NCBI RefSeq assembly: GCF_020085105.1
Contig: NC_058061.1
Span: forward strand, 7,349,284 to 7,413,283
Source: Siniperca chuatsi
Taxonomy: Eukaryota; Chordata; Actinopteri; Centrarchiformes; Sinipercidae
Direction of reading: 5' to 3'
DNA: 64,000 nt
Below, one piece after another: positions 1 to 64,000 of the stretch (position 1 is the first letter of the stretch; the number at the start of each line of letters is the position of its first letter). A model generated the notes under the pieces. The model did not search any database. It worked only from the letters and a program-made list of their open reading frames with translations, and was not told the origin of the DNA. Made by a program: the position numbers and the translations under genes.

Positions 1-215
1 GACTGAGCCTATACAGCTAATGTGGGAGACAGATGGAAGGAGAGAGGAGGAGGAGGAAGAGAGGGGGTCTGTGGAGGAAGCACAGCAAGAAACAAGTAGG
101 GGAAGAGAGGAAAGGAAAGAAGAAGAGAGGAGAGACACGAAAGGAAAGGAGATGAGATGGAAGAAAGGAAAGGAAAAGGAAAGGAGAAGCAGTTTACATG
201 TTTGCTAAGTTTCAT
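1..215. repeat. Purine-rich (GA) low-complexity tract
   Basis: From about base 35 to 190 the + strand is almost entirely G and A in irregular GAGGA/GGAAA units. Open frames here on both strands (Glu/Arg/Lys-rich on +, Ser/Pro/Leu-rich on -) are products of composition. I see no gene. Confidence 0.8.
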
Positions 216-591
216 TCATTCAGCTGTATTAACTTGCCTGGATTCAAAACTTGCAAATGACGTATAAGTCTAGGTTTCCTCTATTCTTCTTCTCCTCCTC
301 CACCACCACCTCACTGCTGTCTCTCTCTTGTTTTTCTCTTGTTTCTATCCCTGTTACTTGCTTTTTTCCTCTTGCACGCTCAATCATCATCCTCCTCCTT
401 CACCTCCTACTTTTTTCCTCTCCCTGACTCCGAGACCGCGGGGTTGTCATGGAGATTAAATCTGTAGCTGTCGAGTTTGAGCCCAGAGCTCTGGTATCCT
501 CCAGTGAGACTATGCAGGCACAATCACTCAACCAGCTGCTGAATAACATCAAGTGTGTACTACTGTATATACACATTCATCAGTGGTTGTC

Positions 592-631
<40 letters not shown>

Positions 632-798
632 TGTGTCCTCTTTACCAGTAATAGCGTGTGGTATTGTTGTGATAACCAGTCTCTGAGGCTGCGACTTAAC
701 TCCTGTTTTTGGGTCCTGCATCTCCAGCATCACCTTCTCTGCCTGCAAAGGAATATTATAAGGGGTGAGAAGAGATTATGAGTGTGAGTGTGTGTGCA

Positions 799-864
<66 letters not shown>

Positions 865-3210
865 GGGGGGTCACCATACCAACAGATTGATTTGACAACA
901 GCTTGTGGAGGCAGCCTTTATGAAAGGACAATCAGAGCAGAATATACTGTAATTTGTGGGGGGAAAAACAGGTTAGATAGATTGGTGAGTGAAATCTGCT
1001 CCAAAATAATTCACTGTCTAGGACATGATGGTATCATCTTCCTCATGCATAACATCACGGTTAACCTGTTTTCTGCTTAATAAAAGATTCGGAAAAATGG
1101 CATCTCATAGATTTGAAAACTCAGAGGCAAATTGCACCCCTGGGATATTAAGGCTCACTATCAAAGCTTGAATTAATACTTCTTATTAGACAAACGCTGG
1201 GTGATTTAGCAACTGTGATTAGTCAACTCTCTCAACACTAGTATTCCGCTCTTTAGTCCAAAAACTACATTACAAGTCAGTCTGAACCTTAACGCTGCAT
1301 TTAAACATGCCGAGAGGTGAGATGAGGGGTTTGTTTCATGCCCTAATCTCATGGCTTTTGTTTGGCTTGTGTGGGAGGTTTGCAGTGAGTCACTGCCCTC
1401 TAAACAGTTTCTTAGTTATCATATCATCTGATCCCACAGCTCCTACAACTCAGGTGTGTACTGGAAAGAAAGAAGTCATGCAGTACATTAATTCAGTTTG
1501 TTTGTGTGAAAGTGTGTGTGTGTGTGTGAGAGAGAAAGAGAGTGTATGCATCTGACTCCCAGGCCTGTTTGAAGTGGCTTTGTGCTTTGAAGTCATCCTG
1601 GAGAGGCGATAAGCCCCAGGCTGAGCCGGACCAAAGTGGGCTTTCAAGGACCAAAACACAAAGTTCTCCAGGAAATGAGAGCATCCCCTGGAGAGCGGGA
1701 CATTTTGAGTGCTGCATGTGGGATCAATAAACTCTGATGATGACTCTGCTAATGAAAGCGTTTTTGTCTTAATTATTTCCTGCACTATTTTTTTCTAATG
1801 GCAAAAGTTATTTCACTGTGATAAATATCCAGCTCCTGAAGTGAATTAATTTGAAATGTGAGATGATGAATCGAGCCCCTCTCTGGCTGTTGTTTTCCAA
1901 TACACAGTGCCTGGATTAACTGATTTCCAGCGGCTGGTTGCTGTAGATGGAGGCACTGATACTGAGCCAGGCTTAATGCTTATTAAACTGAATGACCTTA
2001 TCACTAACATTTAGTGTGACAGACAGATAGAGAGTGCACTGAAACCAAGATGACATTTGTTTGTTGTTTTGATGTCTTGTCATTCTGTTACATGTATTTC
2101 TGAATGCTTGGTTCTTATGAAATGTTATTTTTTCAATAATTCTAATCAGTCGGGTAACTAAAATTTACAGATTTGCATGCACAATTGAAACATGGCATAT
2201 TTGTTATATGTTTTATTGCATTTAATCAAAGCATTCTGTAGTTCCAATGGTACGTGTAAGCTTTGTTGTTTTACAAAAAATGTCTAACCTAAATAAATCT
2301 ATACACTAAAAGCAGGAAACCAGGATTCCTCTGAGGACCTGTAGAGAAAACAAATAGTTTTAGAGGCTAACAGTCTATACGAGCAAATGCCAATACAACC
2401 TGGTTTTATGAGGTTACAACAGACCACTGCAGCCCAAGCACTGCGTTAGAGAATTCACATCAGTGCCCTATCTATAGGTGCGTTTGCAGGTATAGTCTAC
2501 AAGCCTGAGCAGGGCTGTGATCATCATCTCTTATGCAAAAGGATAGCCTACCTTCTTGAGACAAGCCATCCGTGGTCGATACCTTTGTCCATGATCCCAG
2601 AGAGTGTTTCTAATGGTCATGGTGTCTGATGCTTTTCACTCTCTTACACATGCAGATACAGTGCTACTGTCGCCCGTAAACCCCGTGTCGTGTGGGGATG
2701 CTAGAAGAGAAGTGCAACGATATATACCGATGCTGCCTTCAAGTGTTGCACATAATCTCCCACTTTGAATGTTGTGAATGTGCTGTTACATTCTCATTTG
2801 TCGCAGTCAAGTGAACGTTATAGTTAAATTTCGTTTTATGCCACTTCGGGTATGTAATGAAAACCACCCATGCAAATGTACAATATCAATCAATGACACC
2901 TTATAAAGAAAGATCCGAAATAATAAAAATGTAAAACTTTATTCATCAAATATTAACAATTGTTCTGTGATTATCACTTCATAAATACTCCAAAGGCTCA
3001 TAAAAAATGGCTACTCATAGAAAATCGAGGATTTTCCGTCTGCATTTCCCATTTTATTGCTCTTTTGTAACGCGTTCAAGTACAAGTACAAGTCGTCACA
3101 TTTCCAACAGCCTTTGAAAGCAGCATACCTAAAGCGAGAGCGGGGAATCAACCAATCAGAGCGCGGCGTTTACCATCAGGCAAATCACGTTACGCAATTA
3201 CCGAACTGAA
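216..3210. other. Intergenic region upstream of gna13
   Basis: No coding exon is recognisable. The stretch holds pyrimidine-rich DNA (280-430), TG microsatellites (594-623, 787-862, about 1514-1530) and otherwise ordinary AT-rich sequence. Base composition becomes more balanced after about 3100 as the gna13 promoter is approached. Distal regulatory elements could be present but cannot be identified from sequence alone. Confidence 0.6.
787..862. repeat. (TG)n microsatellite
   Basis: A long TG dinucleotide run, uninterrupted from about 802 to 862 and followed by a G tract. A smaller TG run lies at 594-623. Confidence 0.95.
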
Positions 3211-3225
3211 CCAGCAGAGGGCGAC
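3211..3225 (+). promoter_or_regulatory. CTCF-like site upstream of gna13
   Basis: The bases ccagcagagggcgac match the core CTCF recognition pattern (CCA-S-YAG-RKGGC type) closely. It lies about 470 bases before the gna13 start codon. This is a motif match only; occupancy is inferred. Confidence 0.45.
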
Positions 3226-3679
3226 ATGGTATCACCGGTGCGGCTATCAGTTAAGTCTAGCGTTCCGAAATATGTTTCAAAGTTAGCTAACTCAGAAATT
3301 TTAGATCGTCTTGTCAGTTAAAAACAGTACAGAGTGTGTAAATGTAGTTACACATGTCCACGAAACTGAGCGTTTTAGTTGTAAATTGTATAATTACGTC
3401 GTTAAGACCGATAATTACCTATATTCATGCTTCAACTGACATATTTCTTTATGACCTTCATATCGCTATATTTGTGTGTCAAGACATACGTAGCTAAGGA
3501 TAAAATGTTATGTTTGTGTGAGTCAACAGGGCATATATTGCTAAGCATAAAGCAATAAAGATTAATGGTAAGCAGTCAGCAGCACTACTTCCTGAGTTTA
3601 GGGAAGGGGCTTGGTCCCGTGCCTGCGCCCGCGCCCCGCGAACGCGCATCAAATTAGCATCGATGAAGTTTGTGCGAAC

Positions 3680-6600
3680 ATGGCGGATTTCCTGCCGACC
3701 AGGTCCGTGTTAAAAGTTTGTCTACCCGTCTGCCTTTTGAACACCGGCGAGTCGGAACAGCTTCGAAAGTCCAAAGAGATCGACAGATGTCTCTCCCGGG
3801 AGAAAACGTACGTGAAACGGCTGGTGAAGATCCTGCTGCTCGGCGCTGGCGAGAGCGGCAAGTCGACTTTCCTCAAACAAATGCGGATCATCCACGGCCA
3901 GGACTTCGATCAGCAAGCCCGAGAGGACTTCAGAGCCACAATTTACAGCAATGTTATCAAAGGTAACCTCGCTGCTGACGGCAGGTACATTGGGAGAGGA
4001 AATAAGCCGTTTGGCTGCGACAGAAAGGCGTTTAAAATGGATGGGAAAGTTTCTACATCTGTTTGGCAGCGCTGTGTGAGAGGACATACATAAACAGTCT
4101 ACATCTGCTGTCGGCACACCCATATGAACCGTGTTTCTACTGAAATCTCCGGGTTTTTTTTAACAGTTCATAGCCGTAATACATTTAACGTTTTAAATGT
4201 GTATCAAAGCCATACACAAGCCAGCAGTTTCAAATAGCCATGGCAAGTTTTGTTGCTCAACAGCTAACCTGGGGATGTAGCTAATGGAGAGTAAACCCAC
4301 CAGTGCATTATGTTGTTAAGTGTTCCTGTTTGTCCACTCTTTGTATGCACAGGGAGTACACTGGCTAAATAACAGGGACTTGCAATACAATATAATTTAG
4401 TGTAAACAATACGACCTAAAAAGGCACAGTTAAATTAATTCCTCTCTGAGTGTCACAAAAAAGTATAAACTGTAATATATAAAGTATTACAAGCTTCACA
4501 AATATATTTATTTGCAAGGTCAGGTGTTGCCATGTGTGTCCAACCCCCTGTACTTATTTTTGTATTTTTTTTCACAGAAGCAGGTTCAAATTAATGCAAA
4601 TCATAGGACAGCGTGGACACTTTTTAATCATTCCTCTTGTAGACATATCTGTGCAATAGGATTATGCTGAATTTGTAGCTGTGATGCCTTTTTAAAATGA
4701 TCTTTTTTACACCCTGCTACATCACTGTGGTCAGGTAAAATAGGTTTGTAGGACACTGGTGTTGTGTTATATTTGGTATGCTGCTCTTCCAGTCTCTCTT
4801 CCACTTTGGGTTTCATTTGCATCTGGCCTGCTAGATTTTAAGTTACTGCCATTGGGCTTCTCTTACTCTGATCTTTTCACTTCCTCTCCAGGTGTACGTG
4901 TGTTGGTGGATGCCCGGGAGAAGCTGCACATCCCGTGGGGTGACCCGGATAACAAGCGGCATGGGGACAGCCTGATGGCGTTCGACACCCGGTCGGCTAA
5001 GATGGCCATCGGGCAGCTGGAGACAGCCGTCTTTCTGCGGTACATGCCCGCCATCAAAGCTCTGTGGGAGGACTCGGGTATACAGAACGCATACGACCGC
5101 CGCAGGGAGTTTCAGCTGGTAAGTGGATGTACACACACACACACACACACAGAGTACTGAAAGATAATGGTTTTTGTACCAGCTCCCACCGGATAAGAAC
5201 ATTTCTTCATGTGGCTCTGGTACACAACTCACCAAACCCAATATGAGTTATTTTGGTGTTTAGAGAGTTGAAAGATGGGTAAACTGCAGTGATAATGGAA
5301 AGTGAAACTAGCTTTCTTCTTAATTCATCCCCCCTTTCCTCTCTCCCTGTATCTCTTGCTCTGGCTCTCTCTCCGTTGAGCGGTCAGACATGTGATTGAG
5401 TCAGCTTCCTGTTTACACCTCTCCCCCTCCTTATGTCTTGGCTGTCAGCATGCACGTTTTTAACCTATTTTATACCTTCTATGGTTTTAACACACTGCTG
5501 TTTACAGCAGAATAAGAGCTGTGGTCGACACTACTTTCAGGTGTCCTTACTGGGATTTTTCTGTACTCTTGGTATTACTTTCACAACCTGCTGCGATTTT
5601 AAAAATCACTAATTGTGCTGCCTTGTGTTTGTTTAATTTTATGTGAGCAGTCAGGTCATGTGGTGAACTTTACACACTGTCCAGCAGTTGTGGAGCCCCC
5701 ACTGAGGAGAGTAGGGGACACACTTCTCCAAGTTGCTTTCACTAATGAGACAAAAGCAGAAAATGAAAATGTTTCTGTGAGTTGCATAAGGCTGAACTGT
5801 TCTCAATGGCATTTTGTTAGCCTCTCACACACACTCAGCTTGCTGCCGTGAGCTGGTTGTGCAGACAGAAAGGGGAATGAGGGTGATCATAGCTGGAATG
5901 TTGATCTGTAGTTAAACAGCTTTATGCTTACAAACAGAGCCCTGGCTCTCCCACTCCCAGCGTTATTGGTGCACAAACACTTGCACCTCAAGTACAAGGA
6001 CAAACACATAAACACACATTCTGTGTGCGTGTAGGGCTGCAACTAACCATTGTTTGCTCATATTTTGGTATGTAAAATGCCCCATAGGATTTCCCACAGC
6101 GCAAGTTGTCATCTTCAAATTGCTCTTTTAGTCGAACCAACAATACAGAACCCACAACTATTCAAATTACTATCATAGAAAACAAAAAAAGCAGCAAATC
6201 TTCACATTTTAAGAATTTTCGGTACTTAAACAAGTGAATTTTTGTCATTTTTGCTTCAAAAATGACTATTAATCGCTAATTAAAATAGTTTTGTGGTCAA
6301 TATACATGTACTGTGCCCTCTAAATCTGTCATCTGGGATGACACTGATAATTTAAATTAGTGGAGAAACAATTTGTTGATTAGTTAATCGAAAGAAAAAT
6401 TTATAGATATAATGATAATAAATCAATAATTTAGTAATTTACCAAGCGCAATTACCAAACATTTGAAACATGACGTATTTGTTATCTGTTTTGTTGCTGC
6501 TTCCAGCCTCTCAAATTAGCTGCTTTTCTCTGTTTTATATCATTATAGATTAAAAATCTTTGAAGACATCACCTTGAGCGCTAGAAAATTATGTGATATT

Positions 6601-8378
6601 TTATAGACTTTTGATTCGCTTTTATTCTGACATTAACAAGCTTGCATAGTTTGTTCTTTTGAGCTTATTCCTTATTTACAGTCAGTATATGCATAACACA
6701 GACACAGGACTACACCGATTACTGTACAGCTGAAGTGATTAGTCAATTAATTAGTTACTCAATCAACAGGAAATGATTTGGCAGATATTTTGGTAATCGT
6801 CATTTATTAAGCAAAAATGCAAAACATTTCATGGTCCCAGCTTCTCAAATGTGAGGATTTGCTGCTTTTCCTTGTCTGGAATTATAGTAAGCTGAATATT
6901 TTGGGGGTTTGGACATTTCCAACTATCAAGCTAGACCAAGCGATTGAATGATTAACCAAAAAACTCATCAGCAAATTAATCGATAATGAAAATAATCATT
7001 AGTTGCAGCCCTTCGTAGTGTACAAGACCTTGATATTAAATGTAAAACCTGAGGGCAGCATCAGTACAAAACATGAGCTCTCCTTTCAGACAGAAACACA
7101 TGAAAACCAGATGCAGCAGCTGAAGAGTTGTTTTGGGAGCTGTTTAAATTTTCCCAGCTCTTGTTAGCTAATTTGTTTTTCTGCCAGCAGATTCAGCCCA
7201 TTGTGACCATGCCCTTTACGTATTTGCATCACAAATCACACGTGCCTTCTGGCTTGCCTGTAATTATCATTAAAAGCACATGTGCAGACTGAAATGCTTT
7301 GTGTAGTACAAAGTTCACAGATTCGGCCATAAACACTTTCTCTCTCTTCTCACCTGAGATCGTTTTTTTTTTTATCAATGTAGCAACACATACTGATAAG
7401 TAACCAAAAACACAGTTTTTCTGCTTAAATCTTAGTGTCATTTGGCTAAAACTCAAATATCATGCTCACATTATGTAATGTTATGTTTCAGTTTTTCTTA
7501 TACAGCACACTCATAAACTGCAGGCGTTGTCATGCTTTATACTGAACAGGAAGAGCTCGGAGTGATTGCTCTTCTTGTTTCTCTTCTCCTTTTGTTATCT
7601 GACTGATTTTTGACGATTTCAAAACCACCAGTCCCCTCAGATTTGAGCTCCTTTACTTGAGCAAAGCCAGAATTAAAATCGGCTTCACATTAAGGTAGCT
7701 CTTCTTTCTTTGGCTCTAGCGTAGCGCCACGCCATTCTTCCCCTCCCTTGTGTAATGTTAGCCTCGCACACACTTCCCACGTGCGCACACATACTGTATA
7801 CATACACACAGGTTTTTCAGGTCAGGTTAGTTTTTTAAAAGATCAAAAGGTTAAGAACATAAGCTTCTGGGGGGGTGGATGGTACGTGGCACTAACACTC
7901 AGAAATACAACCCAAACAATCACTACTACTGATAAAATTTAAATTTTATAGCAAGGACCTTTTGGTGTTTACTGTCATTGATGCAAAATACATGCAAAAC
8001 GATCCCCTGAAAAAGGTGTGGTGTGTGACAGTAGAGACACTGTGGGTCACAGGAAAATCTCTTTCGCTTTTTGCAGTCAGTTTTTGGTTTATGTCGAGTA
8101 CAAGACACACAGAGATAAAGGAATGCATCGCAGTCTTGGCAGCCTCATGTTTGGGCTTGCACTAATTGCACATGAACAGCGTCAGAACAGTCTAGAAAAA
8201 AAAACACCCCTACGCACACACAGACAGACAGAGAGAGAGAGACCTAGCCACACTTCTGTATACATCAAAGACTTACACGTCTACTGCAGTACCAAATACT
8301 TTGCATCCTGCTTCAGCTACTCAGAGCAGACTCAGCTCTCAGGCGATACACAATTTTGGTAGCGAAAACAAACAGATT

Positions 8379-8426
<48 letters not shown>

Positions 8427-11400
8427 TACTCATGTTGTGGGGACATAAAACAGTCACATTGTGGGGAATCACCTTCCTTTTGGGGACAAATTGCAAGTCT
8501 CCATAACGTAAATCATTCAATTTTAGGTTAAGGTTTAAGTTTAGGTTTAGATTAGGGTAAGGGTTAAGGTCAGGCAAGTAGTGGTTAGGGTAAGTCTACA
8601 GGAAGTGTGTGTGTGTGTGTGTGTGTATTCTACTGAATGCAATAATAGCAGTTAGAACATGTGTAATGCATGCAAACTGTACTGTTGTTGATTAAAATGA
8701 CCGAATCTAATAAATTGTGTAGAATTAACAGAAATTCCTCCTCTGTCCTGTTGCAGGGTGAGTCAGTGAAGTATTTCTTGGATAATCTGGATAAGCTTGG
8801 TGAGCCGGTAAGTTGTTTCTGCCTGCACTGATTGTTATAATCAGACGTGTACATGTTATAGTTAATATTGCAACATGTCTAGACAATTTAAGGTTAGCTG
8901 ACAAGCAGCTAAGATGGTTGTTCACCAAAGATAATGCTGACCTTTTGGCAAAGAAGCTCCTGTTAGCTGCCCACTTTGCCATGAGAAAACTGGTTTCACC
9001 CCATTCTTGTTGGTACAAGTACATAGTAACTCAGTAGATATTATACCAGGGTATCTGCAGGTCTTGAAAAATATTAAAAAGCATTGAATTCAGTTTCCTC
9101 AAAATGATGATGATAAATAATTAGAGGCCATATCGTCCCCGCTGGTTTTCTTCATAATGTCGTCCTTAGGCTGTGGAAAAAGGTATTAAATTGCATTCTG
9201 TGGTCTTTAAAAGTCTTAAATTGAACCCTGCAGAAACCCTCAGAATTTATTTTAAAAGAGAAGATATTTTCTTTGATTTTCCTCAAATGCCCAATATCCA
9301 CCTTCTTTTGAAGAATCATTTCATTATCAATTTTTCCAACAAATATACAACAACCAAATAAATAAAAGCCTACCTTTCATCCTTTTATACCACTACATTT
9401 ATATTTAAGCATGACTCAGTTCATTCCATTCATGAGAAGATTCCCAACATCTTAAGATTAAAAAAAAAAAGGTTTGGTTTACGTCTCAAAAGTGTATATT
9501 ACATTTTAAAGTAACTTTGCTTGTAATATATAAATATACACGTCTATAAATGTATACCCTTTTGCTCTCACGTTAAGATCCAGAGGATTTGAGGGGAATA
9601 TTTACAAACTAACTAACTAACTCTTTACTTTAACTCCCGCCCACCCATTTAGCATTTACACTCAGTGGCCACTTTATTAGGTACACCTGTACAATCTCAT
9701 GAACTCCAATAGAACAGCTCTGCCATAAATTCTACCTTAATGAAGTTTATAATGTTCAGTATTTGTTGACATTGTTGGAAATGTGTAAATCCAGTTATAC
9801 TGAGGTCATAGTTAAAGGTGGTATTGTACTGAACTACATTGTATTGAGAGGTGTTTCTAATTTTTTATCCTTCCTTTTTACATACATGAGGTGGTCAGAA
9901 TATTAGGAACACCTCTGAATATAATGCAGCTCAGTTCGACACCACCACTAACTATGACCTCGATGCTAAAACATATAATTGAATTAACACGTCTATGACA
10001 GTTTCAAAATTACCTGAACATTACAGGAATCATAAAAGTAGAAATTTTGACACAACAGTTATATTAGATTGCATTAAATTGTAGAGTATATAATAAAGTG
10101 GTCACTGAATGTATAAGCAGTATAAAAACGTTTAATAATTATAACACTATAATGTAGTTATAAGCAGAAATAATTACGTTAAGTGTTTATTAATTTACAG
10201 TATTTAACAACAATTATAACTTCTCCTAAGAAGACATTTTATATTCCTACAACTGTTTCACTATATTTTCATTATCTGTTTATACACCAGCCTCCACTTA
10301 TAGGTTCCCACAGGAGTTATAGTTGTTGACAAATACATTAATAAACACTTATATCTACTTACAACTACATTATAGTGTAATTATAGCCATTTATTATATG
10401 GTTATATACTGCTTATAAATGCTAAACTAAAGCGTCAAGACTATTGTATTATATATTAGATGTATTTATTTTAACAGGAATCCATCCAGTCGTCCTGAAG
10501 CAGCCATAACTTGTGTTAATTGTTTGTGCCTGAGCCTCAACATCAGCTTTCCGCCAATCCTCAGCAGAAATTTCCTCATTTGCATCCAACTTCTAAACTT
10601 CCTGTTTAGACTCTAAGGTTTCACAGATATGAGCCAGTTGTAAACTAATGATGTTGAACCTCTACCAGTGCAATTTAAAAACATTTTTTTTTTCAAGATG
10701 AAAGTGGAGGGCCCCTCCACATTTGCAAATATTTAAAAAAAGTCTTTCCTTGTAATATTATACTTTCCTGTGATTTCCTCAACTCTCATAAATGTGTCGT
10801 CTATATATAGAGCATAAACTTTTTCAAGCCCTTTCCTTGACGATGATTGAAAGCCTACATCAAATGTTCCTGGTTTGAATGAAATATGGCCACAAATTGG
10901 ACTAAAATATGATAAAATGTTACCTATATTCATGTATTTCTTTACCCAATATCCATCTTATAGTATAAATAAGGTTTGTACAAAAGATTACCTGAGGAAT
11001 AATATATTTTTCTTGGTATTGTTTCTTTCCTTCTTTGTCTACAAGCTCAATTTCTGTCTTCATCTTGTGATTGTTGATATATTGTGTTTTTTGGCATATT
11101 CATCTTCTGTACGTGTAGATATTCATTCATTGTGTCTTTCCGTCTGTCCTCCAGAATTATCTTCCCACTCAACAGGACATTCTGCTGGCCCGTAAACCTA
11201 CCAAGGGCATCCACGAGTATGATTTCGAGATCAAGAACGTTCCCTTCAAGATGGTGGACGTGGGAGGGCAGCGGTCGGAGCGGAGGCGCTGGTTTGAGTG
11301 TTTCGACTCAGTCACTTCCATCCTCTTTCTCGTCTCCTCCTCTGAATACGACCAGGTGAAAACATGCTCTCCGTGGCATCTCATTTCCTCTTGCACACAA

Positions 11401-13155
11401 GCGAACACACACACACTTGTAATAGTCTGATAAGTGGAGCATTAATCAGTTTGTTCTAGCAGATAATGTTTGGTGACTTTCTGATAAGTCGTCATTGCTG
11501 TGTCTATATACGCACTTTTATTCTGTGGAGTTGTTGTAATTTATCAACAAATAACGCTGTCTGCACATTTGCAGGTTGTGCTCTATGGTACCATTAAAAG
11601 TTTTTTATTACAAAGAGAGATACCATTACAGAAATCTTAGCTATTTAAATGGAAATAGCTCACTGGCCATAAGTCTGATTCAGTATCTTACATATCGTCT
11701 TTTAAGTAGGAGAGTAACTGTTGCAGGTTTGGGGTCATGGTTCAGTACGTTCCCAGGAAACATAAGAAATGCTCACAGGATAACATTTTTGTCATTTATT
11801 TAAAAAAAAAAAAATGTATACATTAAATGTGTGCTCTTTTTTACAAGGATGGACCCATACTTGATTTTTGGGAGTGATACTCATAACAATATTTGAAAGT
11901 TTAAAAAATCTGATAACGATATATCAGCCAATGTACTTTTTTTACATAAACTAACATTTTTTTGATAGGATTCCTTAAATTTGGTTATTATGTAAGATTT
12001 TTTCAGTTGAAAAATCAACTTGTCAGTGCTCTCTGGTTGGCAAACTTTGTAATGGCGACACTGTTCCTAAATTACCTTAAACATATCTTTGGCATTTCTG
12101 TACTGCAATGTCTTGTTATTTATCAGCCGACATATACACCAATACGGATATATCTCTGATAATCGACCCGGCCGATGTATCAGTTGGGCTCTAGAAGGAC
12201 CAATATAGCACTTTCAGCAATCCCATATTCTGTACTGTAGAGTATGGTTACATGTCCGCAGCAGTAAACACTTCTGTGACATTGGTTTCTATTGCGTTGG
12301 AACTGTTTGAATCTGCAGTCAGAGGCTGCTGGAATGCTGTGGTTTGCCTTGTTCCAGTAATAGATAAACTTGGGTGATGGCTTAGCATATTTGATGTGTT
12401 TCCAGAGACATACCCAACTTCACTTGACCAATGTTGGCACAACTCACACTTCAGGATTTATATTGTGCACGTGCTAAGACATAGACCAAATTAGACTTGG
12501 TTCACGGGGAGTACAGAATCAAAAAAAGTTATGTACCAAACTGAATATCCTGTACCAAACGGTTTGGATACTCATACTGACACCCCTATTTTATAGAAAG
12601 GCCAACAAGATCGGACAGGATGTATCATGCAGAATTGAGCTATAGTTGGCACTAATTACTAGGGCTCCATTTATTTCTGCCTACAACAATTTTTATTACT
12701 ACTTTAATTACATCTAGTACAATAACAACAGTACTAGTCCTATCAGTAGTAATTGTACTTAATCCCTCCATTGTCTTTAACAGGTGCTAATGGAGGACAG
12801 GCTGACCAACCGGCTGCGTGAATCGCTCAACATCTTCGAGACCATCGTCAACAACCGCGTCTTTGTCAACGTTTCGATCATCCTCTTCCTCAACAAGACG
12901 GACCTGCTGGAGGAGAAGGTGAAGAGCGTTCCGCTCAAGGACTACTTTCCTGAATACACCGGGCAGGAGCACAGCCTGCCGGACATCCAGGCGTTCATGG
13001 TGGAGTGCTTCCGGGCCAAGAGACGCGATACCACCCAGAAGCCCCTGTACCACCACTTCACCACGGCCATCAACACGGAGAACATCAGGCTGGTGTTCCG
13101 GGACGTCAAGGACACCATCCTCCATGACAACCTCAAACAGCTCATGCTCCAATGA
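3680..13155 (+). CDS. gna13: Guanine nucleotide-binding protein subunit alpha-13
   Basis: G-alpha-13 is a G12/13-class GTPase at the inner plasma membrane; it couples GPCRs to RhoGEFs and Rho signalling. Coding exons are 3680-3962, 4892-5118, 8757-8807, 11155-11355 and 12784-13155. They join in frame to 377 codons plus stop, the same length as human GNA13. Cys14 and Cys18 match the palmitoylation cysteines. The P-loop GAGESGKS is at residues 55-62. The switch I arginine is kept within ARKPTKG, switch II reads [12 protein letters not shown], and the guanine motifs NKTD and TTAINTENI are present. The C terminus is LKQLMLQ. I chose the start at MADFLP by family match; it is the first ATG in the family frame and lies in a GC-rich segment. 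The longer upstream open frame is 5' UTR. Two teleost copies (gna13a/b) are known; I cannot assign which this is. Confidence 0.97.
3963..4891 (+). other. gna13 intron 1
   Basis: A GT-AG intron (gtaacc...ctccag) with AT-rich sequence and no gene. An open frame continues from exon 1 into it to about 4093, but splicing removes it. Confidence 0.85.
6033..7012. mobile_element. AT-rich element with inverted ends agggctgcaacta
   Basis: The left end reads agggctgcaactaac and the right end is its reverse complement (agttgcagccct). Between them are several segments rich in gattaat/atcgat motifs. The same sequence family recurs at about 16700-16990, 41566-41856, 45880-46010, 46439-47030, 48925-49090, 51780-52075 and from 55850. 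At about 980 bases this copy is probably several copies merged or nested. It is non-coding and non-autonomous. Confidence 0.6.
8382..8626. repeat. TG runs flanking a degenerate telomere-like repeat
   Basis: TG microsatellites at 8382-8424 and 8605-8626 bracket a segment containing atgttgtggggacata and attgtggggaatca, then a degenerate run of ttaggtt/ttaaggt/ttaggg units (about 8521-8595). This is a mobile-type fish repeat, not a true telomere. Confidence 0.7.
9045..9242. mobile_element. Short terminal-inverted-repeat element
   Basis: The ends read ccagggtatctgcagg and cctgcagaaaccctc, which are near reverse complements. The interior is AT-rich with repeated taaa/ttaaa motifs and has no coding capacity. 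The pattern is typical of a fish MITE. Confidence 0.6.
9657..10113. mobile_element. MITE with 23-bp inverted ends, Tc1/mariner-like
   Basis: The left end tacactcagtggccacttta and the right end taaagtggtcactgaatgta are near-perfect reverse complements over about 23 bases. Both ends begin with TA, as expected for Tc1/mariner-type insertion at TA. The 457-base interior has no transposase frame. Confidence 0.7.
10109..10424. mobile_element. Fold-back element in gna13 intron 3
   Basis: The two halves (about 10112-10205 and 10320-10424) are long imperfect reverse complements, sharing gtataagcagtata, acactataatgtagtta and aagtgtttattaat. It lies directly against the 9657-10113 element. Confidence 0.65.
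11356..12783 (+). other. gna13 intron 4, with a terminal repeat copy
   Basis: A 1.4-kb GT-AG intron. Its middle (about 11860-12196) contains gatatatcagcc, agccgacatatacacc and ggccgatgtatcagt, then gggctctag. This is a common fish repeat built on tatcggcc motifs. No gene is present. Confidence 0.75.
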
Positions 13156-15205
13156 CCCCTGTCAACCTGTGAAAATAGAGGACCTGAATGGGGACAAACC
13201 ACCCCCTAGCTCCTGATGAGGACTTGGGAGAGACCAGCCTCAGAAGAATCCGATAGCCGTCAGCATTGTTCTTCAGCCGTTTTTATATTAGTTTTTACTC
13301 TCCTCTTTGAAGAGTTGGCCTTCTTGTTTGGTAGGGGAACGAGTCAGTAGGACAGACTGTCTGTGGTTATAAAGAAAGACAAGCAGGCAGATTGGATGTT
13401 GGATAACATCTGATCTTGGCTGCTTCGCTTTGAGACACTCTCCTCTGGCCTGAGCACTGCCTTACAGCACAAGACTCGCCGGGGCTTTTCAACTCACAAG
13501 GCGCAGATGCCAGTGCCTGGCTGTGGAAACCAGCAAAACTTTTTACAAACCGGGCATATGGTCTCTAAACCAGATATACAACTTGCCAAGCAACACATAC
13601 AGGAATGGTGAAATAAGTACTTTTAACATGTAAGCAAATGAGTTAGATGGTCAATATGCACCAAGATCAGCTGTGCAAGAGTTGATTTGCCAGTTTGTGT
13701 CCAAGCACTGAATTAATTTAGTCCAAAATCACTCCATTATTTCTGTTGCACTCTCCAGTGCTGCTTTGTGAACGTTGTTTCGAAGCCCCTGTAGTGTATA
13801 AAAGGGTTTGTCAACTTGCTGATGATCTGGAGACTACACAATTGTCCTTTTTCTTCCTCATAATGCAGCACCGTTCCTCCCTCTTCCCGTCCTAGTCATA
13901 ACTTTTTCACGGTTCGAGATCAGCAGGTTGAAAGTGCTGACACAGAGCCAATTTTGCCGTGAAAAGGACCAGTTCATTGATGGTGAAAGCTCTCTGAACG
14001 GTTAAATATTTGGTGTAGAAAATGGCTCTAGCATTGGCACCTTGTCTGTGGAAAAATGTTAGAAAGGGGCACAACGGTGAGACTGAACCTACAATACCTT
14101 TCCATATAATGTCTTAAGGAGACCTAATCACTGTTTAAATCCTGCATTTGTGCCTGTGTCTCTGTAGAATTAAAGTTAATCTTAGCTGTCTTAAGCAGAT
14201 AATTAAGAAGTTTCCATGCAAGTTGCCCTATATTTTTGGTTGTTTAGAGGTCAAATTTAGCTTCATTGGCACATTAGGCAGATGTGCCAGCAAGTGAACA
14301 TGCAGTCCGCTGTTTTCTCAGGGTTGAATCAAAACCGGCATTATAGCTGATGTCATTGTTGGTGAACTAACTGAATAATCTAATCTTTATCTGGGTGGCA
14401 GAGCAGTGAAACTCAGACAGGCCTCAGTACAGTTAGCTGGGTAGTGTTTGGTACTGTATCCTCCTGGCTTTGACCCCTGAACTTTGACCCAGATCCCCCT
14501 CTCTCTCTTTGTTTTCATCTCTGATTAGATGCCTTGAAAAGGGACAGACCTCCCCCCGTTTGCCTGAATGATGAATGTCTGTTAATAGATGTACAGAGAT
14601 TTGCTCTAGATTGTCTGTCTGAATATACTGTAACCGGCATTGTTACAGCACTGTAACCGATATTGTGTTTTCACAATATCGTGCTGTTTAGGAGTTCCCT
14701 TTTAAAATACATTTTGAATTTGTAGGAAAGAAAATGTGGACCAAAAAAAGCTACTGCAGTTCAATACTTTTGTCAGCGACTGTATTCTGTAGGGGGCCAA
14801 TCTTTGTTAGAGGACAACTTCCAGGCACTGTTAAAATCTGTGTTTCTCTGCCAAATCACCCCATGCTTTCTTGGGACTGTTAACATTGACAGTCTGTAGT
14901 TTTTCTCCAAAAATAAAGCTCCTCTGAGCTTTAGTTTGCTTCTAGTTCTGGCTTTGTACATACTGTAATCTGTTGCCATGTAAATAATATTCAGGTTTAT
15001 CTCTGTATATGTAAATGGTTGTAGAAATGGCGTATGTTTTTCCATTCTGAATGTGTTTCAAATCACTGCTTTTTCCAATGAAGATGACCTTTTGATGTAG
15101 ATGTATTTTTGTGTAATTTCTTCCATCACCTTTTTGAAATTATTTCCTGTGCCAAGTGTCATGCCACTCTAACCCTACCAATAAAATACACTTTTCTAAT
15201 GAAAG
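13156..15205 (+). other. gna13 3' UTR
   Basis: About 2 kb of non-coding DNA follows the stop codon and ends near the AATAAA at 15180-15185. A second AATAAA-like site near 14912 could give a shorter transcript. Extent is inferred from the signals. Confidence 0.6.
15180..15185 (+). terminator. Polyadenylation signal AATAAA, gna13
   Basis: A canonical AATAAA about 2 kb after the gna13 stop, followed within 30 bases by a T/C-rich stretch (cccttctctctttatt), as expected for a downstream element. Confidence 0.6.
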
Positions 15206-16396
15206 TAGGCCCTTCTCTCTTTATTATACACATTACTAAATATATATTTTGCTTGAAATACATTTTGCTAAATATGCTAAGAGATATGTTACAAAATTAA
15301 CAACCAAAATTAGTATTTCTACATTACAAGTACACTTAAACTAAATATTCTTTGGATACATTTTCAAATATAAGTTGACAGTTAAATATACAGAGGTTTT
15401 AAATGAATGCTGAAAATATAAATGCATACGAGGTATGCTCCTCTCAGAAATCTGCTTCTTTCAATAAAATACAGATCTATTTCTTTGTATTTTGATGCAC
15501 ATATTAGTGTCCTCTTGGAGATAATTTAAAGTCAAACATGGTTCCTGGCATACTATTTGACAGAGATACTACTTGTTTCCTAAAACATTATGACAACTGA
15601 GCAACTCCATCTGCTGAGAAAGACCATGACATGTGGCTAAAAGCTTGACAAACATCAAGTAAGTGGATCTTGTGCTGAGATTTTTTTTGGTCAAACGAAT
15701 GGGCTAGTATTCTCCTCTCAGCATTTCCGAGAAACAGTTTCACATGCGTAACGAAACCGTTTTTTTTTTTTTTTTAATGAATTGAATGTCTTGTTCTGCC
15801 AAATTATATCGTGAACACTACTGTGGACAAATCAAAAACCCTCTGACAGAAACATCAAACGCTTTAGTGGGAATTTTGAGTGACTACCTCTCTATGATTT
15901 AGTGGTATGTTCGGGGATTTACACGAAGGCGGAAGCAGGCAGAAGTGAATCATCTCAATTTATGACGTAAGCAGGAAGTCGACGCGCCACACCCACTGAA
16001 CAGATCACTACATGATCATACACGTCTTTGATTAACTGTATCAGGCTGCCCCGTTATAACCCATCTCTTAGCAATCCAGTTTTAAAATATGCCGCTAAAT
16101 TATACAGCAATCATTTAAAGCAAATGTTGCTACATTTGTAGTCATTTACACTCAGGCTCCTAATGCGCTACCCAAAGGGTCTTTCCTCGCACAGTGACAG
16201 TTACGACAATGTGAAAACGTGTCAAACTAAAAGTCTAAACCTTCTCTGCTAAAAGTATTTCGAAGTGACACCACCACTGCGTAATAATGTGATAAATCAT
16301 GTCACTTTGCATCATTGTTGCCGCTGCCATAACTTCCCTGTTCAAAATTTGGGAACATGGTTCACCCTGATTGGCTGTTTTACAGACGCGTGCAAA
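15206..16396. other. gna13-mtnap1 intergenic region and mtnap1 promoter
   Basis: AT-rich spacer with a T tract near 15760-15775. Toward the right it holds a CRE-like tatgacgtaa (about 15961) and an inverted CCAAT box (gattggctg, about 16370) some 25 bases before the mtnap1 start codon. No TATA box is evident. Promoter assignment is inferred. Confidence 0.5.
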
Positions 16397-19300
16397 ATGA
16401 GCTCTGGTAAGTGTCACAAAATTGTTTTGTCATTAATAAAAGGAGACATCACGTGACCTAATCGCAACCAATATTATACGTGTTTATTTATATTGAGACT
16501 TACTGCACTGCTGAATGATGCAATACAGTGGGAGCTGCTGTAGAAAAGGCAAATCCTTCTAGGAGCACTTTTGACAAGGTGACACGGTCAGCCCCCACAG
16601 CAAAGAAAATGTGCCTCATGCAATAAATTATACAAACCGTACACTTCCTTTTAATCATATATTGGCCGATATTTAGTATTTTACAGTATCATAAGCGCAT
16701 ACATATTTAGAGCTAGTCGATCAACAGAAACTTAATCAGAAACTATTTTTTATAGTTTATTTATTGTTTCAGTCATTTTTCAAGCAAAAATACTGGTTCC
16801 AGCTCCTCAAATGTGCAGTTTTGATGCTTTTCTTTGCCATATGTATGATAGTAAACTGAATATCTTTAAGTTTTAGACTGCATTTTCACTATTTTCTCAT
16901 GTTTAATTGGAAAAACAGTCGATTAATCAAAAAAAAAACGATTAGGTTAATCGATTTAGTAAATAATTTAATAAAGTTTCATCCCTATACATATTGACCA
17001 CATCTAAACATAGAAGTGTTAGTGCCAGACTGTACTGGTTTTAACAGGAGAACTGCTCTGTCACTGTTTTTTCCCCCACAGAGGTGTGCCCATTCTGCGG
17101 GAAAACTTACAAAAGGTTGAAGAGTCACCTGCCACATTGCAAGGCAGCAGCCAGCTCCAAAACACCTCCAACCAAACATGATGTCACGGTGAATCAGACA
17201 ACATCATCTTCTCAGCTGGCCACAGCAGCCTCATCCGAACCAACAGCAAAGGGGGGAAAGTCCACACAGATGCTGTCAGTGACTGCAAGTCCACAATCAA
17301 AGAAGAGTAAAAAGGTGTCTGTGGTATCACCAGCACCACCGCAGTCATCATCACCAGCAACATCTTCGTCACAGTCATTGTCCCTGAGTTCTGCATCACT
17401 TCCACCAACAACTAAGAAGAAGAAACAGAAGCTGTCTGAACAAATCAAGACAACCAACATTCCCTCCTCTAACACAATTTCCCTCATCTCCTCCCCATCG
17501 CTATCTCTGTCTCCCGCCATCTCTAAGCCCAAAAAGAAGAGTCTGCGTGCTTTGATAGAAGCTGCAAAGTCGAAACAGGTTTCTAGACCCAGTGTAAGAG
17601 ACGACTCCTGGGTGGACAGCGAGGGGGAAATTGAGGATTTATCTGTGAATAAGATGCTCTTGAAATCAGGAAGTGGTCACCAGGCCAGGATTACCCTCCA
17701 GGATGTTAAAGCCACACTAGGCCGAGCTAACGCCGCACGTCAGTCCAGCAGGAAAAGCATCCTGAGCCAGATTGAAACTACTGATAATCTAAGCAGCAAA
17801 ATCAGACCTGGTACTAGTCTCACACCAGTTCCAAAGTCTCAACAAGCATCTTTAACCCCCCTTCGACATGATGTTTCTCCTCAGTCTGAACTAACCTCCC
17901 CTGCAACTCCCCTTCTTTCTGGCCATGTATCGTCCCAGGTGAGCCAAGCCACGTCCCCGCCACATACAGTCAGCATGAATGAGGGGCTGAAGGTGGGCCG
18001 TCACATGACCGGACTCCGCACATTATCACCATCACTCCCCCAGTTTTCCAGCCCGCATCTTTTCCCTCTCGCACCACAAACTCTGCCGGCGAGGGTGGAG
18101 ACACTGAGAGCTGCTGATGGGTTGACGATGGAGAAGTTGCAGCTTGAGGTCAGGAAACAAAACACTGCTGATAATGGAACTAAAGGTCAGTATTTGACAG
18201 TAAAAAGCAGGGAAGGGTATCGAACCTCAAAACTTTTGTCTGAAAACTACCAAAAGCTGGTCAAGCTTGTAGTCTTGTTTACTTATTCTTTGCTTTCAGT
18301 TTCTGATTTAAATGGTAATTTTGCTTACTGTGGACCTACTTCATTTAGGCAAAGTTCTTGTTTGCCTGACTGTGTCTAGACAACATCTAACATTTAAGAA
18401 TTTAGGCGCCTTTAGTTAGATAGTAAAAAGGGTTTTGTAGAAAAACATGTTTGTATTCCTCAAAGTGAGGTATTGAAAAAGCATCGTTTTGGTATCGGTA
18501 GTGATATTCAGGTATTGTATCGGCACTAGTATAGGAAAAATACAATACCCAGCCCTAGTGAAATGAAAGAGGATGTGTTTTGAGTGTGTATTTATCTGTG
18601 TCAGTGCATTAATTCTTTATGGATGTCATGAATTGTAGGTGCTCTGACACAGCGGAGTCTTGGACAGGTGAGACTGAGGGAGTTGCCTGAGTGGCTGGCC
18701 TGCAAAACTCCCAGCCATCCAAGAGATGTAGTGGAAATGGTGCAAAGAGGTGAATGTCACACACATCTCACACAAATACAAATATATGTATTACTCACAA
18801 AACACAGCAGTATGCCTAGGTACTGTTTTTTTCTGTGTGATTATATGCTTTTAAAGCAATCGTCCAACGTTTTGGGAAATGAGTTAGACAAGAAAATTGA
18901 TTCCACTCTTGTGCCTGTCTGTTAAATATGAAGCTACAGCTATCAGCCGATTAGCTTAGCTTAGCATAAAGACTGGAAACAGCTAGCCTGGCTCCATCTA
19001 AAGGTAACAAAATCCACCTGCCAGCACCTCTAAAGCTCACACATATACATCTTGTTTGTTTAATCCGTAAAAACGAAGTGTAAAAATTACAATTTGTGAT
19101 CTTGATGATGGCAAAGCTCCAGCTGTCCCTCAAGGACATAATCAGGCACAACACTCGCTCACTTGTAAAACCGCATCTTTTTTACACTTCGGTTTTTGTA
19201 AGGATTTAACAAATGACATATAACGTGTTAATCAGTGAGCTTTAGAGGTGCTGGTAGGTGGATTTTGTTACCTATGGACAGAGCTAGGCTAGCTGTTTCC

Positions 19301-19655
19301 CCCGTGTTTCCAGTCCTTGTGCTATGCTAAGCTAAGCTAACCGGCTGCTGGCTGTAGCCGTGAGAGTGGACGATTTCACATGTATCTTTTTCCTCTCCTC
19401 TTCTGTGCTTCCATCAGGCTGGCAGTGGTATTACAAGAGGTATATTGATGTGAAGAAAGGTGGTGTAGGTGGACTGGGCATGTTGTTAGCAGGATACTGT
19501 GTACTCAGCTACATCTGGAGCTACCCTCATATAAGTAAGTGTGTGGATTACTCTCAGTGTTGCTTTATGTAATGGGCTACATAGATTTGGAGAAAACTGG
19601 GCATGTTGATGGCTGTTTTTTTCCAGAGCGTGATCGCTGGAGGAAGTACCACTAA
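16397..19655 (+). CDS. mtnap1: Mitochondrial nucleoid-associated protein 1 (C17orf80)-like, with ATP synthase subunit f-like C terminus
   Basis: Five exons: 16397-16406, 17082-18185, 18639-18749, 19418-19534 and 19627-19655. They join in frame to 456 codons plus stop. The first coding exon is only 10 bases (MSS plus one base) but has an excellent donor (TCTG|GTAAGTG). Residues 5-22 form a C-x2-C-x9-H-x3-C zinc finger. Residues of about 25-370 are Ser/Thr/Pro/Lys-rich and probably disordered. From about residue 379 the protein reads LGQVRLRELPEWL, RGWQWYYKRYIDVKKGG, a 20-residue hydrophobic helix and KRDRWRKYH-end. This is the full pattern of ATP synthase subunit f (ATP5MF). The family's human member is reported to associate with mitochondrial DNA nucleoids; it is longer (about 600 aa). 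Membrane anchoring through the C-terminal helix is inferred. The gene follows gna13 on the same strand. Confidence 0.82.
16407..17081 (+). other. mtnap1 intron 1
   Basis: A 675-base GT-AG intron. An E-box (atcacgtgacc) lies near 16450. About 16700-16990 is a copy of the AT-rich fold-back family also seen at 6033-7012. No gene. Confidence 0.75.
18186..18638 (+). other. mtnap1 intron 2
   Basis: A 453-base GT-AG intron; the exon 2 frame reads on into it to about 18379. The segment 18470-18560 (gtatcggtagtgatattc, ending acccagccctag) resembles the end of a common fish interspersed repeat. Confidence 0.7.
18855..19375. mobile_element. Fold-back element with ttagcttagcttagcataa arms, copy A
   Basis: The left arm contains gattagcttagcttagcat, aaagactggaaacag, agctagcctggct, acaaaatccacct and cctctaaagctcac. 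The right arm carries the reverse complements in reverse order (gagctttagagg, aggtggattttgtta, gctatgctaagctaagcta). Each arm is about 150-200 bases. It fills most of the intron between the third and fourth mtnap1 exons and ends about 45 bases before the exon 4 acceptor. Confidence 0.8.
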
Positions 19656-22600
19656 GGCCAAGGGAAGATGTTTGGACAAGCGTGACTCCGTATGAGGAAA
19701 CAGCAGCTTTGGCAGAAGGAGGGTTCAGGACTTCTAGGAATCTATTCTGTTAATAATATATAATTAATCCAGATCCAAACATTTCCACAGGATTTATGTC
19801 TGATTAATGAAATTGCTACTGGTTTCTTGTCAACATGATAGCTCTCCCTGTCAGCCCATTCTGTTTTCTTCTCCAGGATTGGTGATCAAATAAGTCAACA
19901 ATTCAAAGCAAAAGTTCAACATTTTGTTAAATATGCTTATTTGTTTTAGAGTTGGATGCGAAGATCAATATGACTCATGCCTGTCAGTTAAATATGAAGC
20001 TACAGTCAGCAGCTGGTTAGCTTAGCTTAGCATAAGGGGAAACAGCTAGCCTGGCTCTGTCAAATGGTGACAAAATCCACCTACCAGCACCTTTTAAAAC
20101 TCACCAATTAACACCTTATATCTCGTTTGTTTAATTTGCACAAAAACTGAGGTGAAAAAATGACATTTTCTCTTTTTGCGGGGATACCACGACCAGTAAC
20201 TTCCTGGAGTCTCTGCTCAGAGCCAGGAAATAGTCCTTGACACATAGCCCCAGTAAAACGGCAAACTGTTGTTTTTACACTTACGTTTTTGTACAGATTA
20301 ATGAGCTTTAGAGGAGCAGGTAGGCAGATTTTGTTACCATTTTACAGAGCCAGGCTAGCTGTTTGCCCTGTTTCCAGTCTTTGCTGCTGGCTGTAGCCTC
20401 ATATTTAATGAACAGAAATGAGTCGCCAGAAAGTAAATAAGCAAATTTCCCAAAATGTCGAACTATTCCTATAACAACTGGAAGACTTGTGATCCTGATA
20501 CCAGTAGTTTCATTCTCAACTGTTTGCCCCTACATGGGCATCTAAAATGAAAGCACCTCACTGTGGCCTGTATAAATTGCCTTGTTATATTTTCTAATTA
20601 TTTATTTACTTATCTATGTTTATCTTATTTGGTTTGCTTTGTATCTTATTTTAGTTTGGGAAGGGAAAGAGAACTACTAAAAATTGTTTTATTGAGATTA
20701 TTTGGTCATCAGAGGCCATTTGTTACAGTCCCACTGTGTCCCCCTGGGGCTCCACTAGGTGTCATTGTTGTGTTGTGTTACCAAAACCAGAGGGGCTGGG
20801 CAGTTAAATGTTTGCTATGCAGAGTTTTCTTAGCTCCTTTGTGCAAAGGCATTGGTGCTGAGGTCCATGAGTGGATTAAAGGGAACCAACAGATTTTTAA
20901 CTTGATAAAATCTTACTCTGGCAGCCCAGATGTAGAGAAACATGAAATTCATGTTCTGACATCAGTATCTGTGAAAAGATCATATCTGTGCAGCAGAGGG
21001 TTACAAATCTGTTTTTCGTTTGCAAATGCTTCCCCTGTCACACGATGTTATTATGCATGCTTAGTCCATCAGTGCCAGTATGTGAACACTCGCAGAATAG
21101 TAATAGAGGGACGCTGGAGAGGTTCTCAGCTGGACTGGACCAGTTTTGTTATTGTATTCAAAATGAATTTATTGTTGACTCTCTTTGCTGCCGTAGTGAA
21201 CACACATTAGCTACAAATGAAGAAATGACAGTATTTTATAACGTTGTTTTCCTGACACCGCTTCTTAGCCAACACATTAAAAAATAATTTCCATTTTCTC
21301 ATGTTTTTGTTGTTTTTTTACATTCGTCTTTTTTCTCCATACAAAAATTATAAATATTTTGTGTTTCACTTTTCATTTTTATACAAAACCACAAACTATA
21401 CAAATCAACTCAGACAAAACAGTGAAAATGGAAGCAGAAAAACACAATCTCTGCACTGAAAATGGGGGAGAAAAAGCACAGTATGTTCCTACCAGACCCT
21501 CAGACACTGATATGCATCAAGATAACAATGTTTCACCAACACTGAACAAGTCCCTACTTTGTGCAAGTCTAAACTAACTTTCTTGTGGATATAAGTGCTA
21601 TAGAGGCACAAAGTCTTGCAGCAACCACTTGAAGGAGCAAATAAATCTCAATTGACTCTTACATATCATTAGAGATTTGCTTTCAAAGCAGAGAGCCCAG
21701 TTTTCTCGGTGTGCACTGGTAGATATATAAGAGGTCTATAGGCAGAGATACAGACAGGCAGGCTGCGATAGCCACTGGCACTCAAACACAAAATCTATCA
21801 CCCCATATAAAAGGCCTTCTGTCTGCTCCTGTAGCCTACTGGCAAGCATATTTCACAGACATGTATTTAGGAGAAAGGTGTCACTATCCAGAATCAACCC
21901 CAGGAGCATTTAACACATTTAACCTAAGCTTTGGTCCTGTGTTGGGTTTAGCAGAAATCCCCCTCTCACTTATACCACAGTGCAGATTTCTGTAGATTTA
22001 TTTGCAAAAATGTCATTCCAAAAACAGAAATACATGGTACTGTATATTTAGGATTCATTCTTCATCATCATGAAATATCACAGTTAAGTTTTGGTTCTAA
22101 AAACTAAATGAAAACTCAACAGAACCAGAACACAGTGGGAGCCCAAGTCATTTTAAGGGCACAGCTTCAGAGGAAACACTACAGCTTTACATTACAGTCA
22201 CAGGGCTGTTGTCACCAGCACAAAGACATAAAGATCTGACAGTGATTCTGGACAAGACCACACTCTCTCCTATTTTGAATTTTGGTTGCGCTGCTGAGAG
22301 TGAGATGAGAGGAAATGTGAGAAATGCTTGAAAAGAAACCTTGGAAAGTGAGAAAAACATCCTGGGGGACTGAGCGAACATTTAAGAATAAAGTCAAGAG
22401 TATGGCAATCAAACAACCGAACTACATGAAAACATAGTCACTGACCAGTGTGTATGTATGCAGATTAACACACACTAATAGACATGTCAAGGAAGTAAAG
22501 CATGGATAGATATGATCAATATATCGTTATACTGTATGCAGAAGGCAGACAAATATACGTACAATCAATGACCCTCCAGGGTCATTTAAACTAATGACGA

Positions 22601-23359
22601 TATTGTCATGTTCACAAAGCCGGGAACACATCACAACAAACAAAAACAGACATCTTTTTAAATGTCATTTCTAAAAAATGAGGAAATAAAAATCTAAATA
22701 AAAAAGATAAACATATTGTAATGTATCTTCCTCAATCTGAGGACTGAGCTCCCCTGACACAAACACACTGTGAAATGATAAAAGTGGTTGAGATCGAGAT
22801 TTATCTTGTGTCTGTGTCGGGGCTTGCATACCTTTAAGGTACAAAAGAAAAATGCCAAAGAAAATGTGACTTAAGCACAAGAAAAAAAGCATTGCTGAGT
22901 ACAGTAACACTACTATCTATGTCTATGTGACTAGTTTGACTGGTTTCTAGTGTGATTAAGAGGTTATCCTTGTTGCAGGCAGCTGAAAGCAGGCGAATAG
23001 ATTTTGGTTCAGTTCCAAATGTTCACATTCTGTTTAGCCTAGCATACACTGTATATCGACAAGAGCCTCATATTCATATAGTTCCTGAAATAAGCAACAG
23101 TATGTTTAGTGCAATTTGTCCTCTGAACCATGAATCTACTTAACACATTGTACTAAAGCATGTGTGTGTGTGTGCACTGTGCATGTTTATAATGCAGGAA
23201 GGAACTGAGTCAATGGATATTTTTTGACTAGAGCTTCTTCATGTAAACACTTCAAAATAAAAACCTACAATTAGGCACAGAGTCATCATTTTGTCCCTCC
23301 TCCTCATCCCTGTTTTTCAGCATAGGTAGTGGGGGTAATCAACTGGCACAAAATATTAA

Positions 23360-23394
<35 letters not shown>

Positions 23395-23801
23395 GAGAGG
23401 GGCACTCTTATATTCAGGCTACTGAACCTACCTTTTTTTTTAAAAATGTTAAAACAAACAAAACAGGACATTTTCCATCCATTAGTCCATTGCATTGCAC
23501 ACATTCCCGGATCTTTATAGGTAATAAGTGCCTGCATTCACCTGGCACCTTGACAGAGTCTCTGACTCCTATGTCATGCCTCAAAAAACCCCAAAAATAA
23601 ACTAAAAGAACTAAATACATGCTACATGGCCAGAGATGGTATCATAAAGATAATAGACCTGAAAGAAGAGTTAACCTCTCTTCACACAGGGGGAGAACAC
23701 AACAAATATTATAACAGGAGAGTTTGACAAAAACATTTTTACACACACACACAAAATAAGTCGAAACCATACATTATTAGGGATAATATGGAGCATCAGT
23801 C
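19656..23801. other. Gene-free region between convergent mtnap1 and bicral
   Basis: This must contain the 3' UTRs of mtnap1 (+) and bicral (-). I see no canonical AATAAA shortly after the mtnap1 stop; an ATTAAA lies at 21276-21281. On the minus strand an AATAAA (TTTATT on +) is at 21997-22002, which would give bicral a 1.8-kb 3' UTR. A fold-back element occupies 19890-20475 and a TG run 23364-23392. Long frames at 20563-21210 resemble no family I know. Confidence 0.5.
19890..20475. mobile_element. Fold-back element, copy B
   Basis: Same family as 18855-19375 and more complete at its ends: it opens near gcaaaagttcaacattttg and closes with caaaatgtcgaactattcc, which are near reverse complements. 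The arms hold ggttagcttagcttagcat and agccaggctagctgttt. No coding capacity. Confidence 0.8.
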
Positions 23802-26800
23802 TTAACATTCCAAGATGCTGTTGACTGCCGCCTCTAGAGCAGAGTCTGTTTCGGGGTGAGGGGGTGAGGTGAGTTGAGGGAGGTACTGGGGCTGGGTCGG
23901 GCGGGAGGACAGGTGGTGAGACACCTGGTAGTGCATCTGTCCTCCTGACGTTGCTGAAAAAGGTGAGGGGTTACCTTGGGGATAACTGTTGGCAGCGGTG
24001 AGGCTGTTGTTGCTGGCGCTGCTGGGCCCGTAGTGTTGCTGGGATCTCTTCAGTTCCAGGACGCTCTTGTTTTCTAACTGTGGAGGGTGGAGTCTATCTG
24101 CTGCACCTGGTCCTTCAGCCCCACCCCCTCCCGGGTCTCCATACCCGTGCTGGGAGTCTGTCCTGTATGGTGGCTCCGTAGAGCCTCTGTCTGACTGATT
24201 CCAACTACAGCTGGACAACGGCTGAGAGGGGAGGGGATCTTGGAAAAGTTTGGATTTCATCCCACAACAGAAGTCTTCCATAAAGCTGTCTATAAAACAG
24301 ACAGAGAAGAGAGGAAGAGTTAAATAAAACCTTTTTGAGAGAAAATGATTTGCTTCAAATGGCTTCACTTTACTTTTTTTTTTTTTTTTTTTTTTTTACC
24401 TGGATCCACTAGTACCATGCGTTTGTCTTGTGTCAGGTTGCTGCGCTCCTCTTGGTTGAAGGTCCTGTCAATCATCACCATTTCTGATGACGGACTGGAA
24501 CGCTGCAGGGAAGGGAAAGGCAACCTGTTAGTCCTGTGCATGTCTTAACATGCAACACGTGTATGTAAACCATTTGCTCGTGCGTGTGCCTACCTCAGCT
24601 TCCACCATTAGTAGCCGTCTGTATTTGTTTACCATGGCATGGGTCCTCTTCAGCACCTGAGTTGCAACTACCTCAAATTCTTCATCCACTGTAAACAAAA
24701 CGACACAAAACTCTATTTGGATAAAGGTGCTTTAATTCTGAAAACACAATTTTACTTTTGCAAATACAGGAATAAACATGCTTTTTCATTCGTGGCTGTA
24801 CCCTGTGAGAACTCATCCCAGCTGGGTGGAGCCCCCTGGAACACGTGGTAAGGGAGGAGTCTTTGCAGTGCATCGTCGATTGAAGTGAATCGACGCCGAT
24901 CTGGGGTCTGAACTCCAGCATGATCCATCCTCAACTGTTGTAAAATCCTATAGAGATGACAGGAAAAACAGACCTTCAATGGCTGAATGACAAGCTATAC
25001 AAACACAAGACAATGCTTGACAAATAAAATATTGAAGAAAATATCTAAATAATACCCAGTAGGTCAAAAAACTCACATTCCTCCTTTTGTAAGTGGCAGA
25101 AGGGCAGGTCTCTTCTATAAATAAAGAGAATGTGTACATACCAAAGTTGTCATAATACCTCCAATATCATTAGCATAAGCCACTTTAAATATACACCGAC
25201 ATGAGTGCAAAGCAAATGAGGTGCAGAATGAGTGATATACCTGAGAGTTTAGCATTGAATCTTGAGTCATGGACGTCACGGCTAAGAGAGATTGGACAAA
25301 GAAAAAAGCAACCTCATTAGGTCAAAGTGCGGCAGACACATTTAAATACATCATTGACAAATTATTCATCAGCTTTTGTTACCATGGATGCTGCTGAGCT
25401 GCACCTGTCTGTCCTGTTTGAGGGCAGGTGATGAAGAATTCTGAAAAGTCAAAATTAAAGTAATATCAATCAGATAACAGTTTTCAGAAAAGAGACACAA
25501 ATGCGAGAGCAAAACAGGGTGAAAATGAATGAAATACCACTAGTAACTTGTGATTATACCTGTCTGTAGTCTTGCTGTTCCTGTGTCACAGTACCAGGTA
25601 AAGGGGACAGAGAAGTGCAATTCTGAGTCTGAGTCACTAGAAGGCGCTGAACAGGTCCAGCCGACACTTGGCCTTGACCGCTGATCCCCGCCGTCGCTGG
25701 GCCAACCAGAGTCAGCCGCCCAGGGGCACACGATGTCTGCAAAGGGGCAGAGCTCGCACAAGAAACTCCGGTCCATGTTTGAGTTACACCCCCTCCAACC
25801 TGACTCCCACCAACTACTCCCTGATTCAAAATTAGCTGGCCTCCTGGTGGTGCAGTGAAGTTTTGCCCCGCAACAATCTGCACTGCATTCTGACTGGTAA
25901 TTAGGGCATTTGAGTTGGGGTCAGCGGGGCCATTGTGGATGGTGCTGGCCGGAGTGAGCGCCAAAGAGCTGGGCAGCAAGAACTGTCCAGGTGGCATATT
26001 TGTCTGGGCCTGGGCCTGGGCCTGGACCTGTGCTTGTTGCTGCTCCAGGTGCGGCTGCACTGCTATGGAGCCATTGGCTGTGTACTGTCCCCCAGGAGTG
26101 GCAGTGTTAGCGTTAACTACATTAGCCATAGTGGTGGGAGCGGGCTGAAGACCAAGACTGTATACAGTCTGAGCCGCAGCTTGAAGGGGTTTAGGCTGGA
26201 TAGGTCTGACAAGAGTCTGGGTCCCTCCCGGGCCTCTCTGGATGATGATGTTTTGAAGGGGGATGTTTTTGAAAGGTACACCGACTTGGCCTACCTGCCC
26301 TTGGGTAGGGGCAAATACCTGCCCCCCTGTTGTGGTCCCTCCTGCAGCTACAGGCGCCCCCTGCCTCAGCACAATCTGAGGAGATCTCTCCAGGCTGCTC
26401 AGAGTCATCACACCACCACCGGCCCCGAACGAGCCCAACACCTGGATGTGCTGGGAGGAGCCATTGGGCAGCTGGGACACCCCTTGCAGGAACTGGCCTG
26501 CGGGGAACGCAGCTGTCGCCGTGGTTACCACACCCACTCCCCCTCCATAACCTCCAGAAACCAGCTGGGATTGAAAGGGAACAGGAGCCTGCACTAGAGT
26601 GGGAGCGGGCTGGGAGTCTAGTAAGGCCTCCTGGGCCAACGTCTGCTCCGTGATGTCGGCCTCCATGAGAGACTTCTGTAGGATGTCAAAGGGCTGGTCC
26701 TCTCCCCCGAGATCCACCCCTCCAGGGGAGGTCTCCGGCCCCAATTCATCCTCGATAAATGAAAGGCTGCTGGAGAGCTGAAGGCCTGCCCCTGCTGAAT

Positions 26801-27877
26801 CCTCGCCGAATTCACCCATTGAAGAAGAGCCATCTTTGAGGCCAGTGTTGGAGCCAGTCTAAATGAAGCATGTAGAGAAAATGAACAGAGAGCGGAAAAC
26901 TGTTTGCATGTGAACTGCATGTAAGTCCACTTTCCCTGTAGGTCTGTCTCCGTAATCATCCGTAATGCTTAGGACCAACTGGGTTCACATATTAAGATAT
27001 TTGTTCACTAACAACTTTCTTTGGTGCTGAATAGATCATCTCCATACAAAGCAATTCATAACAATGCCGTTACTACTCAAATCTCACTAAAAGCCTGAGA
27101 AAACGCTCTCTGTTAAGACCCTAATCCATCACCAGTATCTAAATCTCTAATCATAGACAAAAATCTGCTTTTGTTATGTTGGATCAAGGTAATCACAGGT
27201 ACACTCACCGTGTCACTAGCAAAGAAGGATCCATCCGACCCATAAGCTGCATTTGTTACATCATCCTCCTCAATCTGCAAAACCAAACAGACAGAGTTTA
27301 AAGGAGAATGGGTGGACTCCCTTTCTTTATGCGTTAAAGTGAAGTAACTATTCAGACAAACGTTGTAAGGACTGTGAATACATTCTGAAAATCACTCACA
27401 GACTTGCTGTTGCTGCCATGGAGATAGTCATTCAGTGCATCCACATCGCTGAAAAGGGTACAGAAGAGATTTTTAGGTGAGTTGAGCAAACCTAAAATGG
27501 GTCTAATATAACATACATTTCTTTTCACTTGTGTGGTTTAAAAATGTGCTAAACTCGCCCAAAGTCAAGTGATTGAAAATACTTTATAATAAATCTCTTG
27601 TGAATGGGCCATTAGATTATCAGCTTCCCTTATACAACAAAACAGCAAAAAAATGCATTTAGAGATATATGTGGCTTTGATTTCAAAGAGAAGTAGTAAT
27701 ATTGCCTAACTATTTAAGCAAACTGTAAACATGTGTGGCCCTACTGTGAACTGCCTAGTGAAGACAAATGTCAGTGCATCCATCCATTAATGGTATGTCT
27801 ACAACGTAAATACCAGTTTTATAAAGGGGGTTTTACCCTAAAATATCCAGAAGATGGCGATCGTCCTCATCATCCAT
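23802..27877 (-). CDS. bicral: BRD4-interacting chromatin-remodelling complex-associated protein-like
   Basis: BICRAL (GLTSCR1L) is a nuclear subunit of the GBAF/ncBAF SWI/SNF complex. Coding exons on the minus strand, in order: 27877-27837, 27448-27400, 27274-27209, 26858-25560, 25440-25383, 25281-25241, 25114-25077, 24947-24802, 24688-24594, 24502-24400 and 24289-23802. All junctions keep frame, giving 807 codons plus stop (human about 1080). The N terminus is MDDEDDRHLLDIL. Exon 4 encodes LSFIEDEL, QPFDILQKSLMEADITEQTL and a Gly/Gln/Thr-rich low-complexity region. Exons 7-10 encode the conserved GLTSCR1 domain: LTKGGMILQQLRMD, the DDALQRLLPYHVFQGA block, VDEEFEVVATQVLKRT and EMVMIDRTFNQEER. 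The extreme C terminus ALEAAVNSILEC matches BICRAL rather than BICRA. The first four exons also resemble BICRA, but overall BICRAL fits better. Confidence 0.93.
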
Positions 27878-27882
27878 GACAC

Positions 27883-30424
27883 CTGAAAGAGTATGGAGGA
27901 ATATGGGGATAGAATAAAGCAGGTGAAGAGATGGCAGAAGTCTGGTATTAACTAGATAATTCATGTTTTGTAATGGACCAATGGCTAAGATCTTCATTAA
28001 TCATGATAATAAACCCTCATTTGATCACTTGTTTGTGTTTTTATTCCGAGGTAGGAGTGTATGAGCTGTAAAGGCTTAACGTGTGTATTATTATGTTAGT
28101 AGTAAGGACTTCTCACTCACAGATTTCCAGCAGGAAGCATGGATTCAGTCATTTAACACCCTGGGCTTCCTGGGCTGCAGGGTGAGAAACTGCATTTAGT
28201 AAGATTACAAAATTATACGTGTGAGTTACAGGGTGTGGAAGTGTTGGAGAGTGAGGTAAGTGAGATGATCGGTGTGGGAAATGGGAAATGGGGGGTAGAG
28301 AGGAAGAGGGGGACAGATATGTTATTCAGTGCTGTGGGAGATCTATATATAAGTAAAGGGCAGGATGGCCCTTATGCCCTCCTACAGATGTTTGTCTGAC
28401 ACACAAACTCCCACCCATTACCTCTGCTGTCCCACATTGGCTGTCTTTCAATTCTGCACAGAGTGCATTTGACTGTAAATAACTCCACCCTGCTCCATTT
28501 ATACCTTGAATAGTTGTTTCTACATTCAAAGAGGTGTTGGCTTTATGTTGTGTCAGCCAGCACAAGTATGCAGCTATCTTGGTGCTACATAATAAAAGGG
28601 GAACAAAAACAAGCCAGGCACACTCATTTGACACAGCAGGGTAATGGAGTATTTGGATATTTATCAAGTTACTTTGTCTATTTTAATGTAACAGTTGTAT
28701 TTAAACAATATGGAGCACATGGTGAGATAATATAGGTCAGAAAATCAAAATTCCTTTAGTCACTAATCCAGCATTTGAATAAATGCTCTTTAAATTATAG
28801 GTTGTTTTGTACTGTGTTAAAGTCAGGGAGAAATGTAGGCTGTGTTCCTGAGTCTATGCAAAACAACTGCAATGCTACAAAATGGCTGTTACCATGACAT
28901 TGGATGTCTTTACAGCGGAGCCACGTTCAGCCTCCATCTTTGGTTCAGGGGGAACAAAGAACGACAGAGCTGCTGAACAAAACAGGCAGCTTGAACTGAC
29001 TGCAATATGACTTCTAAATACCAAGAAACCTGCTAAAGCAAATTATAAAACAGAATATTGAGGTATTTGTTAATACCCATACCAAATAGACTACATTTTC
29101 ATAAGAGGGGATAGGCTACAGCAGGGAGTGGGCTCCTTTGTCCTTCCTGAGTGGACACAGTGTTACAAAAATGAGAGAGGAAGCAATGTCGACCCTTCCA
29201 AACAAAAAAACGGAAACCAAACGATTAACACAGTGACATTTTATTTCACAAGAAGCTCCATATGTGGACTGTAATGTGTAAAATAAATAACAAAATGACA
29301 CATTTCTCTCAGTAATTCAACAGAATCATTAAACCACCAGAAACTCAACCGTTAATTCCAAAAATGTAACGTTAACTGTTATCAGTTGATATTCAACTAA
29401 AATTCAAACGTTAGCTAGATTAAAAAAAAAGAACAAGGCACAGCTGAAAACCAGCCTTTGTAGTTGCTCAAACGCACTGGATTTGCAGATGTATCGCCAT
29501 TTTTGATCAGGGTTGTCAAAAGAAAGCCACCCTTTTCGAAAAGTTTGAACATTTAATATAATTTAGAGCTCAAATTCAGTCTCCGAAATCCGCCCTAGCA
29601 TGCATGCTTCGACGCAAACCAAGCTAGTCCCTGCTGTAGTCCTGCTACTGGTGCTGTACGGTTGCTTTAGTAAGCCAGCTAATGTAACGTTACAGCGTAC
29701 AAGTTTTATTTCCAAAAATAGACTGAATCGACAGAAAGATAATCGCATTCAAGCTGCACAAAAACGCCCGTCGTCCAGCCCGTGGCTGGTCGTCGCTGAC
29801 GTGATCTTTCTTTCTCTGTTGGGGAGGCTTTCATTTGTCCTCTATGTGGCTCATCTGCCAGCTTGAAAAACGTCACATTTGTCTCGATATGTCGAACCGA
29901 CGCGTTTCAGTCAGGGGATTCAGCACCAGCCCGTGTTCTGGTCGGGTAGCTCTCCGGACTGGACGCCCCGCAACATTTTAACGATAAACATCGGCCTGTT
30001 CTGGTTAGCTAGCCGCGGTGGCGACGACGGCTCTTTTGAAAACGTCGGCTAGAATTCGTCGAAAAAGCTACGGGACTAAACCGTGTCGAGCCATACACAT
30101 TAATCCCGATTAGCAAAACATAAAGACGACTCAAAGAGGCAAACCCTTTTACTCCTGTCTCACTCCTCTTGAAACCCAATATCTCCATTTGGCAACTTTT
30201 AATTTGCTCCCCCCCTCCTTCTCCTCCTCCTCCTTCTCCTTCTCCTTCTCCTTCTCCCTCTCCCACTCATATATTTTTCTCACTGTCCCTGTTCTGTCTC
30301 GGATAGATTTTTCTCTCCGCTCAAACTCTCTTCCCTCCCTGAAGGAAGGGAGGAAGGAGGTTGTGTGTGTTTTTTCCTTGAAATTTTTATCACAAAATTA
30401 TAATACACTCAAAGGGAAACTCAC
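27883..30424 (-). other. bicral 5' introns and promoter-proximal region
   Basis: This lies upstream of the first coding exon, which begins with a 5-base untranslated lead at 27882. It contains one proposed non-coding exon (28121-28174). The right part (about 29870-30070) is CpG-rich. A plus-strand open frame at 29600-29866 starts with a hydrophobic signal-like stretch, but nothing else supports it as a gene. Confidence 0.55.
28121..28174 (-). other. Proposed bicral 5' UTR exon
   Basis: On the minus strand a good acceptor (CACCCTGCAG) and a good donor (ATCT|GTGAGTGAG) enclose 54 bases without an in-frame start. It sits between the proposed first exon and the first coding exon. Inferred from splice signals only. 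Confidence 0.4.
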
Positions 30425-30500
30425 CGTCATGAAAAAGCAGTGCCTTGTCAACGGGGTTTCCTCGCCATCACCGCACGGGTTGTTGGGGTAGTGCACAGAA
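30425..30500 (-). other. Proposed bicral first (non-coding) exon
   Basis: A strong minus-strand donor, ATGACG|GTGAGTTTCC, ends at 30425. The upstream bases to about 30500 would be the transcribed leader. The transcription start is not visible from sequence; the right boundary is approximate. Confidence 0.35.
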
Positions 30501-31659
30501 CAAGGCAAATCATCAGCCCACAAGGGCATCATACGACTGTATGAATTTGAATGGGAAATATACAAACAACGACAAGTCATTAATTAAAAACACGTTTTTA
30601 TATTAATATGAATTAGAATTGCACGTTTCACTACCCTCATGAATAGCAGATAAATGTTATTAGACTTAATCATTACCAACGGTAGAGGGCGGGCCTCTGA
30701 TGTGTGTGCCACACCTTGACGTTGCTCAGGTATGACCATAGTTACTGTATACATGAAAGTGCTACCTAGTTACCTACTAATCCACAGATTGCATATTATA
30801 CGATAATCAAAAGTTTAAATTAATACAGTACTCAATTTGTTGTTGTGTTGTTGTGCAGATTTGGCTTAAATCCCACTCACATTACTGTTTTTATTTTTTA
30901 TTATAGCATCTCTCTTTGTCTCTTTCTCCCTCTGATATGCCACCTCAGACTGAATATAAATATTATGAATATGTATGAAATGTGACATTATGTAAAATTG
31001 TAATTAATAAAAAGGGAGATTTTAACAAATACTGTTAAAAGAGATAGAGCTTAAAAAGGTTATTGAGTGCATGCCAAGGGCCAAGGGAAATGTTAAGATA
31101 GCTAATTTGCTATCTTGTGGAGACAGGGTTAGACTGTTAATTTTATTTTATTTTATTTTGATTTTTCTTTAATGCCATAAACCAAAATACACATAACACA
31201 CACTTGTCTGGATATACACACAACCAGGAAAGAATAAAACAATGAAACAAAAAGAAACTAAAAATAGCACATGATACAAAACAGGTAAAAATTGGTCACT
31301 TTTTTTCGAAACATTAACATGAAATCATGAAAACAACATAGACTATGCTTAGTATTACCTATAACACCTGTAAAATATTCTATACTTTAATTGTTTTTTT
31401 TTTTTTTACTACATTTTGTAATTTAAAAAAAGTGTATGCACTCTGCAAGTGACCTTATTGATACTTGAGAGTTGGCTAAGCATGTAATAGAAATGGCATG
31501 CATAGTCAGCTCTTGATTGTACAAAGACACCAAAACAATTACCAGACACATTTTGATTTACTTTGGTGGGTTAAAGGTAGGTTACAAAAATAAAATAGAT
31601 TTTAGGTTTTGTTTGACTTTTACTATTAATTTACAGTCATTGTCCAGATGATTTACTGC
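30501..31659. other. bicral-tbcc divergent intergenic region
   Basis: About 1.2 kb between the divergent bicral and tbcc genes. It is AT-rich and includes a tattttattttattt tract near 31143-31160 and T tracts near 31390. No gene or RNA is recognised. Confidence 0.6.
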
Positions 31660-31732
31660 CATGACACTCCGATACAGTAGGTGGCGGTGTGCACCTTTAA
31701 CTTTGGCTCGTCATAACCACGAAGAAGAAAGT
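31660..31732 (+). mobile_element. Repeat-derived sequence at the tbcc promoter
   Basis: The bases cactccgatacagtaggtgg, cggtgtgcacc, then a short spacer and accacgaagaagaaa, resemble a short interspersed repeat I know from upstream of many fish genes (cagtaggtggcggt...gaagaagaag). It ends about 40 bases before the tbcc ATG, so the tbcc promoter or 5' UTR probably includes it. Family identity is from recall. Confidence 0.5.
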
Positions 31733-31772
31733 GTGACGTTATCACTTCCGCAACAACTGACAGTGCAACAAC

Positions 31773-32816
31773 ATGGATGTAACGACTGAAGTTAGCCGGG
31801 AAACTGCGTTTGCCGACGAATGCGGTGCCGCTAAGATACAAGAGCGACTCCAGAAACGGCACCAGACGAGGATCGAGGATGCCGAGCGGAGGAAGGAAGC
31901 TAAAGAGAGCCAGTCTGTCGCGGAGGAAAAGGGCGAGTATTTCTTCACCACTTTCAACACAGAGCGGGCGTCCATCGAGGAGCTGCTGTCCAGCTGCGCC
32001 GGAGCTGACCGGGCTGTGTTGACTCAAAGGCTGGAGGAGGTGACGGCCAGAACACTACAGCTGCAAAAGTTTCTTAATGACAGCATGTTGTTTATAACGC
32101 AGTACGACCTGAGACAAGCCCAGGCTGCTCTCCAGAAACTCCAAACCTCCCTTGCCGAGACCAGAGAGGAGGGCCTGCCCAAGAAGAAGTTTGCCTTTCG
32201 AGCTCGCACTAAAGCAGCAGATGAAGTTTCTGCACCAGTGTCAGACACACCTTCACCTGATGCCGTCACACCTGCAGATTCTGGTAGCACCAAGGTGGAT
32301 GGAGCTGCAGCCTCCGAGCAGTGCGGCTTCTCCAACATGGACAATGTGTGTCTGACAAAGACAGCTGAGGAGATCCAGAAAGGAGATGTGCTGTTGACTC
32401 ACCTGACTAACTGCAAGGTCCGTCTGTTCGGCTCCCCCAGCACGCTGCACCTGAAGCATATCGACAGCTGTGAGATCCTGTGTGGGCCCGTGTCTAGTTC
32501 AGTATTCGTCGATCACTGTAGAAACAGTACTCTGGCCTTCCCCTGTCAGCAGCTGCGGACCCACAACACCACGGACACACAGGTGTATGTGCACGTCACC
32601 AGCCGAGCCATCATAGAGGACTGTTGTGGAGTGGGCTTCGCCCCCTTCTCCTGGTCTTATCCCACCCTGGAGGAGGACTTCACTGTGTCTGGCCTAGACC
32701 AGGACCGAAACAACTGGAACCAGGTGGATGACTTCAACTGGCTCTCTGCAGGAACACCGTCACCTAACTGGACTGTCATTCCAGAAGCAGACAGGAAAAC
32801 CAATTGGGACCCCTAG
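31773..32816 (+). CDS. tbcc: Tubulin-folding cofactor C (tubulin-specific chaperone C)
   Basis: TBCC is a cytosolic chaperone acting in the final step of alpha/beta-tubulin heterodimer assembly; with cofactors D and E it stimulates GTP hydrolysis by tubulin. This is one uninterrupted frame of 347 aa; human TBCC has 346 aa and is also intronless. Residues 1-125 are charged and helical, with a coiled-coil-like KIQERLQKRHQTRIEDAERR segment. A linker (about 135-190) is Ser/Pro/Ala-rich. The C-terminal C-CAP/cofactor C beta-helix domain follows, with LFGSPSTLHLKH, CGPVSSSVFVDHC and the QQLRTH motif; its arginine corresponds to the GTPase-activating arginine finger of TBCC and RP2. The frame closes with SRAIIEDCCGVGFAPFSWSYP-like sequence. 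A poly(A) signal follows at 32883. Confidence 0.97.
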   Translation: MDVTTEVSRETAFADECGAAKIQERLQKRHQTRIEDAERRKEAKESQSVAEEKGEYFFTTFNTERASIEELLSSCAGADRAVLTQRLEEVTARTLQLQKFLNDSMLFITQYDLRQAQAALQKLQTSLAETREEGLPKKKFAFRARTKAADEVSAPVSDTPSPDAVTPADSGSTKVDGAAASEQCGFSNMDNVCLTKTAEEIQKGDVLLTHLTNCKVRLFGSPSTLHLKHIDSCEILCGPVSSSVFVDHCRNSTLAFPCQQLRTHNTTDTQVYVHVTSRAIIEDCCGVGFAPFSWSYPTLEEDFTVSGLDQDRNNWNQVDDFNWLSAGTPSPNWTVIPEADRKTNWDP

Positions 32817-32882
32817 AATTAAACTTTTAAAACCTTTATTTAACATGTCGATCAAACCATCAAATGAAATGTTTCCAGCCCA

Positions 32883-32888
32883 AATAAA
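32883..32888 (+). terminator. Polyadenylation signal AATAAA, tbcc
   Basis: A canonical AATAAA 67 bases after the tbcc stop codon, followed by T/G-rich sequence (agtcttgtgcatgtt). Confidence 0.65.
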
Positions 32889-35800
32889 CATATATAGTCT
32901 TGTGCATGTTATTTCACAAAGATCAGTTGGTTTCATGAAGGTTTTCTTTTTAAGCCAGTGACTGTGAGTTTAAATTTTTTTTGCCGCTATTGTTGGTATA
33001 TGTCATCCACTGATTGTGTTGCACTGCTACATCGCTATAGAGCTGGGGGGAAAAGGGCAGTTTGTATAACAACGTTAAAGCTGCACTACATTTAAATAAA
33101 AATCCACCTGTTTCATTAGCCCAAATCACAGTGGGACCGTAGTACAGAAGAGCATCACATCTCGGCTGAGATGGTGCATCCACTCTAGTAGTATTGTTGG
33201 CCTGTATGCTTCTGCTCACTCTTAGAAATCAATTTAAATTTATCTGACATGAAACCTTTCTATATTCTACACTCCACATTCCTGGAGTCGTGGTGCATAT
33301 GTAGGCATACATACTCAATTACCTGTACACCTGAATGGTCTATTAGTGACAGTGACTTTAAATGTAGAAGTACTTTTCAGTAAGTAATAATGGAAATGTT
33401 GTGCTTACTGTTAGATAATATTTTAGAAGATCTGTTATTAATGACAAAAACTCTGAAACCTATTGTATAATAAATCTGCAGTATCATTAAAGGATTAAAA
33501 ACCCATTATAACAGCTTTAAAGCACTCTGCAGTGGTACTAAATCAGGTTTCTTTATAGCGCACTTGAATAAATTGACTAAAATAAAGGTCAGATAAAGAG
33601 CCATGTGCTGCTGCCAACCACCGACCCTGAATGGCACTGGAAGTCTTCAGTGGTGCTTTGATCTTGAGGAATACAACAAAATCTGGTCTGTACTTTTAGG
33701 ACATTTAAAGGTAACTGCCATTGAAATGAGACCCAAATAAAGAGTCTTTCTCCTCAACAACATGGAGCCTTTGTTTCTGGTGTTTTCTACTGATGTTTTT
33801 GTTTTATTTTTCTGTCAGGTGACATAAGACAAAAACAGACTGAGACAAGACAAAGCAAGACTGTTACATGACATTAGATGTTAGAAAACATAAGACAATG
33901 TGGTAACAGTGATACAGTGTGGGTATAAACAGAAGAGGAGGGGCTGTAAATTGGTTTATGTAGTAAAGAAAATAAGGTAGAAAATAATGTGGGAAGGGTA
34001 TGTACAATACAGAGGAAACTTAACTTAGGCTATTTTCTATAATTAGTTTGATAGAAAGGAATTTTGTGGTTCACCACACCGAACTGAAAACAACAAAAGA
34101 CATTTAATTGAAGACAGACATAAACGAACAACATGACTTTAAAAAGACAAATGCAGATGTAAAAACTTGGGGGCTGAAAGAGGCATAAGGAGGCTCTGTA
34201 TTCAATACTAATAGCATTTGGCAGGAACAACAAGTATTCAACTGTGATGTTGCAGTAAACACACTGCAGCAGTGAAAGAGACGTTTGAAGGAGTCAGATT
34301 AAGAGCCATTCAGGGAAAAATCTGGCTTTGGTCAGCATAAGTATCTGACTCATGTTTGTACCAGACACAGTGTTGATTCTAACTGCCAAGATAGCAAATG
34401 ACAATAAGACAATGAGAAAATTGAGAGCACTTAACTGAATTTATTAGCTTGCAAGATGAAGTTTTCTACAACTATCTCAGGTTCATAATTATTGATGTGT
34501 GACCATATGTTTTATCCATCCAATTTGTCTCAGTTTTGTGCTTTTTGTGTAGTTATAAATTCATGAATGAATCCCATATTTAGCACTATATCTTTTCCCT
34601 GATAATGCTACATTGTGAACAACAAATTCGTAGAAATAAACAAAAGAAACCTCGCTGTCAAAAAATCAGTTTCTTACCGTATGCCTCAAATAACGTCTCA
34701 CACAAACGACAGACAGTGAATTAACAGTGTTATGAGTCTTTGTTTAATTCGGCGTTCATCTGATCCACCAACCAGCACGTAATTTAGTGAGAAATCTTAA
34801 TTTTTGAAACGTTCGCCTCTTATTCCCACGGTCGTCTCCCATTAAAATAGCACAGTTATACAACGGAGGCTGGTAGCGAGTTGAGGCGACAAAATCCAAA
34901 ATGTGAAGTATGTAAGTAAGGAAATACAGTTTGTCTTTATGTATTATATTGATGCCGAATTGACAAGACGACTGTCGCCATATGACTCCTTTTATCTTGT
35001 GTTTCTAGAGTTATGTGTTTTGCGGACACGCAAGGAATTGTTAATATGTCATATTTCTTAAATGGAGTTTGGCGTAATATTTTCTTCGGCGCTTGCAGGG
35101 AGCTTCAGTTTAATTCAGACTGCTAATACTGTATGTTGCCTATATATTTTTAATGTTTTGTCACCACTACAGAAACACTAGGTAACTGCTAAAGCATTAA
35201 ATGGTTGTCTAACGTTGACTGCTGTTAGTTGTTTGTTTGAGTAATGGTTTCCAGTCTAGTAATGTGTGTTTGTATTGATTACTGAAGGTGGCTGATCAGG
35301 CTAATTATCAGCTAATTGTACTCAGTTTCTAACTGCATGTATGCAGTAAATGGTTGTCCTTTGTGTGCGTTTTAAACTACTTTCCTAATTAAACACGATG
35401 TGCTTGATGGTGTTATGACTCCTGATGAAACTTAAAAGCTCAGCATTGCCCTTTAGCTTCCCTTTTTAACATTCATTCACTCATAAAAAGCTAATATTTC
35501 TTTGTATAATATGTCCTCTTTCTGTCAGCTGCTGTGTGTCTGCACACACTATGTTTATTTCTTTAATTTTCAGATACATTTTCAACATACATGAATAACC
35601 ATAATTATAACTATATAACATCAAACATGAGTTTAACACTACATAATATTTTTGACATTTTTTAAATTGGGGACACACTTAATTTAATTTAATTGACCAC
35701 CCGTGGGTCCCAGGGACTCACTACATTGAAAACCTATCAACTTCACTGATTAGCTCCACTTTCATGTTCATGTTCTTTGTCAGCCTTCAGATGATGCCAT

Positions 35801-36362
35801 TACAGCTCCTGGTGTGTTCGATCAAGGCAACCATGACCACGTGAACGCTCAAACCAATTACGGCCCCTAGCAGTAGCTTACAATCAGGCTCATCTTGTGT
35901 AGAGGGATTTCTGCAAATTGGATGAGGCTGCTTACAGGGGTTTAGCATGACGTACTGCAACTTTGAGTTTAATCACGAGGATCCTCGGCAATCCTCCACC
36001 TCTCCAGGAGAACGGAACACCACGATTAGCCTCACCTGTGTGTTAAGGAAGGAAAAATCAGTAAAAGTTGGGGAAATAAAGCCTTTGTGAAAGTTTCTGT
36101 CACAATGGGAGAGGAGATAGTTTTGGAGAAATAACACTCCTGTGCTGCTCCCGGGTCCTCCTGGGTTCTTCATCTCTGCTGTTTTGCTGTGGGATGGATT
36201 ACAGGCTGAGCTGACTCTCCTGTCCTGTTGGACCAGCCAGAGGAGCCCCTGAAAGCAAAGAGACAGGGAAACTGCAGGTTGGCGCATTCAAGAACATTTA
36301 TCTGAACTAAGGGGCCATCTGCACAACCTGCGTTCTAGATCATCATTTGACTCTCTTCTTCA
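32889..36362. other. tbcc-prph2 intergenic region
   Basis: About 3.5 kb of AT-rich DNA with no recognisable coding exon; open frames are all under 70 residues here except repeat-free noise near 33000-33219 and 35973-36287. A good donor (gaagtat|gtaagtaagg, GT at 34912) follows a moderately GC-rich segment, and a good acceptor (ctcttcttcacag, ending 36365) lies just before the prph2 start. Together they suggest a distant prph2 5' non-coding exon near 34.8-34.9 kb. Confidence 0.45.
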
Positions 36363-36390
36363 CAGGCAAGGACACATCACAGGTTGAACC

Positions 36391-39300
36391 ATGGCTTTGA
36401 TGTTGGTCAAGTTTGATCTGAAGAAGCGAGTGAAGCTCGCTCAGACGGTCTGGTTCATGTACTGGTTCGCTGTAATGGCCGGTGTGCTGGTCTTCAGCAT
36501 GGGCCTGTTCTTTAAGATCGAGCTGCGAAAGCGCTCAGAACTTATGGACAACAACGAGAGCCACTTCTTGCCCAACCTGCTTATATTTATGGGTCTAATA
36601 GCCTGCGGCATCAATGCCTTTGGAGGCAAAGTCTGCTACGACTCACTGGATCCTACCAAATTTGTAAAGTGGAAGCCCCTGTTGAAGATCTTCTTGGTGT
36701 TCTGCGTGGGGTTCAACGCCCTGCTGCTCTTGACGGCCCTGCTGTGTTTCTTGATGAGGATCCCTCTGCAGTTCACCCTGGCTGAGGGGCTGAAGAACGG
36801 CATGAAGTACTACAAGGACACAGACACGCCGGGACGCTGCTACATGAAGAGGACCCTGGACCTGATGCAGATGGAGTTTCGTTGCTGTGGAAATGACAAC
36901 TACAGAGATTGGTTTGAGATTCAGTGGGTTAGCAACCGCTACCTGGATTTCAGTGCAAAGGAAGTCAAAGAGTAAGTGACAAGGATTAAAAACTAAATCC
37001 CTCGTGATAACCTTTAAAAGTTAGTTAATGTGTGATGTGACAGTGAAATGACTCTTTTTAGGTCAAAGAGACTGTCATTGAACCTGAGTGTATCAGGGTG
37101 GAGGCAGGTGCTTTAAGGGTTGTTAGATTTCAGTATAAGTGGATTTTCACTTTCGTCTACTAAGGATTACCATCACAGAAATGGTGACAGCAATAGGTTG
37201 CAATGGCCACGTGGCATTGGTGGCTGCGAAGGTGGATGAGGTAACTATGCAGTTTTATGGATAAAGTTGGGGGGAGGGTCTTGGGTGATTAGGTACAGAA
37301 AAAGATTCATGAGGTCAAAAAGGCATGAGCGGGGTTAAAAGTACATTGTTCCAGTCCAGTGATATGTGGCCTCTTTGTGACAACTTGTTTATATCTACAA
37401 TGATTTTGGGCAACAAGTACTAGTTAGCTTTATGAGGACAATTGTGAAGAGGACAGTTTTGAGCATTGGCACATAATTAGTGTTTAATCTCAAGGATTAC
37501 AGAGTCCATGTCCTTCAAGAGTCAGAGTCCTGTCCAATCAGCAGAGGACCTGGCAACACTTCAGGGACAGCACTGCCAAATAAAACAATTTGTAGCTGGG
37601 ATTTTAAAATTACTATAAACGCTGGCTGCCCGATTACAATAATACTGGACAGTAACGTAGGGAGGTGATTCGTGAAAACTCTTGTGATGCCATTACAGGC
37701 CTATGACAGTAATCATGGAAAAGGCCTCAATTAATGTCTCATTTTAAAGTTTCAAAGATTCACACACCCACAAGGCTTTTAGGTTTTTCAAATCCTTACT
37801 TAAATATCCTGAAATATCAGTACAGCCATCCTTCTAATTGATAATGCCTTGATTAGTATTCAGAACCTTCCTATATAGTTTTCCTGTATGTTATTTGGTA
37901 TTGAGGAAATTGTTATCAGGGACATTATTTTGGGCTATATTTGGTATTGATGTGTCTAGAAATCACTGATCCATATCTGACTTTCTCAGGTCTAAGTGAT
38001 CCAGTCATACGTGTCTTTCCACTGACCTACTACTATCAATCACAGCTGAGATCTGCTTTCCAGATTGAACACGGACATAAAAATGCTCATTTGGGTGCAC
38101 TGCACATTTTCATGTTATTAACCTGAAAACATTTATTTACATTTAAGGTTTAGAAAAAAAAGATTAGGATCAAGCCCTTTAAGTACAATTTGATTTCACA
38201 TTTATTGTACAGTATTACCGTCAGTGATGTTTTGCTGCAGTACTCTGCAAACTGATTTTACACAACATACTGTTGATAAGTGGTTCTTGACAGTTGATTG
38301 TACACCAGTGACAGTGTTGTTCAAGCTCTACACGTGGTAAACACAACAAGAAAAAGAATAATAAAGAATTAACACAGTATAAGCAATACAAACCACTTCA
38401 TCAGCTCTGAAATAATGCTACCATTGTGAAGCTTAAAATGTTCCATTTATGCTAAGCCTCCGTTAGAGTGATGTTGATTCAACGCTGTTTATTGTTGAGG
38501 CAAGAATGTGCGGTGTTGTATTGGAGTGTATAATATTGATGTGCAACAAATTCTTATTATCAGAATTTGATTAAATTAGATTTTATTCAGCTACTGAAAA
38601 GATAAAATACTCTGCAACATGAAACATTACACCTTATAGTTATTTTGGTAGAAGACAAGTCTAACAGCTAATTTTAGCCCACACATACTACAAGCATAGT
38701 ATGGCAAGCTCCTGACCTTTGATCTCGCCTCACTTTCACCTCCAACCCATCATAACGTGACGCTAACATGGCACTGTCTCATCCTCTTAGCCGTATTGGG
38801 AGCAACGTGGACAGCCAGTATCTGATGGATGGAGTCCCGTTCAGCTGCTGTAACCCAAGCTCCCCCAGACCCTGCATCCAAATCCAGATGACCAACAACT
38901 CCGCCCACTACAGCTACGACCACTACACAGAGGAGCTCAACGTGTGGAAGCGCGGCTGCCGCGAAGCCCTGCTGTCCTACTATGGAGGCATGATGAACAC
39001 CATCGGAGCCCTGGTGGTGCTGGTCACTATGCTGGAGGTCAGGGCCAGCGGTGCATCAACACAAACACACAAATATTCTCGTAAATGTGATAATTTTCCA
39101 CCTCACTTCAAACAGTTTAGTTCAAAAATAATGTTTGCTCTACCATGTTAAAGGTCCAGTATGTAACATTTAGGAGGAGCAATTGGCAGTATGTATGTTT
39201 TCATTCTTGTATAATCACCTGAAAATAAGAATCGTTGTGTTTTCGTTACCTTAGAATAAGCTGTTTTTATCTACAGAGGGAGCGAGTCCCCTTCCACAGA

Positions 39301-42300
39301 GGTCGCCATGTTGCTCCGCCATGTACATACAGTAGCCCAGAACAGACAAACCAAACACTGGCTCTAGATAGGGCCTTTCGCATTTTTTGAGTGAGTTTCA
39401 CGGCCACCGTAGTGTCTCCTGCAGGCTTGGAACAGAGCGGGGTGAGGCGAGCAGTATTCAAATGGTTGCAAACTGCAATGTCACCGCTAGATGCCACTAA
39501 ATCATACATACTGGACCTTTAAGTTTCAGTAGAATACCTACACCATCACTTCCCAGGCGTGGGGGACAATCCTTCTGCACTTTAATGGAGGTGCGGAAGT
39601 TAACCAGACATACATTTGTCAAACCAACCAGTTAGTCCTCATCCTTGAAGTCTTTTCTCATGTAAAAACTAAAAATACAGTTTGAAAACACTAATGATAA
39701 AGCACAAATCTCTTTTGTGTCACTTGTCCAAGTAAGTTTTGTAGTGCAGTGTCTTCTTCGCCTCACTGTGGTGCGCTGCTGAGTCGTAATGTGCTCATTA
39801 CTGCCCCCTTGAGGCCACTGGTACTTGATGGTTGGTGAGAACCGCAGGTGTAGTAGGTGTTTTCCAATGAGCCCATTCCACACTTGAAAAACAAACTTCG
39901 ACAAGCAACAGAAAGGTGAGATTTATGCTTTATCGAAAGTGTTTTCAAACAGTATTGTTTGGTTTTATAAGAGAAAAGACTGGAGGCTAAGGATGAAGAC
40001 TAACTGGTTGGTTTGTCAAATGTACATCTGGTTAACTTCCCCATGTTTCCCCCCCCTCCTTTTCTATGGAACCATCAGGGAACTGTCTCAAATGGGGCTA
40101 ACCAACACTTTATGTAACTGCTGGACACATACATGATAGATACTTTATTGAAAAGTCAATTATCAGAGTGTATGTGCTGGAGGTGCATATTGGACCACGA
40201 TTGGCTTCCACACTAGTTGCGATGTCACAAAAACATACCGTACACACACGTGTTAACCTCAGATTTAAGGTGAGCACAGAGAAACTTTCCTCCTTCAGCA
40301 GATAAATGTGAAAACGGCCTTCTATAGTGTCAAACTCTGCACATATATCATTCTGCACAGTGAAGCTCAAACAAGTGAAGCAACAATAAGCAAAACACAT
40401 TTTTGAGTAGAGGGGGACTTTGATGATTCAATAAATTGTTTAGGTATTTTCCAATAAATTCAGTGAGGGCTCAGTAAACTGGGGACTTGAGGAGTCACTT
40501 TAGCAAGAAGTGACGTGAAGAGTCATAAATATGCAAAGCATTGACCCAGTTGGCATTTCCTTCCCACGCTCCGCCCCCACTACCATCTATATACACTTGC
40601 TGCATCTCCTTCCAAAACAACTCTATCCTCTTTACCTAAATATCATTTCTCCTGCCCTACAGTTACCCTGCTCCACCTTTGGCATGTACACACAGTACGT
40701 GCAGCTTATCTACAGTATCTCACCTCCTACTTTCTACCCAAATGGTAATCCTGGAGCAGCCAAATGTCAACTGGCGTCTCTTCAACTCTCTCCTGAGCCT
40801 CCCCTGCCAACATCTGTTGTTGTTGTTGTTGTTGTCATCGTTAAGGCCCAAGAATCTGTCCGCCATCGCACAGAACAGCAACAAACATGTACAGATAAAT
40901 CCTTGAAGTCAGTGATAGCAGTGATGATCTAAGTGGTTTGAGTTCCTTTATCACCTCTAGCAGACAGTACATAGCATCATTTAGATAACATCTCTGTGCC
41001 ACAAATCCAGCAGACAAACCCGTGCTCTTAAAACTTGGATTTAAGCGACACCCTGGAAGCTGATCAGACGCATAGTCGGAGGAATCCCAGATTTAAGAGT
41101 AGTTATGCAAGCGTCTCTGTGCTGACACAGATAGTGGGCTCAGAGATGGAGTAATGGGTTCATCTAGGGAAGGTGAAAAGGACAGACCCACTTCCTGGAG
41201 TTTGAGCTCTCAATCTGATCTGAAGTCACCATTCAAAGGCTTAAATTGCTTCTTAACATTTCAAATGACAGAGAATAGATATGTATTTTTTATTTTTATA
41301 TATTTTTATTTTTGTCTTCTTCTATTTCCCTTTTGACACTCACACATACACACCACACTTCCATTACACACTTTCACACATGCACAGAAACATATACAAA
41401 TACAACACATTACAGTTCTCCAATTAAAACAAACAACTCATAACCTCTGTTTTGTTTGTCCTCTTGCTGATGTCTATACATTTTGTTTTTGTCTAATGTA
41501 TGCCCTCTCTTTATGTTATGACACATTGCACATAAAAAAGAATATATTCAAAATAGGGTGTGCAACTAACAATCATTTTCATTATAGATTTTCTTGATTT
41601 ATCGATAATTTTTTCGTCTACAAACCTCAGAAAAAATAGTGATAAATCACATATCTCACCAAGGTGATGTCCAAGATATTCAATTTACTATAATGTGAGA
41701 AAATTAAAAGCTGCAAATTCTCACATTTGAGAAGTTGGAACCAGAACATGTTTTACATCTTTGCAAGAAAATTTACTTAAAAGATTAATCGAAATAGTTG
41801 TCAGTTCATTTTCTACAGATTGACTCATTGACTAATTGACTAATCGTTGCAGCTCTGATTCAAACTTTTATCACTATAATGATGATGATAATACAGATTT
41901 TTATCTGCTTGTCCTTTACAAACACTAATCTTGATGATTGCATGTTCCTTAAATCAAACATCTTGATTAATTTAAATGCAATTGTAGTGAATGTGTCTGT
42001 ATGAAGTTATTTTTCTGTTTTTGGTGTCAATGTGGGGCCCAGACAATTCATTTTGTCCTATGACAACATAAGCAGTTAATAATTTGGTTGGCCCTGGAGT
42101 TTTCTTCTTCTATTTTTATGCGGTATGGTTACAAACAAGACTCTAAAGCATATTCTCAGTGCTCATCCCTGCTCTTCAGAAGATGATGCTGTGATTTCCG
42201 AGGGCCCAGGTTCAGGTTTATCTGATATGTGTTCCTACCCATCGCAGGTTGCTGTGACCATAGGCCTGCAGTACGTGGACAGCTCCCTGTCCTCCCTGGC

Positions 42301-42454
42301 TAACCCGGAGGACCCGGAGAGTGAGAGCGAGGGCTGGATCCTGGAGAAGACGGTGAAGGAGACGTTCACCGACATCATGGCCAACATGAAGGCCATGGGC
42401 AAAGGCAGCAAGGTGGAGGAGGGGGGTGAGGCAGCAGTTGCCACGGTGAGCTGA
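36391..42454 (+). CDS. prph2: Peripherin-2 (retinal degeneration slow)
   Basis: PRPH2 is the tetraspanin of photoreceptor outer-segment disc rims; with ROM1 it forms oligomers that bend the membrane. Three exons, 36391-36971, 38791-39037 and 42248-42454, join in frame to 344 codons plus stop (human 346). There are four hydrophobic helices, near residues 20-41, 62-80, 100-122 and 263-283. The large D2 loop carries the tetraspanin CCG (RCCGN), the PFSCC motif, NPSSPRPC and the glycosylation site NNS. The exon 1 junction splits an aspartate codon (GA|C), giving EVKDRIGSN. The cytoplasmic tail keeps the acidic [11 protein letters not shown] segment that precedes the fusogenic helix in mammals. 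The ATG has a reasonable Kozak context (gaaccATGg). Teleosts have more than one prph2 copy; I cannot say which this is. Confidence 0.96.
36972..38790 (+). other. prph2 intron 1
   Basis: A 1.8-kb GT-AG intron (gtaagt...cctcttag), AT-rich and without recognisable repeats or genes. The open frames inside are short. Confidence 0.8.
39148..39522. mobile_element. TTAA-flanked MITE with 14-bp inverted ends
   Basis: TTAA at 39148-39151 is followed by aggtccagtatgta. The right end is the exact reverse complement, tacatactggacct, followed by TTAA at 39519-39522. The interior of about 340 bases has no transposase frame. A TTAA target duplication with short perfect ends is the signature of piggyBac-type non-autonomous elements. 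Confidence 0.8.
39588..40048. mobile_element. Long fold-back element in prph2 intron 2
   Basis: Two arms of about 115 bases (39596-39710 and 39917-40040) are imperfect reverse complements. Shared blocks include gaagttaaccaga, atttgtcaaaccaaccagtt and cagtttgaaaacact in the left arm, with their reverses in the right. The spacer is about 200 bases of unrelated sequence. No coding capacity. Confidence 0.75.
41566..41856. mobile_element. AT-rich fold-back family, copy
   Basis: Opens with gtgtgcaactaacaatcattt and closes with gactaatcgttgcagct, near reverse complements. Its interior holds the family's gcaaattctcacatttgaga block. Same family as 6033-7012. Confidence 0.65.
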
Positions 42455-43494
42455 GCTAACCCCTCCTGCAAAAACTGACACCACTCCCACTTGAAGAGGA
42501 GAGGAAGGGGACGTGTGAGATTACTAAGTTTTTCTACCAACATTTATTATGTAAACACTACCCCCACACACGCACACACATTTGGCTATGAACTCCTTTT
42601 TAAATGGACTCCTTACAAATGGACTCCTCGCATAAATAATTATAAAGTGTATATTCATACATAGAGAGAGATAATGAGTAGGATGAGTTATGTTATGGTT
42701 TTTCATTTTGGTTTTCCCCAACCGAACAAATCCATCTCAGGCTCCAACTTTGTTTTCACAGCATACTTTTAAAGAGATTTACTGTTTTGGTTCCCAACAC
42801 TCTGGGTTTGGATCTTTTCAAAAAAGTGCAAAATGATAAGTCAAGTAAATGTGATATGTATTGAGAAATGTCAGATGCCCCCCTCACATTGAAGCCAGAG
42901 GTGCAGATGGAATATATTTTATTTTCGTTGACCTGTCTATAGTGCTTTGGCTTGTAGCTGATACTGTATATATACAAAGCAAACAAATTAAAACCCCCAC
43001 TCAGCTCTTTTTATACTTCAATCCACCTTCCTCCACAATGAAGACTGTATAATCTCCTGAGATGGAGTAAAATTATGAATTGAATTATTCGGTATGAATT
43101 ATGCATGAATGTTGCGGCACATGGTCGAAGAGTGAGGCATGGGAACTGGGATGTGAGCCCTGGAGAGAAGCAGGGCCAACTCTAAACCTGTGGAGGACGA
43201 CTGAAATTGGCAGCTAAATCTTGGCTCCCGACCCCTGTACTGTAATCTCAGATCCTCTTTATGTTTCCCTTGTGCATTCGGTATCTGTATTGACACATAC
43301 GTATGTATATTCTAACAACTGGGTTGCTGTCTTTGTACATAGTGTAGAAATGATGAAAAAAATTAACTTTTTTTAAAAAAAATAATGTAATTAAGCTAAA
43401 TCTTTTATTTAAATCCATGTGAAGTTTGTTTTTCCATATTTTTTTGACTTCGTGTGTCTGTGTAGAGGAAGAGATTATGCTGATGGTATACACG

Positions 43495-43500
43495 AATAAA
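43495..43500 (+). terminator. Polyadenylation signal AATAAA, prph2
   Basis: A canonical AATAAA about 1.04 kb after the prph2 stop, with a GT-rich stretch (gtgttgtctcg) about 40 bases further on. The intervening 42455-43494 would be the 3' UTR. Confidence 0.55.
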
Positions 43501-44349
43501 GGATTTTAGTGACGTGATTCGACAGTGAAATAAGGACATTGTGTTGTCTCGACCTTGAGTCACACAAGATCAAGAGGCGAGGCATGCTGTGAGTGCCTGA
43601 TTAAGTCAATGGGATAAGGGCAATTATGGCATTACTGCTTTCACATGGACATGGGATGATTCTTCACATGTCCAATGTAAGGACATGAATATGTGTGTGA
43701 GGAGGGGGGTTATACACCAGACACATTCACAAACAAAATAGTGAATGCAGATGTATTTGCAAGTGACTTTTCTAGGTGAAAGTTTCTCTGGAGTTGCTTT
43801 TTTTATTGATTTAATCCACAACCTTGATATTTTTTGTGCCTTAAATCAGCTCTAGAATGAGCTTCGACTTCAGAGGATGCAAGCAACAAATCCTTTGATC
43901 CCGTCAGCCCTTATATTGATGAATAACAACCACTAAGGTACTGTTTATCCATTCTCTTGAAACACAATCCACTATAAAGCATGTGCATCTGAACTGAAGT
44001 CCACATATTCTGCAAACACCAGACATAAGGAATGAGGAGCCATGATATCAGAGCCAGAGTGGCGTAGTTAGAGCAGATGGGGGGGGAGCTGTGAAGAGTC
44101 AGCAGGAACGGTAAAGAGGCCAACTCTGTGCGGTATTTTTGTTGGACCAAAGCACATAACCAGTGCTGAGTAGATAAGAAGCCTAATCGGCTTTAGATTA
44201 GCATGAGCCCCTCAACCAGGTGAGCAGGTGATGTCCTGCTGCAGGACTCACGTCACGGAGACGTAGACACAGAAAGACAAACATAAAAAGAAGGATTCAC
44301 TTTAAAGATTTTCCACAAAAATAATGTGTAATATGTACAGACTAAGAAA

Positions 44350-44857
44350 CCAGATTCTTTACTTTAAAAAAAGCACCAATACCACAATAAAAGTAATAAA
44401 CGTATTTTCAGCAAAATTTAAAGTATCAAAAGTAAAAGTACTCATTATGCAGCAGAATGGCTCCTGACAGTGTCATAATATAACACTGACGCACTGATTG
44501 TTATTGCTGATGCTTTAACACGTAAACAGCATTTTAATGTCATAACTGGTTGAGAAGGAGCTAATTGTGACTATTTTATATACCAGTATTTTATATACAT
44601 CAATAGTTTAATCTGTAACAATGCATCATATTGTTGTATGTGTTCATGTTTTTTTTGTATACATTTTTAATCTGTAAAGTAACAAGTAACTAAAGTTATC
44701 AAATAAATGTAGTGGAGTAAAAAGTACAGTATTTTCCTTAGTAGAAGTATAACATAGCATAGAATGGAAATACTCAAGTAAAGTACAAGTACTTCAAAAT
44801 TGTACTCAAGTACAGTACTTGAGTAAATGTACTTACTAGTTACTTTCCACCACTGCA
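44350..44857. mobile_element. aagtaaaagtac-family element, long copy
   Basis: Left part carries gtatcaaaagtaaaagtact; right part carries tactcaagtaaagtacaagt, tgagtaaatgtact and the end ttccaccactgc. It is a non-coding, AT-rich element of a family widespread in fish. Confidence 0.65.
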
Positions 44858-45055
44858 TACGTGAGTGCCTTAGATTCACTGCAACATATGAATTGTATCA
44901 TCAGTAGAGTATTTTTGAATCCCATGGCTGTTACCCACTAAGTGAAAGACAATTTCAGGGAAACACTGAGTCATTTTTTAGTTGAAAAAAATAGTCAAAT
45001 ATGTTCCAAAGATATTAAATATCAGCTCAAGCTTTCAGCTGCTGGCAGTTTAAAT

Positions 45056-45242
45056 CAGTGGTGGAAGAAGTATTCATATCATTTACTTAAGTAAAAGTAC
45101 AAATTTATTAGCATCAAAACATATCTACAGTATATTCAGGAGTAGAAGTATAAAGTAGCAAAAAATGGAAATACTCAAGTAAAGTACAAGTGGCTCAATA
45201 TTGTATTTACAATATCAGAGTAAATGTACTTTTCCACCACTG
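45056..45242. mobile_element. aagtaaaagtac-family MITE, complete short copy
   Basis: Starts cagtggtggaagaagta and ends acttttccaccactg, giving inverted ends of about 11-17 bases. The interior carries ttaagtaaaagtac and actcaagtaaagtaca. 187 bases, no coding capacity. Confidence 0.8.
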
Positions 45243-45900
45243 GCTATTGGCAGTTTCAGTCGGTGTTGAAGTATTCAAATCATTTACTTAAGTAAAAGTG
45301 TCAGCACCACACTGTAAAAACACAAACTAGCTGCCGACAGCATCCTGTTGTCTGTATTCTGCTGCTCTCTGTTGGTGACTGCAGGTAACAAACTGAGATC
45401 AAATCTTACTGACTGTGTGTGAACCTAATCTATTAAAGATCTCCAACAGGAATCTTAGTGAGGTTTCCAGCTGATACACTTTCTTTTCTATGAGAGTCTA
45501 ATTTGGGATTTCACCAACACTCCCCCTGTTTTTGCTCACTGCTTGCAGCCAACTTTTTCACTATGCCTCTACAGATGTAATTTATTTTGACTCCAAATGT
45601 TTTTCAAACTTCCTCTGTGTCACTGACACATTTGCTGGCATGCATAAAACACTTTGGACTGACAGCCTCTCACTCTGAAAAGTTTCAGTTACATTAAAAG
45701 TCCACAAGAGGGTGTCTTTCCACCAATGATAATGTAACAGGGGTGGCCTCCCCACTGCTGGAAAACCTTAAAGGTGAAGAAAATGTATAATTTTTGCTTG
45801 ATGCTAATTAAAAAGAAACACAAATGAAACAATTGCAGTAAAGTTAATTAGACCCAGTTTACTGATGGGAGTAGGCCTGTCAAAACCAGAGTCGATTAAA

Positions 45901-45964
45901 CAGTTAATCAGAAAAGTAATCAACACATCAATTAATATGTGTTGATTACTTTTCTGATTAACTG
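45901..45964. repeat. Perfect 28-bp-arm palindrome
   Basis: Bases 45901-45928 (cagttaatcagaaaagtaat plus caacacat) are the exact reverse complement of 45937-45964. The 8-base centre is caattaat. It lies inside AT-rich repeat DNA. Confidence 0.9.
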
Positions 45965-46090
45965 ATTAATTGTTTAGCGTATAAAATGTCAGAAAATAGT
46001 GAAAAATTACCATCACATGTTTCCATGTTTTCCCAAGGTGACATCTTCAGTTTGTTTGTGTTGGTTTCCCAGAATCCAACGTAACAGCTT

Positions 46091-46124
<34 letters not shown>

Positions 46125-46438
46125 CTTTATCTATAGATCACTTATCAAAACAAAGTACAAAGTGCTTCACAACAAGAGAAATAAAATACCACAGTGAATG
46201 ACGAAATATAAATAAATAAATAAATAAATAAATAAATACATAAATACATAAAATACACAAAAGCAATAAAATAAATAGCCAGTTCAGGTAAAATCAGGAT
46301 ATGCTTTCAGATAAAAATGTGTTTTGAGAAGAGACATAAATGAAGACACTGACTCAGACAACCTAAATTCTTCGGGCAAGTTGTTCCAGAGCCTCAGGGC
46401 CCTGATGGCAAAAGCTCTGTCCCTAAAATATTCAGTTT

Positions 46439-47030
46439 ACAATGATATAAAACGGAGAAAAGCTGCAAATCCTGACATTTGAGAAGCTGGATCCAGTGAG
46501 CCATTTTTGCTTGATAAGTGTCTTACAATGATTAATTGATTATCAAAATTGCTGCTGATAAATTTTCTCTCAATCGACTAATCGACGGTATCGTCTTCCA
46601 ATAACTTGTTTTGTCCTTCCAACAGTGCAAAACTCCAAATTAGTTAATTTACAATGATTTAAAACAGAGAAAAGCAACAAATCATCACATTTGAGAAGCT
46701 AAAACCAAAGAATATTTGGCATTTTTGCTTAATAAATGACTTAAATGATTAATAAATTATCAAAACAGTTGGCGATGAACTTTCTGTTGATCAACTAATA
46801 GATTAATCAACTAATCATTGCAGATCTAAAAATGACTATCGCCAAAATATTAAATTTACAATTATTTAAAACAGAGAAAAGCAACAAATCCTCACATTTG
46901 AGAAGCTAAAACCAAAGTATATCTGGCAATTTTACTTAATAAATGACTTAAATGATTAAACGATTATCAAAATAGTTTTTTGTCAGTCGTCCAATCAAAT
47001 AAACGACTAACTGCTGCAGAACTACAATGA
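46439..47030. repeat. Three tandem copies of an approximately 210-bp unit
   Basis: The block acaatgatttaaaacagaga starts near 46439 (slightly diverged), 46651 and 46858, so spacing is about 212 and 207 bases. Each unit continues through a cacatttgagaagct segment, tttttgcttaataa and a run of gattaat motifs. A further single copy starts near 48937. Confidence 0.7.
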
Positions 47031-47546
47031 TTTATGGAATGTATGAGTGAACGTATACATAAATGGAGTATATTAGATCATATAGGAGATTGATTAAATG
47101 TGACTAATAAAGCGATGTGAACTATGCATAAAGGAGTTGCATTTATGAATATATGCAACAGCTGTGGCATTTATTAATTATTTAAATTGATAATGAACAT
47201 GCAAGGTATGCTGTCCTGACAGTGAAACGATGAATGACGCATGCTCTAATATTAACCAAGGTTACGGTTTGACCTTGACATGTCAAGCCAAAGGTCAGAG
47301 ACATTACTACGTATCACATCTCACTCTACACTTCACTATGGGCTGAATAAATATGGCAGACAGAAAGAAAAGCAGAGGCAGAGGCAGAGAGAGAGAGAGG
47401 CCCGTGACTGGTAGATGTGTGGTCTGCTCAGAGGGGCATTGTTGGAGCTATGAGAGGACAATGCACTGCCCCCGCCCTGAATACTCGCCATACCAGCTGA
47501 CCAGCCATTACCAACTCTGCTGCCCCGTTACAATTCCTGCTGCTCT

Positions 47547-47547
<1 letters not shown>

Positions 47548-47587
<40 letters not shown>
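47548..47587. repeat. (CA)n microsatellite
   Basis: About 20 uninterrupted CA units. A TG run of similar length follows at 47742-47780, so the two form an inverted pair about 150 bases apart. Confidence 0.95.
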
Positions 47588-47590
<3 letters not shown>

Positions 47591-47739
47591 CATCCCACCC
47601 AGCCTCAATCATAAGTTTAGTCTTACAATGCAAAAACACAATCTATAAGAGTGGACAGAGGAGTGAAACCAGGTGGGAGGCCAGCAGCGTCTGACAAAAG
47701 GCTTAAGTCAAGGCATGCATGGGCACACATATTGTCTCG

Positions 47740-47783
<44 letters not shown>

Positions 47784-47982
47784 CGCACATGTGTGTGATT
47801 TACAGCAAGTTAAGTTTAGACCCTCGCACCTATCTGTTCCTTCTGCAATAACATTTCAGGAGCAGCCACCCAGAGAGAACCAACGCACACATCACACCTG
47901 CTTATTATTTCAGGATCCTTGACAAAAGCCCTGAATGTGGAGGGTGTGAACAGGCGAGAGAGACACAGAGAGAGTTTAATGT

Positions 47983-48718
47983 TGAAGAAGTATTCAGATC
48001 CTTTACTTGAGTAACAGTCCTGCATTTTAAATCTTAAGTTTGTATTATCAGCAAAAATGTACTTAAAGTGTCAAAAGTAAAAGTTCTCATTATACAGAAT
48101 GTCCCGCTGTTATATTATATTATATTATTATATCATTGATAGATTAACATGTAAGTAATAATGTAAGTTGATTAATCAATTAGTCAACAAACTGGAAATT
48201 AATCGTCCAAACATTCTCTGTTTCATTTAAATAACCTTTCTAGGCCCAAAGAGGTAAAATCCAGCAGATCTGTAGCAGAGCTTTTTTTTGTGGCTATTTT
48301 TTCTTCTTTTCTCTGTCTTTAGTGATGTCATGACCCCTCAGATGTATCTGTTGGCCCTTTGGAGGCAGTCCCGACCCCTAGGTTGCCAACCACTAGACTA
48401 AACTACCAAACTATACAGTAAATAAAGTAGTTAAATCTAGTTTCACCTCCACCTGCTACAACACTAAAATGCTGCTTGTAAATTAATACATCAGCAAACA
48501 ATCTAACAATGTAATATATAACTATATGTCAGTGACAGGGGCCATTTTCAGCAGAACCAGTACTTTTACTTTTGATACTTTAGTCTAATTTGCTGCTAAT
48601 ATTTTTTTTACTGAAGCGGGATTTTGAATGCAGGACTTTCACTTGTAATTGTGTATTCTACATTGTTGTATTGGTACTTTTACTTAAGTAGAAGATATGA
48701 ATACTTGCTCCATTACTG
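47983..48718. mobile_element. aagtaaaagtac-family element, diverged long copy
   Basis: The left end (gaagaagtattcagatcctt, cagtcctgcattttaaatc) and the right end (gaatgcaggacttt, ttttacttaagtagaaga, gaatacttgctccattactg) are imperfect reverse complements about 700 bases apart. Other sequence, including gattaat-type repeat, lies in between. Confidence 0.55.
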
Positions 48719-49093
48719 ATAATGGGTAGCCTAGTTGCAGTAAAATGTACAACATTTCCTTCTGAAATATAGAGGTATAAGCTAAAGTTTCATAAAATGG
48801 AAAATACTCAAGTAAAGTACAAGCACCTCATAAGTGAGCTGAAGTACAGTTCTTGGGGCCACCTGGAGCCCAAGGTGACCTCTTTCAATTACTTGTATTG
48901 TCTTACCAACAGACCAAAACCAAACAATATTTAATTTGCAATGATTTAAAACAGAGAAAAGCCAGAGAATATTTGGCATTTTTTGCTTGATAAGTGACTT
49001 AAGTGATTAATCAGTTATCAAAATTGTTGTCAATAATTTTAATTTTTTGGCAGTGGACCAATCAATTAAACGACTAATTGTGTCAGAACCTGG

Positions 49094-49102
49094 ACACACA
49101 CG

Positions 49103-49146
<44 letters not shown>
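49094..49146. repeat. (CA)n microsatellite upstream of qki
   Basis: CA run with two CG interruptions near its start, 50 bases long, about 100 bases before the GC-rich qki leader begins. Confidence 0.95.
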
Positions 49147-49149
<3 letters not shown>

Positions 49150-49240
49150 CAAAGGACACGTGATGGACAGTAACAGGTGTGCATACCTATATGGAGCTGT
49201 TATATTGTTATACTGTGGGCTTAGGGTGTCTGTGTGCGTG

Positions 49241-49809
49241 TGTGTGTGCGCGTGAGAGACAGGCGGAGGCTACGAGGGGCTGCTGAGGGCACGAGCACGA
49301 GCCTCCTCCCTTCTGAAGCGGCGACGCGCCGCGCGCTCTTGACAGCCCACTCGTGCTGCTATACTGTAATCATATGATAGGGACTCGATCCCCGCTGCAG
49401 AATACCGACACACCGGGCGGACACAAACGGAGGAGCCGCTACGGAGGACACTAGTTGACGGTAGATTTGAAGCCGTTAAAGAAGTGCGTGGAGTCCGTTA
49501 AAGTGTCGCCTGAAGTGTCAAACAGAGCCAAACTCCCCTCATAAAGGAACTTTTTCAAACTCTGGAGAGAGTCGGACAGAGGGGGGGACCGTTTGGAAGA
49601 AGAGAGGGCACACATACGAAACGTTAACCGAAGGACAGTCGATTTAACCGGAGCTGAGATTTGAGTTTGATCGGCTACAGAGGCGGTCAGCGGGTCGCTG
49701 CCGGTGGAATCCCCAGGGGTCCTCGCATCGCTTGTCGGGGCGTGTCTTTTAACATTTTCCCCATAAGTTTTTCGACTAGCTAGGTCACTTTATTGCAGAA
49801 GCATAAGCC
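49241..49809 (+). promoter_or_regulatory. qki promoter and 5' UTR region
   Basis: GC- and CpG-rich compared with the AT-rich DNA on its left (for example ggcgacgcgccgcgcgctct near 49318). It runs directly up to the qki start codon with no acceptor needed. No TATA box in a clear position; the transcription start is not determined. Confidence 0.6.
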
Positions 49810-50346
49810 ATGGTCGGGGAGACAGAGGTGAAGGAGAGACCCAAGTCCAACCCGGACTATCTAATGCAGCTGATGAACGACAGGAAGGTGATGAGCTCCC
49901 TGCCCAACTTCAGCGGCATCTTCACGCATCTGGAGCGGCTGCTGGATGAAGGTAACTCGGCTTCTCTTTGGGGTTTTTACCCCCCTCCTTAGAGACTTTA
50001 GCCACTTGTGACACTTCAGAGGAAATTGTTCCATCTTTTCTTGGTTAGACACGTTGAGTTTGATGCTCAATGTTAATAAAACTAACCTCAAATTATTGAA
50101 TAGTCATTAACCGCAGGACGTCCCTACTGACTCACCGGAAACGTGACAGTAATGCCATCCAATCCAACACTGAAAGGTGCTATGAATTTTTAAACACTCA
50201 CATTGTATTTAGGTGACTTTTCACTGAATTCATTCATAGAGCTGCGGTTGTAAATTCATAATAAACCTGAATTTAAAACTAGACGTGTGAATAGGATGTG
50301 TCCTTTGCCTTCAGTCACATTTTTAATTTGTTGAAAGCAGCAGATG

Positions 50347-50431
<85 letters not shown>

Positions 50432-51565
50432 GGGCAGTTGGTGATGGGAACAAACAGACAGTTGTTAGTCTTTCCCAGTGACCTAATGCGCAGGCTTATG
50501 TGAATGCTGCAGCCCATCCCTGAGCAGGAGCGAGAACATGTCACTGTGTAAAATTCTTGATTTGAGGCTGCTTACAGGCCCCGAGACATGCTCTCTGTAC
50601 AACTGATCAATGCACTTTACTTGTTGATATCTAACATATTTGCAAGCAGTTCTGAAATAACAATAAAAGACAGCATTGCAACAAATGTCCAGTCTTTAAA
50701 AGTGGCATAATTTCTTCTTTTTTTTAAAAGTGTCCCTTCTTTGAATGTGATTTTCTAACAGTTGCTACAAGATGCCAAGGGGCCTGTTGTTGTTGTTACT
50801 GTTGTTGCACATCAGGATCACCAAGGTCCTGACTTTGTGCTCTGTGACAAGTCTCATGACGCAGCAAGGTTGCTCTCATACCAGACGACCTCTAGGGCCT
50901 GACAAATAGGACACCTTAACGTCTCTACTTGTGTTCATGTTGGAGACTGACAGCCGAGCACATTCATCCCTCACACATGATAATGTGACACCCACAGTTA
51001 GAATGAAAGGCATTGTGCCATGCTCATTTTCAGCCTGGCTGTGTCATCTGCCTGAGTTATGTGGACAGGGGCTCAGAACCAAAAAGTTTGTGCAGGGTAA
51101 TACGAAAGCCTGCCAGTCAAACATATTGTCAGGGTGCATGTTTGTGGCATATCTGGAAACACTATGGCCAAGTCCAGTCTATATATAAACCAATGACAGG
51201 TTGAAGTGTTAAGATAAGGCCTGCTACAGCTCCCTCCTTTATCTTTCTCTCCTTCGACTCTTGTTCTTCTTTCACTTCTCACTTTCCTTCAGCAAGTTGC
51301 TCCCTGTTTTAACTGAAGTTTGACAAAAGCCCTGCTTGTCTGTGCAGATTTGTTTGTGTATGTGTGTGTTTTTTAATTGTCACTTTTGGTCTGTAACAGG
51401 TCAGAATGGGTTATTAGAGGATCATCATTGTCACTGTGGCTGTGGCTGTAATTATAGCGTACTACTGTAGTTATTACGGTCAGACTTATCACTCTCAGAG
51501 CAGGGAGACATGCCTGTCAGCCTGCTTAGGTCAGATGATATTTGTGCCTCAAGGCAGTTATTCCA

Positions 51566-51602
<37 letters not shown>

Positions 51603-54600
51603 TTCAAGCCAGGGCTCTGTGTGTATGTGTTTGTGTAGTGCAGTAGTCAGTTATTATTGTGCTAGCGTGTCATTACAAAGGCATCAGAGGCTAGCATCGG
51701 TCATTGAGACAACACTAAACAAGCAGACAGACAGACACTCTTAGTCTCATTTATGATGGTGCTTCTGTACCAAACCTAAGCCAAAAAAATTACCGTTTAA
51801 GTTATTTTTAAGCACAAATGCCAAAAGTTCTCTGGTTGCAGCTTCTCTAATGTGATAATTTGTAGATTTTTTTCTGTTTGTAAACTGAATGTCTTTGGGT
51901 TTTGGACTATTGGTCGGACAAAAAAAGACATTTGAAGATGTCAACAAGGACTATGGGAAAATGTGGTGGGGAATTTTCTCTATTTTTTGGCATTTTATAG
52001 ACTAGAAGATTTATCGATTGATTGAGAAAATGATCTGCAGATAAATCAAAATTGAAAATTAGTAGCAGCCCTATTGCTTTCTTTGAATTTCGATGGCTTG
52101 TCTATATGTTTGTTGAATAACTTTTCTAACTGTGCCAGAACCTTATAAACACGGGTGGATAGAGTAGGTCACTGTGACCTCCACTAACATGAATGTTTTT
52201 TCCTTGCAATATTTACTACTATTAATAATAGTATTTACTACTATTAATGAAAGAGAGAACTGTGTGTGTTGAACACACACTGTTGAGTGAAATGCTTTGT
52301 AATCAGTCCTGATTACAAAGCATTGAGTGGTTAGATTCTACATTGTGGTGAATGTGATGTCTCCCTGCCTCCCTGTCTATCTGTCTGATTGTCTAACTGT
52401 CTGCTGTCACACTCCTGTAATTCTGGTGACAGCGGTGACAGTCTGAAAAAATGTGACATTTTCCTGGAAGTCCTCAGTTAAATTTACTCAACTTTACTCC
52501 GTCTCTGTCTCCCAGAAATTGGCAGGGTACGCAAGGACATGTACAACGACACAGTGAATGGTGGCATGTTCAACGGGCGGGACATGGAGGAGCTTCCCGA
52601 AGCTATCGGCCCCGTGGCTCAGCTGCAGGAGAAACTCTACGTGCCGGTCAAAGAGTACCCAGATGTGAGTGGACAAATCCATGACCTTTGCCCTTTTAGA
52701 CAAGTTTCTGTTTACTTTTCACTGTTGTCACTTTATATCCTCTTAGTTACGGAAAGGCTGCTAGAAGATCAGTGAGGCTTTTAATCACGGGGACGCTTTG
52801 CATTTTATCTAAAAGCTGATTTCATTCTGAGATCATCTCTGCTCACACCCAATGATGTAATCTACACTTAAAATAGATCAATAATGAACCCTGGCCAGTG
52901 TTTCCAATAAGATAAAAATTGATAATTTACTATGATATTTTAAGATTCAGTTAATATAAGTTTTGTTTTCTCAAAAAGGCAATATTCAGATGTAAAATCC
53001 CTCACTGCGACACAATTATTAGCCATAAGATTAACCATAAATATTTATGTGAGCTTAAAAAGGTGGATTATTTTCCCCAAATTTAAAGGCAAGTGGACTG
53101 AAGTGAAGACTTTACCATCCAGTACATCCCTGCCCACGCCAAGTACAGTTAAGCACTTCAATATGAGTAGCGTTGATCCAGATTGAATGGCTCACATGAT
53201 TTTCTCCATGCATCAGCTCGCCAATCACCAAATACAATGACAAGCTGTCCTCACTCACATGATAGAAGACTAACAGGACACACACACTCACACACACACA
53301 CACACACACTCACACACACAGGAGTGCATTGGAAAACGGCTGAGATCAAGTTTAAATTTAGAGAGCAGTTCCTCTATCTGGATTTGTGTGTGTGTGCGTT
53401 GGTGAGAGTCGAGGGTCATCGTAGAGGCCAGAGTGAATGTGTTGCAACTGTTACAGAAGTGGACATTAGGTTAAACTCGGGGAGACTTAAGTACTTCAAT
53501 GGAGTAAAAAAAAAAAATAGGATGAGGCTGGGCAAATGTTATAAGAGAAGAAAGAGACAGAGGGATAGTGGCAAAGAAACAAACACACACACACACAGAG
53601 GGGCAGCTGTCTAGTTAATCACTCAGTCTTAGTGACAGATAAGGTTAAGAGAACGGTGCTGTCCTGTCATGCCACCAGCACCCATATAATGAGCTATTTT
53701 TGTCTCTTAGTAACACAAACACATCACAGATGCACAAACCTCAAAAGCACAGCTCACACACAGCACATGCAAATGCACACACATTGTAAAAAGACAGTTT
53801 GAGTCTGTGATGTAAAACGTGTGTTTCTTCCTTCTGGCCTTGTTTTATTATCAGTGTGTTTTGCTCTTTTGTGTAGTTTAACTTTGTAGGGAGGATCCTG
53901 GGCCCACGTGGACTGACGGCCAAACAACTGGAGGCAGAGACCGGCTGCAAGATTATGGTGCGAGGAAAGGGCTCCATGAGAGACAAGAAGAAGGTACATA
54001 CACAAAAATGCACAAGATACATGCTTTTATTGTCTCTCTCATTTTCCGTTCAAGTCAGTTTCATTTGTATGGCTCTTTAATAGACCACAGGAATGTTTTT
54101 GCATGTTCACATTGCATATTTATTTAAAGGAATAGTTCGACATTTTGTGAAATACACTTTGATACCACTCTTGTGTCTGTATGCTAAATATGAAGCTAGA
54201 GCCAGGAGACAATTAGCTTAGCTTAGCATAAAGACTGGAGACAGGGGGAAACAGCTATCCTTGCTCTGTCCGCAGATAACAAAATCCTCAAAGTCTTGTC
54301 ATAACCAGAGACTCCAGGAACTCACTGCACCCGGCCAAGAAATAATCCCACACATAGCCTCTGTAAAAACCGCAACTTGTCCTTTTTACGCTGCAGTTTT
54401 TGTGCGGATATAAACAAATGGGAAATAACGTGTTAATTAGTGAGTAATCACTGAGCTTTAGTGGTTACCTTCAGACAGAGCCAAGCTAGCTGTTTCCCCC
54501 TGTTTCCAGTCTTTATGCTAAGCTAAGCTAACCGGCTGCTGGTTGTAGGTTCATAGTTAATGTACAAACATGAGAGTAGTGTCAATCTTCTCAGAAGTCA

Positions 54601-55293
54601 TTGCAAGAAAGCAAATACGTTTATTTCACAAAATTTCAAACTATTCATTTAAATAGCTTTTTCACTTTGCCCAACATCTAGGCAGCCATTGGTTTCCATT
54701 CATTTTAGCATGGTCTAAAAGATCAACTTGCGGAAACTTTGGTTAAGACATCACGCTGAACATTACGTGTACTTTCATTATTGTTATTATCGTCAAATTA
54801 TTCTTGATGTGCTTCAAATTGCTCATTTGTAAATGCATTACCACTCAGCAATAGCAAAACTGACAAAAATAAATGAGGACATGATGTTCAGTAGTGTTTG
54901 AGAGGACTTTCAGCAACTTTGACATGAATGGAATCCATTAGCAGCCTGCAGGCTGTGAAGGATACATTCATATTATATATTATTATATATTAAATATTGA
55001 AATAATCATGATTTGCTTAGGAAAATGTTCAGCAGTAATATGGAGTATATGACTTGTAGAAAAGTGCTGAAACATGCAAAAACCTGTTTTTGCCCGTGGC
55101 CCTTTAAACACCAAACAGGGTTAAAATAAAAATGTAACAGATGCAAGGAACAGTTAAAACAGACAAAACCACCATGTTACAAAAAGCAAGTAATGGACTT
55201 CAATACTAATGTTTCTCGCTGATTGAGAAATTATTTGACCTTGAGAGACAGAGAGAGTTGGTTGCAGACACATGAAAACACTCAGCCCATTCT

Positions 55294-55336
<43 letters not shown>

Positions 55337-55608
55337 GTCTATCTGTCTATCTGTCTGTCTGTCTGTCTGTCTGTCTTTCTATTTATCTGTCTGTCTATCT
55401 ACAGTATCTATCCACCCTTCTCTCACAATGAGTTTTTGGTGCTCAGTTTTTCTCCCCTTTCCTGGTGTTCAGTCCATCTGTTCTCCCTTCCTCTCCCCTG
55501 GTGTTTGCTGTTGGACGGAGTCGGCTCAAGCCTTCCAAACGGCAGGTGGAGCAAGTCCAGCATTCCAACCCACCCTCTCTCTCCAGAACATTCCCTACCC
55601 CGCACGCC

Positions 55609-55650
<42 letters not shown>

Positions 55651-58600
55651 ACACACACAGACACACACAGAGACAGAGAGGAAGGAAAACAGAGACACAG
55701 TGGGAGGCAACAGGGGGAGAGAAGAGAAAGATGTTGACTTTTGGTGTTTTTCAAAACGATACATCTCACTTGACAAAACATCCACAGAGGATACAATGTC
55801 CCAGCACACAATACTGAGACAGAAGACTTCATAAGTTCAGTTTTAACATGGGCTGCAACTAACACTTATTTTCATTTTAGATTAATCTATTAAGATTTTT
55901 TGATGAACTGAGAGTTCAGGCTATACAATTTAAAGACTTTACAGCCACGTTAGCAACTCTGTAAAGCTGTACTTAAAAGTATGGTTCAACATTTTGGGAA
56001 ATACTTGCATTTGCTTTATAGCCAAAAGTTAGATGAGAAGATCAACACCACTCTCATCTCTGTCTGTTAAATATGAAGCTACAACCAGGAGATTAGGTTA
56101 GCATAAAGACTGGAAGCAGGGGGAAACAGCTAGCCTGGCTAGTCACTGCGCCCGGCCAAGAAATAGTTCAAGCACATAAAGGTCAGGTTATACTCAAACA
56201 GAACTAGTTTGTACAACGTGCTTTTAATTTTAAGTGTTTATAGTTATTCCGAACGGCCACACTTGAAGGCGAAGTAAAAAGCTGGCCGTCATAGAGAGGA
56301 GGGAGACGCGATATAGTTTAAATATGGAGTTAACGGCGCACATTTTCAAACAGTCTGTCCTGGAAGACTTCATAGTGTGGCACTCGGCTGTTCACATGAA
56401 AAGTGACAGTGAAATAGTTGTATAACAAATTAAAAGAGAGTTAGAGAGAAGTTCACACCTAGCTTACTTTCTCACCTCCACACAGCTGGCCAAAACTGGC
56501 TTGAAGTGGGTGTGAACGTCGGATTGTCGGTTTCGGAAATTTATAGAAATGGTTGGACACAGCCCCTCCAATCTGACGTTAGAAAGGTGTGGGGGGAGGG
56601 TGTTTCCGAAGCAATTTGACCATCTGACAACCACTTCTGAAGAGGCATATTGGCAGCTGAACCCCCTATAAAACCACAACTTGTCATTTTTACACTTTTT
56701 AAAAAACTTTTCTGTACGAAATAAACAAAGATGTAATTTATTAATTGGGGAGCGTTAGAGATGATATTAGGTGGATTTTGTAACCATTGGACTAGCCCAG
56801 CCAGCAGCCTATCTACTGCTAGTCAGCCACTCTCCAAGCTAGCAGTTGGCTAAAAACAAACACTGGCTTGCCATCTCACCAAGGTCGTGGTTCTCCACTT
56901 GAGTGACTGGGCAACATACAACGATGGGCATATCTGAGCTTTCCAGTATCAGACAAGATCTCCAGCAAACTGAAGGCTTGATGAATGATCTTCTTCAGCA
57001 ACAAATCCAGTTGAAGTCCCGGTTAGCCAAGCTGAATCCAGTAAATGGAGCTACCTCAGACTAGAGAGACAACTACGTGGGCCTCAGTGGTCAAAAGGAT
57101 TAAAAAAATATCGGTCCCACTATATGACCCTGTGGCAGATGACACCGTCTTCCCGTTGTCGAACCCTTTTGAACCCCTAGCCGACCTGGAGGACGACAAA
57201 GAGGACATCGTGGTCCCATCTTTCCCGCTCCCTGCTGACCATAGGAGTGCACCCCTAATCAGGACGTGTGTCTCCAACTCCTCTGGCCACTCTCCAGACC
57301 TCTCCCCTGTATCCAAGTGTCCGCGGATGTCTGACCCCTCCGCTGCACCCAGCTCTTCGGCCCACATCTTTGCAGTCAATGCAGAGGTACCACTCTATTC
57401 ATCCAGACAACTGGCGGCATCAGAATCAGAAATACTTTATTGATCCCCGAGGGAAACTCTTTCGTTACAGCTGCTCACTATCACGTCAATGCACACAGGT
57501 ATAGAAGTACTAACGTTGCTGTTTCTCCGGTTTTGAGGTTGCTGAAATAATTGAACAAACCCTTGCTATCATTGATTTGCATACCTCTGTCCACACTGTG
57601 TTTGTCGACAATGACGTCATGAGGAGACAATCGGTTAAACTCCACTACGAGTTCAAGTCATTAGTGACCACTGTTGAAAGCCTTGGAAAGACCTGTATTC
57701 TGTCTGGTCCAATTCCTACCTTGAGGAAGAGCTCTGGACATTTTAGCCACCTTTTCAGTCTGCATTCCTGGCTACAGACTTTCTGTACTGCTGCTGGTTG
57801 ATTTTATTGACCACTTATTACTGATTCATTTTGGAAGGAAGAACATTTGCTTAGATGGGATGGCATTCATCTATCCAGACATGGGGTGACGTGATTTGTG
57901 TCAAATGAGAGGGAATCTTTACCTAATTTATCTGACTGGCATATTTCTCAGCAGGCCCCTATCCCATATCCTGTGCTGATCAACAACCAATCCAGACTGC
58001 CCAGGACTAAGTTAAATTTTAGGAATAAAAATCACTCAAATGTCAATAGCAGTCTCATTTCAATTAAGTGTAAACCAATACTGGATGCTGTTCAGCCCAC
58101 CCTCTTCACTATTAAGTTTGGTCTTAATGTCAGATCCCTTCCTAACAAATCATTTTTATGTTACAATTTTATTGTCAGTAATGATCTTGATTTCTTTCTG
58201 ATCGCCAAATCTTGGTTGACCCAGGATAATATAGTTCCCCTAGTTGAAACTTGTCCCCCTGGCTGCTCCTACCTGAACCAGCCCAGATTAACTGGCCGAG
58301 GGGGTGGCCTAGTTGTTTTTTTTATAAGGTCATAAAATTTCAGTCAGGCTTCAGAGTGGGCCATAGCACAGAGACTGCACTCCTCAAAGTGCTCAATGAT
58401 CTTCTTTTAGCAGCTGACTCTGGCCACTCATCTATTTTAATACTTTTAGATCTCACTGCTGCTTTTGATGCCATAGATCATTCAATTTTAATTCACCACC
58501 TTAAAAAATGGGTTGGCATCTCTGGCACTGTGTTAGACTGGTTTTATTCGTTTTACTCAGAAATAGGACTTTTAGTGTTGCTATTGGTGATTGAGGTCTT

Positions 58601-61600
58601 CCACAGAATCTTTGTTTTGTGGAGTACCTCAGGGGTCAGTCCTTGGCCCCCTGCTTTTCTCCATTTACATGTTACCACTAGGACACATAAGTCACAGACA
58701 CAATATTAGTTTCCATTTTTACGCAGATGACACAAAACTCTATTTCTCTATCGACCCCACCAGTAACCAATTAATCACTCTCAAAACATACCTAAATGTA
58801 GACAAATCCGAAGTCATTATCATCGGCCCAGACCCCCCACGTAATCACATCTTACCACAACTTGGTTCATTCTCCACCTGTATCACTACTAACTGATAAT
58901 AATCTTAACTTCAATCAGCATGTTATAATAATTGTCCAGTCTTGTTTTTCCCAGTTACGCAGAATCTCTAAGATCCTGTCCTTTCTGTCTCCCAAGAACC
59001 TGGAAATTGTCATTCATGCATTCATCGCATCTCGTCTAGACTACTGTAATACACTCTACTCATGCTTAAGCAAACACAACCATTTCAGTCTTCAGTTAAT
59101 TCAACAGGCTGCTGCAAGACTCTTCACTAATTCTAACAAAAGAGCACATATAACACCAATTTTAGCTTCATTACACTGGCTACCTGTGCATTTTAGAATA
59201 GATTTTAAATAATCATTAATCATCACTTTTAAGTGACTGGCCCCTGAGTATATCAATGAATGTTTAATCCCATACAAACCTGAGATCCTCATTATTATTA
59301 TTATTATTATTATTATTGGAGAGACCCGGTTTGGCTGTTTACAGTCTTTATGCTAAGCTAAGCTAACCGTCTCCTGGCTGTAGCTTCATATTTAGCAGAT
59401 CGATATGAGAGTGGTATCACTCAATTTAACTATCAGGAAGAAAGCAAATGGCATTTTTTATAACTATTTGGAACACAAAGTTATCCAAAACAATCTGAAG
59501 AATAGTAATGTGCTCCTGTTTTGTTATATGAACAACAGGGAAGGAGACCAACAAATACAACCAGCAACAGTGTCAATATTTGGCATTTCTACTTGATGAT
59601 TACTTGCTAAAATAGTATTCATAAATGCTGTTATTATGTTATCATCGAATCATCATCTGAATATCAATGAATTGACTAATTTTTTCGGTACTAGTTTTGA
59701 TAAAATGAGAGAGAAATAGGGGAAAAGCCAGTGGCAAAGAATGGTGGGATTTGGGGAAATGTTACCAAAAGAATCTGAGCGCCTTCAATAAAATGCAACA
59801 CCAAACTAGTGTAACCACTGAAGAGCAACATGAGTTTGATAACGCTTCCAAAGCAGCATTACACAACCTTGAGCCTTGTGTGGTTTGAGGCCGATCCAAA
59901 AACTGAGCCAAACAAGAAGAAAAGTGAAATACTGTTCCCTCTCCGCAGTATTGGAACGAGCTTGTGTGGCGCATTCAAACAGAGCTTTTACAATGTTTTT
60001 CAGGAGGAGATGAACCGAGGGAAGCCCAACTGGGAGCACCTCAGTGAGGACCTCCACGTTTTGATCACAGTGGAGGACACACACAACCGGGCCAAGATCA
60101 AACTCCAGCGGGCCATCAACGAGGTCAAGAAACTTCTCGTGCCCGCTGTGAGTATCAGTCTGAACCCCTCAGCATCAAATATTATGGACTGGACTGATGG
60201 AAAAACTGTGTGTGACTGGATGAGAGTTCACTGTGTTGGTATGCATGGAAGGGGGAAGGGGATTGTCAGTCCAAAAAGTGTGTGTGTGTGTGTGTGTGTG
60301 TTTGTGTCTTTTTTGTGTTTTTGTGTGTGTATGTCTCTGTGTGTATGAGAGAGTATGTGTAAGGGGTTAGGGTAATTAGGGAACACGCATAAAGGGGTTT
60401 CCATGGTAACCCCGGGTTGTTTGAAAGGCTGAGGGAATGAATGGAGAGTCTGTTCACTTGTTCTCCCCACTCCATCACTCCTTTCACTCGTTCACAACTC
60501 ACTTCATTCCCAACTACTGGCTACAGTATTCCTTTTTCTCTCTTGTTTTTTTTTTTTTTGTTGTCCACACAAGAGGACATTTTGATTGCACTCCTCAACA
60601 TTTCTCACATTCTCCAGCCCACCTACTTCCCCCCTACAGACATACATACATGCATAAATGTGCACAAACATGATGACAAATTAGAAACACATTGGAAAAT
60701 TACACAAACGTGGACATACAGACACAAGGACACACACTCTCTAAATTATCCCCGTCTGACACGCAATCACAAAAGCACATATTTTGAAATCGTAAGGCTC
60801 CTTCCTTTTTTTTAAACTCTGCATTATCTGCAACAATAGTAACAGACTGAAAAGACCAGCAGGGGGATTTCTATTGCGGCAATCAGCCGTCACTTCCCGC
60901 TTCAATCACAGCACGGTATCTGCCAACCCCTAAAAGTAAAAGGATGTAACAAGTGTCTATGGGCAATCAGGAGTGGAACACCTGTTAATCTGTTTGTGAA
61001 TGTGTGTGTGGAGGGTCAAGTTAATGATATGTGTTAGATTAACCCAGGTGACCTTGCTGTCTGACTGTAAATCAGTTAGCCTTGTCACCGAGCTGTAACT
61101 GGAGCTGAGAAGCTAGCGTGTTTGACACTGAATATGTCCTGTGTGGTGCAGTGGCTGTGTTCAAGGTCTGGTCAACTCCATTTCAGACATTGTTAGATTT
61201 ATAACAAATACAAAAATGCAGAGTTTTTTTCTCCTTTAGAAAACATTTAAATTGAATCATAATTAGTTTCAGCATACTGTAACATTTGCTGACTTATTGA
61301 CCAGACTCTCACAAAAGTTCATTCATTCACTTCTCAAATGGCTGAATGACTCTAAGGAAGCTGATTGTGCTGCTCTGCTTGTGTTGGTGTAGGCTGAGGG
61401 GGAGGACAACCTGAAGAAAATGCAGTTAATGGAGCTGGCCATTCTCAACGGGACGTACAGAGATGCCAATGTCAAGACGCGTAAGAATGACATCATAGCT
61501 AACATGTGGAGGAGGGTTTGTGGGTGACAAAGGAGGGGTCTCGGTACAGGAGTCCGCTGTATATATGAACAATGCCTCTGTTTCTCCTGTTAAATAGTCT

Positions 61601-63484
61601 GTTTGTCCTCTCCTCTTCTTCCCTGTCTATGTGTGTGCGCTTTGTGTGTACTCGTGTGTGGGTGTGCGCATACTTGCATTATTGTATGTTTGTGTGCCGC
61701 ACAGCCACTGCCGCCTTCCCTCTAGCGACCCCTCAGGCACCTCGGATCATCACAGGCCCGACACCCGTCCTGCCTCCCAGCCTGCGCAACCCTGCCCCCG
61801 TCAACACGCCGACCCTCATGCCTCTGATCCGTCAGATCCAGAGCTCAGCCCTCGTGCAGGGCGGCAATCCGCACCCAGCGCTGGTGCAGCAAGGGCCCGA
61901 ATCCGGAATCATCTACACGCCCTACGAGTATCCTTACACACTCACGCCCTCCATATTGGAATACCCGATTGACTCAACTGGAGTTTTAGGTATTTAGAAA
62001 TCAAACGTTCATCACTTTCATACATAGTCAATGGATGTATTATGAGAACTGGATACTGGACTCCAATGAAAGCTGTTCACCAATCGCATACGCCAAAAAA
62101 CCTTTCCATTTGTGTCTCTGTCCCTGGCCCCACCCGCTTGTCCCATAGACTTTACATTGAGATGACATCTCACACAGAAAAATAGCATTTCTAGACTCTA
62201 AGAAAGATTTACAAATATTAAACTTTCATGGTCTACAAATTCATAATACAAAGAGTCATAATTGGTCTTGTTTTGTTGTTCGTCAACAGTCTTATATATG
62301 GAAGTTTATCTGTAAAATGCTTTTTGCGCCACAGTAAAGTTCTGCACTGGCATTGGTCGGGCTTGGCTTGTACCTACGTCTATAACGGTGTGTTCAGACA
62401 GAAAGCAAAGCATTGTTTGCAAATCTGACCGCATGACTTTTTGTGCAGCCTGTTTATTCACCCCAAACAGCCAGTGTACCAACTGTACAGATGTTAGCTG
62501 TAAGCTAGCGAGCCACAGACGCACCAACCATCTCTCTCTGTGTGTCTGTGACTCTTTCTGTTCTTTCTCTCCAGTCTCTCTCCTTTTACATCTTGTCTGT
62601 GTATGTTTATGAAGCAGATTCATAAAGCACTTGGAATAAGCGCAAATTTTTCGCTCAAATTGAAACATTTCCAACTTACACAGACGCACGTTTGCATTAA
62701 TTTGTGCCGCACAGGCGAATTTGTGTGTAATCGCGTCTTTGCATTGGCTTTGTATTCAATCTCGCTGCCTCTAAAATTCACGTTCTGTTTGAACACACAG
62801 TAAGTGTTGACTTGACTGAGCCAAACAGTCTATACACTTAACCTGTCTTGTACTGCCAAATTTGAGAACCAAATTTAATCCATTACTAACTAGTAGCTCA
62901 CCGGGCTAAAGCAACACATGGGCTACCCTCTGTCACACATATTTATTTCACTTTTATACATTATCTCTTTTATAAGTGAGACCTGGCTTAAATGGCAGTG
63001 TGGAGAAGTTAACACAGTCACATAAAAGCACTCACAAGATTAATTTACAACATTCACATAAAGCACAATAAGACAGGACCTGAGAGACATGAAAAAGAGA
63101 AGCTTGACCTCCCACTGGGAAGTGTGTATCTACTTGCAATACATGACATGCATGGAGGCAGAGGATAGTTACTGTTGAATTTCTTTACAGTTTACAAAAT
63201 AACCAAACCCAAGCCAAGCCCGAAGCTTTACATGACTTAACGGCACGATGTGACTAAAAACCCGATATTGTGTGTTATTGTCAGGTTAGGTGGCAGAACT
63301 CGAGGCCACGGGGGATTTTTTTTTGTTGCAGTACCACGGTTTGCCACTGGGACAAATTGGCAGCCATATCCAGCTCTTGTAATACATCCACAACAAATAT
63401 TGATGCATGCAGATGCTCATTGCTGGGCTAACAGTCCCTTCTCCCTGTGTTTTTGCAGGTATGGCTTTCCCAACCAAAGGCTAA
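49810..63484 (+). CDS. qki: Quaking-family STAR RNA-binding protein (QKI)
   Basis: QKI binds ACUAA-containing RNA as a dimer and controls splicing, stability and translation, notably in glia, muscle and vessels. Coding exons: 49810-49951, 52516-52664, 53877-53993, 60004-60147, 61393-61480, 61705-61989 and 63459-63484. All junctions are in frame, giving 316 codons plus stop (human QKI-6 has 319). Residues about 10-80 are the QUA1 dimerisation region ([23 protein letters not shown]). KH domain from about 85, with the GPRG loop at 106-109 ([16 protein letters not shown]). QUA2 is near 182-212 ([19 protein letters not shown]). The tail is Pro/Ala-rich, then [19 protein letters not shown]. It ends GMAFPTKG, the cytoplasmic QKI-6-type terminus. 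It is more diverged than the fish qkia/qki2 proteins I remember ([19 protein letters not shown] in place of the usual linker), so it may be a third paralogue (qkib); unproven. Confidence 0.93.
50349..50430. repeat. Compound (CT)n(CA)n microsatellite
   Basis: About 19 CT units run directly into about 21 CA units without interruption. Confidence 0.95.
52291..52324. repeat. Perfect 16-bp-arm palindrome
   Basis: aatgctttgtaatcag, then tc, then ctgattacaaagcatt: exact reverse-complement arms with a 2-base centre. A second perfect hairpin (gtgtgtgtt, g, aacacacac; 52262-52280) is only 10 bases to its left. Confidence 0.9.
52665..53876 (+). other. qki intron 2
   Basis: A 1.2-kb GT-AG intron with CA-rich stretches (53280-53320, about 53583-53598). 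Open frames here are repeat-derived. No gene. Confidence 0.8.
54127..54656. mobile_element. Fold-back element, copy C
   Basis: Opens with aaggaatagttcgacatttt and closes with caaaatttcaaactattc. The arms hold attagcttagcttagcataa and atgctaagctaagctaacc. Same family as 18855-19375 and about the same length (530 bases). Confidence 0.8.
55294..55400. repeat. (TATC)n/(TGTC)n tetranucleotide array
   Basis: Starts as pure TATC units, then changes to TGTC units, with a few TATT/TTTC variants. Translating it gives Leu-Ser-Ile-Tyr-type runs, which explains the long repetitive open frames. Confidence 0.9.
55611..55670. repeat. (GA)n(CA)n compound microsatellite
   Basis: About 18 GA units followed by CA units with occasional GACA. 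It explains the Arg/Glu- and Thr/His-repeat open frames here. Confidence 0.9.
55971..56796. mobile_element. Fold-back element, copy D, left half (interrupted)
   Basis: Opens with ggttcaacattttgggaaat and includes aaagactggaagcag and agctagcctggct. A segment of about 480 bases foreign to the family (about 56175-56655) interrupts it. Family sequence resumes with aaaaccacaacttgtcattt and aggtggattttgtaaccat, then stops at about 56796, where LINE sequence begins. Confidence 0.7.
56797..59318 (+). mobile_element. L2/CR1-type LINE, degenerate, with ORF1 and ORF2 remnants
   Basis: An ORF1-like start at 56924 encodes a Gln/Leu-rich coiled-coil-like segment ([13 protein letters not shown]). After frameshifts an SGNH-esterase-like block follows (about 57660-57895), with [18 protein letters not shown] and [12 protein letters not shown]2 remains are an endonuclease N terminus ([20 protein letters not shown]; about 58110-58330) joined directly to reverse transcriptase ([40 protein letters not shown], the YADDTKLYF catalytic motif) and the C terminus ([15 protein letters not shown]). 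Most of the endonuclease is deleted and several frameshifts and stops are present, so it is dead. It ends in (ATT)n, the usual L2/CR1 tail. Orientation matches qki. Confidence 0.85.
59319..59460. mobile_element. Fold-back element, copy D, right half
   Basis: Directly after the LINE tail, family sequence resumes: ggctgttt, cagtctttatgctaagctaa, gctaaccgtctcctggctgt and agcttcatatttagcag. It supplies the right arm missing from 55971-56796. Confidence 0.75.
60148..61392 (+). other. qki intron 4
   Basis: A 1.2-kb GT-AG intron with a TG run (60279-60301), a T tract (about 60545-60560) and a CTCF-like ccagcaggggga at 60856-60867. No gene. Confidence 0.8.
61990..63458 (+). other. qki last intron
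   Basis: A 1.5-kb GT-AG intron containing an inverted-end element (62388-62798) and an ACTAAC at 62884-62889. I looked for QKI-5- or QKI-7-type terminal coding exons here and saw none. Retaining the intron would end the protein after one extra residue (GVLG then Ile and TAG). Confidence 0.75.
62388..62798. mobile_element. MITE with 16-bp inverted ends in the last qki intron
   Basis: The left end gtgtgttcagacagaa and right end ttctgtttgaacacac are reverse complements with one mismatch. The interior (about 380 bases) includes gcgcaaatttttcgct-like motifs and no transposase frame. Confidence 0.7.
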
Positions 63485-64000
63485 GCGATAGCAACCCTTC
63501 CTAGCACACACACGGACTGGCTTGCAGAGACACCCCCCCAACATACTTTTCAAACAGAGCAAACACTCAACGTTTGCTCATACTTTAGGATGACAGATTC
63601 CTCGACAGTCATTCTGTAGTCAAGTGTCCATTCCTGTTCATTTCCTCTTTGTATTAGCAGACTAGTGTTGTGGTGTGACAGCTATTTAACTTTTTTTAAT
63701 AGTTCAGCTTCCGCTTGTAACTTTAACACATTTTAGTGACTCCCATAGATATTTTAGCGCTGCTGTTTGTGATTTAATATATGTTAACGCTTATTTTAAT
63801 CACAGAGCTATAGAGTGACTTTGCTTACAGCTGATGTTGAATCTACTAGTGAAGCTTAGTGAGAAATTAGTGGTTTGGATTAATATTTTCTTTCGAGAAC
63901 AGAAGACCACAAAACAACAACAATTCTGTCTCTTAGAAGCGAGATGTTTTTACTTATTTTCACCCTCAGCCTTGAACTTAAATTGTAAATTCCTGGTTTC
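63485..64000 (+). other. qki 3' UTR (start)
   Basis: Non-coding sequence after the QKI-6-type stop runs to the window edge. I saw no AATAAA in it, so the transcript or further alternative terminal exons probably continue beyond the window. Confidence 0.6.

Follow-up and report, generated by a model that had tools for sequence, protein, structure and literature searches.

A putative fish counterpart of MTNAP1 (C17orf80) with an ATP synthase subunit f-like tail as a candidate inner-membrane anchor

A predicted gene of Siniperca chuatsi features a predicted zinc finger, a long basic region, and a homologue of ATP synthase subunit f (ATP5MF) in a single product. The gene was studied within a window of 64,000 nucleotides, i.e., the whole stretch of DNA that was analysed. 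The domain arrangement is already known: it was published in 2023 for C17orf80/MTNAP1 of humans and other vertebrates, in a study devoted to this protein (Potter et al. 2023, J Cell Sci; PMC10445727), which was also the sole paper found in our literature search to name both C17orf80 and ATP5MF. The name MTNAP1 also occurs in a pig genetics paper.

The MTNAP1-like gene was modelled by splicing of open frames on the basis of splice signals and reading frame, and the joining of its exons is predicted. It consists of five exons on the plus strand and has a predicted product of 456 aa. The coding sequence runs from an ATG at 16397 to a stop codon whose last base is 19655, in exact agreement with the coordinates 16397–19655 proposed in a first-pass annotation made from the letters of this DNA. 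The exons and the evidence for each are as follows:

16397..16406, plus strand: exon 1, start codon and MSS plus one base; GT donor, phase 1
17082..18185, plus strand: exon 2, CCHC zinc finger (residues 6–23) and Ser-rich basic region; AG/GT borders, frame, motif, and composition
18639..18749, plus strand: exon 3, N-terminal half of the subunit f module, (G)ALTQRSLGQVRLRELPEWL...EMVQR(G); splicing, Pfam WRW, and PDB subunit f
19418..19534, plus strand: exon 4, 117 bases or 39 codons, with aromatic stretch, VKKG, and putative membrane helix; splicing, hydropathy peak, Pfam, and PDB
19627..19655, plus strand: exon 5, basic terminus (K)RDRWRKYH and stop; splicing and alignment with the subunit f C-terminus

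All four introns have GT-AG borders and are in phase 1. The open frame of exon 3 begins 7 bases 5′ of the exon and carries no Met ahead of the module; therefore, the subunit f module cannot start alone there. A scan of intron 2 for bacterial-type promoters gave no match, and this type of scan has no bearing on a vertebrate gene. Two related palindromic elements, which we label MITE-like, occupy 18933–19358 in intron 3 and 19972–20424 downstream of the gene. Their inverted arms are long and imperfect (85 nt at 84% and 63 nt at 86%), and the element in intron 3 sits between the exons coding for the two halves of the subunit f module.

The tail comprises residues 372–456 (85 residues) and is homologous to subunit f. 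In a Pfam search of the whole protein, WRW (PF10206) was the sole family reported (E 4.9e-8, 33.7 bits), and the tail alone reached E 1.6e-9 and 38.4 bits, the curated cut-off of this family being 26.5 bits. Among the 10 distinct PDB sequences returned by phmmer at E up to 10, eight are subunit f (E 1.2e-18 to 4e-10) and the other two are Rai1 (E ∼0.9). Local alignment of the tail to chain f of 6j54, which we take to be pig subunit f, yielded 37 identities over 82 positions (45%) and a BLOSUM62 score of 185, where 2000 shuffles reached no more than 60; for chain R of 8h9f, presumably human subunit f, 36 of 79 positions are identical, with a score of 186 and shuffles at most 54. Both alignments extend to the last residue of the respective chain. 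As judged by these comparisons, the tail is a near-complete subunit f homologue and the match is far beyond chance. The subunit f tail seen in the first-pass annotation is thus borne out, including by the profile comparison to Pfam WRW that it had named as a check. The hydropathy peak lies at residues 423–441, where the best 19-residue mean is 1.5, i.e., weakly hydrophobic for a putative helix; the six best windows of the protein all fall within residues 420–445, with a mean of at most 1.5.

The N-terminal part features a predicted finger, C6-x2-C9-x9-H19-x3-C23, and the C2HC finger read there earlier is indeed present, with the C-x2-C-x9-H-x3-C spacing published for C17orf80 (PMC10445727). 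Pfam reported no zinc-finger family for the whole protein at E up to 1, and the finger call therefore rests on the spacing and the published motif. Residues 24–371 (348 aa) have a net charge of +23 and contain 19% Ser, 9% Pro, 9% Thr, and 9% Lys, a composition on which the presumed disorder of this middle part is based. The single match of residues 1–371 to PDB sequences is a capsid protein at E 0.75, which is taken as chance.

The surroundings of the gene were characterized by a Pfam run on 8 of the 61 open frames of at least 100 residues in the window, complemented by two genes that we presume from their translations:

3602–4093 and 12781–13155: open frames of a G-alpha gene, upstream of the MTNAP1-like gene (Pfam)
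∼25.5–26.9 kb, minus strand: presumed BICRA-like gene
31761–32816: tubulin cofactor C (Pfam)
36388–36975: tetraspanin (Pfam)
58248–58709: fragment resembling a reverse transcriptase (Pfam RVT_1 at E 4.4e-6; its 27 bits fall short of the 29.6 cut-off)
∼59.8–62 kb: presumed quaking-like gene

Three open frames of the BICRA-like and quaking-like genes gave no Pfam match at E up to 0.001, and an Rfam scan of the window found no family at its threshold.

For C17orf80, the similarity of the C-terminus to ATP5MF was found by HHpred with E 2.6e-15, covering almost complete ATP5MF, and the finger and the subunit f domain occur together only in gnathostomes, a comparison that includes the zebrafish protein (PMC10445727). 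The human protein is mitochondrial and colocalises with nucleoids; TFAM, mtSSB, and Twinkle are among its proximity partners (PMC10445727). Its N-terminus resides in the matrix and its C-terminus at the inner membrane, where a C-terminal tag can be reached without opening the inner membrane (PMC10445727). The membrane pellet retains ∼60–70% of the protein at pH 11 and all of it at pH 9.5, and Potter et al. doubt a major role of C17orf80 in membrane attachment (PMC10445727). Since homology and topology are thus published, the earlier remark that this segment has no described function no longer holds on either count.

A paper in J Cell Biol from 2024 is said to show that C17orf80 promotes mtDNA replication. 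The same role is stated in a passage of a 2026 review (PMC12960730) and differs from the lack of a knockout effect in Potter et al., where human knockout cells displayed no major mtDNA, nucleoid, or respiration defect (PMC10445727).

We consider the gene to encode a fish counterpart of MTNAP1 that uses the subunit f tail as an inner-membrane anchor and holds the finger and the arm in the matrix at the nucleoid, at a probability of roughly 0.88. The C-terminal 85 residues would anchor the protein by one helix through the inner membrane, and the finger and the long basic arm would extend into the matrix and meet the nucleoid, where either of them may touch DNA. The tail would serve as an anchor rather than as an ATP synthase subunit, and the fish protein would behave like human C17orf80, from which topology, mitochondrial location, and nucleoid colocalisation are carried over by analogy. 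Several observations count against this reading: the weak hydrophobicity of the helix (mean 1.5), the missing Pfam finger, the partial pelleting at pH 11, the mild knockout, the doubt of Potter et al. about membrane attachment, and the G-alpha neighbourhood.

The tail spans almost the entire length of subunit f, with the VKKG stretch, the putative helix, and the RKYH terminus included, and could still replace subunit f in some ATP synthase complexes and tether mtDNA to the dimer-forming part of the enzyme. This is very unlikely in view of the human protein: Potter et al. found no support for an interaction of C17orf80 with complex V, respiration and the assembly of complex V are normal in knockout cells, and in complexome profiles C17orf80 migrates at ∼1.3 and 2.5–3.7 MDa, most like DNAJA3 (PMC10445727). 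In the same data, it clusters with RNA-binding, mitoribosomal, and other proteins, and the cluster figure marks some OXPHOS-associated proteins (PMC10445727). Of the anchoring at or near ATP synthase put forward in the first-pass annotation, the inner-membrane part hence agrees with the published topology of human C17orf80, whereas the location at ATP synthase finds no support there. A decayed or unexpressed gene copy has a close to negligible probability, given five exons with an intact frame and consensus splice sites and the conservation of both finger and tail.

Alternatively, exons 3–5 could be an independent short gene for subunit f (atp5mf) that was mistakenly attached to a zinc-finger gene, and the searches of the assembly (719 Mb, 65 contigs) indeed found no other subunit f gene. 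A mammalian subunit f query found only exon 4 of the MTNAP1-like gene, the fish tail recovered nothing beyond exons 3 and 4 of its own gene except two matches at E ∼2, and a degenerate pattern gave no match; a Pfam family search had no match either, but missed even the window's own exons and is therefore uninformative. However, BUD31 was likewise without a match at E up to 1, and CPSF4 without a convincing one: residues 1–174 gave five weak matches (best E 8.8e-5, 29% identity) and a CPSF4 pattern search none. The controls were found, PHF5A with three matches at 85–96% identity and ARPC1B with 20. As subunit f, CPSF4, and BUD31, all on one human BAC, are without a convincing match and both controls were found, a gap in the assembly or in the search is the simplest reading and probably the right one. 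ARPC1-like genes form an apparent tandem pair on contig C3 (∼8.095–8.110 Mb), with a further copy on C21 (∼24.54 Mb); in the 10 kb downstream of the pair, none of the matches to subunit f, CPSF4, or BUD31 is better than E 0.48. Since, in addition, exon 3 lacks an in-frame Met ahead of the module, all junction phases are compatible, the tail is only 45% identical (37/82) to mammalian subunit f, and the same fusion is reported as one protein across gnathostomes (PMC10445727), a misjoined atp5mf is most improbable.

As for the origin of the tail, MTNAP1 may have arisen early in jawed vertebrates by segmental or whole-genome duplication of the ATP5MF–CPSF4 neighbourhood, with finger and linker exons being gained and the tail still able to compete for the place of subunit f in a minor fraction of ATP synthases when mtDNA is under stress. 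This idea is highly speculative and hardly probable. CPSF4L is assumed to adjoin human C17orf80 on 17q25.1, an arrangement that would point to a paralogous neighbourhood, and G10 is taken to be BUD31. In one human array study, ATP5J2 (ATP5MF), PDAP1, G10, CPSF4, and PTCD1 lie on a single 7q22.1 BAC, a second table row listing the same genes under another band (PMC1459182); ATP5J2, PTCD1, CPSF4, and PDAP1 are also among the 7q22.1 genes in PMC7566486. Our literature search returned no paper naming C17orf80 together with CPSF4L, CPSF4L with 17q25, or ATP5MF with ohnolog. Local tblastn at E up to 1 of the window and 100 kb on either side found no CPSF4-like gene and no second subunit f gene, at a low sensitivity (with the mammalian query, even exons 4 and 3 of the MTNAP1-like gene score no better than E 0.035 and 0.064, respectively). 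Weak matches of CPSF4 (E 0.13) and of subunit f (E 0.23 over 12 residues, and E 0.37 at 51610–51693 in the window) are taken as chance. That no CPSF4-like gene turned up in the searched region counts against the duplication. Human ATP5MF occurs in isoforms of 94/88 and of 55/49 aa, a difference of 39 residues that equals the coding length of exon 4; this would fit shared intron positions, which we treat as a lead only. One literature query on this isoform difference found nothing.

The anchor reading implies that a membrane subunit of ATP synthase has found a second use at the end of a nucleoid protein; this reuse is reported from jawed vertebrates only and is useful for understanding the contact between nucleoid and inner membrane. 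The locus contributes a clean gene model from a fish, whose subunit f tail is recognised by Pfam above its own cut-off.

Compared with ATP5MF (PF10206; 8h9f chain R and 6j54 chain f), the module is homologous over 79–82 aligned residues to the very C-terminus. Unlike ATP5MF, it is the tail of a 456-residue protein, at 45% identity, and has no known place in ATP synthase. Compared with MTNAP1/C17orf80, the gene differs in its neighbours, with a G-alpha gene next to it in place of what we take to be the neighbours of human C17orf80 at 17q25.1, and in size, with 456 aa versus 609 aa for the human canonical isoform. The order of the domains is the same: an N-terminal CCHC finger of identical spacing, a long low-complexity middle, and C-terminal subunit f homology with one putative helix. 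Because this order matches, the Siniperca chuatsi gene is probably the fish counterpart, and ortholog, of MTNAP1 (C17orf80).
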